From positions 1 to 64,000 of the forward strand of contig JADDQE010000263.1 in assembly GCA_016781525.1 (NCBI GenBank): 64,000 nt of DNA, in the 5' to 3' direction. The notes under the pieces were generated by a model. It did not search any database. It saw nothing but the letters and a program-made list of their open reading frames with translations, and was not told the origin of the DNA. The position numbers were made by a program, and so were the translations under genes. Source of the stretch: a bacterium (GTDB lineage Bacteria; Chloroflexota; Chloroflexia; Chloroflexales; Kallotenuaceae). Positions 1 to 64,000 of the stretch are shown here, piece after piece (position 1 is the first letter of the stretch; the number at the start of each line of letters is the position of its first letter).

Positions 1-142
1 CCGTTGTAGCGTCCATAATGAGAGCCGTGATCGGAAGCGGCTCCTGACATACTGTCTGCTGCGATGTCCAAGCGCGAATATAGCGCATGTACGCCGCGTT
101 GTACTTCTTGTGTCAGCTAACTCATCGATGGAGATCACCTTA

Positions 143-406
143 ATGGCAGACGAATACACCGTAAGAACGCGGACCAGCTATATTGATAACGTAACGTCGG
201 CCTTCCTCATGGCGCTGTTCGACGGCTTACTCTTCTTCACATCATTTTTTGTCTTGTGGATCAACGAGGGCCGTACCAATCCGGCAACGGTTGCCCGCAT
301 GAGCATCGCGATATCGTCCAGCTCGGTTGACGCTTCGGTCGAAGGCAAGTTAGTCGCGGCGACAGGGAAGCTCACCAGCATGGAGCAGCTTGGTGACGGA
401 CGCTGA
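143..406 (+). pseudogene. N-terminal fragment of a TMEM43-family membrane protein
   Basis: MADEYTVRTRTSY...LLFFTSFFVLWINEGRTN...SVDASVEGKLVAATGKLTSMEQLGD resembles the TMEM43 N-terminus (TM helix, WxNEGR, EGKLVxxxGK); the ORF then hits stops, so most of the usual length is missing. Confidence 0.5.
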
Positions 407-490
407 TCGTAGCGGCGATTATTCTCGGCCGTCGTACCGGCAGGCCAGCCTTGACCACGACCACGGCCTAGTCTCAACTGCTCGAATCGG

Positions 491-519
491 AGGCGGAATC
501 GGCATCGCTGATTCCGCCT
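491..519. terminator. Hairpin, possible terminator
   Basis: Perfect 10-bp inverted repeat AGGCGGAATC-N9-GATTCCGCCT followed by TAGCTCTT. Confidence 0.4.
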
Positions 520-815
520 TAGCTCTTAACGAAGTCAGCTCCCCCGTACGACTGCCCAATCACTCTGTTCCGCAAGCGTATGAGCCGTATGCGGGCCGCA
601 CGAATCGGTCGAAAGCTTACGGTACATTGGTGCGAGCGTGGTAGTGATGGGCGAGGGGCTGACCTGCGATCGCACGTGTGAGGTCTCTCTGCCCGAGGCC
701 GCAGTGACGGTTAGACCGGCTGTTGCATAAGGGTACAGACCAGCTTTATTTTCCGCGGTCTTCCACTCGCGTGGCGTACAGCCAAGGTATTTGTCAGAAA
801 GGATGCGTATCCTCC

Positions 816-1160
816 ATGCGTGGAATTATTATTGTCATTATAGTCGCGGCCCTTTGCGTCAGCTGCGGCACGGTCGCTTTAGGACTGCCCGGTGCTATCA
901 TCTTCGCGATTAACTCCCCGCTAATTCAAATCATCTTTGGTCCGACGGCACTGGAGCAGCTGCCTCCTGATAGTATGTGGCCGATTGCCATCGTCATAAC
1001 TCTGCTGTGGCCGATCGGGCTGATCATCGGCTACCTCGTGGCTTACCATGGCTTATCGCCGGCGTCGAGGAGCGGCCGGATCGGGCTCTGGGCTGGGGTC
1101 ATCCTGGGCTGGAACGCTATTCTGACGTTCGGTTGCTACTACCTCGGGCGAACGGGCTAG
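816..1160 (+). CDS. Small multi-pass membrane protein, unknown function
   Basis: ORF from MRGIIIVIIVAALCV; three to four hydrophobic segments. Confidence 0.55.
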   Translation: MRGIIIVIIVAALCVSCGTVALGLPGAIIFAINSPLIQIIFGPTALEQLPPDSMWPIAIVITLLWPIGLIIGYLVAYHGLSPASRSGRIGLWAGVILGWNAILTFGCYYLGRTG

Positions 1161-1280
1161 GGCCGCACACGGTGGCTCTTTCGCGTCCACTTGCCGCGGC
1201 CGTGACTGCTATGTGCGGCCGTGGATGTGCGCGCTGCCGGCCGGAGTACTGCTCAAGGGTGCGGGCGTTCGGCATGTTTT

Positions 1281-1476
1281 CTAGCATGTCGTAGCTATGA
1301 ATGTTCGATACGCCTCAATCGCTGCCTCGGCGCCTAACCTCGGGCTCGACAGTACGGGAACGCTCAAGTCCGAGCACAGCTGCGCGGCAGGTGCCATCGA
1401 TGCTTGAGCCAGCACGATCACATCGCCGAGCATTGCCGCCTTACCGCTGGGGTTGAAACCCCGCCACTTGAGGGGG
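1281..1476 (-). pseudogene. C-terminal remnant of Asp/Glu/hydantoin racemase-like protein
   Basis: GDVIVLAQASMAPAAQLCSDLSVPVLSSPRLGAEAAIEAYR matches the C-terminal region of Asp/Glu racemases; no N-terminal half present. Confidence 0.6.
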
Positions 1477-1486
1477 TTATTTTTTG
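1457..1486 (+). terminator. Intrinsic terminator-like hairpin
   Basis: AACCCC-gccacttgag-GGGGTT followed by ATTTTTT. Confidence 0.5.
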
Positions 1487-1581
1487 TCAAAGTCAACCAC
1501 CGCACAGCGCTCCCGCTGTCGTGCAAGCGAGTGATCGATGGTGTTTTTGCCTGCCGCGGTTGGACCAGTCAAGATCAGCAT
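1477..1581 (-). pseudogene. N-terminal P-loop kinase/ATPase fragment
   Basis: 34-aa reading MLILTGPTAAGKNTIDHSLARQRERCAVVDFDKK* carries a Walker A motif GPTAAGKNT and stops at the terminator-like element. Confidence 0.5.
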
Positions 1582-1727
1582 GACGGTTTCTAAACTCAGA
1601 TTAAGGTAGATCAACGTCCCACAGAGCAGCTCTTCCAGCAATTGCTCTGGCTTGAAAACGACCTACAGCACCGCGACGCTTGCATTTGTAATGCTGGGCT
1701 AGCTTGGGGTTTTTTAAGCGTATTGCG

Positions 1728-2204
1728 CTAGGTCGTATGCTTAACGAGGCGTACGAGCTCCAGCCCATCGGGCAAGCGGGTACGTTGTGCAATGGAGTAG
1801 CCGTGCTTCTGATAGAGCGTGATCGCGGGAGCATTCCTAGCTGCGGTTGAAACGGTGTGCCTCCCTCCGGGCTCTGCCAACTGTTCGACGGCACGCAGGA
1901 GGGCGCTGGCGATACCACGGCGAAAGGCACGCGGATGGACAATCAGGCGTCCAATATCGACGAGCCCGGACGTGGCGTGAAATGACAGGACGCCGACGAG
2001 AGCCTGTGGCATCCAGTAACCGAGAAAGTGCTCGTCTTCATGTTGAATGTCCTCCGCAGTGACGCGGAGCGGCGGGAAATCCGGATATTCGATTAAGTCC
2101 CGCTCCACCGCATACGCGGCTTGTTGAAGGTGATAGATGTACTCGGCAATCGTGGCATCACGATGGTTGATGCTAGTTACCATAAAGCCCATACGGTGGA
2201 GCAC
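1728..2204 (-). CDS. GNAT family N-acetyltransferase
   Basis: IGRLIVHPRAFRRGIASALLRAVE...NAPAITLYQKHGY motif. Confidence 0.85.
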   Translation of the reverse strand: MLHRMGFMVTSINHRDATIAEYIYHLQQAAYAVERDLIEYPDFPPLRVTAEDIQHEDEHFLGYWMPQALVGVLSFHATSGLVDIGRLIVHPRAFRRGIASALLRAVEQLAEPGGRHTVSTAARNAPAITLYQKHGYSIAQRTRLPDGLELVRLVKHTT

Positions 2205-2487
2205 GCGTCCGTCTCGTTGGCCGCTAGTCTAGCACAATCGGTACATGTGGTGCGAGGCGCTAGCTTGCGTGATGATGTCGCGGGGCAGCGCTCGACCTCC
2301 CAAGCGACCCGACTGAACGTACTTCCACCACGTCAATCCGCGACAGCTCGAGCGTCACGATGAATGCGGCTTTCAGTCATCGTGACTGAAGTTGCTGTTC
2401 CGGCTGCCTCATGCCCGGCCCTCTTGTGCCATACTTGTACAATCGATTGAGCAGAGCCGTTCCAGGCCGTCGACGAAGTATCTCTCT

Positions 2488-3675
2488 CTATCGAAAGGGG
2501 GGATAGTAGGGCATCGGTGGAGTGTCGGGCCATCGCGCTTGGAGCTTTTCCGCAAGGACCTGCGCCGTGGTACCGAGCGCTTCCATGTATCCATACTCGA
2601 CTGTGGCCTGCGCTAATAATTCAAAACGAACAATCGCACGTTGGCGTATCGTTGCAATGCCCCACTCCCCATCACTATTCCAAATGTCCCTGTAGAACTC
2701 AAAGCTGTACAGCGCCCAAAAAGCGCACGCCTTGACCACTTCTTGAAAGAACAAGCTGTCGTCCTCTGCCGCAGGGCAGCCCTTGACTAGCTCAGCTCGA
2801 TAAACGTGCTCGAGGCACCGAATCAAGTCTGCGGGCAGCCGATTGACGCACCAACAGGTCGGGAAATTGCTGCGGGCACGCGCGCCGTCGTTGAGGGCAC
2901 TGCGGAAACATCCCCATTCGAAGTCAAGGAAGCGCACCCATCCATCGTTTACAAGGCAATTATCCGGGCACGTATCACTTTGCGAAAACGCCATGAAAGG
3001 ACCAGGCTCGGCCGCGAAGGCCGTCGCCAACATGATGTCTTTGTCGCATCCAGGGGCTGGAGTGACGCCGGTCATGGTACACAGCTGCGTAAAATGGCCC
3101 ATCAAAAGATCATACTCTCTGCTGAATACTGGCTCGGCTACCGGATCAAGCGGCCCCAGCTTGGAGCGGATCTGCTTATACCTCTCGTGGTGCCCATACG
3201 TCACCGCATTGAGGCGTCCGAGCGAGCGAAAATATGCTTCCAGGGTCCTTTCGGCCTCGTTACGATCCGTTCCAAGCAACGCCTCCACCACGCTTTCGCC
3301 CGAGCCTAGGTCCTCCATGACGACGAGTCCAGCTTGTCGGTCGCCACCCAGAAAGCGTGGCCCAAGTGTCGGATCAAGGTCGAGCAGGGTCAGAAACTCC
3401 AAGCTTGCCCACTCATTGTATAGCTGAAGCGACGGCCCGCTCGGGGCATCGGGAGCATAGGTTTCGCCGGGCTCAAGTGCAGCCGACTTGAGTATGACGG
3501 ACGAAGGCGCATCCGCCGGGCCATCCACCACGGCGCAGCGGACGATATGCGATCGTCCACTTCCACCAGCCGGGCCTTCGCCGGGAACCAGGTGAATCCG
3601 CCGCCCGAAGGTTCGGGCGAGTACCTGCTCTGCGATCGGGACTATACCGGTGGGAAAACTTGCCTGGTTGGTCAT
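2488..3675 (-). CDS. Phosphotransferase (APH/choline-kinase-like fold)
   Basis: MAFSQSDTCPDNCLVNDGWVRFLDFEWG resembles the APH-type catalytic loop; start placed at MTNQASFPTG. Confidence 0.7.
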   Translation of the reverse strand: MTNQASFPTGIVPIAEQVLARTFGRRIHLVPGEGPAGGSGRSHIVRCAVVDGPADAPSSVILKSAALEPGETYAPDAPSGPSLQLYNEWASLEFLTLLDLDPTLGPRFLGGDRQAGLVVMEDLGSGESVVEALLGTDRNEAERTLEAYFRSLGRLNAVTYGHHERYKQIRSKLGPLDPVAEPVFSREYDLLMGHFTQLCTMTGVTPAPGCDKDIMLATAFAAEPGPFMAFSQSDTCPDNCLVNDGWVRFLDFEWGCFRSALNDGARARSNFPTCWCVNRLPADLIRCLEHVYRAELVKGCPAAEDDSLFFQEVVKACAFWALYSFEFYRDIWNSDGEWGIATIRQRAIVRFELLAQATVEYGYMEALGTTAQVLAEKLQARWPDTPPMPYYPPFR

Positions 3676-3884
3676 CCTTGAATACTCCTCCCGACGACAG
3701 GGACCGCGGCGACGGCTCCTGCCGTTGGTTATGGAACGGCACGCAATGCTTGACGAAAGCATTCGGCGTTCGGCAGTGGATTAGGAAGCGGTACATGTAG
3801 GCGGGGCTGACATTCAATAGGCAGCTTATCCGAGCTGCCCACTCTGCCCATGACCGTTCATACTCGCCTGCGTTAGGGGAGCCG

Positions 3885-4661
3885 CTAGGCCGCCTCCGAG
3901 TTTGCCTCCGGCTTGGACTGTTGCGCCGGGTTATGGAGCCGAACGTAGGCAAAGGCCTCGGCGAAATCGCACTCGATGCCGTGCTCACGCGCTTTCTCGG
4001 CCGTCTTGCGAGACCACTCACGGATCATCTCCTCCGGCTTCCAATCCGCCATCTGGCTTGCGTGCGCCATCAGGGCTTGGCACTGGCGGCGAATATCATC
4101 TTCTGTTACGGGGACGAAAATCGTAGGCGTCACCGGGTGCGATAGGTAGACCTCGCTCACGTCATGCGGCTCGAGCCCTTCTTCGAGTAGCTCGAGTGCG
4201 GAAAGACGCGTATTTGCGGTAGGCATGATGGCAGCAAGCGTCGCATCGGCGACCGCACGGTGGTCGGGATGGTTGATGTAGGTTGGGCTGTAGCGAAAGA
4301 GCGGGTCGCCACAGATGACGACATCGGGCCTGACCTGTCGAATGACACGTGCGATTGCAAAGCGTAGCTCAAGCGTTGGCTCGACTCGGCCGTCGGGATA
4401 GCCTAAAAAGGTTACATCCTGCGCACCGAGGACGCGGGCCGCATTTAGCTGCTCCTCTCGCCGGATTGCGGCGAGCTGCGCAGGCGTTTGCTCGGGTTCG
4501 CGGCTGCCACCCGTACCGTCAGTGATGAGTAGAAAGTGAATATAAGCACCAGTGCGCGCCCAGCGCGCCATAGTGCCACCGGCCATAAACTCGGCGTCAT
4601 CGGGATGCGGCGCCACGATCAGTACGCGCTGGGGGTTGGGATTCGGTTGCATGTCCGTCAT
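3885..4661 (-). CDS. PIG-L/LmbE family deacetylase
   Basis: VLIVAPHPDDAEFMAGGTMARWA...HPDHR zinc-binding motifs. Confidence 0.9.
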   Translation of the reverse strand: MTDMQPNPNPQRVLIVAPHPDDAEFMAGGTMARWARTGAYIHFLLITDGTGGSREPEQTPAQLAAIRREEQLNAARVLGAQDVTFLGYPDGRVEPTLELRFAIARVIRQVRPDVVICGDPLFRYSPTYINHPDHRAVADATLAAIMPTANTRLSALELLEEGLEPHDVSEVYLSHPVTPTIFVPVTEDDIRRQCQALMAHASQMADWKPEEMIREWSRKTAEKAREHGIECDFAEAFAYVRLHNPAQQSKPEANSEAA

Positions 4662-4696
4662 ACTACTCCTCGAGAATACGCTGCTTAAGCTCGCCT

Positions 4697-5503
4697 TTAT
4701 GCCTCCGCAATCGCGTGGCGCCAGGCGAGCAGTAGTGCTGATAAGTCGTCGTAAATCGCGCCCGGAGCCTGCTGGCCTGTCTCGGCCTCGGCTCGATCCG
4801 AAACCCCTGTCAAGACCATCGCGGTTTGCAGCCCGGCGTTTGCACCGCCGAGAATATCCGTGTCGTACCGATCTCCGACCATCAAGGTTGTCGCTGCCTC
4901 TGCTTGGAGCAGTGCAAGCGCAGCCTGGAACATCGCGGGCGCGGGTTTGCCGATAATCGTTGATTCTCGATCGGTCGCCGCTGACAACGCCGCAAGGATC
5001 GAGCCCGCACCCGGCACAATCCCATCCTCTGCGGGATAGGTTCGGTCCGGGTTTGTCCCGATAAAGGTAGCACCGGACCGAATGGCAAGGCAGGCGGCTC
5101 GTAGCTTTGCATACGTTAGCTCGAAGTCAATGCCGACGACCACAAACTCGGGCGCGTCTTGGTCCGGAAGGAAGTATCCATCGTCATAGAGTTGCTCAAG
5201 CAAGCCCTCCATGCCAATGGCATGTACGCGTGTGCCGGAAGGCGCGATGGACCGGAGGTACAGATTTGTGGCCATCGCCGAGGTGACGATGTGATCGGCC
5301 GGGATGGCCAAGCCCATGCGCTGAAGCTTGTCGGCTACCTGTGTGGGCGTTCGACCCGCATTGTTGGTAATGCATGCATACACGATGCCATGCTGTTCTA
5401 AAAATCCGAGCAGCTCGTTGACCGCCGGTAACGGCTGTTCACCCCTATAGATCACGCCGTCCATATCAAAAAGTACCGCGGATATTGTTCGAAGATCGAG
5501 CAT
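4697..5503 (-). CDS. HAD-IIA family sugar/glycolate phosphatase (NagD-like)
   Basis: AVLFDMDGVIYRGEQPLPAVNELL...NNAGRTP...VGDRYDTDILGGANAG. Confidence 0.9.
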   Translation of the reverse strand: MLDLRTISAVLFDMDGVIYRGEQPLPAVNELLGFLEQHGIVYACITNNAGRTPTQVADKLQRMGLAIPADHIVTSAMATNLYLRSIAPSGTRVHAIGMEGLLEQLYDDGYFLPDQDAPEFVVVGIDFELTYAKLRAACLAIRSGATFIGTNPDRTYPAEDGIVPGAGSILAALSAATDRESTIIGKPAPAMFQAALALLQAEAATTLMVGDRYDTDILGGANAGLQTAMVLTGVSDRAEAETGQQAPGAIYDDLSALLLAWRHAIAEA

Positions 5504-5591
5504 GAAATCTCCATAAGCGCACTGGAACTCTCGATTGCGCTGCGCTCGTAACCAGGGTGTGCGGCCCTCATAGTTGCGGGGCCCGCTGCCC

Positions 5592-7364
5592 TTACATGCG
5601 CTCGGGCGCACCAATTCCGAGTAGTGCCAATCCGTTCGCTAATGCCTGCGCCGTCGCCGCGACCAGCTGGAGCCGCGCAGCCCGTAGCTCGGGTGTTGCC
5701 GCCTTGAGCACACTCAAGTCACGGTAGAAGCGGGCGAACTCACGTGCAGTGGTGTAGAGCCAATCCGCTATGACGTAGGGCGCGTAATTGCCGCCCGCGC
5801 GGCGTACCGCTTCGGGGAAGCGAGCAAGCTGCTTCAGCACTGCCAGCTCCTGTTCGGCCTCCAGCAGCTGGGCATCACAGGTCGCGGGTAACGTTCCAGC
5901 CTCGCGCAAGATCGAACGGCAGCGCGCGTGCGTGTACTGCAGGTAGGGCGCGCTGTTGCCTTCAAACGAGAGCATGCGCTCCCAGTCGAGGGTGATGTTG
6001 CGCTTGGGATCCTGATACAGATCGTTATAGATCACCGCGCCTACACCGACCTGCTCTGCAATCTCGGCGACCTGCTCAGGAGTAAGATCCGTTTTCCCCT
6101 CGCTGAGCTTTTGCTCAATAATGGACTTCGCACGCGCCACTGCGTCGTCGAGTAGCGCTTCAAGATAAACCATATTGCCTTTGCGCGTGGACAACGCTTC
6201 GCCGTTTGGGCCAAAGATCGTGCCAAACGGGACATGGACAAGCTCAATGTCCCGCGCATAGCCGAGCGCCTTGGTGAGCGCAAAGACCTGCCGAAAATGG
6301 AGCTCCTGCCGCTGATCGACGGCGTAGACAATTTTGGCGGGATGATAGGTTTGCTCGCGATATATGATCGTAGCAATATCGCGCGTAAGATAGAGGGTCG
6401 CGCCGTCCGAGCGCTGGACGAGGAATGTGGGCAGCTCTTTACCGTTGCGGTCAGGGAGTCCCTTGACAACCAGTGCTCCGCCCGCCTCACGTTCCGCCAA
6501 GCCGGCTTCTTCGACTTGACCAAGCACACTTGGCAGCATGTCCGCATAAAAGCTTTCGCCGTGCTGTGTGTCGAAGCGCACAGCTAGCCGGTCGTAGTTG
6601 CGCTGATTAGCCTGAAGCGTCGCCTGCACCATCCACTGCCAGAGCTCGCGTGCGGTCGGGTCGTTCTGTTCGAGCTTGAGCGACCAGGCTCGCGCAGTGT
6701 CGTCGGCACCAGCGGCATCGGCGTCGAAGTCGTCCGCATTGATGCTGCCGAGCAGACGATTATAGCGGCTGTAGATTTCCTCCAGCTTGGCTAGAATGCT
6801 TTCGCCCTCGCCCTCCGGCCGGCCAAACTTTTCGATTGCGGCTAGGAGCGTGCCAAACTGTTTGCCATAATCACCTAAATGGTTGTCGGAGATGGTCTCG
6901 TAACCAAGAAAGGAGAGGATGTTGTTCAAGGATTGTCCGATGATCGTTGACCGTATATGCCCAACATGCATGCGCCGTGCGATATTCGGTGACGAATACT
7001 CGACCACGACTTTCTGACCTTGGCCAAGATCATCGCCGCCGAAGTGCTGGCCCTGTTGACCGACCTCGGCTAATACATTCTGCGCCAGCTGTCTCCGGTT
7101 GACCGTAAAGTTAAGGAACGGCCCGGCAGCCTCCACGCCACCGATCAGGCTGTCACGGGAGATTTTGATTGCCGATGCGAGCTGCTGCGCAAGCTGAGCG
7201 GGCGCCATATTGCTTGCCTTGGCCGCTCTAAAGCAGGGAAAGGCCAGGTCTGCTGGAACATTAGCCTTTGGCTCGGCAAGCTCGATGAGATCGGGCGGCA
7301 CCCGGCCCGTGGTATTGATTGCGCTTCGTATTTCGTCCGCAAAGCGGTCGAGTACATATTTCAT
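5592..7364 (-). CDS. argS: Arginyl-tRNA synthetase
   Basis: VVVEYSSPNIARRMHVGHIRSTIIG (HIGH motif), DNHLGDYGKQFG, C-terminal DALR-like region. Confidence 0.96.
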   Translation of the reverse strand: MKYVLDRFADEIRSAINTTGRVPPDLIELAEPKANVPADLAFPCFRAAKASNMAPAQLAQQLASAIKISRDSLIGGVEAAGPFLNFTVNRRQLAQNVLAEVGQQGQHFGGDDLGQGQKVVVEYSSPNIARRMHVGHIRSTIIGQSLNNILSFLGYETISDNHLGDYGKQFGTLLAAIEKFGRPEGEGESILAKLEEIYSRYNRLLGSINADDFDADAAGADDTARAWSLKLEQNDPTARELWQWMVQATLQANQRNYDRLAVRFDTQHGESFYADMLPSVLGQVEEAGLAEREAGGALVVKGLPDRNGKELPTFLVQRSDGATLYLTRDIATIIYREQTYHPAKIVYAVDQRQELHFRQVFALTKALGYARDIELVHVPFGTIFGPNGEALSTRKGNMVYLEALLDDAVARAKSIIEQKLSEGKTDLTPEQVAEIAEQVGVGAVIYNDLYQDPKRNITLDWERMLSFEGNSAPYLQYTHARCRSILREAGTLPATCDAQLLEAEQELAVLKQLARFPEAVRRAGGNYAPYVIADWLYTTAREFARFYRDLSVLKAATPELRAARLQLVAATAQALANGLALLGIGAPERM

Positions 7365-7692
7365 TCTTGGCTCCCATTGGCATAATTAGTTGTCTCGATT
7401 GTACCACTGCGGAGGTCATGGCCGGCGCGGCTACAAGTGTTTGGGCTCACACGATGCGGGCTGGGCTGCGTCACGAGGAGTGCGGCCTATTGCGCGGTTC
7501 CGGGCTTTTCGTTTGAAGCAGATTTGCACTTGTACCACACACTTTTCACACATTTTCCGCATACGCTCCTTACATCCGTTGCCCATACTACTGCCATCCA
7601 GATGTTGTGGTGCAGAGCAAGGGACTCGGTACAGGCACCCCTGCCAGTGTACCGAGGACCTATGCCGCCAGTATGAGCTCGAGGAGTAAACC

Positions 7693-8433
7693 ATGGACGA
7701 GTGGTACACACACCAGGACTTTCCCGCTCAGCTAGCGGAACATGATGTGACCAGCTGGCAGCAAGCCCGGCGGCGGCAGTACATCGGGATGCTGCTCATC
7801 GTCGTCGGAAGTGTCTTGCTCTGCCTACATGTGAGCGGGCAAGTTGGTGCCTTACCTTCACCCGGTGCGTGGGCGGTCGGGGTAGCGGCAGAGCTGAAGC
7901 ACTTCAACGAAGACCACCTCGCGCTATCGGTCTCGGTGACCGCGTGTGGTATGCTGGTGACTACTCTATTGGGCGGGCACGATAGTACCATGATGAGCAG
8001 TGAAGTAGGGACACTTGATGAGGCGCCACGGGCCGCTGCGCCCGTGCACGCATTTGAACGGTCCGCGTGGTGGCAAGTATCCCTGAACGTCGTATATGTG
8101 CTGGTAGCTGGGCCGCGCGGGCTGGTCTTTCTGCTCTTGCTCTTGATTGGGCTAGCGCTGGATCTGCCGCGCTTGGCGATACGCATGCTACTGGCGGCCT
8201 GCTTCGGTTTGCTGATTACCGCGGCGCGCGGTTCTCTGGGTGTTGCGGTTCGGGCTGCGCTTCCTGTGGGTCGGCGTGATCGTGATCCTCGTCTGGGTCG
8301 TCCAAACCTTGTGGCGGCTGGTCACCTCGCTCGTAACAGCCGTGGTGCGGGTGGTTGCGGCGGTGTTTGTCGACATTATCCATCCACACGGCGCGTGGCA
8401 GCGTGCAGTTCGCAGCATGCGCGATACACGTGA
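7693..8433 (+). CDS. Membrane protein, possibly frameshifted near 8240
   Basis: Several hydrophobic segments; the hydrophobic pattern continues in the +1 frame from 8240 (FGLRFLWVGVIVILVWVVQTLW). Confidence 0.45.
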   Translation: MDEWYTHQDFPAQLAEHDVTSWQQARRRQYIGMLLIVVGSVLLCLHVSGQVGALPSPGAWAVGVAAELKHFNEDHLALSVSVTACGMLVTTLLGGHDSTMMSSEVGTLDEAPRAAAPVHAFERSAWWQVSLNVVYVLVAGPRGLVFLLLLLIGLALDLPRLAIRMLLAACFGLLITAARGSLGVAVRAALPVGRRDRDPRLGRPNLVAAGHLARNSRGAGGCGGVCRHYPSTRRVAACSSQHARYT

Positions 8434-9240
8434 AAGGGCGTCAACACGACGCCCTGGGAACGCCGAGAGAGTCTGGGCTATCGCGGGCCCCATGCGAGGA
8501 CCGGGCGATAGCTTCCTCGACGCATGCGGAGCGGGCTTGAAACGGGTCAGGTGCCAGGTTGTGCCGGAACGTTGGATCTTCGTCCCTGCGATCTGGTGGC
8601 GCCTGGCGCTGTGGGAGCGCCGCCACACGCGGTGGTGGCTGAACATCGAGCTGCCGCCACTGGGATCGCCAGGTTTTACGCCCCAGCCAATGCCGCCGAG
8701 CAGGGGGTGTGCAGCCTCCCAACTGGCAACGTACTGTCCGGGTAGCGCAAAATAGAGCGGAACGGCGAGTGCGGCGGCGGCAAGTACTCCACCACTGAGA
8801 CCCGAGACGAAAATCCGGCTGTTCATGTTGCTCCTCGTGGCATATCAGGCGCCAGATACCCGGTGGCCACCAGCTCCCCCCGATCTCTAGCGCACTTGCC
8901 AGGTATTGACGCGAGGACCTAAGCAAGCTAAGGCACTGGATTCGGTAAGCTCAGTCGCTAGTCTACTTGTCGTTTGACAAAGGTGAAGACCCAGCGGTCC
9001 TCCCTTCATAACGCGTTAAGAGCACGTAAATGTAGGTTGGGAAGGCTACCTACTGTCTCGCGAGCTGACGCGCGGTGCGAACGGCTGTCACGGTTTTCGC
9101 GGCGACACCGATGGGGCGTAGCCGCTGCTAGTCGTCGGACACGCAACAAACAGTGTACGCGGGGACCAGGAGGCGGCGCGCGCTGGCTGCTGTGAAGCAC
9201 AAACCTGGGTTCGTCTTAGAGATAGCGCTCGAGCACACGG

Positions 9241-11373
9241 CTACTCGCCTGGCACGGCGTCATACATTGCACGAACCTTCGCGCGCCACTCTACAAGCTC
9301 GGCCCTCCACTTCTTCAGCTCGCTGGGCGCTCGCTCGGCTGCCAAATTCATCTGTTCAGCTGGGTCAGACGCGAGGTTGAAGAACTCCTCGGGCCGGTCA
9401 TCGAAGTGGTAGATGAATTTCTGGTACCCTTTCAAGCTCGCCATGCACCCTTTTTCACCTGAGCAACTGAACATCAAGGTGCGGTTCTCTGGCAGTGGCC
9501 GCAGAAACGAGGTGCCATTGTACGGCCCGCCCTGGATTTGGTAGCCTAAAAGGTCGGCGACAGTCGGGAGGATATCCAATTGGGTCACTGGCCCTTCGAT
9601 GCGCTCGCCGTGCATATAGCGCTGCGGGTCATGGATCAGCAGGGGTATCCGCAGACCTTCTTCGTAAATCGCGTTGTCGTGCCCATTTCGCCCATGCTCT
9701 CCGAAGCCCTGTCCATGGTCGCCCAAGAGGACGAAGATAGTATCCTCGTACAGGCCCAGCTGGCGGTATTGGTCGAATAGGTGCTTGAGAAAGAAATCCT
9801 GGTTGCGAACGCTGTTCAAGTAGCGGTTAACAACGTCGTCGTCCGTATAGGCCACCCGACCGTAGCGCTTCTGGGGCGCTAGGTAGTCGTGGTGTGGCGC
9901 CGACGTAAGGTAGGCGGTCAGAAAGGGCTCGTCGCGATGCTGCTCCAGCCAGGCTCGACTTGGCTCCAACATAACCTCGTCCTCGAGCCCGAAGTAGTTT
10001 GTGGGCTCGAACCCCACGGTGTTCATGTGCTCCAAGGAATAAAAGTCCTCGTAGCCAAGGTTCTCCAGAATCTGCTGGCTATTTTCAAATGTCTTCACCT
10101 GCGACATAAAGTACGCCGTATTGTAGCCCTGTGCCTTTAGTAGATGAGGTAAACAGATGTCGGGTAGCGTGCTCGGTATCGCCAGTAGCCTCGTCCTGGG
10201 AGCATCGAGTGGCGGATAGATGCCACAGTTGATCGCAGTCAGAGCGTTGTGGGTATGTGGGATAACCGCGTAGGCTCGCTCTACGAGTAGACTACGCTTG
10301 GCTAACTCGTCCAGGAAGGGCGTCGTCGGTAGCGCCTTGTTATAGGGGGTGGTGGCCGATGCGCGAGTAGACTCTAGAAAGATCAACACGACGTTGCGGC
10401 GCTTGTTTGAGGAGGCCGGTACAAGGCTTGCTTGCTGCGGGATCGGCTTGACATCAAGGCCCGTTGGGACCTCCGGCAGCTCCTCGCCTTGGGCCACGTC
10501 GATACTGGTCACCATTACGTTGACGACGGCATCGCGCGCGAAGGATTTACTGACACCTGTGGAGCTTACGCCCGGCAACAGGGATAGCCCGAAAAACGTG
10601 GTCGCGCCAAGCAGCAGGCCGGTCGTCCAAAAGGGTCGAGACCAAGCCCGTACTTTCTTGGAATGATTGGCGTCCTGACGGGCCCACTGCCCGACCAAGT
10701 ACGCCGCCAGAGGTGGCGCGATCAGCGAGTACACGACGGCGCCGACGACGAGCGCCAGAATTCCGGCACTGGCTTCACTCGCTATCAAACCACCCAGTTC
10801 GTCGAAGGCAGTGACGCCAAGGACAACCGTCTCAGAGTTGAGCGTCGAACCCGTCGCGTTGAAATATTGGTACGCGATCGTGCTGATCAAGACGACACAG
10901 ACCGTGGCCAGGTGAAACAACACAACGATGATTGGGCGAAATAGACCTTTCCTCAGCGCCGCGAACAATCCGATCCAAAGGCAGACATAGCCCAAGCTGA
11001 AGAATAGATCAGACTGGATAAGCCCAACATCGGTAGTGAAACCGCTGGGCCTTGGCTCCTGCAGGGGAATCTGCATGAGGACAAGCGCTTTGCTGGGCTC
11101 GTTTGCCCGCGGTCTCGTCGCTATAAGGTGAATCCTTAGCACCAGGTCGTATATGACGAAAGGAATCAGAAGACTGAGCAGGTAAGCCCAGTCGCGTGCG
11201 CCGAGTAGAGGCTGAGCTCCATGATTTGCGAAATTGCCTGTTTTAATTGACATAAAACGCCTTGCTGCTAAAAGGCTACCGGGGTAGCTGTCAGATACGT
11301 GTAAACTCGGGTTGAAAACATTGTTGTGAACGCTTTCTAGATTGTGGACGTAATTATACAAAGGACTGGACAT
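9241..11373 (-). CDS. Membrane-anchored sulfatase / LTA-synthase-like phosphotransferase
   Basis: N-terminal TM helices; RNVVLIFLESTRASATTPYNK...TPFLDELAKRS...LLGDHGQGFGEHGRNGHDNAIYEEGLRIPLLI sulfatase motifs. Confidence 0.85.
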   Translation of the reverse strand: MSSPLYNYVHNLESVHNNVFNPSLHVSDSYPGSLLAARRFMSIKTGNFANHGAQPLLGARDWAYLLSLLIPFVIYDLVLRIHLIATRPRANEPSKALVLMQIPLQEPRPSGFTTDVGLIQSDLFFSLGYVCLWIGLFAALRKGLFRPIIVVLFHLATVCVVLISTIAYQYFNATGSTLNSETVVLGVTAFDELGGLIASEASAGILALVVGAVVYSLIAPPLAAYLVGQWARQDANHSKKVRAWSRPFWTTGLLLGATTFFGLSLLPGVSSTGVSKSFARDAVVNVMVTSIDVAQGEELPEVPTGLDVKPIPQQASLVPASSNKRRNVVLIFLESTRASATTPYNKALPTTPFLDELAKRSLLVERAYAVIPHTHNALTAINCGIYPPLDAPRTRLLAIPSTLPDICLPHLLKAQGYNTAYFMSQVKTFENSQQILENLGYEDFYSLEHMNTVGFEPTNYFGLEDEVMLEPSRAWLEQHRDEPFLTAYLTSAPHHDYLAPQKRYGRVAYTDDDVVNRYLNSVRNQDFFLKHLFDQYRQLGLYEDTIFVLLGDHGQGFGEHGRNGHDNAIYEEGLRIPLLIHDPQRYMHGERIEGPVTQLDILPTVADLLGYQIQGGPYNGTSFLRPLPENRTLMFSCSGEKGCMASLKGYQKFIYHFDDRPEEFFNLASDPAEQMNLAAERAPSELKKWRAELVEWRAKVRAMYDAVPGE

Positions 11374-11559
11374 CTGGTTCTTGGGAATTTCGCGTGATTC
11401 TGCGCATCAATCCGCAGCAAGTGGTGTTTCCGGTCCCGCCCTTGACGTCAGGTGAGCCTGCACTGTCACGCAAATGCTGGCGACACCTGTGGCAACATCC
11501 GAACATTGTATAATCTGCTGTCGACCTTGTGATGCAGCAGTCTCCGGTACAGATTATGC

Positions 11560-11760
11560 GTGAGAGGCGACCAGGAGGATGCTGTGCTGCGGCTCTTTTT
11601 TGCGACCGATATTCATGGCTCGGATATTTGTTGGAAGAAGTTTCTCAACGCTGGGAAATTTTATCAGGCCAACGTGCTGGTGCTGGGCGACCATATCCAT
11701 GAGGCCAAGGGCGCCGTGCGGCTCAAGCAGACCTTGGACAAGGAAATCCCGGTCGAGTAA
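11560..11760 (+). pseudogene. Metallophosphoesterase with large internal deletion
   Basis: [34 protein letters not shown] (N-terminal DxH/GD motifs) runs straight into [15 protein letters not shown] (C-terminal GHxH-type region); only 66 aa. Confidence 0.65.
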
Positions 11761-11825
11761 GCGGCAGCCCCGAGGCTCCCTAGGATGTGGTGCGGCGCCG
11801 CAGCGTATAAAGGATTGACCCTGAT

Positions 11826-12572
11826 ATGCCGAAGCAGGGGAATTTGACAGACTTCCACTGTGTCATTTTCGACAAGGACGGCACCCTGATCGACTTTTGG
11901 GCGATGTGGGCGAGCTGGATCCGTGAGCTCGCTCAACGCCTCGATCTGGTTGCAGGCAAGGATATTACAACGCCGCTTTTCCGCGGAGTTGGCTTCGATC
12001 CGGTGGGCGACGCGATCGATCCACTAGGACCGCTGGCGTTGATGCCGCTCGATGAGTTTCGGGCCCTCGTAGCAGGTGTCGTGGAAGCCGCCGGTGTCCC
12101 CGACCCCGCCGCAGTTGTTACCGCCGCGTGGTGCGCTCCAGATCCCGTGGCTACTGCCAAGCCATTGGCCGACTTGCCCGCGCTTTTTGATGCACTCAGC
12201 GCAGCGGGTCTCCAGATTGCGATCGCGACAAGCGATAACCGTGCGCTGACGGAGGCAACTTTGGACGCGCTCGGCATTACTAGATACCTTGCAGCCGTGC
12301 TGTGCGCGGACGACGGCCTACCGATCAAACCTGCGCCCGATATGATCCTCGCAATTTGCGAGCGTCTCGGTGTTCGGCCCGCGGATGCTGTGATGGTCGG
12401 CGACTCGATCGTCGATGTGCAGATGGGGCGGGCCGCACAGGTTGGCCTTGTCGTCGGTGTGCTATCGGGGCTGAGCGACGAGGCGCTCCTCCAGCCGTAT
12501 GCCGATCTTGTCCTGCCGTCGATTGCCGATCTCGTCCGCACGGGAGCTGCGCAGTCGTTTTCAGACGTCTAG
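11826..12572 (+). CDS. HAD family hydrolase (phosphoglycolate-phosphatase-like)
   Basis: CVIFDKDGTLIDFWAMW...IATSDNR...KPAPDMI...MVGDSIVDVQMG. Confidence 0.9.
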   Translation: MPKQGNLTDFHCVIFDKDGTLIDFWAMWASWIRELAQRLDLVAGKDITTPLFRGVGFDPVGDAIDPLGPLALMPLDEFRALVAGVVEAAGVPDPAAVVTAAWCAPDPVATAKPLADLPALFDALSAAGLQIAIATSDNRALTEATLDALGITRYLAAVLCADDGLPIKPAPDMILAICERLGVRPADAVMVGDSIVDVQMGRAAQVGLVVGVLSGLSDEALLQPYADLVLPSIADLVRTGAAQSFSDV

Positions 12573-12663
12573 CATGCCGATCCCGCGCATGCCTTTGTGG
12601 TCGTCGAGGCGTTCTTCCTTAGGCTCGCCCATAACACCGCCTTAACTAAGCAGGGCCAGCACA

Positions 12664-13485
12664 TCATTGCTGACCCTGCTGGTGTTGCCGTGCCTCTAGA
12701 GCGTCGAGGAGTGCCTCAGGCTGCCAGGCTAGGGGGAGACCCAGGCGTGCCGTCAGTCGAGCCAGCTGGGGAAGCTCGACTGCCGTCTGTTCCAGAACCT
12801 CGGGGCGTCCAAATACTTCCTCGGCGGGACCATCCAGCAGTACGCGTCCTCCGCCGAGAACGATTAGGCGATGGCAGTGGTCCGCGCAAAAGTCGATATC
12901 GTGACTAATCGTAATGACAGTCCGGCCGGCAGCACGCAGGTTGTCGATGATCGCCCCGATTACCTGAATACCGCGTGCGTCTTGTCCGGTCGTAGGCTCA
13001 TCCAGTACTAAAATAGGAGTGTCCATAGCGAGAACAGAGGCGAGAGTGACACGCTTACGCAGAGCCGGAAGCAAATCATGGGGGTGGTCCTCGGCGAACT
13101 CGGTCAGCTCGGTTAAGCGGAGCGCTTGTGTGACGAGAGCGGTCGCCCGGTCGGCAGGGTAGCCGAGGTTGCGCGGCCCGAACGCCAGCTCGTCGCGCAC
13201 TGTCCGCTTGAAGATTTGGTGTTCAGGGTGCTGGAAGACGTAGCCAACCTGCGCGGCGAGCTTGGCGACCGTATGCTGGCGAGTGTCCAGGTCTCCAATC
13301 AACACGCGCCCCTGCGTGGGCTGCAGCAGCCCATTGAGCTGGCGGGCGAGGGTCGTCTTGCCGGCGCCATTTTGGCCGATGAGGGCGATACTCTCACCGG
13401 GCGCAATCGAGAACGAGATATTTTGTAGTGCGACGACACCATTGGGATAGGTGTACGCGACCTGCTCCACGTGCAGCGGAATCAT
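12664..13485 (-). CDS. ECF transporter ATPase
   Basis: Walker A GQNGAGKTT, Walker B ILVLDEPTTGQD, H-loop TISHD; second ATPase of an S-T-A-A operon. Confidence 0.92.
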   Translation of the reverse strand: MIPLHVEQVAYTYPNGVVALQNISFSIAPGESIALIGQNGAGKTTLARQLNGLLQPTQGRVLIGDLDTRQHTVAKLAAQVGYVFQHPEHQIFKRTVRDELAFGPRNLGYPADRATALVTQALRLTELTEFAEDHPHDLLPALRKRVTLASVLAMDTPILVLDEPTTGQDARGIQVIGAIIDNLRAAGRTVITISHDIDFCADHCHRLIVLGGGRVLLDGPAEEVFGRPEVLEQTAVELPQLARLTARLGLPLAWQPEALLDALEARQHQQGQQ

Positions 13486-14357
13486 TTCGGGTACTCACCC
13501 TCGGCCTGCGTGGGGAGCCGCGCCTCACCAAAGCCGTAGACTGCTTGGTCGAGCGTCACCGGCAGCGGCAGATCTGTCGGCCACAGGCTGCGCTCAAGAC
13601 CAGCCCGCGCGGCGGTCGTGTAGCGCGACACGGCGACGCCCAGACGTGCAGCCTCAGGGTCTGCCAGCACCTTTTGGGGTGGGCCATCCAGTTGCACGCG
13701 GCCCTCGTCCAGAACGATTACTCGATCGGCGAAGGCTGCAACCATCTCGGGCTTATGCTCGACCAGCAGTACGGTAACGCCGGTCTCCGCTAGGCCTTTG
13801 ATTGCTTGAAAGACCTCTTGCGTACCGAGCGGATCGAGCTGTGACGTCGGTTCGTCCAGCAGCAGCACGCGCGGACCCATTACCAAGATGGAGGCGAGCG
13901 CCACACGCTGCTGCTGACCTCCCGAGAGCTCGAATGGCGAGCGTTCCGCAAGGGTAGTGATGCCCAATTTCTCAAGCACATCCGCGATGCGTTCCTGCAT
14001 TTCCGCCCGCGGAATACCAAGATTCTCCAATCCAAAAGCCAGCTCCTCACGCACCGTATAGCGCGCACCGGAGATCTGATTGAGGGGATTGTGGAAGACC
14101 AGGCCGCAGTGCTTTACTAGTTCGCCCAGCGGATGCTCGACCGTTTGCCGGCCGTTGACGATTACATCGCCGACAAGCTCTCCATTGAAATGGTGCGGCG
14201 CAAAACCGGCGATGACGTAGCAGAGCGTAGACTTGCCGGCTCCATTTGGGCCAACCACGGCGCACAGCTCGCCAGCCTGAATCGCGAGATCAACTCCATT
14301 GAGCGTGGGGAGCTCTGCACCTGGATAGGTGTACCGGACGCCACGCAGTTCGATCAT
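13482..14357 (-). CDS. ECF transporter ATPase
   Basis: Walker A GPNGAGKST, signature LSGGQQQRVALAS, Walker B LLLDEPTSQLDP; start at MIELRGVRYTYPG. Confidence 0.92.
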   Translation of the reverse strand: MIELRGVRYTYPGAELPTLNGVDLAIQAGELCAVVGPNGAGKSTLCYVIAGFAPHHFNGELVGDVIVNGRQTVEHPLGELVKHCGLVFHNPLNQISGARYTVREELAFGLENLGIPRAEMQERIADVLEKLGITTLAERSPFELSGGQQQRVALASILVMGPRVLLLDEPTSQLDPLGTQEVFQAIKGLAETGVTVLLVEHKPEMVAAFADRVIVLDEGRVQLDGPPQKVLADPEAARLGVAVSRYTTAARAGLERSLWPTDLPLPVTLDQAVYGFGEARLPTQAEGEYPK

Positions 14358-15130
14358 TGCAGCGCCTCCAAGAGCCGCCATGCGATGAGCCCCGCGATAC
14401 CGAGAACAACGGCCCACCGGGCTATGCGCTCCGCAGCTGGGTCCCGCAGATCGTAAAGGCTTGTCTTTGCGCTTGTCGCACTAAACGCTCGGGCTTCCAA
14501 TGCCAGCGTGCGTTCCTCAACGTCGAGGAGGGCGCCGAGCACGAGCGGCCCGACCAGCGGGCCGAGCGCGCGCATTCGCACCAGCAGTGACCCTTGTGTT
14601 TCAAGGCCTCGTGCACGCTGCGCGTCGATGATCGTCCGGGCCCGCTCGCGCATCTGTGGCACAATCTGCAGCGTTGTGACGACGACATAGGCGAGCGGTG
14701 GCGGAAACCCCTTTTGAACCAATCCCGTCATCAAAAGGCCGGGGTGCGTTGTCAAGAGCGTCAGCAAGAGCGCGCCCGTAATCAGTAAAATTCGAACCGT
14801 GGACGCGAAAGCAAAGCGAACCCCCTCAGCTTTAACCGTAAGAGGACCGAGGCGCGCAAGAATCTGTGTTCCCTCCGGAAAAAAGAAACTCTGTATCAAG
14901 AACAGAGAGATCGCAAACGGCAAGAGCAGCCGCCAGCTCGTCGACAAAAACGGGCCGGGTACTTGTGCGACATAGCTGAGGGGCACCAGCACAGCTACGT
15001 ACAACAGCAGCGGAGCCCAGTCCACTGGAGCTCCCAGCGCAACCGCAATCAGTCCGAAGCTTAGCGTAAGCTTCGTGAGCGGATGGAGCCGGTGAATCGG
15101 GCTGTCGCGCGGTTGGTAGAGCGAGATCAT
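14354..15130 (-). CDS. ECF transporter transmembrane (T) component, EcfT-like
   Basis: Multi-TM protein with HPLTKL near the N-terminus and coupling-helix-like ARG motifs (DAQRARGLE, ALEARAFS). Confidence 0.88.
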   Translation of the reverse strand: MISLYQPRDSPIHRLHPLTKLTLSFGLIAVALGAPVDWAPLLLYVAVLVPLSYVAQVPGPFLSTSWRLLLPFAISLFLIQSFFFPEGTQILARLGPLTVKAEGVRFAFASTVRILLITGALLLTLLTTHPGLLMTGLVQKGFPPPLAYVVVTTLQIVPQMRERARTIIDAQRARGLETQGSLLVRMRALGPLVGPLVLGALLDVEERTLALEARAFSATSAKTSLYDLRDPAAERIARWAVVLGIAGLIAWRLLEALQ

Positions 15131-15906
15131 CGTGGCAGCTGTGAGGCGGTTGTGCCGGACTGGCTAAAACGTGACCGGACCCGCGGCGGCAGCGCGACCA
15201 CGATGAAGTAGACGATGACGAATGAGATGAGCTTGTCGAGCGGATCCGCGGCCAAGCCTTGGAAGGTCGACGCCTGCAGCAGGGTCGCTCCATATGCCCT
15301 AAATGCGGCAACCAATGCATCTGTGCCGCCGCCGGTCACTCCACCGAAGATAAATGCCGACAGAGGGGCCGACAGCAGTGCGGCAACAAGGCCGGTGAGT
15401 AGGCCCGCGATTGGAACCAGATAGATGCGCTTGAACCAGCCGAGCCGAGCAAACAACCCGGCAAGCAGCCCGATCACGATCGCTACGACCGCGAATGGCA
15501 GTGGCACGGCGCGAAAAAGCCCCCAGATAATATTGGCGAGACCGCCGGTGGCCGCCCCTGCCCACGGGCCGACCAGCACACCGACCAGGACCGTTCCGAT
15601 CGAGTCGAGGTATAGGGGAAGTTTGAGAAGCGTCACAATCTCACCGATCACGATGTTGATCGCGATGGCGAGCGGAATAAGCGCGTAGGTCGACGTCGTA
15701 AACTGGCGCGCAACCCCCCAGATAATCAGCCCCGCCCCGATCAAATAGCCGGCGAGGGCAATCAGTGCTCCAGTGTTCGCTGTGGGCGACTGATCGAGAC
15801 CGCTGGGCCGCGAAAGTACCAGAAGAAGGTATGTTGCGGCGACGACGGCAAGACCGGCTCCAACTAGGAGCCACTGTGGACGTGATTGTGAGGCGCCGTA
15901 ACGCAT
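15127..15906 (-). CDS. ECF transporter substrate-binding (S) component
   Basis: Hydrophobic protein with LPLYLDSIGTVLVGVLVGPWAGAATGGLANIIWG; first gene of the ECF operon. Confidence 0.82.
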   Translation of the reverse strand: MRYGASQSRPQWLLVGAGLAVVAATYLLLVLSRPSGLDQSPTANTGALIALAGYLIGAGLIIWGVARQFTTSTYALIPLAIAINIVIGEIVTLLKLPLYLDSIGTVLVGVLVGPWAGAATGGLANIIWGLFRAVPLPFAVVAIVIGLLAGLFARLGWFKRIYLVPIAGLLTGLVAALLSAPLSAFIFGGVTGGGTDALVAAFRAYGATLLQASTFQGLAADPLDKLISFVIVYFIVVALPPRVRSRFSQSGTTASQLPR

Positions 15907-16208
15907 CGAAGTCTCCTTGATAGTTCTGTCGTGAGCGTGCTTATTATACGCGACCATCGCCAGTCGCTTGCGGCCCCGACGCTGTTGGAATGCACTGCTG
16001 CAGTGTTCCACTGGTGCGCCGCATACGCTGTTCCGTCGAGACGCGGTCAATCTATTGCGGTCGCGAACGCGTAGTATGGAAGGGAGCAGAAGCCCCTGGG
16101 TGCAGGCTCAATGTAAGAGGGATAGGTGGTAAGGTGGCCGCTTCTCAGCGAACAGGTTTAGGCAAGATCAGCGACGACACCGTGGTGGCCAGCTCAGGAT
16201 CCTTGTGG

Positions 16209-17240
16209 ATGCCAAAGCGTGTGTTGTTCACTCCGGCGGCTTTAGCGGAAGCATGGGGCCGGCAGATTTATGACCGCGTGAGTGCGCTCGGCCTGCCGAT
16301 CGAAGAGCTTCGGAGCAACCGGCTTGTAGGTCTGCGCGGAGCCAATCAGCGTGAGACGTACAACCTGGCGAAACGGACCCTGGCGGTCGTGACTGCTCCG
16401 CCGAGCGCGTTCAAGCTACAGCCCACTCCACCCTCTGCAGATTGGCAACTTAATCTAGCCGAGGGCTGTCCCGCGCACTGTCAGTACTGCTATCTGGCCG
16501 GCAGCCTCCAAGGACCGCCGGTCGTCCGTGTCTTTGCCAATCTGCCGTCGCTCTTAGATAACCTGTCGCGCTACGAACGTCCGGGCGGGACGACGTTTGA
16601 GGCATCCTGTTATACGGACCCGCTCAGTCTGGAGCACCTTACAGGTAGCTTGTCAGAATGTATTCGGCATTTTGGAAGCCGAGCCGCCAACCTAAGCTCC
16701 ACCGCGTTACGCTGGGTTACCAAGTTCGACGCGGTGGATGGCTTGCTGGATTTGCCCCACCATGGTCGGACACGTTGCCGTGTAAGTGTTAATGCCGCGC
16801 CGATCACGGGCCGGATGGAAGGAGGAACCGCCTCGACGTCCTCACGGCTGCAAGCGCTGCGAAAGCTGGCGGCACCCCGTAGCCACGGAGGTGGTAACTA
16901 TCCCGTAGGGTTGGTAATCGCTCCGATCATGCCCATCGACGACTGGCGGACGCACTATCGTCAGCTCCTCGAGGAGGCGCAGCAAGCGCTTGATTTTCCG
17001 TGTGACTTGAGCTTCGAGCTTATTACTCACCGTTTCACGCCTGCCTCCAAGGACGTGTTGCGCGAGTGGTATCCGAAGAGCGGCCTGGATATGAACGAGG
17101 CAACCCGCCGTGTGAAACAGAATCGGTTCGGCAGTACGAAGTACGTTTACCGGCACGAGACAATGGCCGACCTCCGTGCGTTTTTTGAGCGTGAGATCGC
17201 CGTTCGATTCCCGCGAGCGTCACTTCAGTACTGGACATAG
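16209..17240 (+). CDS. Spore photoproduct lyase-family radical SAM protein
   Basis: GCPAHCQYCYLAGSLQG (CxxxCxxC) and overall SPL-like layout; start chosen at MPKRVLFTPAALAEAWG. Confidence 0.85.
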   Translation: MPKRVLFTPAALAEAWGRQIYDRVSALGLPIEELRSNRLVGLRGANQRETYNLAKRTLAVVTAPPSAFKLQPTPPSADWQLNLAEGCPAHCQYCYLAGSLQGPPVVRVFANLPSLLDNLSRYERPGGTTFEASCYTDPLSLEHLTGSLSECIRHFGSRAANLSSTALRWVTKFDAVDGLLDLPHHGRTRCRVSVNAAPITGRMEGGTASTSSRLQALRKLAAPRSHGGGNYPVGLVIAPIMPIDDWRTHYRQLLEEAQQALDFPCDLSFELITHRFTPASKDVLREWYPKSGLDMNEATRRVKQNRFGSTKYVYRHETMADLRAFFEREIAVRFPRASLQYWT

Positions 17241-17703
17241 ACACACTATTGCCCGGTCGATATGCCACCTATCAGACCAGCGGTACTTCAAGGGCTAGCG
17301 CTAGTCCTTCATGATGTTCGTAGCTTGCATGGTGTGCGATACTATGAAACAAAGCTTCGCCCTCCCACGTTTAACCGCTAGATGGAAGGGGCACCGCCGT
17401 GGAACGGGAACCAATCGGTGAGGATGAGCTGCGCGACGCTGGCCGAGCTGTCGAACGCGTGTCACGCGGCGAGGTGGAGCCCTTCGAGCGACTGCTGCGG
17501 GGTATTGTCCATACGCTCGTTGCAACGTATCGTGTGGGCCACACTCGGTGCCAACGGCGAGCTGCCACACGACGGAGGAGGCGCATAGGGCCGGCCACCA
17601 CTGAGTGTCCTGGCGTTCTGCGCTAGCGATGACAATGTCGCAAGGCTGGACGGTGCTCGGACGCGGCAGAAGCTAATGGGACCGGGGTAGGACGGCCTCC
17701 CCG

Positions 17704-17734
17704 ACCGGAGCAGCAGTTTTGCTGCAGCTCCGGT
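17704..17734. terminator. Strong hairpin downstream of the repeat protein
   Basis: ACCGGAGCAGCAG-TTTTG-CTGCAGCTCCGGT, 13-bp arms with one mismatch; no U tract, so terminator role uncertain. Confidence 0.4.
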
Positions 17735-17755
17735 ACTCGGTTGTCGCTGCAGTTG

Positions 17756-18397
17756 TTACATTTTGGCTTGCGGCTGGTCGTCGACCGAGCCCGTGACGGC
17801 GCCAGACTCATCCTCGATCACGAGGCTCTGGGTCGTCGCGGCTTGCAGCTGGTCGTCGACCGAGCCCATGACGGCGCCAGACTCATCCTCGATCACGAGG
17901 CTCTGGGTCGTCGCGGCTTGTGGCTGGTCGTCGACCGAGCCCGTGACGGCGCCAGACTCATCCTCAATCACCAGCCGCTGGGTCGTCGCGGCTTGCGGCT
18001 GCTCGCCGCTGGCCGGCTGGCGCTCGATGCGGTCGACCAATTTGCGTAACTGAAGGTTGAGCTGCTGGATACCGCCGACAAGCGTCTCCTCAACCTCGCG
18101 GACAATCGGTTTTTCGCCGACTTGCTGTAGCGCTCGGCGTGCCTTTTGTTCTAGCTCACTTGCCTCCGGACGTTGTTGAATCGCATGGACCGCGCGCTGC
18201 ACTTGTGTTCCCAGCTCCTCAAAGGCCTCGCTCACTTCACGCCGGATGGTTTGGCCCGGCCCCGTGACGAACGCGCGAAACGTTGATTCAAGCTGTTGGC
18301 CGAGCTGCTGGAGCTCGGCGACAAGCTCTGAGCGCTCGCCCGCTGCCGGCTGGGACTTGCCAGCTTCGGCGTCTTCTGGGCGTGGTAAATGAGACAT
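17756..18397 (-). CDS. Coiled-coil (apolipoprotein-like) protein with C-terminal 25-aa tandem repeats
   Basis: ORF from MSHLPRPEDAEAG; amphipathic N-terminal helices; C-terminal repeats of TTQSLVIEDESGAVTGSVDDQPQAA. Confidence 0.75.
   Translation of the reverse strand: MSHLPRPEDAEAGKSQPAAGERSELVAELQQLGQQLESTFRAFVTGPGQTIRREVSEAFEELGTQVQRAVHAIQQRPEASELEQKARRALQQVGEKPIVREVEETLVGGIQQLNLQLRKLVDRIERQPASGEQPQAATTQRLVIEDESGAVTGSVDDQPQAATTQSLVIEDESGAVMGSVDDQLQAATTQSLVIEDESGAVTGSVDDQPQAKM
17767..17991. repeat. Three tandem copies of a 75-bp unit
   Basis: Units begin cttgc/tggctggtcgtcgaccgagccc at 17767, 17842 and 17917 (period 75 bp = 25 codons), with few differences. Confidence 0.95.
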
Positions 18398-18677
18398 ACA
18401 TACCTCCTGCAGGGTTGTCAAAACCCTTTAAGTCAATACACCGCGTGATGAGTGCGCGTCGTCAGTAAGCCTGTTCTCGGCGGCGCACTCCGCTCATTTA
18501 GACGATCGCCGCCCGCGTGATGTTGCGATCGCGACGGGACGATCGCGCGAGACCCGACGCCGAGCAGGTGGAGTGCGGCCGAAGGAAAACGGATTAGGGT
18601 ATTCAGTGGAAGTAGCGGCCCTGGCTACACTGTGGCGGCGATGCGGCACGTGAAGCATTTGTGATAAGCGAATGCAT

Positions 18678-20411
18678 CTAACCGGCGATCCTCTCAGCCT
18701 TCGGTAGGGGTAGATGGACAGTAAAGGTGCTGCCCACTCCTTCAGTGCTCTCGACAGTTATCGTGCCTCCGTGATGGGCAACGATCTCTTTAACGACGTA
18801 CAGGCCAATCCCTAGACCAGACACATGTTTATCACTGGTACGTGTCACACGGTAGAAACGCTGGAAGAGATTGGGAATCGCCGCGGCTGGAATACCCAGC
18901 CCAGGATCTGCGATACTGACGTGAACCTGCCCCTCGTCCGTCGTGATGCCGACGTTGATTTGTCCCCCCGCTGGGCTGTACTTGACAGCATTGCCGAGCA
19001 GATTTGTAAACACTTGCGCAAGCCGGACCTCATCGCCAATAACCAAAATAGGCTGATCGGCCTTCCTTAGTGCGATCGTGTGACTGTTGACCGCAACCTT
19101 CAGATCCGTGACAACTCGCTCCACCAGCACCGCTAGGTCCAGCGGTGTCTTCTCGATAAGGAGTTGACCAGTTTGGACACGGGAAACGTCCAGCAAGCTG
19201 TTGATCATGGTATTGAGCCTATCGGCCTGTTCCATGATCGCATGGACTGACCGCAACGCCCGTGGTGGAAGCGGCTCTGCCTGCCCTGCCCGACGCAACA
19301 TCAGCGCGGCGTGGCCTAGGAGTGCCGCCAACGGATTTTTGAGCTCGTGTGAGGCGATCGACACAAAGGCTTCCCGCTCGCGGATGGCGTCTTGTGCCGT
19401 TCGATAAAGCTCGGCGTTCTCGATTGCTACCACGGCTCGGCGCGCCAGCTCCTCGGCCATATACAGATCAGCTGGCCCGAAACGCCGCTGTGATTCGGCT
19501 GATACCAACGATAATACACCGACCATTCGGCTGCGGAGCACCAGCGGAACGCACATAAATGACTTTAGCTGAAGCGAACGGAGTAGCGCTAACAGCTCCG
19601 CATTGCAGCTCCTCTCGCCGCTTGCGCTCTCGGAAATATCTGGGACCAGGAGCGGCTCGCCGGTTCGTAACACCTCAGCGATCCCGGCTGGGTCCTGGGG
19701 CCGTGGAAGATAACGCTCCGAAAGCTGGTGAGCTAGTGCCACCTTGGCTGGGTCCTCGTGTGCAATCAGCGTACGTCGCAGCTGGCCATCGCGGTCGAGG
19801 AGGTCCACGATACCCCAATCGGCAAGTTCCGGCACCACAAGTCGACCTACATTTTCCAGCGTTACGCCGTGGTCAAGCGACGAGGCGAGCAGCTTACTCG
19901 CTTCGGACAGGAAGCGCTGGGCAGACTCGGACGCGCGCAGTGAGGCCTGTAACGTTTCCAGCTCCTCGATTTGCTGCTTGAGCTCATCTTCGCGCAGCAC
20001 TCGTTCAGTGACGTCCTCGATCAATGTAATGGTGCCAACGACGCGATCTTCAACCGTTAATGGGGCAATGCGCACACTTTGGAGCATCTGCGCAAGCCCC
20101 GTTGCCTCGATTACGGGCGGCATCGGGATCAGGTACCGATGAAGGCGCTGCGAAAGGACACTCACCTGGCCCTCCAGCGCTTGTTGGTATCGCTTGTCCA
20201 TCCCTCGAGCCAGCAAATCCGGATATACGTCGAAGAGCGACCGCCCAACCACTGCCTCGGTCTCAAGCCCGGTATGGAGCTCCAGCCAGCGGTTCCAGAC
20301 TGCAATGCGCAGCTCGGTGTCAGTTGTAAAGACACCTTGATCCGCGAGCTCGTTCAGCCAGCGGAGCGTCGCCTGGTTTAAGTCGGGTGCGTGTTGTTGA
20401 TGCGGGACCAC
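18678..20411 (-). CDS. PAS-GAF sensor histidine kinase
   Basis: PAS-like N-terminus, GAF region, SIASHELKNPLAALLGHAAL H-box, LLGNAVKYSPAGG N-box, GLGIGLYVVKEIV G-box. Confidence 0.92.
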   Translation of the reverse strand: MVPHQQHAPDLNQATLRWLNELADQGVFTTDTELRIAVWNRWLELHTGLETEAVVGRSLFDVYPDLLARGMDKRYQQALEGQVSVLSQRLHRYLIPMPPVIEATGLAQMLQSVRIAPLTVEDRVVGTITLIEDVTERVLREDELKQQIEELETLQASLRASESAQRFLSEASKLLASSLDHGVTLENVGRLVVPELADWGIVDLLDRDGQLRRTLIAHEDPAKVALAHQLSERYLPRPQDPAGIAEVLRTGEPLLVPDISESASGERSCNAELLALLRSLQLKSFMCVPLVLRSRMVGVLSLVSAESQRRFGPADLYMAEELARRAVVAIENAELYRTAQDAIREREAFVSIASHELKNPLAALLGHAALMLRRAGQAEPLPPRALRSVHAIMEQADRLNTMINSLLDVSRVQTGQLLIEKTPLDLAVLVERVVTDLKVAVNSHTIALRKADQPILVIGDEVRLAQVFTNLLGNAVKYSPAGGQINVGITTDEGQVHVSIADPGLGIPAAAIPNLFQRFYRVTRTSDKHVSGLGIGLYVVKEIVAHHGGTITVESTEGVGSTFTVHLPLPKAERIAG

Positions 20412-20414
20412 GAG

Positions 20415-21011
20415 TTACGCCTCCGCAACTGCCTGGAGCAACCGGTCAAGCGATGCTACACCGAGCACCAGTACTAGATAGCCATTAACCGTGCCGCTGC
20501 GCAGGCTAAAGCCGGTATAGACCACGAGCGCGTAACGCAGCTCTTCTTTGCCGGCAATTATGTCATTCAGCATGACCTGGAGGCCTTCTACCTGCAAGCG
20601 GGGGACCGAGAAGGCCAGGTGAACGTGGAGCAGATCGCCAAACATACTCAAGCAGGCGTTCAGCAAAATATTCCCAACCTCGACCAGCACCTCGCGCGCT
20701 GAGCTGTCCAGCCGTTTGCCGGATGATTCGTTGGTCAGCAGCTCGATCAGCAACACGGCGCTCTCATAATCCAGTAGCAGCAGGGCATCGCCCGCCATCA
20801 AGCCGTTGAAGACCTGATGGACCGCTGCAACGTCGTTACGTACCATGCCGCTGAGCACTGAGACCAACTCATGGCTCGGATGCAGCACAACCTCCGGTAC
20901 ATCCAACAGCACCCGCTGGTCCGTGAGCTCGGACAAGGATGCGGCGGTGCGTGAAAAGGCGATGTTAATGAGCTCGCTCAGCCCATCTTGCTGCTCCCTA
21001 GTTAAAATCAT
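20415..21011 (-). CDS. CheC/CheX-family chemotaxis phosphatase-like protein
   Basis: LSELINIAFSRTAASLSEL and EVLVEVGNILLNACLSMFGDLL CheC-type motifs; located among che genes. Confidence 0.8.
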   Translation of the reverse strand: MILTREQQDGLSELINIAFSRTAASLSELTDQRVLLDVPEVVLHPSHELVSVLSGMVRNDVAAVHQVFNGLMAGDALLLLDYESAVLLIELLTNESSGKRLDSSAREVLVEVGNILLNACLSMFGDLLHVHLAFSVPRLQVEGLQVMLNDIIAGKEELRYALVVYTGFSLRSGTVNGYLVLVLGVASLDRLLQAVAEA

Positions 21012-21376
21012 CGACCCTCTCCCCCAAGAACCCCGTCGATCGTAGCGAGTACATTGTCAGACGCAAAGGGTTTCGCCAGAAATGCTTTGGCGCCGGCGTC
21101 GGCTGCTAGTATCCGGGTGGAGCTTTGAACGTCGGCAGTGGCGACAACCACACTCACCTGCGGATCTAGCTCGCGAAGCTTGCCCAACACGTCAAGGCCG
21201 TGCATACCACGCATATTCATATCGAGCAACACAACATCCGGATGATCGAGGAAATACCGCTCGATCGCCGCCATGCCGTCTTCGGCCTCGACCACATCAT
21301 GCCCCGCCGGCTCTAATAGCCTGCGCAAGGTGCGACGGGAAAAGCTCGAGTCGTCGACGATCAAGATTTTTGCCAT
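21008..21376 (-). CDS. CheY-like response regulator
   Basis: ILIVDDSSFSRRTLRRLLE...DVVLLDMNMRGMHGLDVL...AFLAKPF. Confidence 0.92.
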   Translation of the reverse strand: MAKILIVDDSSFSRRTLRRLLEPAGHDVVEAEDGMAAIERYFLDHPDVVLLDMNMRGMHGLDVLGKLRELDPQVSVVVATADVQSSTRILAADAGAKAFLAKPFASDNVLATIDGVLGGEGR

Positions 21377-22413
21377 GATACTCCCTTTACCAAACCGCCG
21401 GCCAGTTGGTCAAGCGGTACACTCTGGTCACTTAGATGGGCTTCATCCACAGCACGTGGCATACCATATACGAGGCAGCTCGACTCAGATTCGGTCCATA
21501 CATGGCCGCCCTGTGCCTTAATCCATGCGGCGCCCTGTTGCCCATCCGTCCCCATGCCCGTCATGACGACGCCGAGTACCCGCTCGCCAAACACTTCGGC
21601 CGCCGAGCGAAACATGACATCTACCGCTGGACGGTGAAGTGTATCGATCGGTCGAACATCGAGATGCACTGTAACCACTCCGCTCGGCTGGCGCTGGAAG
21701 GTCAGATGCCGGCCCGCCTGCGCAATCAGAACATTACCCGGAGTAACTGGCGCTCCTTCCTGCGCCTCGCTAACCTTTAAAGGTGATATCTCGTCAAGTT
21801 TTTCTGCGAATAACTGAGTGTAGCCTACAGGCATATGGATGACAACTGCAACCGGTACGGGGAAATCTGCCGGCAGCTGAGGTATAACCTGCTTCAACGC
21901 CTGGGGACCGCCGGTGGAAATACCGATCACGACGATATCGACAGGTCTGGACAGCTCCGCCGGTACCGGCCGCGGAGTGGCTTCGACTGCGGGGACCTGC
22001 TTGTAGGTTAGGGAGGCGGAAGCCGCGGCTTTCACCTTCTCGACCAGCTCGTCGCCAATCTGGAAAACCTTCTCAGTCGCGAGCGCCGTGGGCTTCTGTA
22101 CGAAATCGATTGCCCCGGCATCCAGAGCCTCGAGCACGGCTTCGCTGCCCTCGTTTGCGATGCTGACCACGACGACTGGTATTGGCCGACGTGCCATTTG
22201 CTCGCGCAAAAACGCCAGCCCATCCATGCCTGCCATCATTAAGTCCAACGTCACAACATCAGGCTTAAGCTGCTCGACCAGCTCCAGGGCTTCCGCACCG
22301 TCCCGTGCTGCTCCAACTACCTCGATGAACGGACTCCGCGACAACATTTGCTTGACGACTTTACGAATATATGCTGAATCGTCTACAACCAGAACACGCA
22401 GCACTCGGTTCAT
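21361..22413 (-). CDS. cheB: Protein-glutamate methylesterase CheB
   Basis: Receiver domain plus methylesterase domain IGISTGGPQALKQVIPQLPADFPVPVAVVIHMP...GVVMTGMGTDGQQGA. Confidence 0.95.
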   Translation of the reverse strand: MNRVLRVLVVDDSAYIRKVVKQMLSRSPFIEVVGAARDGAEALELVEQLKPDVVTLDLMMAGMDGLAFLREQMARRPIPVVVVSIANEGSEAVLEALDAGAIDFVQKPTALATEKVFQIGDELVEKVKAAASASLTYKQVPAVEATPRPVPAELSRPVDIVVIGISTGGPQALKQVIPQLPADFPVPVAVVIHMPVGYTQLFAEKLDEISPLKVSEAQEGAPVTPGNVLIAQAGRHLTFQRQPSGVVTVHLDVRPIDTLHRPAVDVMFRSAAEVFGERVLGVVMTGMGTDGQQGAAWIKAQGGHVWTESESSCLVYGMPRAVDEAHLSDQSVPLDQLAGGLVKGVSWQKS

Positions 22414-22480
22414 TCTTGTATTCTCTCCTGCCGCGGCTGCGTGTCCCAGTCCACAGCATGCCTAACCACGGGTATAGCCA

Positions 22481-23323
22481 TCAGTCTAGACCTTTAACAT
22501 ACATAAATGCACCACCGATTTCACGTAGCTCGTATTTGGTGGTAATACGCAACAATGACTCTGACGCTCCAACACAAAGATATCCAATCGTTGGCTGATA
22601 CTTCCAAAATAAGTCGACAGTTTTTCGGATCGACTGTTCTGAGAAATAAATAAATGCGTTTCGACAAAAGATAAATGGTGTCGCGCCGAGGTCTTGGATG
22701 TCATCCTCGTGGGTGACATTTGCGACTTTCCAGCGGACGCGCGCGTGTATTTCCGGCACGATCTGCCAACCAGTGCTCACTGCCTTAAAATAGCGCTCGC
22801 GAAGCTCGGGTGCCAAGCTGCGGAACGAGCGCTCTCGGTAAAGGCCACGTTGGGCCTTTTCGATCGCCGCAGGACTCGCGTCACTCCCGACAATCGAGAT
22901 CGGGGCGCGTGCGAACCAGCCCGCCTCCTGTAGTGCCATCGCAATTGTCAGTGGCTCTTCACCCGTGGCACATGCTGCACTCCAAATGCGTATCGCTCGA
23001 CCAGGATTTTTCGCAACGAACTGCGGGATCAAGACGTCGACCAGCGCCCGTATCTGATCTGGCTCGCGCCAAAAAAAGGTTTCCTGGACTGACAAGGCGT
23101 TCATGACGGCCTGCCACTCGTCCGTCGCAGCGTCGTACTTGAGCAGGTAATAATAATCGAGGAACGATCCGAAGCCGAGCGCGATGACGCGTGGAGAGAG
23201 CTTATCCGCGAGTAAATCGCGCTGCGACTCTTCGTAGTACAAGCCGATACGCTCGTGAATCAGGTCACGCAGAATCGTAAATGCGCCTGTCGGTAAGCTC
23301 AGGGTCTCTGAATACAACGGCAT
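22481..23323 (-). CDS. cheR: Chemotaxis protein methyltransferase CheR
   Basis: ALSVQETFFWREPDQI...RIWSAACATGEEPLTIAMAL. Confidence 0.93.
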   Translation of the reverse strand: MPLYSETLSLPTGAFTILRDLIHERIGLYYEESQRDLLADKLSPRVIALGFGSFLDYYYLLKYDAATDEWQAVMNALSVQETFFWREPDQIRALVDVLIPQFVAKNPGRAIRIWSAACATGEEPLTIAMALQEAGWFARAPISIVGSDASPAAIEKAQRGLYRERSFRSLAPELRERYFKAVSTGWQIVPEIHARVRWKVANVTHEDDIQDLGATPFIFCRNAFIYFSEQSIRKTVDLFWKYQPTIGYLCVGASESLLRITTKYELREIGGAFMYVKGLD

Positions 23324-23326
23324 ATG

Positions 23327-26086
23327 CTATTGGTTGAGCAACGGGCGGATCGCCCGGCGCACTCGTAAGTCGGAGTCCACCAGCGCCCGTTGTGCAAGCT
23401 TCTCTTGTACCGCACGAGCGCCAAGATGCCGCAGCGCCTGTACCGCTGCAAGGCGGACCGTAGGCTCAGGATCGTCCAGCGCCGAGACAATGATCTGGGT
23501 AGCCGCCGGCCGGCGCATGCGCGCCAGCGTTTGGACAACCGCTTCGCGGACTACAACATGCGGATGCGATAGTCCACGACCTAGCTCGGCCAGGAACGGT
23601 CGCGCCGCACGTGTGAGGACGTTTATCACAGCCTCTCGCTGATTGGTGTTAAGCAGCAGCTCAATCAATGCCGCAATCGCCTCTGGTGTCTCGATGCGAC
23701 CGAGCGCGTCGCAGGCCGTCTGCTGGATGTCAACGTCGGCGTCGGCCGCTGCGACCCATTGGATTGACTGCACGACGCTTGGATCGCCGTGGCGCGCGAG
23801 TGCCCCGATCGTTGCTCGCCGCCGCGCCGAATCAGAGGCGCGCAACGCCTCGTGCAGCGTCGGTAGCACCAGCGGGTCACGGGTTGCCCCAAGCGCCTTG
23901 ATTGCGTTGGTCGCCAGGTCGATGTCTGCCTCCGCCGTAGTTAGCACGAGCGCCGCCACGACCTGCGCGCCTCCAATGTGTCCCAGCGCTTCGGCTGCGG
24001 CGATGCGTACCTGTGTCGCCGGGTCCGTTCGGAGAATGCGTGTCAACACTTCAGCCGATTCAGGGCTGCGTTGCTGACCGAGCGAGCAGGCTGCGAAGTA
24101 GCGCACCCATGGATGGATATCCTCCAACGCCTGAATGAGGTGTGGGAGAGCCGCAGGTGCCTCCATCTGCCCAAGCGCGCGGACGGCAGCCGCGCGCACA
24201 GCTGGCGTGTCGTTGGCGAGTACGTCAAGGAGGCGGGGCAGGCAGCGTGGGTCATCCAAATATGGCAGCACCTCAACCGCTGCCTGCCGCACCCGATCCA
24301 CTCGATCGTCCGTGCAGCTCAAGATGGCATCACCACACGACGGGAACCCGAAATATCCCGCAATCCTGACGGCGGACTCGCGGATCAGTGGGTCGGCGTC
24401 AGTCAAACGGGCCGCAACCTGGGTTTCAAGATCCGGATGGCCTAGCGAGTTGAGGGCTGCAATCGCGGCCTGTCGAACCGCAACGTCTCTGTGGCCGATA
24501 CGTTGGAGCAGTGCGTCAAAGGCTCGATGGTCGCCAAGCTTCGCGAGTGCGTCGGCAACAGCTACCTGCAGCTCCGGGTCGGTCTCCAGAAGCTCGATCA
24601 GCGCTGGAACGGCAGATGTGTCGCCAATCCTGCCCAGCGCTATCACCGCCGCAACGCGGGTTTCGACGTCTGCCGCGTCCAGCTGCTCGATCAAGAGCTT
24701 TGTTACCCCGCCGCCGAAGCGCACCAGCGCCGTAATAACCTCCGGCCGAACCGCGGCCTGGTCCAGGAGGCGGGCCAATGCCCGCTGCACCCCAGAGCCG
24801 TGAAGCCAACCCAGCACCACCACCATTGACCGTAGCTCGTCGCACTGAGCGGTTTCGAGTGCATCGAGGAGATGCTGCGTTGCCGCAGGCGTGAATGTCC
24901 GGCGGGCGAGGTCGGCAATGTAGCTACCTTCGCCGTAAGCGCTTTCGTAGCGCCGATGCACAGCGTCGAGCGCGTGTGCGACGACAGGCGCGGGATCTGC
25001 CGAGGAATTCAGCAGGTGCGCAAGCGGTGCGACGACCGACTCGTCACCGAGGGCACCAAGTGCATCGGCTACAGCCCCTCGCAACAGATCGTCGCGGAGG
25101 AGTGGGACCAGCCGGGGCGCCACGTCGGGATCGCCAATTAGCCGTATGGCGTCGATCGCGGGAAACGCCAGAAAAAAGTCGCGCGTCTCGGCGATCGCCA
25201 CCAACGGTTCGACCGCATCTTGCGCGCGTAGCTTACCGAGCGCCTCGATCGCATGAAAGCGGACGTTTTGATCGGGATCGTCCAAAGCCGCGATCAGTGC
25301 GGTAACCACGCGTGGGTCGTGCTGGTCTGCTAGCGCCAGCGCAGCGTAGATGCGCAGGTCGTCGTCGGGACTTCCCAAGAACTCAACCAGCGGCCCTACC
25401 ACGTCGATCTCCGTCAACGTCAGCACCTGCAGCACGCTGTTTAAGAGCGCCAAATCCTGATGTTGGTCGCGCATGGACCGGAGCACATCGGCGATGACGT
25501 CCCGGCCCGCGCCCGCCGCTACGCCTGCGGCGGCTGCCCGCCGCACACGCCACTGGTCGTCGCGGAGTGCCTGCTTTAACAGCGCTGCATCGTGTTCGTT
25601 ATTGGCGTCGAGGTTTTCGGCGGCTTCGAGCCTGGTAGCAGGATTGGAACTCTTTAGCTGTGATGCAAGCTCGCGCTCGCGATCCAGCCGAGCGGTGACA
25701 TCTTCAATCGTCACAATCGTGCCGGTAATCTGCTCGTCGCTGCGCAGCGGGGCAATCGTCACCCGCTGCTGCATATCCTGGAAGTGGGCCGATGGTAGCG
25801 ATGGTGAGCAGCGCAAAAGATAACGATGAAAGGCCGGCGAAAGTACCTCGACCACGCCCTGCTCGAGCACGTGTTCAAAGCGTGCCAGGAGCCGACGCGT
25901 GGCGAGATCGGGCACCAGCGCTGTCAAGGGTGTGCCAATCGCCGTAGCGGCGGATATGGCGGAATGCTGTTCCATCCAGCTGTCCCACGACACGACAACC
26001 AGGTCGTGATCAGTGGTAAAGACGCCCACCCCAGCCGGCGCCGACAGCAGCTCGTCAGCGCGCATGGACGGTTCGTCCGTTTCCAT
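23327..26086 (-). CDS. PAS domain plus long HEAT-repeat protein within a chemosensory operon
   Basis: N-terminal PAS-like region ending [14 protein letters not shown]; then many HEAT-like units ([47 protein letters not shown]). Confidence 0.88.
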
Positions 26087-28139
26087 TTAGCCGCTCTGCG
26101 GACGCGTCAAGTGAACGCGCTCGCTCGAGCAGGCCCGCCGTCGCCTGGCGAGTCGCGTGGACACCCGCGGCATTCCGATCCGTAATCATACGGATCTCGG
26201 ATAGCCCGTTCAAGATCACCCCCGCGGCGGCCGAGTGTTCGTGGTTGGCCCGGGTAATCAGTGCAATCTGTTGCACGATGCTTTGTATGACCGTGTGAAT
26301 TTCCCGCATTGCCCGGGACTGCTCGGCCATCGCCCGCGCGGTTTGGTCTGCTTCGCGCCGCATCTGATTCACAGCCGCGCTAATCTCACCTGCCGCGCCG
26401 CTCTGCTCGGCCATCGCGCGGTTTACATTGTTGACAAGCCGGTTTAGCCGTTCCGCCTCCACCGAAACTTGCTGTGCAGAGGCGGCCTGCTCGGCCACCG
26501 AGCGCGCGGTTGAGGTGGCACCGCGGCGCATGGCCTCGACTGCCTGGGTGATCTCACTCGCCGCACTTGCCTGCTCTGCTGCAGCACGACGAAGCTGTGC
26601 GGCGAGTGTTGTGGTTCGCTGTGCCGCCTTGATAATGTCGCGCGCCGCCTGCCCTTGTTCATTCATCGCCTGCGTGACTTGTTGCACCGTGCGCCGCATC
26701 TGCCCGGTCGTATTGACGATTGTTCGCGCTGTTGTCGCCTGCTCGGCGGTTGCGGCGGCTACCTGACGCGCGTGCTGACTTGTCGTCGAGATGGCGGTCA
26801 TCACCTGCTGCCCGGCACGCAGCTGCTCGTCCGTTGCCCGCGCAATCTGCCCGACGAGCTGCACGATCTCTTCGAGGCCGGAAAGAATGTTGCGTAGCCC
26901 TGACGCGCCTTCCGTGGATTGCCTCCCCGATTCGTCTGCAACCCGCAACCCCTCGTTCGAGGTTGCGATCGCCTCCTGGACGACCTCTTGTAAGCTGCGG
27001 ATAATCCCGGCGATGTCGGCCGTAGCCCGCGCCGAGCGATCCGCCAAGCTGCGGATTTCTTCAGCTACAACCGCAAACCCTCGTCCTGCATCTCCGGCAC
27101 GGGCTGCTTCAATCGAGGCATTCAACGACAAGAGATTGGTCCGCTCCGCGATTAGATTAATCGTATCGACGATGGTGCTGATTTCGTTGGAGCGCTTACC
27201 CATGTCGCGCATCACTCCCGCGCTCTGGGCAACCGATTCTCGCACGCGCCCCATTCCTTCGATCGAGCGCTGAATTGCGACTCCGCCTTCCCGTGCCTCG
27301 CGTGTGACTCGTCCCGCCACCTCGTTCGCCTGGCGCGCCAGCGCTGCTACCGCTTGAATTGAACGGTCCAGCTCCTCGGCGCTAGTGGCCGCGCCGGTCG
27401 CCGCCTCGGTAATGGTGGCGGCGCTTTGTGCGACGCCCTGCATCGAGCGGGCCAGCTCCTCGATCGCAGTCGAGACGCCTTCGATCGAAGCCGCCATGTT
27501 TTCGCTCATGGCCGTCACTTCCTCGATCGACGCCGCCATTTCATTGATTGCCGACGAGGTTTGTTCCGCCGCTGTGGCCACCTCGTCGGTGTTTGCCGCC
27601 ATGACCTGGATCGAGCGCGTCATCTCTTCGAGCGAGGCACCCGTCTGGTTGACCGCAGACGAGAGCCCATCGGTGTCATCGCTTACACTCCCGATGGCCG
27701 TGGTTATATTGTTCATTGCCGAGGTCACTTGCAATGTCGCGGTCGCCATCTCCTGCGCGGTCGCCGACACGCCTTGGATCGAGCGCGTGGATTGCTCAAC
27801 GGCCGTCGCCGTTTGTGTCACCATGGTCGACAAGGTTACGGTACTCGCCGTCACCTGTTCAATGGACGCGACCATTTCGTTAACCGACGACATCAGCTCC
27901 TCGCTCGACGTCGCGACAGACGCGGCCTGGGTTGCCGTATCGCGCAGCGACGCGGCCATCTCATTCGTCCCGCTCAGGGTATGGTCAAGGGAACGGACCT
28001 GTGCGTCAGCGCCCGTGGCTACCTGGTCGGTGACCAAGCTGATCTCAGCGGCCGCCGCCGTTACCTGACGTGCCTGGTCAATGATCTGTTCGACTTCGGC
28101 AGGTTCTGCGTTGCGTCGTGAGCGTTGAAAGAGGCCCAT
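26055..28139 (-). CDS. Methyl-accepting chemotaxis protein, soluble, long coiled coil
   Basis: [52 protein letters not shown] tip; no hydrophobic TM segment in 694 aa. Confidence 0.93.
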
Positions 28140-28157
28140 ACCGTCCTTGCTCCTCGT

Positions 28158-30710
28158 TTACGAATCTTCAAGTGTTGGAAGCGATGTCTCCGGCAGGCTC
28201 AGAACCTCGGATAGGTTCAAAATTAGCACGAGCCGGTCGCCAAGCGTCGCGATGTGGTCGAGATAGTTGCCGCTAAGACCGCTAACCGCCTCCGGCGGCG
28301 GTTGGAATGCATCTGCCGGCATACGTACAAATTCACGCGCCGTGTCGACGACCAGGCCTACCCGCCGCTCGTCGTGTTGGATTACGACCAGGCGGGTACG
28401 CAGATCGTACGGTATTTTGGGCAATCCAAACCGTGCGCGCAGGTTGAGGGCAGGAACGAGCTGTCCTCGCACGTGCACAATGCCCTCGACCATCGGTGAT
28501 GCGTTCGGTATGGGTGTGATCTGCTCCAGCATGTCGATGTGTTGGACTACGCCACTGTGTACGCCGTAGGTCGTGCCTGCCAGCTCAAATAGAATATAGG
28601 GTTCAGTTGCCGTTGGTGTTGCTTGCATCGCCGAACTCGACTTTCCGTCAGTATCACGCCGCGGTGGCGCGGCTGGACGTGCGCGTGGATCGCGTGCCAG
28701 CTGGACCAGACCCACCGGATCGAGAATCAGAACGACCCGCCCATCACCCAGCTCGGTCGCCCCGCCGATCCCCATGACCTGAACGAGCGGGTCGCTGATC
28801 GGTCGTACCACAATCTCCCGCTTGTCGAGCACCCGATCCACGCCGAGCACCAGGGCGTGTGGGCCCTGTCCCAGCACGAGACCGTAGGCAGCGCCATTAC
28901 TCGGTGCGTGCAGGCTAAAGACTCGCGGAAGCCGCATCAGTGGCAGGACACGCTCACGGTAGCGCACGAGCTCATTGTTTTCCAATGCAGTGATCGCATC
29001 CGCATCGATCTCAATCACCTCGCGTACGGCGGGCAATGGTATGGCAAACATCTGCTCCGTAGTCGAGACGATCAATGCGTCCACAATTGTAAGCGTCAGC
29101 GCTACCTGCATGGTGAAGCAGGTGCCGCGGCCGACCTCGGTCGTCAGCGACAGGATGCCGCCCAGCTGGTGGATCGTCCGTTGGACGACATCCATGCCGA
29201 CGCCCCGCCCGCTTACGTGATCTGCCTGCTCGCGGGTAGAGAAGCCAGGCGTACACAGCACATCGAGGATCCGCGCGTCATCCAGCGGCTCCGAATCTGT
29301 CAGCACACCCAGCTCACGCGCACGGGCCCGCAGCCGCTCTGCGTTGATGCCGCGCCCGTCGTCCGCAAGCTCGATTGTGACCACATCGCCACGCGCAGAT
29401 GCCGATAAGGAAAGTGTGCCTTCAGCCGGCTTGCCCTGCGCGACCCGCTCGGCTGGGGGCTCCAAGCCGTGATCGACCGCGTTGCGGACGAGGTGTACGA
29501 GCGGATCAAATAAACGCTCGACGATGTACTTGTCGATCTCGGTATGCTGCCCGCTGATCTCAAGCCGTACCTGTTTGTTGAGGTCCCGTGCCAGATCCCG
29601 AACGACAAACTGCATGCGGGCGAAAATATCGCCCATCGGCACCATCCGCGTCCGCACAACGCCCTCGCGCAGGTCCCGCAGCTGGCGCCACAGCAGCAGG
29701 TTAGTATCCTGCAGGTCGCGCCATTCTCCAACGTCAAGCCGCTGTTCAAGGTGCGCTAGCTGCTCAGCTAGCCGTGCGCGGGTAATGACCAGGTCGCCGA
29801 TCATCTGCATCAGCTCGTCGAGGCGTGCAAGATCGACCCGTACGATGTTCGCGGGCGCTACCGACAGTGGACTGTTCGCTGCGACAACCGGATTGGTGGC
29901 TGGCCGCGTGACCCCGTTCGGCTCATCCAGCTGCCACTCAACTCCGTCCTCGGTCAATGGCTCGAACGCCGCGGGCTGGGCAGCCGTCGCGACGATAAAT
30001 TCAAACGCAACGCCACCCTCAGGTCGCACCCGCGGTATCGCCTGCTGAATCTCTCCGATCGCTTGCAGCCGCGCCCGAATGGTATTGACGTTGATGCCCC
30101 GCTCGGCGAGCTCGGTTGTCGGCACGAAGACGAAGCGGACGGATCTCTGAGTGTGTCCTGCTGTCGAAGCCGGCTGAGCAGCTAGGGGTGCGTCCTCCGT
30201 GCTTGATGTGGCAACCGGCGCTGCGGCGGCATGCGCTACCCGATGCGGCTCGATCGCCGTGTTCAAGGCTGCCACAACCGGCTCGATGACCGGACCTGGC
30301 TCTTTGCGTTGCCAGGCCGCGAGAGCTTGCTCAATGAGCCGGGTCGCCTCGAAGAGAGCATCGAGCACCGGTGCGGAAAGCACCACTTGTTTATCACGCA
30401 GCGCCCTGAAGTAACTCTCGGTATGATGTGCGAGCTGCTCGACGTCGCTTACCCCGACCATCCCGGCGAGGCCCTTGAGGGAGTGGAAACTTCGAAAGAG
30501 CTCTTCCAACAGAGCTCGATCGACCTCTGCTTGCTCGACAAAGGGTTCAAGCGCAAATAAGTTGCGCCGAACAGCAGTTAAGTGTTCATCGCACTCGGCG
30601 AAGAAATCGTCAATGAACTCGTCGAAAAATGAGTTGTCGGGCGGCAGCGAAACATTAACCACGGTTGTCTCGGTTGGCTCGAGCCATATCAGGTTAGGTC
30701 GCCCGCGCAC
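28158..30710 (-). CDS. cheA: CheA histidine kinase with C-terminal extra CheW domain
   Basis: HPt FRSFHSLKGLAGMVG; HLVRNAVDHGLEPP N-box; GRGVGMDVV G-box; CheW domain followed by a second CheW-like domain (EPYILFELAGTTYGVHSGVVQHI...MVEGIVHVRGQLVPALNLR). Confidence 0.93.
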   Translation of the reverse strand: MRGRPNLIWLEPTETTVVNVSLPPDNSFFDEFIDDFFAECDEHLTAVRRNLFALEPFVEQAEVDRALLEELFRSFHSLKGLAGMVGVSDVEQLAHHTESYFRALRDKQVVLSAPVLDALFEATRLIEQALAAWQRKEPGPVIEPVVAALNTAIEPHRVAHAAAAPVATSSTEDAPLAAQPASTAGHTQRSVRFVFVPTTELAERGINVNTIRARLQAIGEIQQAIPRVRPEGGVAFEFIVATAAQPAAFEPLTEDGVEWQLDEPNGVTRPATNPVVAANSPLSVAPANIVRVDLARLDELMQMIGDLVITRARLAEQLAHLEQRLDVGEWRDLQDTNLLLWRQLRDLREGVVRTRMVPMGDIFARMQFVVRDLARDLNKQVRLEISGQHTEIDKYIVERLFDPLVHLVRNAVDHGLEPPAERVAQGKPAEGTLSLSASARGDVVTIELADDGRGINAERLRARARELGVLTDSEPLDDARILDVLCTPGFSTREQADHVSGRGVGMDVVQRTIHQLGGILSLTTEVGRGTCFTMQVALTLTIVDALIVSTTEQMFAIPLPAVREVIEIDADAITALENNELVRYRERVLPLMRLPRVFSLHAPSNGAAYGLVLGQGPHALVLGVDRVLDKREIVVRPISDPLVQVMGIGGATELGDGRVVLILDPVGLVQLARDPRARPAAPPRRDTDGKSSSAMQATPTATEPYILFELAGTTYGVHSGVVQHIDMLEQITPIPNASPMVEGIVHVRGQLVPALNLRARFGLPKIPYDLRTRLVVIQHDERRVGLVVDTAREFVRMPADAFQPPPEAVSGLSGNYLDHIATLGDRLVLILNLSEVLSLPETSLPTLEDS

Positions 30711-30754
30711 ACGACGTGACCGGTATGCGACGGGTACGGGCTATTCGAGACGTA

Positions 30755-31126
30755 TTATACCTTTCTCAACAAGTTGGCAATGCAGGTCGCGAGCGCAGCC
30801 GGATCGAAGGGCTTGGTGAGATACCCCGTCGCTCCGGCGCCCAGCACCGTCTCGCGGCTGGCATCGTCGCCGCGCGTCGTCAGCACCACGATTGGAATCG
30901 TGCGGTAGGTCTGATGCGTGCGTACAAACTGTACAACCTCAAGGCCATGCATCTCGGGCATATTGAGGTCCAGAACCAGCGCATCGATCCGTGCCAGCGC
31001 CAGCTGCTCGATCGCTTCCAAGCCATTGCCGGCCTCGACAAAGCGCACATCCGGAATGCGGCGAAGCGCTGCAATCACCATCCGGCGAATTGTAGGAGAG
31101 TCGTCTACGACCAGAATCGTGCTCAT
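30755..31126 (-). CDS. CheY-like response regulator
   Basis: ILVVDDSPTIRRMVIAALRR...DALVLDLNMPEMHGLEVV...GYLTKPFDP. Confidence 0.92.
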   Translation of the reverse strand: MSTILVVDDSPTIRRMVIAALRRIPDVRFVEAGNGLEAIEQLALARIDALVLDLNMPEMHGLEVVQFVRTHQTYRTIPIVVLTTRGDDASRETVLGAGATGYLTKPFDPAALATCIANLLRKV

Positions 31127-31365
31127 GCGCGGCTGTTTCCTATAAGCGCTGCGTCACTCGGTGAAGACAACGGTAGCTCTGTGTTGGCCGAACTTTGTAA
31201 ACCAGGCAAGTCGCTCAGAAGCCACGGAGATCGCCAGTTGCGTCGGTACAAGCCCAACTGAGTGGCTACCAAACGTCGGCTTGCGGCTGCAAACGTGGTT
31301 GAGGAGCTGCATCGTTACCAGTACGCGAGTGATCGCCCGGTTGGCTGAAGAGCAGCAGCTGCACC

Positions 31366-31728
31366 TCATGCCGATGTGGCGACGACTTGTGAAATTGTCG
31401 TCAGCAGGGTCCCAAAACTGAACGGCTTTGGAATAAACGCCGAGTAGTCGCATTCACCGGACCGATCGGGTGCCGACGCTGCACTCATGAGCACGACCGG
31501 AATTCGCTGATATTCCGGGTCCGCACGTATACGTTTACACAGCTCGCGGCCATCCACAAGCGGCATCATGACATCGCTTAAGACAACATCGGGCCGTACC
31601 ATGGATAGTGATGTAAGCGCAGCCGCTCCGTGTTCTACGATGACAGTCTCATATCCTTCATCTGTGAGGATCTCACTCACGAGCTCAGCGATTGAAATCT
31701 CATCCTCGACCACTAATATACGTGTCAT
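31366..31728 (-). CDS. Response regulator (receiver domain only)
   Basis: MTRILVVEDEISIAELVSEIL...VLSDVMMPLVDG...FIPKPFS. Confidence 0.88.
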   Translation of the reverse strand: MTRILVVEDEISIAELVSEILTDEGYETVIVEHGAAALTSLSMVRPDVVLSDVMMPLVDGRELCKRIRADPEYQRIPVVLMSAASAPDRSGECDYSAFIPKPFSFGTLLTTISQVVATSA

Positions 31729-31824
31729 GCGAACCTTCACTTCTCGTACAGTCAGCTCATCGTAACAATCCCCGCACGGCTGTGAAAGCAGTACCACCGC
31801 TACCTCGCCGAGGATTCCCGTTTG

Positions 31825-32124
31825 TTAAGCAACTCCGGTACCGCGGTTTCGCGACGACAGCGTCGTGGCGTGCCATGCATCCGCATGCTTTTCCAAGGTC
31901 GAGCGCTGAGCCGACTCGAACGGATACGGCCAGACGGCGAGTCCAATGTCGATGATCGGCTTGGCGGGGAGACCCGCTACACTCGTTCCACCAATGTGCT
32001 GAATACCCTCGATGCTGCCGCCTTCGGTCACTGCTCCGAAGCTGGCGAGCAGTCGCGCACGCTCGCTGACAAAATTCTGGGACCAATGCGGCTGTGTTTG
32101 ACAGAGTGACAGGTGCGGTTCCAT
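31825..32124 (-). pseudogene. GrpB-family (UPF0157) protein, N-terminal fragment
   Basis: FVSERARLLASFG...IEGIQHIGGTSVAGLPAKPIIDIGLAVWPY matches the GrpB N-terminal signature; C-terminal half missing. Confidence 0.6.
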
Positions 32125-32311
32125 TGAGCAGCTTTCTCCGATGCCTCTGTTGCCGAGTACATGGAGCCGCTGCGGCTCGGATGCGCTCGCAGCGGCAAAA
32201 CTGGTGCAGAGAGACAATGTTACATCTCCACGTGCCGCGGCGCTAGCGAAAATGAGCCCTTGCTCCCGGCACAGAGCTTGCACCAGCTGCCGCCGAGGAA
32301 AGGAGGCAGCA

Positions 32312-32629
32312 ATGCCGATTGACGAACGTCAGGATAAAGCTCCGTTTATCAACGCGACGCCACAAGCCGAAACCGAGCTACGGCCGACTGATCAGTCTGA
32401 GTTTGGCGGCAAGCAGACGTCGAGCGCGACCAACGCGTCCTTTGCGACGGGCGCTGGCGAAGGCGCTGTTGGATATGACTCGCCGCCGGTGGGCAGTCAG
32501 TGGCTTGGGAATACCGAGGTGGACGGCGCTGAACACGCTGATCCATACTTTGCGCCAGGCGGCCCAGCCGACGCCGACACCTCCCCAGACCGGGATGAAC
32601 CGCCGGTCCCACCGGGAACGGATGCGTAG
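32312..32629 (+). CDS. Small acidic, probably disordered protein
   Basis: ORF MPIDERQDKAPFINATPQAETELRPTDQ... preceded by an AAAGGAGG ribosome-binding site. Confidence 0.55.
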   Translation: MPIDERQDKAPFINATPQAETELRPTDQSEFGGKQTSSATNASFATGAGEGAVGYDSPPVGSQWLGNTEVDGAEHADPYFAPGGPADADTSPDRDEPPVPPGTDA

Positions 32630-32793
32630 ACGCGCGGTGCTTGGGGCTGGACCGAAAGGTCCGGTCCCTTTGCTGAGGTGTCCAGGCTGCTGCCGTGTCC
32701 AGCGCAAGCAGCGAACATGCCTTCCCGTGCCCGCTCTAAAGCGCAAGCGTCTTTCCACCGACTGCGTGCGGCAGCTGCTTTCAAGCACCCGCA

Positions 32794-33804
32794 TCAATCA
32801 ACAAGTGGAAGATCAAGCGCGGCCGCCCAAGCTAGGAGTCCCACGATTCCGTTGTCGCCCAGCGGCGTCGCCTCCCAAGCCTTTAGTGCCTTCCACGCGG
32901 CGACCGCCTCGGTGACGGTTGTGAGATCGAAGCGCAGCTGATCGCCCGGCAGCAGCTGCGCGGCAAGTGGGAGGTCAGCTCCGACCACGACCCCGATAAT
33001 TGGGTAGCCACCCGTCGTTTGCGCATCGGCAGTCAAGAGGATCGGCCCGCCGTCGGGAGGAATCTGGATTGCGCCAGGCACGACGCCGTGTGATGGAATA
33101 CTCGACGTCGGCGGGTTCGGCAAGCTGCCTCCCTCCAACCGGTAGCCCATGCGGTTGCTCTGCGAGCTAATCTGCCAAGCGCGTGCCAGAAGCGCGGCAA
33201 CAGTTGCGCTGTCGAAGAGATCGCTATGTGGCCCGGGCAGGATGCGCAGCGTCGGCAATTGCGAGTACGGCGGGCGAGCTTGGGCGGGCCAGGTGCGGCC
33301 TGCCTCTCGAAGGACGTCAACCCGTGGCATGTCGACCGCCAGGAGATCGCCTGCTCGCAACGGTCGCCCCTCAACGCCGCCAAAGGTGCCCGCTAAGCTC
33401 GTGCTGCGCGAACCAAGCATCTCTGGCACATCAAGACCCCCAGCGATTGCCAAATAGGCGCGAGCTCCCCATGGCTGTGAGCGCTCCGTCAGCTCCAGAC
33501 TCTGCCCTGAGCGCGCAAAGATCGTGGTCCAGGTCGGCAGCGGCTCGCCATCCAGGGTGATGTTGAGTTCAGCACCCGTGATCGCCACCATCAACGCCGC
33601 CAGCAGCTCGAAAGCACAGCCGCCGGCAGTTAGCTCGAGTGCGGCCGCTCCGATGGGATTACTCACGAGGCGATTGGCAGCAATCAACGCAAAACGGTCC
33701 ATTGCTCCACCCACCGGCACACCATAGTGCTGCGCCTCGGGTCGGCCCAGATCTTGGACCGTCGTGAGCATACCTGGACGTAGAACACGCAGAGCTAGCG
33801 TCAC
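32794..33804 (-). CDS. pxpC: 5-oxoprolinase subunit C (biotin-dependent carboxyltransferase/KipA family)
   Basis: LRVLRPGMLTTVQDLGRPEAQHYGVPVGGAMDRFALIAANRLV. Confidence 0.93.
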   Translation of the reverse strand: MTLALRVLRPGMLTTVQDLGRPEAQHYGVPVGGAMDRFALIAANRLVSNPIGAAALELTAGGCAFELLAALMVAITGAELNITLDGEPLPTWTTIFARSGQSLELTERSQPWGARAYLAIAGGLDVPEMLGSRSTSLAGTFGGVEGRPLRAGDLLAVDMPRVDVLREAGRTWPAQARPPYSQLPTLRILPGPHSDLFDSATVAALLARAWQISSQSNRMGYRLEGGSLPNPPTSSIPSHGVVPGAIQIPPDGGPILLTADAQTTGGYPIIGVVVGADLPLAAQLLPGDQLRFDLTTVTEAVAAWKALKAWEATPLGDNGIVGLLAWAAALDLPLVD

Positions 33805-34484
33805 GGCGTTATCCCATCCGCGAGGGGCTCGAAGCGTACTCTATCACCGGGCATAAGGAACGCCGGGGGCGTGTTGGCGGGGTTGAAGAGGCGCACAGGC
33901 GTCCGGCCGATCAAATGCCAGCCTCCGGGAAGCTGCGCCGGATAAATGCCGGTAAGGCCGGCGGCCAGGGCAACCGAGCCCGGAGCAACGGCAGCTCGCG
34001 GCGTCTGGCGGCGGGGGATGGTTAGCGCAGTGCCAAGGGGTCCGATGTAGGGAAAGCCGGGCGCAAAGCCAACTGTAAGCACGTGGTATACTGCTCGGCA
34101 GTGTTCCGCCACCACCTCACGCACCGACAAGCCCGTCAGCTCAGCTACCGCTTCCAGGTCCGGTCCACAGGCGCCGCCATACCGCACCGGAATCGTCACG
34201 ACGCGTGCCTGCGCTGGGGCTGGGGGCTCCATGTGGTCGAGTAGCTTGCCCAATGCGACCTCAACCTCTGAGGCGTCTACGGTCAGCGGGTCGAACCGAA
34301 CAAGCAGCGAGGAAACGCCGGGAACCAGCGCCTCAATGCCTGGAATAACGCGCTCCTCCAGAGCAGCCGTGAGCGCGACGACATAACGATTCGCGAGCAG
34401 CGCCGGCTGCCCTTCAAGCAGCACCGCCGCCTCGCCCATGGGGCGGAAGCGCCAGGCGGGTGGTGTGGTGCTATCACGCTCCAT
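33801..34484 (-). CDS. pxpB: 5-oxoprolinase subunit B (KipI family)
   Basis: [29 protein letters not shown]...[12 protein letters not shown]. Confidence 0.93.
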
Positions 34485-35256
34485 GCACGATCCGGTCAAG
34501 TGGGATGACGTCAACTCCCGCGGCTTGCAGGCCTGAGCGTAGAAAGGCGGCACGTCGCGCGGCGTTAGGAGTGTCGCCATGCACACAGAGCGTGTCCGCG
34601 GCAATCGGGACCTCCACACCTTCTGGCGTCACCACGTTCCCAGCCATGACGATCTTGAGGGCCTGCATCAATGCCTGCTGGTCATCCTCGATGACCGCGC
34701 CTGGCAAGCCGCGGGCGCGAAGCAGCCCATTCGCTTCGTAGGCTCGATCGGCGAATGCTTCGCGTGCAACCGTTAAGCCCACAGCTTGGCCGGCTTCAAC
34801 GAGCACTGATCCGGCTAGGCCGACTAGGATCAGGTCGCGGCTAAAGGCTGCGATTGCCCTTACAATAGCTTCGGCGACGTCTGCTGTCGCGGCTGCGTGG
34901 GTATACAGCGCACCGTGCGGCTTGACGTGCGTCAGCTCCACCTGCTCCGACCGCGCAACGGCATACAGCGCGCCGATTTGCGCCAGGACAGTTGCAGTGA
35001 TCTCAGCTCCACTCATCGGCAGAACACGTCGTCCAAACCCCGTTAGGTCGGGATAGCCGGGGTGCGCGCCGACGACGACGCCGTGCTGGCGCGCTAGGCG
35101 GACTGTTGTGGTCATAACGCTTGGATCGCCGGCATGACCGCCGCAGGCGATATTCGCCGACGTGACGTGCGGCAGCAGCGCCGGATCATCGCCGATCTGC
35201 CAGTGGCCGAAGCTCTCACCGCAGTCGCAGTTGAGGTCGATGCGCATCGTCGGCAA
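34474..35256 (-). CDS. pxpA: 5-oxoprolinase subunit A (LamB/YcsF family)
   Basis: [42 protein letters not shown]. Confidence 0.95.
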
Positions 35257-35529
35257 GCCTCCTCTCGCAACCCATCCCGAAAGTATCGCTGCCTCAGGCC
35301 GTCAGGGTCGCTCCGCCTTACTTTACCGAAAGTTGTCGCGCCCGTAAAGCTGGTCTCATCCGCACAATTCGGCTGGTCTAAACTGACAGGAATGCGTGCT
35401 ACAATCGGCGCGCACGCAGGCTGGAAGGAGATGCTGACCCTGCCGGTCGAAGTCAGCGCTTCGTGGAAAGCTGCGCATGGTGGGGACCTACATGCCTCAG
35501 GGCAGTTGGCGATGAAAGGCGACAAGTGG

Positions 35530-36603
35530 ATGCATAGATTTGTCTACGAAGCACTGCCCGGCCGGATTGTCTTCGGTGTGGGTACCAGTAGATCCGAGCT
35601 GAGCGTCGAGATTGAGCGCCTGCGGGTCGCGCGTATCCTGCTGCTCACCAGCGCCCGTGGCAGGGAGCTCGCCGAGCAGCTGGCCGTGCCGCTTGGTGAC
35701 CGGGTCGTCGGAGTGTTTACGGATGTGCGACTGCACGTGCCGGCCGAGATCGCCGAGGCTGCCCGCTCGGCCGCACGAGCAGTGGGGGCCGACTGCTTGC
35801 TGCCCATCGGCGGTGGCTCCACAACAGGTACTGCCAAAGTGATCGCTCTGGCTATGCCGCTGCCGATCGTCGCCGTTCCGACGACCTACGCGGGCTCGGA
35901 AGTCACGCCGATTTGGGGGTTGACCGCCGGCCAGCGCAAGCAGACCGGGCGAGCGGTCGAGGTGCTGCCCAAGGTTGTTATCTACGACCCAGAGCTCACG
36001 TACTCATTGCCGAGCAACGTTACCGGCCCGAGCGCCATGAATGCGCTCGCCCACTGTGTGGAAGCGCTCTATGCGCCCGGTGCGAACCCAGTGACCTCGC
36101 TGCTGGCTGAGGATGGAATCCGACGGATTGCGCATGGGCTGCCGACGGCACTGGCACAGCCCGATCATCTGGATGCGCGCAGCGAGCTGTTGTATGGCGC
36201 TTATCTCGCCGGCGCTGTACTCGCGGCGGCAGGTGCCGGGCTCCACCACAAAATCTGCCACGTCTTGGGAGGCGCCTACAACTTGCCCCACGCCGAGCTG
36301 CACACCGTTATCCTGCCATATGTGGCCGCCTTCAATCAGCCAGCACTGTCGGATGTTATGGGTCGTATCGCACGGGCGCTCAACAGCGTATCTGCTGCCG
36401 CCGGCCTCTACGACTTGGCGCGACACAGTGGTGCTCCGGCAGGGCTCAAAGACCTGGGTGTGCGTCGGGAAAATCTGGACGAGGCCACAGGCCTGGTGCT
36501 TGCCGCGGCGCCACAAGATAATCCACGACCGATCGATCGCGCCGGTGTCCGCCAGATTCTTGAGAGCGCCTATACTGGCCTACGGCCAGAGGTTATCTGC
36601 TAG
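35530..36603 (+). CDS. Iron-containing alcohol dehydrogenase, maleylacetate reductase-like
   Basis: LPIGGGSTTGTAKVIAL...AVPTTYAGSEVTPIWGLTAGQRKQTGRAVEVLPKVVIYDP...HKICHVLGGAYNLPHAELHTVILPYVAAFN. Confidence 0.88.
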   Translation: MHRFVYEALPGRIVFGVGTSRSELSVEIERLRVARILLLTSARGRELAEQLAVPLGDRVVGVFTDVRLHVPAEIAEAARSAARAVGADCLLPIGGGSTTGTAKVIALAMPLPIVAVPTTYAGSEVTPIWGLTAGQRKQTGRAVEVLPKVVIYDPELTYSLPSNVTGPSAMNALAHCVEALYAPGANPVTSLLAEDGIRRIAHGLPTALAQPDHLDARSELLYGAYLAGAVLAAAGAGLHHKICHVLGGAYNLPHAELHTVILPYVAAFNQPALSDVMGRIARALNSVSAAAGLYDLARHSGAPAGLKDLGVRRENLDEATGLVLAAAPQDNPRPIDRAGVRQILESAYTGLRPEVIC

Positions 36604-36640
36604 CTGGTCATCGCACTGCACGGTAGGTGTGAAAGATAAG

Positions 36641-36674
36641 GGCGCCGAGTCCTGCTGGTACGGGACACGGCGCC
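36641..36674. terminator. Hairpin between convergent genes
   Basis: GGCGCCGAGTCC-N10-GGACACGGCGCC, 12-bp arms with one mismatch, between convergent genes ending 36603 and 36784. Confidence 0.5.
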
Positions 36675-36783
36675 TGGAACGATCGTCGATCACGAGACTT
36701 CGAAGCAGTCCGTGGTGGCACGGTAGTGAGTAGGAGTGTGGGCGAGTATCGCGTGCGTAGCACTCACGGACAAATGTCAATCA

Positions 36784-37740
36784 TTAGTCGATTGGCTTGA
36801 GATTCGCCACAATCGCGTCGCGGCGCGGCTCCAGGAATGGCGCGAGCACCACCTTCTCGCCGAGTGTCGCCTCGTCCTCGTCCACCCCGAAGCCCGGTCC
36901 ATCCGACGCAATCTCGAACAAAATGCCATTTGGCTCACGAAAGTAGAGGCTGCGGAACCAGTACCGGTCCACCTTGCCACTGTTCGGAATGCGCAGCTCA
37001 TTCAGGCGCTCCGCCCAGCCGTCGTACGTTTCAAATGTGGGCGTGCGGAAGGCCACATGATGGACGCCACCGGCGCCGAGCTGCGCGGGAGGTAAATCAG
37101 GCTGGACTGCAACGTGTAGCTCAGCGCTAGGGCCGCCCGGGCCCATCTCGTACACGTGCACCGTATGCTTCGCCTGCTCTGGATGTGCATACTCACGCAC
37201 CGGACGCATATTAAGTGCCTGCTGAAGCACCGCGTCGGTCGGACGTAGCACGGGTACGCTCAGCATGATCGGTCCCAGTCCGCGCACCTGATACGCCGCC
37301 GGCACCGGACTACGCTCCCACGGATACGCCTCGCCGGCGCCCCCATCATCGATCAGTGTGAGCCGTTGACCCTCAGAATCTTCGAAATCGAGCATCAATC
37401 GCCCGTCGCGCTCCGCGATCTCGCCTGCGGCTGCGCCGGCCTCCCGAAAATGTTGGGCCCACCACTGGAGTGCCTCGAGTCCAGGGACACGTAGGTGCGT
37501 CCGGGTGATCGAGTGGGTGCCGCGCCGCTCGCGCGGCATCGGCCAGTCGAAGAAGGTAAGATCGGTGCCCGGGCTGCCCTTGGCGTCGGCGTAGAATAGG
37601 TGGTACGCCGTCACATCATCCTGATTCACGCTCCGCTTCACGAGCCGCATCCCAATCGTCTGTGTGTAGAAACGGTGATTCTCACGAATCTGCGCCGAGA
37701 CCGCCGTCAAGTGATGAATACCGGAAAGGTTAAGGTCCAT
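36784..37740 (-). CDS. VOC-family ring-cleaving dioxygenase (LinE/MhqO/PcpA type)
   Basis: [61 protein letters not shown]. Confidence 0.87.
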
Positions 37741-37742
37741 AA

Positions 37743-38732
37743 TTATCTCCCGTACCGCGCCGGTTGGGCAAACGACGCCGTTATAAGTGGTTTGAGCTGT
37801 GCTGCGATGTCGGCGCGACGTCCTTCTAGAAAGGGTGGTAGCGAGAGGCGCTCGCCGTCAATTGGATGGTCGACGTCAACGCCGGGGCCGTCAGTTGCCA
37901 GCTCGAAGAGAACTCCGTTTGCCTCGCGAACATAGACCGAGGCGAAATAGTGGCGATCGACCACACCTGTGTTGCGATAGTCAAGCGTATCAAGGCGCTC
38001 GACCCAGTCGTCGATCTGCTGGCTCTCGGGCACACGCAGGGCGACATGGTGTACTGCACCCGCGCCGTAGCGCGCGCGTGGCAGATCATCGCGCACAACT
38101 ACGTGCACCTCGGCATGCGCGCCCCCCTCGCCCATCGTGTAAACGTGCACCTGGAATTGTGGCGCCTCAGCCAAGGCGTACCTACGGTCCGCGCGCAGTC
38201 CCAGCGCCTGCGTGAGGAAGCGGTTTGTGGGCTCAAGCACAGGCACCGTAATCACGATGTAACCCAGGCCGCGGATTTGATACGAGGCCGGCACCGGGCT
38301 TGCGGCCCATGGGTGGGCCGTACCCGCGCCGCTGTCGTCAACCAACGAGAGCCGCGTGCCCTCGGGATCCTCAAAGTCGAGCACCTGCCGTCCATCCCGG
38401 GTCATGATGCCACTCGACGCGATGCCATGTTCTTGCAACCGCGTTGCCCAATACTCTAGCACCTCGGCGCCCCCGACGCGAAAGGTCGTGCGCGAGATAC
38501 TGTTGTTACCACGACGCTCGCGTGTGGCACGCGGCATATCAAACACCGTCATGTCGGAGCCGGGGCTGCCGACCGCGTCACCGTAAAAGAGATGGTACAT
38601 GCTGGGGTCGTCCTGGTTCACCGTCTTGATGACCGGGCGCAGGCCAAGCACGTCGGTATAAAAGTTGTGGGTCCGCTCAATGTGCGCGCTAAGCGCGCTC
38701 ACATGGTGGACGCCAATTAGCGATAGTAACAT
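37743..38732 (-). CDS. VOC-family ring-cleaving dioxygenase, tandem paralogue
   Basis: [61 protein letters not shown]; colinear with the downstream gene. Confidence 0.87.
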
Positions 38733-38854
38733 CCCAATTTCTCCCGAACCAGCACGCTGCGTGCCCGTCGGTACGGCAGCGTACGTGCTATCTGCCGTCC
38801 GGTATTGATTCATGCAATCGCAGTCCTCACAAGCCGATGTCCGACCGCTTCTGT

Positions 38855-38868
38855 GTTTAGTGCTAAAC
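38855..38868. promoter_or_regulatory. Putative MarR operator upstream of the dioxygenase operon
   Basis: GTTTAG-TG-CTAAAC inverted repeat, same core as the site in front of marR. Confidence 0.6.
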
Positions 38869-38885
38869 CGAGCCGGTAAAAAAAT

Positions 38886-39335
38886 TTAGGGTACGAGGCT
38901 ATGGTCGAGCTTGCGCAACAGGCGCAGCAGCTCATGCTGCTCGTCATCCGAGAGTGGAGCCAAGAGATCGGCAATCAGCGCTTCCTGCCGCGGCACCAGC
39001 TCGTGAAACAGCGCCCGGCCCCGCTCGGTGAGCGACAAGCAGTTGGTGCGGCCCTCCTGCCGCCGCGTGATCAGCCCTTCCTGCTCGAGCTTGCCAAGCA
39101 GCTGCGAGATATTCCCTTTGGTTACCAAGAGCGCCGCCGCTAGCTCCTGCTGGGACATACCCTCGGCGGCCCCAACCTTCGCCAGGACATCAAAGTGCGC
39201 CGTGTTTAAGCCGTGAGCCCGGAAGAAGCGCTCTGAGCGTGTGTCGATCTTTTGAAACACACGGGCCATGCGCAGCCATGCCAACACGGCCGGCCGGCGC
39301 AAGCTATGCTCTCTTCTTCGTGGCGTCCTGGTCAT
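38886..39335 (-). CDS. MarR-family transcriptional regulator
   Basis: GMSQQELAAALLVTKGNISQLLGKLEQEGLITRRQEGRTNCLSLTERG wHTH. Confidence 0.92.
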   Translation of the reverse strand: MTRTPRRREHSLRRPAVLAWLRMARVFQKIDTRSERFFRAHGLNTAHFDVLAKVGAAEGMSQQELAAALLVTKGNISQLLGKLEQEGLITRRQEGRTNCLSLTERGRALFHELVPRQEALIADLLAPLSDDEQHELLRLLRKLDHSLVP

Positions 39336-39340
39336 GACTT

Positions 39341-39358
39341 CAGTTTAGCACTAAACTG
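39341..39358. promoter_or_regulatory. Putative MarR autoregulatory operator
   Basis: Perfect inverted repeat CAGTTTAG-CA-CTAAACTG 6 bp upstream of the marR start. Confidence 0.65.
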
Positions 39359-39485
39359 TGGCGGTGTCAAGCCTGCCCAGGAACAGGCTGGCATCCGAAG
39401 CATTTGGTGTGGGACACGCCCCTGCGGCCCGGGTAATGATCGGGGAAGGGATTCTGAGGTGGCGATTAGGCCCGTTTCAACGCCG

Positions 39486-39800
39486 CTACTCCTTGAGGCG
39501 CCGAAGCACGCGCTCGGCGATCATTAGTTCCTGCTGCGCATCCTGAATTTCTGGCCTGAGCCGCGCGATCGTCTGCTCATACACCGGGATCATCGCCGCG
39601 GCCTTTGCAATCTCGAGTGCATCGTCCTCAGGCGTTGCATAGGCCAGTATATGGCGCTTTTGATCGAGCTCACGTTGATAGCGGGTGTAACGCTCCTCCT
39701 TCTCGTCCAGCTGCTGCTGGATGGCATCCCGGTGTGCACGCGCCTCGCCGATCTCGTCGCGTGGCCGCTCGTTCTCCCGCGCCGCCCTTTCGTCCCTCAT
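39486..39800 (-). CDS. Small coiled-coil protein, unknown function
   Basis: Charged heptad-like sequence through 104 aa. Confidence 0.5.
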   Translation of the reverse strand: MRDERAARENERPRDEIGEARAHRDAIQQQLDEKEERYTRYQRELDQKRHILAYATPEDDALEIAKAAAMIPVYEQTIARLRPEIQDAQQELMIAERVLRRLKE

Positions 39801-39906
39801 CGCCTTCTCCTTCTTCCTGGCATCTTGCCGATGGGTCCGATGTAGCGGGTTTGTAAGCCGGATCTATGCCAGGAGCGCAAGCCCATTCAACCAGTGGTGG
39901 GCGGCT

Positions 39907-40836
39907 TTATTGCAAAACGACGAGTAGGACGCTGAGCGTCAGCAAGCTGCCGAGCGTGGTTGCCACGACGACATTGCTCACGAAGTGCGGCCACGCATCA
40001 AATTCCAGCGCCAGGATTGTGGTGTTAACCGCGGTGGGCATAGCGGCCTGCATGATCCCGACGCGGAGTGGGAGATCGCTTAGTCCCAGAAGATAGGCGG
40101 CGCCAAAAGCGATCGGCACTGAAACGACCAGTCGCAAGGTGCTCGCGACGCCGAGCGGACCAAGTGTTCCTACGGGTTTGTGCCGGCGCAGCTGCATCCC
40201 GAGAATGAGCAGAAGGAATGGTAGCGTTGCGTCGGCCAGCAAGCGCAGCCCGCGAAACAGGCCGGCGGCGACAAAGCCGTCACTTTCGTCGAGCCGGATG
40301 CCGAGTACCCGGAAGAGGAGCGCCAGCAGCGCGGCATACAGCATGGGCATGCGCAAGACTTGAGCGAGCGCGGCCCGCCGATTACCTCCACCGCTCGACG
40401 CGACATACACTGCCAATGTTTGAGATAAAAATGCCTGCACAAGATAGCCGATGACGGCGTACTGAAAGCCGACATCGCCAAAGGCGAACCGTGTCGCCGG
40501 CAGGCCGTAGTTGCCCGAATTCATAAAAGTCGCAGCCAGCATAAAGCCGCTACGCTGCCTGACGCTCAATCCCATTACCTGCGCGAGTACGTAGGCACAG
40601 AGACACATGCTGACGACGACCAGGAGCATAAGCAAGGCCAAGCGGACCGCCTCACCGCCGTTTACCTCGGTCCGCAGCAGTGTAACGAAGAGTAAGCAAG
40701 GGCTGAGCCCGTAGAGACTGACGCGGTTGAGCGTGCGCGGATCAAGTGGGAACGCTCCCTCTAGCGCGTAGCCGATCCCGGCAATGACCACGATGGGCAA
40801 GAGCACTTCACTGAAAACTTCCAGCAGTAAGTTCAT
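39907..40836 (-). CDS. AEC (auxin efflux carrier) family transporter
   Basis: Multi-TM; FMNSGNYGLPATRFAFGDVGFQYAVIGYLVQ. Confidence 0.9.
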   Translation of the reverse strand: MNLLLEVFSEVLLPIVVIAGIGYALEGAFPLDPRTLNRVSLYGLSPCLLFVTLLRTEVNGGEAVRLALLMLLVVVSMCLCAYVLAQVMGLSVRQRSGFMLAATFMNSGNYGLPATRFAFGDVGFQYAVIGYLVQAFLSQTLAVYVASSGGGNRRAALAQVLRMPMLYAALLALLFRVLGIRLDESDGFVAAGLFRGLRLLADATLPFLLLILGMQLRRHKPVGTLGPLGVASTLRLVVSVPIAFGAAYLLGLSDLPLRVGIMQAAMPTAVNTTILALEFDAWPHFVSNVVVATTLGSLLTLSVLLVVLQ

Positions 40837-41023
40837 TGGGGCCCTAAACGCCGCTTGCGCGGTCCTGCTCCATCACGAGAATGCTTTTGATTGACATAAA
40901 TTATAACGTCGCGGCGACAGTGCGCCGTCACGGCGCACTGGGTGATGCGAAGGGTTTCGCTGTTCGTGTACTTCGCACGGGCTTGCGGCGGAACCAACAC
41001 AGCTCCTAGGTCGTCCGAGTGGA

Positions 41024-42088
41024 TCAGGCCGCTGCTGGACCAGTCACGAACCGGTAAACCGTCGTGTGCTGGTACACCTCGCCAGGACGTAGCACGGTCG
41101 AGGGAAACTGCGGCTGATTGGGCGAGTCCGGGAAGTGCTGCGTTTCCAGACACAGCCCGCCGTACTTGACATAGGTCTGGCCGCCCTTCCCAGTGATACT
41201 GCCGTCAAGCTGGTTGCCGGAGTAGAACTGAACGCCGGGCTGCGTGGTCAGCACCTCCATCAAGCGCCCGGTTGTTGGCTCGTACAGTCGCGCGGCCAGT
41301 CCCAGCTCGCCACCACCATGGTCCAGCACCCAGTTGTGGTCGTATCCCTGGCCGTACCTGATCTGCTCGTCATCACTGGCGACCTGTGTCCCGATTTGTG
41401 TAGGCGCCATAAAATCCATTGGCGTGCCCGCGACCGGGCGAAGCTCGCCGAGTGGAATGCTGGTCGCGTCGATCGGCGTGAAGCGTGACGCAAAGAGCTG
41501 GATCTCGTGATCGAGGATCGTCCCGGTACCGGCCAAGTTGAAATAGGCGTGATTGGTGAGATTGATGATCGTGTCGGCGTCTGTCGTCGCCGTGTAGTCG
41601 ATGCGCAATTCATTCTGATCGGTAAGCGTGTACACGACGGTGACAGACAAGTTGCCGGGGTAGCCCTCCTCGCCGTCACGGCTGAGGTAACGCAGCTCAA
41701 GGCTCGCACCATCGTCGCTTGCCCGCTCCCGAGCCTCCCAAACCCGATGGTGAAAACCGGTGGGACCGCCGTGGAGATGGTTGGGGCCGTTGTTGCGGGC
41801 GAGTTGATATGTGATGCCATTCAGCTCAAACCGTCCCCCCGCGATCCGGTTGGCATAGCGTCCGACCACTACGCCGAAAAAAGGGTGCGCGCCCAGATAG
41901 GGCTGCAGCGTTTCAAAGCCGAGCAGAACGTCAGCGATCGTGCCGTTTTGATCCGGAACGCGCAGCGCCACCAACGTCCCTCCGTACGTCGAAATGTCCG
42001 CTTCGACGCCCTGGGCGTTTCTCAATGTGTAGCACTCGATGGTCTCACCCTCGGGAGTATCGCCGAAGGCACGTTGTGAGACTGGCAT
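41024..42088 (-). CDS. galM: Aldose 1-epimerase
   Basis: DISTYGGTLVALRVPD...GRYANRIAGGRFELNG...NHLHGGPTGFH...NLTNHAYFNLAG. Confidence 0.93.
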   Translation of the reverse strand: MPVSQRAFGDTPEGETIECYTLRNAQGVEADISTYGGTLVALRVPDQNGTIADVLLGFETLQPYLGAHPFFGVVVGRYANRIAGGRFELNGITYQLARNNGPNHLHGGPTGFHHRVWEARERASDDGASLELRYLSRDGEEGYPGNLSVTVVYTLTDQNELRIDYTATTDADTIINLTNHAYFNLAGTGTILDHEIQLFASRFTPIDATSIPLGELRPVAGTPMDFMAPTQIGTQVASDDEQIRYGQGYDHNWVLDHGGGELGLAARLYEPTTGRLMEVLTTQPGVQFYSGNQLDGSITGKGGQTYVKYGGLCLETQHFPDSPNQPQFPSTVLRPGEVYQHTTVYRFVTGPAAA

Positions 42089-42484
42089 ACGAAATCTCCC
42101 TCCCTTGGCAGGCATCGTAGGTGGTTCCCTTGACCCTGCGCTGTCTAACAGGCGGTTTAGGCCCTTTCACAGCCCGGCGTAGCCTACATGGTACAACATA
42201 TCTCCGGTCGCACTGCGCTCTGGGTGCAGTGTTGAAGGACAACCCGCTCAGGCCCGTCCTTTTATCAGACTACCTCGCTTCCGAGGTCCGGCATATGATA
42301 GAGGATCATCCCACTGCGCGCCATAGCGGGTAGGGCTCGTCGTGCGAGAGCTGCCCGGGGCAGCAAGGTCCGCGGCGCCAAGTCGCAGGGATGCTTGGTT
42401 CTCCCCGGCTGCAACAAGAATTTACAGTTGGTCGTACCTTTACAAGGAACGGCGATCACAGGCCAAGGATACGGTGCGTTAGCA

Positions 42485-43231
42485 ATGAGCGGAATAAGTG
42501 TGGAGCCGAGCTGGCGGAGGCGCGAAGTGTTGCTTGTCCTCGTGCTGGCTGTCGTAACAGTTGTTATGGGCCGCGTGCCGATCCTGGGCTGGCTGTTCTA
42601 TCCTTTCCAGGTCTACGGTACGTTCGTGCATGAGCTGAGCCACGGCCTAGCCGCGATACTGACTGGCGGGGCCTTCCGGCGCTTTGCGGTCCATCCCGAT
42701 CTTTCCGGCACGGCTACCGCCGCAGGCGGCGTCAGCTGGATCGTGACGAGTGCTGGTTACCTTGGCAGCGCAATGTTTGGCGCGCTGCTTACCTTCTTGT
42801 CGGCCTCACGTGTTCCCGCTCGCGTCGTCCTGCTTTGGCTCGGCCTGGCACTTGGCGTGCTTTCGCTCGTCTTTGCGCGGAATGTCTTTGGAATTGTTTC
42901 CGGGCTTGTGCTTGCTGCACTCCTGATGCTAGCCGGGCGACGACTACGCGAAAGCTGGGCAGATGCGCTTCTGCTGTTTTTGGCGGTCCAAATGATGTTA
43001 GACGCGCTCGACAGCGTATTTGACCTGATGTTTCTTTCGGCGTTGAGGGCGGCCCCACGGACTGATGCTCAGATTATGGCCGATGCAACCGGAATTCCTG
43101 CACTCGTTTGGGCAGCCCTGTGGACGGGCGTGTCCCTGGTGATCCTGCTGAGCTCGCTACGCGTAGCATACCGGCGTACACCGACGCCCTTGATCCAGGA
43201 TGGAGTTGAGCCTCGGTATCGCCTGCGCTAG
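42485..43231 (+). CDS. M50-family (M50B-like) membrane metallopeptidase
   Basis: TFVHELSHGLAAILTGGAFRRFAVHP (HExxH) within a multi-TM protein. Confidence 0.8.
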   Translation: MSGISVEPSWRRREVLLVLVLAVVTVVMGRVPILGWLFYPFQVYGTFVHELSHGLAAILTGGAFRRFAVHPDLSGTATAAGGVSWIVTSAGYLGSAMFGALLTFLSASRVPARVVLLWLGLALGVLSLVFARNVFGIVSGLVLAALLMLAGRRLRESWADALLLFLAVQMMLDALDSVFDLMFLSALRAAPRTDAQIMADATGIPALVWAALWTGVSLVILLSSLRVAYRRTPTPLIQDGVEPRYRLR

Positions 43232-43438
43232 CCGCGCTCAAATAGTGCCCGATCCCGACGCCCATCCGAGGTCCTGGCAGTGGTCCAAGCCATGGCGCGG
43301 AGGGCTCAACCCGCATGGTCAGCGTGAGCAGCGCGATCGTGACCAGCCGGCTTGTTGGTCCGGAAGCAAGGCGATACAATCTGGACGAACATTAGCCCAC
43401 TCTGCGGCGCGTGTCGCTTGGGAAAGAAACGGAGCATT

Positions 43439-44563
43439 GGATTGAACATCGAGACGCTTGCCATTCATGCCGGCCAGGATATCGACCCCGCTACGGGCTC
43501 GGTTATCCCGCCGATCTATCTGTCGACTACCTTTGAGCGGGCCGCCGACGGGACTTTTCCCCAGAGTTACATGTACACCCGCAACGCCAATCCCAACCGA
43601 ACAATACTGGAGCGCTGCCTGAGTGCGCTGGAAGATGGCGTCGAGTGTGCGGCCTTCGGCTCGGGTCTCGCGGCAACGATGAGTATCTTTCAGGCGCTCC
43701 GGCCCGGTGATCATGTGGTCGCCCCTGACGACGCCTATCACGGCGTGTCGCGCCTCCTGCGTGAGATCATGGCGCGCTGGGGCTTGACCTATACCGCGGT
43801 TGACATGACCGATCTCGGCGCAGTGCGCGCCGCGCTCCAGCCGCAGACGCGTCTGATCTGGATCGAAACTCCGTCAAATCCTCGGCTCAAGGTCGCCGAC
43901 ATCGAAGCGATTGCGGGGATTGCCCATGATGTGGGAGCGCTATGTGTGGTCGACAACACCTGGGCGACGCCAGTTCAGCAGCGACCCTTGGAGCTTGGGG
44001 CCGACCTGGTGCTGCACGCCACAACCAAGTATTTGGGCGGCCATAGTGATGTACTGGGCGGTGCCGTGGTGACGCGCGAGCTGTCGCCAATCTTCGAGCA
44101 GGTGCGCTTCCTCCAGGCAAACGGCGGCGCGGTCCCCTCCCCATTCGACTGCTGGCTGTTGCTGCGCGGTATCCAAACGCTCGCCTACCGCGTTCGCGCT
44201 CACGCCGAGAACGCAATGCGCGTTGCGCGCTTCCTTGCTAGCCACCCTCGTATCGAGCGGGTCCACTACCCGGGTTTGGAAACCCATCCTGGGCACGCGG
44301 TCGCCACACGTCAGATGCGCGGCTTTGGCGGCATGCTATCGATCGAGGTTCATGGCGGCGAGGGGGCCGCGATGGCGGTCGCTGGCCGCCTCCAGATTTT
44401 TACGCGCGCTACCAGTCTCGGGGGTATCGAGAGCTTGATTGAGCACCGCGCCTCGATCGAGGGGCCGGAAAGCAAGACGCCGCCCAGCTTGCTGCGCGTC
44501 TCAGTCGGGCTGGAGCACCCAGATGATTTGATTGCCGATCTTGAGCAGGCGCTAGCCGAGTAA
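43439..44563 (+). CDS. Trans-sulfuration family PLP enzyme (cystathionine gamma-synthase/lyase-like)
   Basis: LHATTKYLGGHSDVLGGAVV PLP-lysine motif; YMYTRNANPNRTILERCLSALE; TTG start proposed at 43439. Confidence 0.9.
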   Translation, partial: GLNIETLAIHAGQDIDPATGSVIPPIYLSTTFERAADGTFPQSYMYTRNANPNRTILERCLSALEDGVECAAFGSGLAATMSIFQALRPGDHVVAPDDAYHGVSRLLREIMARWGLTYTAVDMTDLGAVRAALQPQTRLIWIETPSNPRLKVADIEAIAGIAHDVGALCVVDNTWATPVQQRPLELGADLVLHATTKYLGGHSDVLGGAVVTRELSPIFEQVRFLQANGGAVPSPFDCWLLLRGIQTLAYRVRAHAENAMRVARFLASHPRIERVHYPGLETHPGHAVATRQMRGFGGMLSIEVHGGEGAAMAVAGRLQIFTRATSLGGIESLIEHRASIEGPESKTPPSLLRVSVGLEHPDDLIADLEQALAE

Positions 44564-44628
44564 TGGGCGGCGGGCGACCTACGGGACTGTTTGTAGTGTG
44601 GTCGTGATCAACTGGTGCGCAGGTCGTC

Positions 44629-45189
44629 TCACGGTTCACCTGGCGGCTGCGATCCTGGGACTGACACTCCCTGTCCCAAACGCAGCCGCCGCAGCAGCTC
44701 GCCCAGGCTCGCCACGATGAGCACTCCGCCAACCACTGTCAGTGTGTCGTCGAGCGTCGGCTTAAATCCGCCTAGGGCGGTCAAAAGTGTGGTGGAGGCG
44801 GCGGGGGCGTGCTGGGCACGGAATAGCAGGGTGCCGACCATCGTGAGCCCGACGGCAAGCACGCCGGCCCAGACGCGGATCGGCGTGAGCTCGCCGGTCT
44901 TAAGTACGGATGGAGCGGTTGTCGCTCCCAGCAGCACTACGGCAAGGAAGGCTGCCCCAAGACCGATCAGGTTGCCCGCCACCGCGTTGTAGAAGCGCGC
45001 GCTTGGGTGCTCGGGTGTCTCGACCTGCAAGAAGGCAGTGGAGGCCAGGCTGGCAAAGAGCCAGGGCCGATCAACGACCAACCCGGTGAGACCGAGTAAC
45101 AAGACCAGGGCGGCCGTGAGGACCGGCGCCCAGATGATATCGGGCATCCTGGGCGGCGAGAGCTTGGATTGTGGTTGTTTGTTGGGCAT
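44629..45189 (-). CDS. Membrane protein, unknown function
   Basis: Multi-TM ORF, PNARFYNAVAGNLIGL-like region (ARFYNAVAGNLIGLGAAFL). Confidence 0.65.
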   Translation of the reverse strand: MPNKQPQSKLSPPRMPDIIWAPVLTAALVLLLGLTGLVVDRPWLFASLASTAFLQVETPEHPSARFYNAVAGNLIGLGAAFLAVVLLGATTAPSVLKTGELTPIRVWAGVLAVGLTMVGTLLFRAQHAPAASTTLLTALGGFKPTLDDTLTVVGGVLIVASLGELLRRLRLGQGVSVPGSQPPGEP

Positions 45190-45327
45190 ATGATTGTGAA
45201 GGTAGCGCTTGCCGAGGTACGCGCATGCCCCTCAAGCATCTAATAGGGCGATTGTCAGGGCGGACACTCCCTCAAGCTCAACCGGAGCGACATGCCCCAG
45301 CTCGCGCTTGTGGCAATCTGTTTGTGG

Positions 45328-45822
45328 CTAGCTTGGGGATTCTGCTACTTTGTTAGACACCTCAGGATTGGCCCAAGAGACATACTTCGGAATCGCGCTA
45401 ATACCGCCGCTGCGCTCCAAAACAGCGTACTTGATCTGATCCAGACGCTCAACGCCAAACTGTGCCCGCGCTTGCTCTAGGATATCGTCCTCGGTCACGC
45501 GCACCCGCTTTAGTCGATCCTGATGGATGTGACCATCTTCAATCAGCAGCAGCGGCACGTCGTTGAGGAACTTGTCGACCTTCGTCGAGCGGGTGCCGAG
45601 GAACTGCATGAGCACATTAACCCCGATCAGAGTCAACACCAGGAGGAAGGAATTGGTCATCGACTCGTCGCCGTCGATGAGCGCCTGCTGGATCGATTCG
45701 GAGATGATGAGGAGCAGAACCGCATCAAAGGTCGTTATCTCCGCTAATGCCCGCTTGCCGCTAATGCGAAAGATCAGCAACAAGAAGAAGTAGGTAGCGA
45801 GGCCTCGTAAAATTGAATCCAT
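45328..45822 (-). CDS. DUF421/YetF family membrane protein
   Basis: FRISGKRALAEITTFDAVLLLIISESIQQALI...LIEDGHI. Confidence 0.88.
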   Translation of the reverse strand: MDSILRGLATYFFLLLIFRISGKRALAEITTFDAVLLLIISESIQQALIDGDESMTNSFLLVLTLIGVNVLMQFLGTRSTKVDKFLNDVPLLLIEDGHIHQDRLKRVRVTEDDILEQARAQFGVERLDQIKYAVLERSGGISAIPKYVSWANPEVSNKVAESPS

Positions 45823-45928
45823 GTCGAGACTCCTGGTGATCTTGCACCCTACAATGATTGAGTGGCTAGCCGACGTGGTTCAAGCGGAGCGTAGCGCATC
45901 CCAAGGTTGGCTTCATAAGCTCCGCCGG

Positions 45929-46435
45929 CTAGGGGTAAATCATTTGCTTGAATGTGTGCTCCGGCCCGCCTTCGAGGCCGACGCGGACCTCGTGTTGGCC
46001 GATCGTGATCGGCATAAAGTTGAACGTAAGCTTATTGACCTCGCCGGCATTAGCTACCTTAAAGACATAGGTCAGCCGGTCGCCCGCGGTCTCAACACTG
46101 TCTGGCTCAGGGACAACATTCTGGATCTCCACCTGCTCCAGGTACTCGCGATTCACGGAGATGCGCGCCTCTTCCCCCTGAACAGCCCCCGGCTGTACCG
46201 CGATCTTCATCTCCACTGGCGCCCGATGGCGAACAAAGCGTCCATACTGAACTTGTAGTGGTGTGCCTTCACCCGCTGTGGCGGCACTGAATGGACCCGC
46301 ACCTAAAAACCCGGCGAATGCGGCAACCATCAGCAACCCGAAGAATATCCAGCCGACTCTCTGTGCTATCCATGAACGGCGTTGATAGTCGAGATCCTGG
46401 CTGAGCTCGATGTCGCCGATGCGTTCCATTGCCAT
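45929..46435 (-). CDS. Membrane-anchored protein upstream of the YetF-like gene
   Basis: Single TM helix (GWIFFGLLMVAAFAGFLGAG) and soluble C-terminal domain. Confidence 0.7.
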   Translation of the reverse strand: MAMERIGDIELSQDLDYQRRSWIAQRVGWIFFGLLMVAAFAGFLGAGPFSAATAGEGTPLQVQYGRFVRHRAPVEMKIAVQPGAVQGEEARISVNREYLEQVEIQNVVPEPDSVETAGDRLTYVFKVANAGEVNKLTFNFMPITIGQHEVRVGLEGGPEHTFKQMIYP

Positions 46436-47373
46436 GGGACCCTCCTAAAGACGCTTGTGCGATTGCGAGCCTGGATCGAGCGCGTGAGCAAGCCCTATGC
46501 CAATAACGCAGCGCCGGTCCGGCACAGCTCCGTCCTGGTATTCCAAATATCAGGACGCCCGCATACACTCGCCGTGGTCAGCCGCCATGCACGCGAGACC
46601 CCTGGGCCGCACCTCGTTCTCGGGGAGGTGATCGAGGCGTGCAGACCTACCTTCGAATTGCGCCACGATCGGGATTTCCGGGCCCGGCTCGCTGATAACC
46701 TGCGGTACTGCCAACAGACCCATACTTCGTTCTCGTAGCTCCAGCCCAATAGTCCTAGCAGTTCATACCCACGTGATGGCTGTTGCCGTACGACCAACGC
46801 ACTTGTTCCAAAATTCTTTAACTGTGATATATCTACTACAGAGACCTGTATGTGGTGTGATGAACAAGGCGCGGCACCTGCACCAGCGGCATTGCTTCGA
46901 CCAAGACCCTCATGCAAACGTACTCCGGGCTCACGACTGTTTCCGCTTGTTCACACAACCCAAGCACCAGCACCGCTTAACGAGAGACCGTCAGGAGTAT
47001 TTGAATGTCGTAGGTGCCTACAGCTATGTTGGTGGAACTTAGGTCCTTGCTTAAGCGCCCAGTCCGGGGTAGCCCACCTGCTCGCCTGCACGCTTCAATC
47101 GGCTGCCGGTCGCTGGTAATCCGGCTACGGAGTGTGCCCTAAGCTGTTTTTTTTCCTGCTCTGACCCCCCTGCGCAGACCTTTTCTCCATACCATGTCTC
47201 AGTCGCTGTTCCATCGTGGCCCGTTGCCCGGCAGCGTTGCGTGTGTCGGCTTAACAGGCAGGCGCAGCTGTGCAAGCGCGTTGGGGGTGTCCGCTACCTG
47301 GCGACTCGGATAAGTTGGAGCCGGATTTGGGTGCTCTTGCAGCTCCCAAACATCAATCATTACTCGGAGAAAT

Positions 47374-48270
47374 ATGAGCGAGCAAGCACTTTGGCACCAG
47401 TTGAATACGCTTGGCGGTCTGCAGCACGGCTGGTGGTATAACGCGGTCGTAACGCCTGCCCTGTTTGTGTCGATTGGCGCACTGCTTCTGATGGTTTGGG
47501 CCGGCCGGCAGGTCGAACGTAAAATGAGTCTCTTTCTGCTCTGTTGCGTAGCCTGCGTTCCGCCCTTGTTGATCGTGCCGTCGTTCTATGTCGCGCTCGA
47601 GCCCCGTTACGCAATGGCCTACGCGGGTCTACCCTGGCCGTCTGCCCCCAACCAGCTACCACGTCAGGCTACGCAAAGCCTAACTATCTATCTCGGGACC
47701 CTAGCCCAGTTGGGCATTACGGGCGCGATCGTTGGGCTCATGTTTGGGTTAGGAAGCTTGTCCGTGAGCGCCTCGGCGAGTAATGTCCCAGGCCTCAGCG
47801 GTGCCGCGCGGCAAATCACCCAGGTCGTGCGTGACAAAACCCAGCGCTTCCGACGCAATGCCAACGGAACCGATCAAGCGGCGGTAAGCAGCCTCTTGAG
47901 CACGCCATACGGACGGCTCACGGTGTTGACGGCTCCCCATACGGGCACGCAGTTCGCCGTACGCCCGCGTAACACGATCGGCCGCAAAGAGTGTGACATT
48001 GTCTTGAGCAACGTCATCGTTTCCAAACAGCACGCGCAGCTTGACGTCGACGAGCACGGGCAAACCACGATCGCCGATCAAGGGAGCGCAAACGGCTTGT
48101 TCGTGTACCGCCTGACTGTTGCCGGGGTGGATGAAAGGCACGATCTTGGAGTGTTAAATGGGCAACCGTTTACGCTGCAATCGGGCGACACAATCGCTCT
48201 GGGCGATCCAGACCATCCGGATGATGGCGAACACGCGGTGAAGCTGCGCTTTGATCGCGACCGCTTCTAA
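47374..48270 (+). CDS. Membrane protein with C-terminal FHA domain
   Basis: NTIGRKECDIVLSNVIVSKQHAQLDVDEHGQTTIADQGSANGLFV FHA signature. Confidence 0.9.
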   Translation: MSEQALWHQLNTLGGLQHGWWYNAVVTPALFVSIGALLLMVWAGRQVERKMSLFLLCCVACVPPLLIVPSFYVALEPRYAMAYAGLPWPSAPNQLPRQATQSLTIYLGTLAQLGITGAIVGLMFGLGSLSVSASASNVPGLSGAARQITQVVRDKTQRFRRNANGTDQAAVSSLLSTPYGRLTVLTAPHTGTQFAVRPRNTIGRKECDIVLSNVIVSKQHAQLDVDEHGQTTIADQGSANGLFVYRLTVAGVDERHDLGVLNGQPFTLQSGDTIALGDPDHPDDGEHAVKLRFDRDRF

Positions 48271-48300
48271 TCCAAGAGTGACGATGACTTGCTTGGGGAG

Positions 48301-49503
48301 AGGAGGACCACCATGAGTACAGAATGGACCGGCCATCGGCTACGCTGGTTGAGGAATATCGTCGGTTCGGTTGGATTGCTCGCTGTGCTCGCGACAAGTG
48401 CCTCGGCGCAGTCCAGCCTGACGGTCAAGGTTTTGGAAAGCCACGCCGCCTTCCCGGAGCCCGCCGCGCTCGTCGAGGTCGTCGACGCAAATGGCGGTCC
48501 TGTGACGGGCCTGCGCCGTGAGCACTTCACGATTCTCCAAGATGGCAAACCGGTGACACCTGATGCCATCGACGTCAACGAGATCTCAGTTGCAAAACAG
48601 GGACCAGCCCTGGCCGTGGTGCTGGATGCGAGCAAGCTTCTCGGCTCATCCGAAGTGGAAGTCGCACGAGCCGCCGCGGTGGCACTGCTGCAAACGCGGC
48701 TTGACACCGCCCCGAATGACCCACAGTATGTAAGCCTCTTCGTCCCTTCCGGTAAGCTAGACCAGCCCAGCCATGTTGCCGATTTCGCCGGCTTTACGCA
48801 CGACCACAATGCCGTCGTCAACTATCTCAATACGCGGCTGGAGCTTCAGCCAGGCACGACGAGGCTCTACGCGGTTGTACGTGAAGCGATTGCAGCAGTG
48901 AGCAAGAAGGCGCGTGAGCGCGGAACTCCAGCTTATATCGCGGTTTTCAGCGATGGTCGGGATACGCTCAGCGCTGCCGAGTTCGAGACAGCGTTGTCCT
49001 CGGCGCGTCAAAGCAATGTCCGTATGTTGACGGTGCGCTACGGTTCGGCGAAAGGTGGCGAGGCCGGGATCGAACGCTTACGACGCTTGGCCGAAGAGAC
49101 ACAAGGCCAGTTCCTCGACGCCCCTGCTCCGGCACTGGTCGGCGCTACGTATGCACGGCTCGCTCAGGTCACGCCCCGCAGCACGTACCGCCTCAGCTTT
49201 GTATCCACCCTGCCGGCAGATGAGGAGGTTCACAGCTGGCAGGTGCTGGCAAACGTCGATGGGCGGGAAGCGCAGAGCCAGCGCCTGCTCTTTCAAGCGC
49301 TGTTGCCGTCGCAGCAGCTTCGGCCGCTGAGCTCCATTCTCACCGACTACCTGTGGCGTGCGGTGCCCGCGGCGATGCTCCTCAGTGGCCTGCTCACGCT
49401 CGGCGTCGCACTATGGCAGCGCAGCACACGCGCAGAGAGCCGCCGTCTAGGCCGGGGCCTTGGCGATGCAGCCACGCTCAGAAGCTCCAGTACGCGAACC
49501 TAA
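48301..49503 (+). CDS. VWA-domain protein with signal peptide and C-terminal TM helix
   Basis: Signal-like N-terminus to ASAQ; PALAVVLDASKLLGSSEVEVAR degenerate MIDAS region; C-terminal TM; start set to the ATG near 48313 or upstream within the ORF. Confidence 0.7.
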   Translation, partial: RRTTMSTEWTGHRLRWLRNIVGSVGLLAVLATSASAQSSLTVKVLESHAAFPEPAALVEVVDANGGPVTGLRREHFTILQDGKPVTPDAIDVNEISVAKQGPALAVVLDASKLLGSSEVEVARAAAVALLQTRLDTAPNDPQYVSLFVPSGKLDQPSHVADFAGFTHDHNAVVNYLNTRLELQPGTTRLYAVVREAIAAVSKKARERGTPAYIAVFSDGRDTLSAAEFETALSSARQSNVRMLTVRYGSAKGGEAGIERLRRLAEETQGQFLDAPAPALVGATYARLAQVTPRSTYRLSFVSTLPADEEVHSWQVLANVDGREAQSQRLLFQALLPSQQLRPLSSILTDYLWRAVPAAMLLSGLLTLGVALWQRSTRAESRRLGRGLGDAATLRSSSTRT

Positions 49504-49558
49504 ACCCCGTTATGCGGCGCCATCTCGTTTGCGCCGTAGCTTGGATTGTTGAACGGCA

Positions 49559-51280
49559 ATGGCAGTCTACCGCAAGATCAAAGCGTTTACGTTTCGCGAC
49601 TATGTTGTGTTGGGGGAGCTGGGCAGCGGCGTGACCGGCAAGGTCTATCTTGCTCGCCGAGGCGATGACCCGACGTTGGCTGCGCTCAAGCTCCTGCACG
49701 CCGATGCTGACGCACTGGTGCGTGACCTGTTTTTCAACGAGCAGCGCTTGCTGCGCAAAGCCAACCATCCCAATCTGGTGCGCTACCTGGACGGAGGCTC
49801 GGAGTCGCGCCACGCGTATCTTGCTACGCGCTACGCCGAGGGGATGCGCCTCGATCAGCTGCTAGGGGCAGCCATGGCTCCGGCCGCCGTTGTGCGGATT
49901 GTCGAGCAGGCGGCCTCCGCCCTCGATTATCTCCATCAGGGCCACCCCGATCATCCTATCATCCATTGCGACGTCGCGCCACGGAACATCGTTGTCGACG
50001 ACCAGGGCGCCGTCGTGCTGCTTGACCTTAGTAGCGCGCGTACCAGTTTTTTTGCGCCCGCCGACAACGCAAGCCTGCTTTCGCCCGGTTACTGCGCGCC
50101 CGAGCAGCTGCAGCACCAGCCGACAATCGCCAGTGATCAGTTCGCACTTGCCGTGATCGCCTTCGAGCTCCTGACGGGATCAAGGCTGCGGCGCAGCCGC
50201 GGCGATGCTGATGCGGATTGCCGGGTAATTGCCGCCCGCTGCCCACGTCATCTGCGGCATACCGTGGAGGTGCTGCTACGGGCGCTGAACCGCTCGTCCG
50301 ACGCCCGCTTCCCTACGTGTAGCGCGTTCGCCGCTCAACTCGAGCGTGCGCTCCGTGACGACCAACAGCTGGGTAATGTGGATCCTGAGGCGCTAACCGC
50401 ACACGTCGAGCGCCAGCTACATCGCAAGCGGCGTGGCAGTGCGCGCCAGTCCTGGGCACTCGCTGGCGTTGTCGGCTTAGCCGCGGCAGGGCTGTTGATC
50501 GGCGGCCGTCCCCTATTACCCACTGACGTCGGCGCTGAGCTATCCCTGGCTGTTCCTATGCTTCAGCCGACGGCGACAATCGCGACGCGAGAGCCGATTG
50601 CGCAGCCGCCGCCCTCATCACAAGCAGGGCTCGTTCCGACGGCAACCCTCGATGCCATGGTCATTCCAATTGAGCGCGAGACACCGACCACGGCTCCCTC
50701 CTTGGTGCCGACGGCCTTGGCAACAGGGTTGCCAACGACAAAGCCCCGAGTAGCGGCCTCATCACCATTACCATCACCATCACGATCACCATCACCATCA
50801 CGATCACCATCACCATCGCCATCGCCATCACCATCACGATCACCATCACCATCACCATCGCCATCGCGATCGCCTACTGCCCGTCCGGGGACGGCAGTGC
50901 CGACGCAACAGGCGGCTACCCCACCGCCGCAGACTGCCTCGCCGACTACGACTCCTGCACCGGTGGTCAGTCGACAGATGCCGGATCTGCGGGGGTATGG
51001 CGAAAATCAGGCCAAAGTGGTCCTTGATGGCTTGGGTATTCAGTCGGCTCAGATCGAGGTGCAGTACCAGAGTCGCGTGCATCTAGGCCCGCTCTTCGAT
51101 CAGGTTCCAGCGTATGCGGTGGTCAGCTCGATGCCCGAGCCCGGCACGCCGCTTAGCTCGGCCAGCATCGTTATTTTGGGTATTCGCGCGCCAGATGAGT
51201 CTGTCACGCCGCAACCCGCTGTGACAACAGATCCCTCGGTCATCCATCCTGATGTCTTTGACGTTCAGCCCAACCCGTAA
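49559..51280 (+). CDS. Ser/Thr protein kinase with TM helix, low-complexity linker and PASTA-like C-terminal domain
   Basis: ELGSGVTGKVYLARR...ALKLLHADA...IIHCDVAPRNIVVDDQGAVVLLDLSSAR; C-terminal MPDLRGYGENQAKVVLDGLGIQ. Confidence 0.9.
   Translation: MAVYRKIKAFTFRDYVVLGELGSGVTGKVYLARRGDDPTLAALKLLHADADALVRDLFFNEQRLLRKANHPNLVRYLDGGSESRHAYLATRYAEGMRLDQLLGAAMAPAAVVRIVEQAASALDYLHQGHPDHPIIHCDVAPRNIVVDDQGAVVLLDLSSARTSFFAPADNASLLSPGYCAPEQLQHQPTIASDQFALAVIAFELLTGSRLRRSRGDADADCRVIAARCPRHLRHTVEVLLRALNRSSDARFPTCSAFAAQLERALRDDQQLGNVDPEALTAHVERQLHRKRRGSARQSWALAGVVGLAAAGLLIGGRPLLPTDVGAELSLAVPMLQPTATIATREPIAQPPPSSQAGLVPTATLDAMVIPIERETPTTAPSLVPTALATGLPTTKPRVAASSPLPSPSRSPSPSRSPSPSPSPSPSRSPSPSPSPSRSPTARPGTAVPTQQAATPPPQTASPTTTPAPVVSRQMPDLRGYGENQAKVVLDGLGIQSAQIEVQYQSRVHLGPLFDQVPAYAVVSSMPEPGTPLSSASIVILGIRAPDESVTPQPAVTTDPSVIHPDVFDVQPNP
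50758..50875. repeat. Hexanucleotide-type low-complexity tract (ccatca/cgatca/ccatcg)
   Basis: Direct reading; encodes SPSPSRSPSPSRSPSPSPSPSPSRSPSPSPSPSRSP. Confidence 0.95.
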
Positions 51281-51319
51281 CCACCTCGTCGGGCAAAATC
51301 CAAGGAGCAGCAGTACGCT

Positions 51320-53038
51320 ATGGCACAGCTCGGTCGACCACTGGCAAGATTAGACATCGGAGGCCTGTCAGATCGTGGGCGTCAGCGTCGTCGAAACGAG
51401 GATTTTTGGGGTCGAGCGGAAGATTCTGCGGCTGCGTCCTCCGCGCACATCGGCGAGCTTGGCCGGCTCTACCTCGTCTCGGACGGTGTCGGCGGCAACG
51501 AGGACGGCGACATTGCGAGCCGGGAGGCGGTTGAGCAGGTAATGGCGCGTTTTTATAATGCGCCGTATTCAGCCAACCTGGCAGGGCAGCACCGCTTGGA
51601 ACGCGCTATCGTCGAGTCAAGCCGCGAACTTGCGGCCCAAATCGACAACTTTCAAAATAATATGGCCGCGACACTGGTTGCCGCCTTGCTCGACGGCGAT
51701 CGGCTAATCGTAGCGAATGTGGGCGACAGCCGTGCATACTTGATTCGGGCCTCCGGCCAGATCGAGCAACTGAGCGTCGACCACGTTGAAAACGGCAACC
51801 AGCTTACGCAGGCAATGGGCGACCGTCGGCTAGATATTGCGGTGCGCGAGCTGCCGCTTGCGCGCGACGACGTCGTCGTGCTGTGCACGGATGGCCTTCA
51901 CGATCTTGTACGGCCGAATGAGATCAGTCGGATTGTACGTCGCAGCCCCGCCCGTATCGCTGCCAGACAGCTGATTCGGCTGGCCAACCGTCGTGCCGGC
52001 CACGATAACATCACGGTTGTCATTATTCGAAATGGCGCTCCGCCCCGGCCCATTGGGCTGTACCTGCGTATCGCCGCAGGGGTAGCCGCCGCCGCGGGAG
52101 TGATGCTTCTGCTGGGTACGTTGAATACGCTTGCGCCCGTGCAGGCAAGGGAGGCCAACCAGTATCTTGGGATCAGCCGAAGCTCGGCGGCGCAGCTCGA
52201 TCCAACTGCCACTCTCAGCGTGCTCGAGCTGAAAGCTACGGCCACAACGGTGTATATCAAGGCCGAAGCCACACGGGGAATTATCCTACCTACGCTTACG
52301 CCCCTGCCGGCTGCATCGGCGCCCGATACCGAGCAGCCACGTGTTCCAGCAGTACCCAGTGACCAGTCCCGCGTGCGCGTGAAGCCGGACCCTGGCGCAG
52401 ACACTCGGCCGGCCCACGAGCCGACTGTTGGCGGCGAGCGTGCCATAGCCTCAACCATGACGCCCACTGCTATGGCACATCCCAAGCCTACGCCATCCGA
52501 TCCGCCTCACAGCGAGCCAGGCGTCGGCGCTCCAACGGCCGTTGGAGCGCCGGTCCCATCCGATTCAACAATTGCTATCCCGACGCGGGTCGTCGAGCTT
52601 CCTGTCCCAGCCGTTCAGCTACCCGCGCCTGGACCGAGCACGGCGCCAATACTGCCCACCAGCGATCCGCAGCCAAGCCAACCAAGTGGGCCGACACCCG
52701 CGCCGGGTCGAGCTGGTCGACCCACGCCCGTATCACATACCAGCACGCCGACTGTGCCTATGAGCACGCCAGTACCAACCAGCGCACCGCCGACCTCCAC
52801 CAGCACCGCGCCGCCAATCAGTACCACTGTACCGACAGTTCCACCCGCAGCAACCGCTACAGAAGCCGCAACGAGTACTACAGAGCCTATCGCTACTCTT
52901 CAACCAACGAGTACCCGTGTGCCGCCGACAAGTACGCCGCGGCCGACAAGCACGCCTGCACCGCGGCCAACCGAGGAAGAGCCGACAGCGCCGCCCACAG
53001 TGACCGAAGGGCCAACGGATGTAGCTGAACAGGAGTAG
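51320..53038 (+). CDS. PP2C-family protein phosphatase with TM helix and Pro/Thr/Ser-rich C-terminus
   Basis: LSDRGRQRRRNEDFWG...LVSDGVGGNEDGDIAS...ANVGDSRAYLIR...VLCTDGLHDLV. Confidence 0.92.
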   Translation: MAQLGRPLARLDIGGLSDRGRQRRRNEDFWGRAEDSAAASSAHIGELGRLYLVSDGVGGNEDGDIASREAVEQVMARFYNAPYSANLAGQHRLERAIVESSRELAAQIDNFQNNMAATLVAALLDGDRLIVANVGDSRAYLIRASGQIEQLSVDHVENGNQLTQAMGDRRLDIAVRELPLARDDVVVLCTDGLHDLVRPNEISRIVRRSPARIAARQLIRLANRRAGHDNITVVIIRNGAPPRPIGLYLRIAAGVAAAAGVMLLLGTLNTLAPVQAREANQYLGISRSSAAQLDPTATLSVLELKATATTVYIKAEATRGIILPTLTPLPAASAPDTEQPRVPAVPSDQSRVRVKPDPGADTRPAHEPTVGGERAIASTMTPTAMAHPKPTPSDPPHSEPGVGAPTAVGAPVPSDSTIAIPTRVVELPVPAVQLPAPGPSTAPILPTSDPQPSQPSGPTPAPGRAGRPTPVSHTSTPTVPMSTPVPTSAPPTSTSTAPPISTTVPTVPPAATATEAATSTTEPIATLQPTSTRVPPTSTPRPTSTPAPRPTEEEPTAPPTVTEGPTDVAEQE

Positions 53039-53135
53039 GCAGTCGTGGAAAAGGGTTCGTACAGCGCGAGACACCAGAGCCGCGCATTGCGGAAGCGTTG
53101 CGGCGCCATCAGCGGGTGCCTTCGAAGTAAGCGGC

Positions 53136-54971
53136 TCAGGTCCCCAGCTCGCGCAGGTTGTCCCACAAGATATACGCGCCGGAAATGAGCACGGCCAGGA
53201 TGACCAGCGGCCAGAAAAACTCGTAGAGCAGCACAATCGTCGAGACCAGAGTCAGGCCGATTGTGACGCGGGTGACGAGCTGGATGAGCCTCCCGCGAAA
53301 GCCGGCCTCAAGGAACACGAGCAAGCTGAAGCTCGCGATTAAGCCCCACAGAACGTACTGTCTGGCGAAGAGCATCAAGCCTACGAAGCCAAGCAGCATC
53401 ACCCCCACGCTGAGTGCCGCCCAAGTTTCCGCGACACGGCTCAGGCGCAGGTGCGTATGCGGGGCAGGTTGACGTGGACGTTGGAGATGGTCGCGGGCTT
53501 GAACCGACGATCCCGTCTCGAGGCATTTGCCATAGCGCTGCAGCGCTTCGGCTAGCGCTTGGTCAGAGGACGCCTGTGCTCGGAGCTGCGCCAGCTCGCG
53601 TGCGAGCTGACTGATGCGCGTCTGGTGGCTCCGGAAGAGCGTGTTTAGGTGATATTGCCCGCGCATCGCCGCGGCTTCCAGGCCCAAGGCTTGCAGCTCA
53701 CGGTGCTTGGTCTCGATCTGCTGCTGCACTTCGGACTGCCGCTGCATTACCTCCGCTTGCTGTGCCGCCAGTAGCGGTAGGGCGTATGGCTTTGGGGCAA
53801 CCTTGTCCAAGCCTGACCAGCCGACGGGGTCGTACCAGGAGCGGCGAACGGTACCGTTGCGGTTGTACATCGGGCCGGCCGGTGCATCTTCTCCCGCGAA
53901 CGGGTCGCGGGTGTACAAGCCCCATAGTCCACGGAAATCTGTTAACCATGGCAGCGGCGGCTCGAGCAGGACACATCTGGCCCACTCGTTCTTCTGGCCC
54001 GTACCGATCATGTAGCCATCGCCGCGGGCATAGTCGACAAAGGGAATGCGGAAGATGCTAGAGGCCCGCTCCCGAACAGCCGAGCGCGGCTCGGTCCGGT
54101 ATTGCCGCAGCTGTTGGTGCCAAAAGGATTGCATTCTATCGGTGATGCGGGCGATCGGCATCAAAAACCGAATCTCTAGCTCGGTTAAGTATTCGCCGCG
54201 TGCGAAGTAGCTGGCATGTGAGCCCGCTGCCACGTAGATCACCGGGTGGTTGCCGACCTTCTCTACCTCGGGATCGTCCCAGCGCCGTCGCAGATTGTCC
54301 CCGGCGTAGTCGTGGGCGGCGTAAGCGACCCACTCGGGCTGTACCTCACCTGATTGCGCCTCCGACAAGTACACACAAATCATCTCCCAATCGGCCTCGT
54401 GATCGTTCGCGCCGAAAAATCCCGAGCGCCAATTATTGAACGCATACAAGAACCAGTACTGCAACACGATCCAGCCGTTTTCGCGCACGACCCGGCCGTA
54501 GTACTGATAGCCAGGGTGCTCCTCGACGATGCGACGATAGGCGATGGCGGCGGCGGCTGCCCGATCGCCCGGCACTCGGCCGCGGGCTAGCAGCGTGATC
54601 GAGAAGATGGCGTCGACGATGCGCGAAACGTAGCCAACCCGTGCGAGGCGACCGCGCCCGGCGCGAAAGGTATCACCTCGCCGCTGATGCTTCTGCAACG
54701 CGTACAATGCGAGTTGTCCGGCGGTTAATGGATCGGTAAACTTGAGGAAGAAACGCGCGCCAGGTGACTGATTTGCAGTCGCCTGCAAGCGGTCGAGCGA
54801 TAATTGCCCTTCCGGAACAAGGCAGCTTGGATGACCACCCGGTGACCAAGTCCACAGGCTAGAGGCGGCAACATAGTGTTCGACAGCGATCGGAAAAAAC
54901 TGCTCCCCCTGAGTAAAGCGCATCACCGGCTCGAAGCGGCGCAGGAGCTGGACCTGCTGCTCACGATTCAT
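53136..54971 (-). CDS. Vps62-like domain protein with C-terminal TM helices
   Basis: VMRFTQGEQFFPIAVEHYV...LQYWFLYAFNNWRSGFFGANDHEADWEMICVYL...PVIYVAAGSHASYF. Confidence 0.7.
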   Translation of the reverse strand: MNREQQVQLLRRFEPVMRFTQGEQFFPIAVEHYVAASSLWTWSPGGHPSCLVPEGQLSLDRLQATANQSPGARFFLKFTDPLTAGQLALYALQKHQRRGDTFRAGRGRLARVGYVSRIVDAIFSITLLARGRVPGDRAAAAAIAYRRIVEEHPGYQYYGRVVRENGWIVLQYWFLYAFNNWRSGFFGANDHEADWEMICVYLSEAQSGEVQPEWVAYAAHDYAGDNLRRRWDDPEVEKVGNHPVIYVAAGSHASYFARGEYLTELEIRFLMPIARITDRMQSFWHQQLRQYRTEPRSAVRERASSIFRIPFVDYARGDGYMIGTGQKNEWARCVLLEPPLPWLTDFRGLWGLYTRDPFAGEDAPAGPMYNRNGTVRRSWYDPVGWSGLDKVAPKPYALPLLAAQQAEVMQRQSEVQQQIETKHRELQALGLEAAAMRGQYHLNTLFRSHQTRISQLARELAQLRAQASSDQALAEALQRYGKCLETGSSVQARDHLQRPRQPAPHTHLRLSRVAETWAALSVGVMLLGFVGLMLFARQYVLWGLIASFSLLVFLEAGFRGRLIQLVTRVTIGLTLVSTIVLLYEFFWPLVILAVLISGAYILWDNLRELGT

Positions 54972-55449
54972 CCAGAGCCTCCAAGCTTCTTTCGGCCCTG
55001 GAGAATGGTGCGGCCTGAAATGCAACGCGAACCTCCAAGGAATTGAGATATAGGACCGTGATGATGGAGCAGAGCATCAGCGGGTAGATATATTGCGGGC
55101 GCTGCTGCGCGTACAACTGGAGGCACGTCAGTAGTATGCTAGCTTGGACGAGCATCGCTAGCAGCCAGGCGAAGCGAAGCCGAATCAGCAGCCCGAGGGC
55201 TGCCATGAGCGCTGCAAGGCCAATCGGTCCGAACACGCCGCTCAAATAAAGCAGATCGGTGGCCCGCGGGAATACGCCCTGATTACTGATGAGCTGCGCC
55301 CCGCTGAACCATCCGCTGGACCCGAGGCTCAGCCCGAGCAAGGCGACACCTTCGACGATCAGCAGCACGATAATGACGCGTAGTGGCCATGGGCGAACCA
55401 GCCCACGGACTCGTGCGCCCCTACGGATTGTTTGATCGACGTCGTTCAC
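54961..55449 (-). CDS. Multi-TM membrane protein
   Basis: Four hydrophobic segments; overlaps the start of the downstream gene. Confidence 0.65.
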   Translation of the reverse strand: MNDVDQTIRRGARVRGLVRPWPLRVIIVLLIVEGVALLGLSLGSSGWFSGAQLISNQGVFPRATDLLYLSGVFGPIGLAALMAALGLLIRLRFAWLLAMLVQASILLTCLQLYAQQRPQYIYPLMLCSIITVLYLNSLEVRVAFQAAPFSRAERSLEALDES

Positions 55450-55657
55450 ATACGGACTCGCTCGTGTCGTGCTGCTTCCTTACCCTTATAGGAGCTCTAT
55501 TATCGGGTTGTTTCACAACCTCGGCAAATTGCCCAAGCCCTTGTTGGCGACATGACCAGCGTTCTAGCGTACTTCGCGTTGGTTGCTTCAGTCGTTGTAT
55601 GATACCGCCGTGTTCATCGCACTGCGTCCTGATATAGTGTTGCGAGAGGGTGGGATC

Positions 55658-56623
55658 ATGCTTAAGTTCGTCTTTCTACCGCCAGCCAGCGAGGTTATTC
55701 ATACCTGGGCCGGCCAGCTGGCGGCTTCTGTTCCGGAGCTGTCGGTGGTCGTCGCTGAGACTGAGGTTGACGCGGAGCGCGAAATTGTTGCAGCCGATGC
55801 GGCCTATGGTAGCTTGCCCGCCAATGTGCTTAAGCGGGCCGAGCGGCTCCGCTGGCTTCAAGCTCCGGCCGCCGCCCCGCTCGCCGGCTACTACTATCCC
55901 GAGCTGGTGGAGCATCCGCTCATCGTGACGAACTTTCGGGGGATTTATAACGACCACATTGCCGCCCACATCATGGCGTTCGTGTTGGCCTTCGCGCGTG
56001 GACTGCACCGCTATGTTCCTCAGCAGCTCCGTGGAGCATGGGAACCGGGGCCGCCAAATTCTGGTGTGATCCATCTACCCGAGTCGACTGCACTGGTGAT
56101 TGGAGTAGGCGGCATCGGCAGTGAAGCAGCTCGGTTGCTTGCGGCTTTCGGCGTTCGCGTCCTAGGCATCGACGCACGCGAGACCGGGCCGATACCGTAT
56201 GTCCAGGCGCTTTACCCGCCGCATGCGCTGGATGAGCTCCTGCCTCACGCCGACTGGGTCATCATGACAGTGCCGCATACGCCCGCGACGGAGGGGCTGC
56301 TACACGCGCAGCGGTTTCGCCGGATGAAATCCTCGGCGTTTCTGATTAATATCGGCCGCGGCATGACCGTAAAGCTGGCCGACTTAGATGCAGCGCTGCG
56401 GCAGGGCGTGATCGCCGGGGCGGGCCTTGACGTTTTTGAAGTCGAGCCATTGCCCGCCGAACATCCGCTTTGGTCGGCGCCAAATGTGCTGTTGACGCCA
56501 CACGTCGCCGGTTACGGCCCGTATCTGGACGAGCGGCGCATGGCGGTCCTGCTTGATAATGCGCAGCGCTTTGTGCGCGGAGAGTCGCTGCGGAACGTGG
56601 TCGATAAGCAGGCCTGGTTCTGA
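55658..56623 (+). CDS. D-isomer-specific 2-hydroxyacid dehydrogenase
   Basis: VIGVGGIGSEAARLLAAFGVRVLGIDA...INIGRGMTVKLADLDAALRQGVIAGAGLDVFEVEPLPAEHPLW. Confidence 0.93.
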   Translation: MLKFVFLPPASEVIHTWAGQLAASVPELSVVVAETEVDAEREIVAADAAYGSLPANVLKRAERLRWLQAPAAAPLAGYYYPELVEHPLIVTNFRGIYNDHIAAHIMAFVLAFARGLHRYVPQQLRGAWEPGPPNSGVIHLPESTALVIGVGGIGSEAARLLAAFGVRVLGIDARETGPIPYVQALYPPHALDELLPHADWVIMTVPHTPATEGLLHAQRFRRMKSSAFLINIGRGMTVKLADLDAALRQGVIAGAGLDVFEVEPLPAEHPLWSAPNVLLTPHVAGYGPYLDERRMAVLLDNAQRFVRGESLRNVVDKQAWF

Positions 56624-56722
56624 ACCCTTCCTGCGTAGTGTTGATGCAGGGTAAGCTCAGCTGTGGGTCTTGAGCGACCGCGTGGCTAGGCTGCTCTCAT
56701 CGTTGTATCTGATGCACTGCGC

Positions 56723-57218
56723 CTACGGCTCGAGTTTTTTGTACATATACCATTCGTCGGGTTGGTCGTGTTCGGGCTGGTGCACGAACTGCTGCCGCTC
56801 GTAAAAACGCTTGCCGGTCTCCTTCGCCGCGTGCACATAGCAGCCGTATTCGGCAATGCCCTGCGCTTTGAGCCACGCCTCGCCATGCTGCAGCAGTGTT
56901 CGCCCGACGCCTCGCCCTATGTAGGCTGGCAGCAGATAAATCCGCATCAGTCGCGCTCCCTGCGGCGTGAGGGCTATCTGGGAAAACCCGACGATTTGCC
57001 TACCGTCGAGCGCGACCTCAAAAAAGGTTTGGCCCGGCTCAACCTTGGCAATCTCCACCGAAAGTCGATCGGGTGCGTAGTTGAACTGTACGAACTGGTC
57101 GATAAAGGTTGCGTCAAAGATGCGGCCGTAGGTCCAGTGCCAGGCCGTTAGCGCGACCGCCTGGAGGGGTTCAACATCGGCGGTATGTAGTGTGCGGTAT
57201 GTATGTGATAGCGCTCAT
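56723..57218 (-). pseudogene. GNAT acetyltransferase with N-terminal frameshift
   Basis: ORF 56723..57058 lacks its N-terminus; coding reads upstream (YRTLHTADVEPLQAVALTAWHWTYGRIFDATFIDQFVQFNYAPDRLSV) and connects to MSAIT only if one copy of a 4-bp duplication is removed. Confidence 0.7.
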
Positions 57219-57375
57219 CGTATTCCTCTGTTATAGAAGCCGAACGTTAACACAACCGATCGACGATCCGGCCTCCGACAAGTGAGTCACCGTCCATCGA
57301 CCCTACATCACCCTCGTGGAGCAGGTTGTGCTACGCAATGCCCATATCCCGCTGGTGAAAAGTAAGGAGAATGCG

Positions 57376-58389
57376 ATGCCCCCACAAATTGTATCGCGGC
57401 CCGATCCTGAGCTGAAGGCTCGCATTGTACGACGGATTCCTTTGCTCTATGACGACGAGCCCAATCCTGAGATGGAGCGTCCACCATACGTCCGCGCTGG
57501 CTCAAGCTTGACATACTTTCATGATTACATTGTTGTCATTCAGGATAATGCAAACTATGCAGCGCTGATTACGCTTGATACCGGACGGGCGCGGTCGCTG
57601 GCGCTGCCCGCAGGGCCGGAAGGCGACCGCGTCTTCGACAAGGACCACGGTAACATAGAGCGAAAGTTTGATCTCGAGGCCTGCGTCGTTGTGCCGGCTG
57701 AGGGTGAAGATTTCCTCGTCGTCTTCGGTTCCGGCTCGCAACCAGAACGCGAGCGAATCGTCGTGATTCGCTGGCCTGATCACGGCGATCCTGAAGCAAA
57801 GCTATTCGACGCATCGCCATTCTACGCCGTGCTCCGATCGGTCCACGATTTCTCGGGGAGTGAGCTCAATGTCGAGGGTGCAATTTACCTCGGCGATGAC
57901 CAAATCCGGCTGTTTGAGCGCGGCAATGGGCAGCCGCACGATGGCTTGCAGCCTGTCGATGCCACGGGTGACATTTCGTGGTCGGCCTTGTGGAAGCATC
58001 TCCAGAACCCGACGCAGCCACCTCCCACCGTAGACAATATCGTGCAGTACCAGCTGGGAAAGCTCGACGACCAGCCCCTTAACTTTTCGGATGCCGAGGC
58101 CGTCGACGGTGTCGTGTTGTACTCGGCGTCAGCCGAAGAGTCGCACGGCAGCGGACAAGACGGTGCTATCGGCGGCTCCGTCTTGGGCGTCATCGACTCC
58201 CAAGGCGCACGCTGGACGCGCCTCATCACCGAGGACCACAGCGATTTTAAGGAGAAGATCGAGGGGCTTAGCGTTGGCTTCGGCGATCGGCAGCGTGCAT
58301 TCTTTGTGGTCGATGACGATAAGGACGAGCCCTCGGCCATGTTCGAGGTCGAGCTAGCCGGGCCCTGGTTCCGCGGTGCCTCGACGTGA
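57376..58389 (+). CDS. Conserved hypothetical protein, possibly DUF6929-like beta-propeller
   Basis: Long ORF from MPPQIVSRPDPELKARI; blade-like repeated beta strands. Confidence 0.65.
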   Translation: MPPQIVSRPDPELKARIVRRIPLLYDDEPNPEMERPPYVRAGSSLTYFHDYIVVIQDNANYAALITLDTGRARSLALPAGPEGDRVFDKDHGNIERKFDLEACVVVPAEGEDFLVVFGSGSQPERERIVVIRWPDHGDPEAKLFDASPFYAVLRSVHDFSGSELNVEGAIYLGDDQIRLFERGNGQPHDGLQPVDATGDISWSALWKHLQNPTQPPPTVDNIVQYQLGKLDDQPLNFSDAEAVDGVVLYSASAEESHGSGQDGAIGGSVLGVIDSQGARWTRLITEDHSDFKEKIEGLSVGFGDRQRAFFVVDDDKDEPSAMFEVELAGPWFRGAST

Positions 58390-58471
58390 TGTCGTTGTAG
58401 CTCTGCCGCGGTCGTAGTATCGGCCAGAAAAGCTCCGGCCCAGCGCACAGCACGACGATCGATAACTTAGG

Positions 58472-58711
58472 CTATTGTCTCTGTTGCCCGCCGGCGTCGT
58501 CGATCGGCGTCCTCTCGGGCTGCTGAAGTCCCGCGCTAAATTCAGCGACGAGCTCCAAGTGATCATCGGTCAGCGGTTCGCCCAGCGCCTGCTCCAATTG
58601 TGCAAGAGTGGCCACACGGTCGTGTCCACACAGCTCGACCATGCGCCCAATCATTTCGAGGAGCGCACGTTCCGCCTGCATTTGCCCTTCGGTCGTCGTT
58701 TGGCGCAACAT
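58472..58711 (-). CDS. Small protein, unknown function
   Basis: 79-aa ORF immediately following the SDR gene. Confidence 0.45.
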   Translation of the reverse strand: MLRQTTTEGQMQAERALLEMIGRMVELCGHDRVATLAQLEQALGEPLTDDHLELVAEFSAGLQQPERTPIDDAGGQQRQ

Positions 58712-59473
58712 CTAACGTGCGGTCCAGCCCAAGTCGATCGTATGAACTGCTCCCGTAATTACTGCGGCACGGTCCGAGGCGAGATACAGGGCAAAGTCCG
58801 CAACTTCACGCGGCTCGATCAGGCGCTTGATCGCGGCTGGCTCCAGCATTACCCGCTCGATAACCTCATCTTCCGGAATGCCACGCGTTTGCGCCTGGTC
58901 CGCGATTTGCCGCTCGACCAACGGCGTGCGGACATATGCCGGACAGATCGCGTTAACGGTTATCCCGTGCCCGCCAACTTCGAGGGCGACCGTTTTGGTT
59001 AGCCCGAGGACTCCGTGCTTTGCGCTAATGTACGCTGATTTATAGGGGCTGGCCACTAGGCCATGCACACTTGCGACATTGATGATGCGTCCCCATTCCC
59101 TGCGTTTCATCCCCGGGACCAGGTACTTGATCAGCTGAAAGGGCGCCGTAAGCATCACTTGGATCATTTTGCTCCACGTCTCCTCGGGAAATTCGTCGAC
59201 AGGCGCAATATTCTGAAAGCCGGCGTTGTTGACGAGGATATCGACCCGACCCTGCACTTGGAGGCTGGCCTGCGCTAGCTCGCGGACCGCGGCTTGATCA
59301 GCAAGATCGGCTTGAACAAAGTGGCCGCCAATCGCATTCGCGACTTCCTGTGCTGTCGGCGTCACATCGTGCACAAGGACCGTCGCTCCCACTTCTGCCA
59401 AGGCTTCGGCTATGGCACGTCCAATGCCACTGCCTGCGCCCGTCACCAATGCAACTTTGCCCGACAACTCCAT
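58712..59473 (-). CDS. 3-hydroxybutyrate dehydrogenase (SDR)
   Basis: VALVTGAGSGIGRAIAEAL, NNAGFQNIAPVDEFPEETW, SVHGLVASPYKSAYISAKHG, NAICPAYVRTPLVERQIADQA. Confidence 0.92.
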   Translation of the reverse strand: MELSGKVALVTGAGSGIGRAIAEALAEVGATVLVHDVTPTAQEVANAIGGHFVQADLADQAAVRELAQASLQVQGRVDILVNNAGFQNIAPVDEFPEETWSKMIQVMLTAPFQLIKYLVPGMKRREWGRIINVASVHGLVASPYKSAYISAKHGVLGLTKTVALEVGGHGITVNAICPAYVRTPLVERQIADQAQTRGIPEDEVIERVMLEPAAIKRLIEPREVADFALYLASDRAAVITGAVHTIDLGWTAR

Positions 59474-59867
59474 CGTCTGCTCCTTCTGGTGCTATGGCGC
59501 CTTTCGTCCTTGGCGCGTACCGGTATGCGATGACCGAGCGGCGTGTCGCGCAGCTACAGAACCCGGGCAAGCGTCCGCTAGTTCATAGCGCCCTGCGCCG
59601 CCATGCTCGTCGATCGCGGTAGTAGGCCGCGACGACAACTGCTACTGCCCTACTTTAGCAAGCCGCGCAAGCGCGACATGAGGCCCTCGCTATGAGTTTG
59701 GTGGGAGGATTGGGCGGAGACGCCAGTAGAAGGCATCGTCTGAGATGGTAAGGTAGCATGAATCGGTGCTCTGGTGTTCGCGGCCTCCCCGACTTCTCGG
59801 TAAGCTCCTGACGTCTAGCCCTGTCGCTGCCGCTACCCGGTGTTTCGGGCCGCTGTGTAACACCCTC

Positions 59868-59896
59868 TTGACAAACATCTTGGTCTGTTATACGAT
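59868..59896 (+). promoter_or_regulatory. Sigma-70-type promoter
   Basis: TTGACA - 17 bp - TACGAT. Confidence 0.6.
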
Positions 59897-59916
59897 TTAT
59901 GCAAATATACGCATAA
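59897..59916. promoter_or_regulatory. Putative operator palindrome overlapping the promoter
   Basis: TTATGC-N8-GCATAA immediately after the -10 element. Confidence 0.45.
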
Positions 59917-59977
59917 TGTGAAGTAATGCCGTGCGCCGACCAGACACAAACTGTGTCCTCGATGGAGGTGAATTACC

Positions 59978-60103
59978 TTGCGATTCCGGGTTGCTTTAGG
60001 ATGTGGTCATCCGAGCGTTCGCTGTGCACTATTTTTGGTAGACGACAACGGCGTTCCCCGCCGAAAGCGCTGGACGTCGCTCCCGAGCCGACGGTCAGCC
60101 TGA
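59978..60103 (+). CDS. Candidate 41-aa small ORF with TTG start
   Basis: GGAGGTGA Shine-Dalgarno 8 nt upstream of TTG; reads MRFRVALGCGHPSVRCALFLVDDNGVPRRKRWTSLPSRRSA; absent from the supplied ORF track (shorter than its cutoff). Confidence 0.4.
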   Translation: MRFRVALGCGHPSVRCALFLVDDNGVPRRKRWTSLPSRRSA

Positions 60104-60142
60104 GTCGGGTCGATGAACGATAGGGCAGACGCCCGAAGGAGA

Positions 60143-60985
60143 ATGACAGTGGCGCATCAGCAAGGTACATACGTCGGCGTGGTCGAGGTGAATGGGGCCT
60201 CCATCGCTTACGAGGTTGCAGGGGCCGGTCATCCACTTATTCTTGTGCATGCGGGCATAGCCGACCGCCAGATGTGGGACGAGCAGTTTGATATTTTCGC
60301 CCAACATTATCGGGTAATCCGCTACGACATGCGCGGGTACGGCCAGACACCAATGGTCGCCGGTCCATTTGCACATTGGCGCGACCTTCATGCGCTCCTG
60401 GTTGCTCTTGACATCAGCCGGGCCTACCTGTTGGGCTGCTCGCTTGGAGGGTCCACGGTGCTCGACTGTGCGCTCGAGTATCCTGACATGGCCGCGGCGC
60501 TTATCATAGTCGGTAGCGCACCCAGCGGCTACGGCTTCGTTGGCGAGCCGCCGCTGCAGCTGCCGGCCTTGGACGCAGCATTGAAAGCCGGCAATCTGCG
60601 TGAAGCGGCGGAGCTGGAGGTACAAATTTGGGTCGACGGCCGGCAGCGCACTCCCGATCAGGTTGAACCAAGTGTGCGGGACCGCGTGCGTGAGATGAAT
60701 ATCATCGCGCTGGGGTCAGCGCTTGCCGAGCTAGGCGAGCCGGAGCCACTTGATCCTCCAGCTCTAGGGCGTCTAGCGGAAATCTCGGCGCCAACACTGC
60801 TGGTGGTCGGGGATCTCGACGAACCAAATATTCTTGCAGCGGTTGATCAGCTGGCGTCGACGATCCCTGGTGCCAGTCGGGCAGTCATCCCGGGGACCGC
60901 CCACTTTCCTAACATGGAACGTCCGGATGAGTTTAATCAGGTTGTATCAGACTTCCTTGCAGGGCTACCGGCGTCCGCGAGGTAG
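60143..60985 (+). CDS. Alpha/beta hydrolase
   Basis: PLILVHAGIADRQMWDEQF...YDMRGYGQT...LLGCSLGGSTVLDCAL nucleophile elbow. Confidence 0.92.
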   Translation: MTVAHQQGTYVGVVEVNGASIAYEVAGAGHPLILVHAGIADRQMWDEQFDIFAQHYRVIRYDMRGYGQTPMVAGPFAHWRDLHALLVALDISRAYLLGCSLGGSTVLDCALEYPDMAAALIIVGSAPSGYGFVGEPPLQLPALDAALKAGNLREAAELEVQIWVDGRQRTPDQVEPSVRDRVREMNIIALGSALAELGEPEPLDPPALGRLAEISAPTLLVVGDLDEPNILAAVDQLASTIPGASRAVIPGTAHFPNMERPDEFNQVVSDFLAGLPASAR

Positions 60986-61127
60986 CCGCGGCAAGGGACA
61001 TCGGTGCTGCGCGTTGACGGCATAGGTGTGGTGGGAAGCCTTGCGCGAACGTATCGGGATTTGCTTGGGCCGGCCGCACACTATGATGTAGCAGCTTCGT
61101 GCGTTTCGGGTTGGAGGATTAATAGCT

Positions 61128-62591
61128 ATGGTAATTGCTCCATTTCGAGTACCTGCGCCCAGGCGCGTGTCAACACGGGTCGCGCTTGTGCCAGTGTATA
61201 ACGCACTCACGAGCTTGGCGTTGTTGAACGCCGCCGAGCAGGTGCAAGACGTCGACGTATGGGTCCATGAAACGGCTGCCCGGCTCACACCCGACCAAAG
61301 GCACGCGAATCGGTTAGTTTTTGAAGGCTTGGGCGAGGCGCTGATCACCGACGAGGAGTGGCCCGATTTCCCGGCCTTTGTCGAGCACCTCGCGTCGCTG
61401 TCACCGCAGTCCGTACGCGACCAATTGATCGCACGACTTGCACGACCGGCGTCGAGCACTCGCGAGCGCGCAGCCGATAACGGTAGCCCATCGCCCAAAG
61501 ATCTGCTGACCGAGCGGCAGACGTTTCTTCAACAGCTCGAACGGCTGTATCCCGCAGAGCCGCTGGACGAAGTCTTGTACGCTGAGGTCCATGCGCTCCT
61601 AACTGACCCCCCAGCCCTCCACGACGTGCTTGTCTCGCATCTACGGGGGATGTGGGTGAGCTACCTCGCTGACGAGTGGCAGCGACGTCTGCCCTTTTTG
61701 ATGTCGATCGTGGCGGCGCTCCGCGACCGGGAGTGGCCCGCGACCGCCACCGAGGCAATCCGTGCTTTTATCGGCCGTGATGTTCCGCCGGCCATCAACG
61801 CACAGCTCGACGGCGTTGAGCATATCGTCTTCTCGATCTCGCCGCATGTTGGGCCGTATGCGTCACGGTTCGGCAGCGATAACACGCTTTGGCTCTTTGT
61901 CCGCGGACGCTCGCAACGCGACGATCCCACGCAGCGGCCAACGCTCGACTTGCCGCTGCGACAAACACCGATCAAGCGGGTTGAGCTGGTGGGGCCGTTC
62001 AGTGCTCTTGCCGACGAGACGCGGCTCCAAATTCTGGAGCTGCTCGCGCAGGGTGAGCTCCTTGCACAAGAAATTATTGCGCGGCTTGGGCTAAGCCAGT
62101 CCAGCGTCTCGCGCCACCTCAAGCAGCTAATCTCGGCGGGCTTTCTGCTCGAGCGACGCGGCGAGGGCGCCAACAAGCTGTATCGGCTCAACGAGGCCCG
62201 CATCGATTGGACCTACCTGTCGCTCCGGCAGCTGCTCTCAGGCGCCTCATCAGAAGCTCGGATCGAGCAGAACACGCAACCGCCGGAGCTGCGCCGTTTC
62301 CTCGACGTCGAGGGCAAGATTGTGGACTGGCCGGCCAGGCGCAAAGATCAGGTTCTGATTCTGCAGTATTTGGCGGAGCAATTCGAGCCTGGGCGGCAGT
62401 ACAGCGAGAAGGCGGTCAACAGGCTGCTCGACGAGCGGATTGCAAAGCGCCGCAAAAGCGGCGCACCCATACGAGGCGTGGAAGGTCCTATCGACTTTGT
62501 CACATTGCGCCGCGAGCTCTTTGAGGAGCACTTGCTCCACCGGACAAACGACGGTGCACGGTACTGGCGCCCAGGCGATCCGGTGTCTTGA
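61128..62591 (+). CDS. ArsR-type wHTH regulator with N-terminal ligand-like region and C-terminal DUF2087 domain
   Basis: FSALADETRLQILELLAQGELLAQEIIARLGLSQSSVSRHLKQLISAGFL; C-terminal RRFLDVEGKIVDWPARRKDQVLILQYLAEQFEPGRQYSEKAVNRLLDE DUF2087-like. Confidence 0.85.
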   Translation: MVIAPFRVPAPRRVSTRVALVPVYNALTSLALLNAAEQVQDVDVWVHETAARLTPDQRHANRLVFEGLGEALITDEEWPDFPAFVEHLASLSPQSVRDQLIARLARPASSTRERAADNGSPSPKDLLTERQTFLQQLERLYPAEPLDEVLYAEVHALLTDPPALHDVLVSHLRGMWVSYLADEWQRRLPFLMSIVAALRDREWPATATEAIRAFIGRDVPPAINAQLDGVEHIVFSISPHVGPYASRFGSDNTLWLFVRGRSQRDDPTQRPTLDLPLRQTPIKRVELVGPFSALADETRLQILELLAQGELLAQEIIARLGLSQSSVSRHLKQLISAGFLLERRGEGANKLYRLNEARIDWTYLSLRQLLSGASSEARIEQNTQPPELRRFLDVEGKIVDWPARRKDQVLILQYLAEQFEPGRQYSEKAVNRLLDERIAKRRKSGAPIRGVEGPIDFVTLRRELFEEHLLHRTNDGARYWRPGDPVS

Positions 62592-62725
62592 GCTTGGCGC
62601 GCACAACGTCATCTGGCGCCCAGAATGAAGCAGGGCCTTATGATGCGGAGCATATCCTGCCGCGCGGGCGTTTATGGCGGGGTAACGTCTGTCGGTGTGA
62701 GCGTTCTTAGCCGGAGGTGGGTAGC

Positions 62726-63541
62726 ATGAGCCAATCGAGTGAGGCGGCACTCCAAGCAGCCCAGACCTACCAGCAGTATCTTGTTCCGGCGCTGTTCGAG
62801 CCGATGGCGCACCTGCTCGTCGAGCGGGCAGCCCTCGCGTCGGGCGAGCATGTCTTGGACGTGGCTTGTGGGACGGGCGTTGTAGCACGCCTGGCCGCGA
62901 CCGCGGTTGGCACGCGAGGCACCGTTGCGGCGCTCGATCTCAACCCAGCGATGGTTCATGTTGCCCGTTCGGTCCCGGTACCAGAGGGAGCCGCAATTAG
63001 CTGGCATGAAGGGAGTGCCTTGGCCTTGCCGTTTCCAGACGCGGCCTTCAGTGTGATCTTCTGTCAGCAGGGGCTCCAGTTCTTTCCCGATCCCGTGCTT
63101 GCCCTCCAAGAGATGCGACGCGTCCTAGCGCCGGCTGGCCGGGTCGTCCTGGTGGTGATGCAGGCGCTTGATCGGCACCCCGTGTACCACACGTTGAACG
63201 ACGCAATTAAGCAGCATATTGGGACTGGAGCATTTGCTGCACCCTTTTCCCTTGGCGACCCCAATCGGCTCCGGTCTTTGTTGACTGCCGGCGGCCTCCC
63301 TCGCATCGAAATCGTGCCTGAAACATTCACCGTACGCTTTCCGCTGCCCGATCGATTTATTACGCTGAGCGTTATGGGCGCAGCGGCGGCGGTTCCCTCG
63401 TTTGCCCAAATGGACCCTGCATCGCGTGGGGCACTTGTCGACGCGATACGCGGTGATGTCGCGGAGGTAATCGATGCCCACACACAGGGGGATGCGCTGA
63501 TTCAGACGATGCACGTTTATATCGGTCGGGGCTTCAAGTAG
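62726..63541 (+). CDS. Class I SAM-dependent methyltransferase (UbiE-like)
   Basis: VLDVACGTGVVARLAA...VAALDLNPAMVHVAR; GGAGG site upstream of the ATG at 62726. Confidence 0.92.
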   Translation: MSQSSEAALQAAQTYQQYLVPALFEPMAHLLVERAALASGEHVLDVACGTGVVARLAATAVGTRGTVAALDLNPAMVHVARSVPVPEGAAISWHEGSALALPFPDAAFSVIFCQQGLQFFPDPVLALQEMRRVLAPAGRVVLVVMQALDRHPVYHTLNDAIKQHIGTGAFAAPFSLGDPNRLRSLLTAGGLPRIEIVPETFTVRFPLPDRFITLSVMGAAAAVPSFAQMDPASRGALVDAIRGDVAEVIDAHTQGDALIQTMHVYIGRGFK

Positions 63542-63663
63542 CAATTCCTGGTTGGTTCTTGCGCCAACCTAACAGGGGCTGACGTTGGTCGCGAATCTGC
63601 ATGTATAATCTAGCGGGATGTGGACGCTGGGGTCCACAGCGCTATCGACGATGAGCACTCAAT

Positions 63664-64000
63664 ATGAGCGTAATCCGTACACTGCTTGAGGGGAGCATCG
63701 ACTACGCCGGGCTCTATCCCCCGGCAGGTCTCCCACTGGAGACCGCGGTCCGTAACTACGCGGCTTACAGTGCGGGCGAGACAGCCTGGGCACTTGGTCG
63801 TTTTATTCTGCCTGTAGGACGCCTCGACCCGTTTGAGCGAGCCCTTGAGGACCTTGAAGCCGGGACAGGCCCCTCGACTTGGTGCCTCAGTATCTTACTG
63901 AGCGGGGAGCTACGCCGCGACGTCGAGGTGATCACCGCGTTCCAAGAGCGGCGGAGCGGCGCTGCTACCCCGCCAGCTGTGCGCATCAAGGCCGTTGAGC
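63664..64000 (+). CDS. Conserved hypothetical protein, truncated by the window end
   Basis: Open frame from ATG 63664: MSVIRTLLEGSIDYAGLYPPAGLPLETAVRNYAAYSAGETAWALGRFILPVGRLDPFERALEDLEAG...; missing from the ORF track because it runs off the edge. Confidence 0.7.
   Translation, partial: MSVIRTLLEGSIDYAGLYPPAGLPLETAVRNYAAYSAGETAWALGRFILPVGRLDPFERALEDLEAGTGPSTWCLSILLSGELRRDVEVITAFQERRSGAATPPAVRIKAVE

Follow-up and report, generated by a model that had tools for sequence, protein, structure and literature searches.

Two copies of a conserved palindrome around a marR gene: a putative operator pair of one regulator, with signs of two ways of working

What do two matching palindromes on either side of a marR gene do, and do they do the same thing? 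On the minus strand of the window (the whole stretch of 64,000 nucleotides that was analysed), a promoter-like sequence containing the palindrome O1 is followed by marR, a run of T residues (T-run), the palindrome O2 and two genes for ring-cleaving dioxygenases (Table 1). An earlier note had described both palindromes and read them as sites of autoregulation and operon control by the MarR protein. After comparing the locus with its relatives, we consider it very probable that a dimeric MarR repressor binds both GTTTAGNNCTAAAC boxes, with autorepression from O1, control of the dioxygenase genes from O2 and release by a phenolic or quinone ligand. The earlier reading stood for both sites; the apparent non-equivalence of O1 and O2 and the reach across the phylum were absent from it.

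Table 1. Features of the marR-dioxygenase locus, in window coordinates
Feature	Position	Strand	Basis
marR, 149-aa MarR-family regulator	38886..39335	-	Pfam MarR_2 3.9e-13, MarR 1.3e-10
First extradiol ring-cleaving dioxygenase, Glyoxalase superfamily, MhqO/PcpA-like	37743..38732	-	PDB 1zsw 2.3e-71
Second, paralogous ring-cleaving dioxygenase	36784..37740	-	56% identical to the first
Putative operator O1, GTTTAGCACTAAAC	39343-39356	none	Same site in 38/57 homologous loci, reversed control 0/57
Longer palindrome CAGTTTAGCACTAAACTG around O1	39341-39358		
Putative operator O2, GTTTAGTGCTAAAC, between marR and the dioxygenase genes	38855-38868	none	25/57 loci, control 0
Predicted marR promoter: -35 TTGACA 39370-39365, 17-bp spacer, -10 TAAACT 39347-39342	39342..39370	-	TTGAC 36/38, -10 final T 38/38
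T7 run immediately past the marR stop, its end 9 bp from O2	38878..38884	-	T5+ run before 21/25 O2, 0/38 O1

The marR product is modelled by AlphaFold2 as a winged helix (mean pLDDT 89.9) with fold matches to MarR structures, and its recognition helix comprises residues 73-85 (KGNISQLLGKLEQ). The first dioxygenase further matches MhqO (3oaj, 2.1e-42) and a PcpA-type enzyme (4huz, 1.6e-21). In alignments with 4huz and 3oaj, both dioxygenases keep the two His and one Glu columns that supply the metal ligands in hydroquinone-type extradiol dioxygenases (PcpA/LinE/MhqO). The first gene most likely starts at 38732 and not at 38813, where the longest open reading frame begins, because the similarity to MhqO begins there and its ATG follows a purine-rich stretch. 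A maleylacetate reductase gene (about 35527-36603, plus strand; 3w5s 2.5e-93, 3hl0 1.6e-88) is convergent with the second dioxygenase gene. Maleylacetate reductase acts after ring cleavage in hydroquinone breakdown, and the gene fits a hydroquinone degradation pathway.

Both palindromes of the earlier note were found again, and the downstream copy does lie between the marR stop codon (38886-38888) and the probable dioxygenase start. The upstream copy precedes marR as described, but not at the 6 bp given, the longer palindrome being 5 bp from the ATG. Across the 4,908,916-base genome, GTTTAGNNCTAAAC occurs exactly twice, both times flanking marR, with no other match at 0-1 mismatch and no exact match to the reversed pattern; the many unrelated matches that would have spoken against an operator did not appear. 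At up to two mismatches, 0.65 matches are expected in the shuffled 64-kb window, compared with the two exact ones seen. No large regulon thus emerges in this genome at 0-1 mismatch; its third dioxygenase-like locus (G000:C211) has no box, and a protein scan of genome contigs returned only three distant, uninformative loci.

Sequence comparison among relatives points to both sites and to their positions. Fifty-seven marR-homologue loci were chosen by protein similarity alone from 100 relatives and the class of G388, and the box, counted at no more than one mismatch, was present at the O1 place in 38 and at the O2 place in 25, the reversed pattern at neither. The exact box occurs in 15 of the 16 genomes with an orthologue and in 0 of the 16 without; in one of the 15 (G061) the exact match lies inside an mrr-like gene, and its own O1 has one mismatch. 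When 400 genomes of the phylum were scanned blind for the 16-bp box, AGTTTAGNNCTAAACT, 24 genomes had matches, and 15 of the 18 new loci adjoin marR, dioxygenase or MhqD-like esterase genes. The other three lie near genes for a pirin (L132), a flavin oxidoreductase (L115) and a peptidase (L117), and the L132 and L115 boxes carry TTGAC at the -35 place, as do sites before dioxygenase genes far from marR in G067, G052 and G043.

Several of these loci show further arrangements. An exact operator with TTGAC immediately precedes the pirin (quercetinase-like) gene, L132:1488-2219 (G302), and L069:544-2199 (G067:C121), which has an operator of its own with TTGAC in front, encodes a single 551-aa protein in which a ring-cleaving dioxygenase is fused to an MhqD-like hydrolase. 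MhqD-like esterase genes occur in the loci of G004, G066, G409 and G273. A gene for an NADPH-dependent FMN reductase lies between operator and marR in L074:3123-3821 (G089) and is a plausible quinone reductase of the regulon. In another family of the order (L038, L039, L041, L163:3983-4100), a variant box precedes marR, and two GTTTANNNNTAAAC sites about 100 bp apart lie between the flavoprotein gene behind marR and the next gene; in the first three of these loci, T6 follows the marR stop and O2 is not visible. O2 is not essential everywhere, because many homologues are without it and four with TPGNVT helices beside a divergent dioxygenase gene (L034-L037) have no recognisable box.

O1 has the features of a promoter site. 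The right half of the palindrome makes up the predicted -10 element of marR, which is preceded by TG, as in 20 of the 38 O1 sites. Occlusion of the marR promoter at O1 is therefore a well-supported reading of the sequence pattern. About 6 nt separate the -10 from the marR start codon in the window (39333-39347) and at O1 of L017, L018, L019, L022, L028 and L029. Because of this short distance, the marR message of the window's order should be leaderless or nearly so; marR leaders are longer in the more distant class.

O2 differs from O1 in ways that suggest another mode of action. In 19 of the 21 O2 sites with a run of T5-T8, the run ends 8-9 bp from the box; such a run follows the marR stop in the window, L017-L019, L134-L146 and L154-L158. 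Fisher p-values for the O1/O2 differences ignore the relatedness of the loci, and the T-run label needs about four changes on the tree, so that a count of 21 loci overstates the number of independent events. TTGAC is absent from 23 of the 25 O2 sites, and the final T of the -10 is present in 13 and absent in 12. The lack of these promoter features speaks against an ordinary promoter site. Since O2 also lies behind a transcribed gene, we tentatively read it as a block to read-through from marR into the dioxygenase genes. The T-run may serve as a release element, as a -35 substitute or through DNA shape.

The strongest competing explanation is that O2 controls an internal promoter of its own, with the T-run as a -35-like or UP-like element, and that MarR occludes two promoters in the same manner. 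This is possible, if unlikely. The distance from the T-run to O2 (8-9 bp) matches that from TTGAC(A) to O1 (mostly 8 bp), and the two O2 sites with no T-run, L023 and L140, have TTGAC in that place. However, these two are the only O2 sites with TTGAC, TTTTTA agrees with TTGACA at only 3 of 6 positions, and the last -10 base is free at O2 whereas it is fixed in all 38 O1 sites.

Much less probable is a MarR-independent intrinsic terminator closing the marR gene, of which the T-run would be part. The T6 runs behind the marR stop in L038, L039 and L041, which have no visible O2, would agree with it, but it leaves the fixed spacing of 8-9 bp unexplained, and no hairpin adjoins the T-run (mean best energy -0.9 kcal/mol versus -2.0 in shuffles, an off-target T-run having been taken in L145 and L155). 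We rejected an intrinsic terminator for want of this hairpin.

If the boxes bound another regulator, their closeness to marR would be incidental, and the few exact boxes away from marR (L115, L117, L132) would agree with this. We regard this as very improbable, since the box tracks the presence of marR and covaries with its recognition helix, and boxes far from marR mostly stand before genes for dioxygenases of the family found here. Regulators with Lys73, the first residue of the helix in the AlphaFold2 model, have the outer pair G..C wherever the box is clear (GTTTAG..CTAAAC-type), whereas in all five with Gln73 the outer pair is changed (CTTTAG..CTAAAG or ATTTAG..CTAAAG). A single residue, at position 73, apparently determines the operator's outer base. 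The Gln-type regulators form one clade on the tree, so the covariation may be one evolutionary event, and an exception occurs in G043, whose regulator is Gln-type although the box in front of a dioxygenase gene far from marR (L104) has GTTTAG. In L158, O1 and O2 are altered together to a GTTTAA type (GTTTAATATTAAAC and GTTTAATATTGAAC). Because the same two places are kept, the box follows the orthologue, the blind scan recovers the same genes and the helix covaries with the box, the boxes are almost certainly this MarR's own binding sites; the same evidence strongly favours the proposed autoregulation and operon control. Equally improbable is DNA looping between O1 and O2, which are 488 bp apart both here and in G002: the spacing across loci (481, 487, 488, 499, 513, 570 and 722 bp) is not phased and simply tracks the length of marR, and MarR proteins as a rule bind DNA as single dimers.

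A winged-helix MarR domain and a conserved palindromic O1 overlapping its own -10-like element place the regulator in the MarR family. Its gene neighbourhood resembles that of MhqR of Staphylococcus aureus and Bacillus subtilis (mhqRED, mhqNOP, mhqA, azoR2), likewise a MarR-type repressor beside ring-cleaving dioxygenase genes, with a palindromic operator at the promoter of its own operon. The window has two dioxygenase genes, and in relatives the locus also includes an MhqD-like esterase gene and one for an FMN reductase, all of them candidate members of the regulon. However, the MhqR operator, TATCTCGAA-aTCGAaATA, is a 9-9 bp repeat that spans -6 to +12 relative to the start site (PMC6798810), whereas the box here, GTTTAG-NN-CTAAAC, overlaps the -10 and is no TATCTCGAA-type repeat. 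Kinship among Firmicutes MhqR homologues is reported as over 40% (PMC12893000); S. aureus MhqR (9qdr) ranked 21st by sequence here (29.5 bits), with 21% identity in the fold comparison. In the parts of the literature examined, a second operator with a T-run is not described for MhqR. We therefore do not classify the regulator as MhqR, as operator sequence, operator position and protein sequence all differ.

Among solved structures, the best sequence match was to the urate-responsive HucR/UrtR regulators (47.6 bits). Asp73, Arg80 and Arg106 of HucR are conserved in the UrtR/HucR group. Asp49 aligns with Asp73, but Arg80 faces a gap and Arg106 is replaced by Leu79, and the controlled genes differ; with the key arginines missing, a urate sensor of the HucR type was rejected.

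Overall, we infer the following mechanism. A MarR dimer at O1 would cover the -10 of its own promoter and limit its own synthesis. At O2, it would restrain transcription of the two dioxygenase genes, probably as an obstacle to polymerase running on from marR, so that repression would be tighter for the enzymes than for MarR itself. Both blocks would be lifted by a phenolic or quinone ligand; to judge from the enzymes encoded, it may be a quinone or hydroquinone. A doubtful extension makes O2 and the T-run a repressor-dependent terminator, in which polymerase stalled by MarR on a weak rU-dA stretch would let go, so that marR would be transcribed at a low level, with the dioxygenase genes silent until MarR is displaced by the ligand.

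Roadblocks of this general kind are described for CcpA, CodY, LacI and PurR, where the DNA-bound repressor downstream of the start stops elongating polymerase (PMC10310618, PMC4132739). The available portions of these reports do not mention a phased T-run before the operator, and the roadblock proposed here is read from the layout of the locus. In Reb1-type terminators of RNA polymerase I, T-rich DNA likewise precedes a bound roadblock protein, but these terminators are eukaryotic and their proteins unrelated, and the analogy concerns layout only; a 2025 report attributes release of the roadblock-paused polymerase there to an RNA hairpin (PMC12366685). In the openly accessible literature searched, no published description of the box was found; one may exist in subscription journals or regulon databases.

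This analysis provides a putative operator and regulon for an apparently undescribed MarR subfamily that, by its boxes, reaches across a phylum, probably Chloroflexota, with few studied regulators, and residue 73 is one position that seemingly sets the outer base of the operator in this subfamily. The conserved T-run before O2 makes the bacterial use of removable repressor roadblocks with built-in release sequences directly testable. If the repressor-dependent terminator were true, the locus would represent a phylum-wide bacterial module that joins a release element to a removable roadblock.
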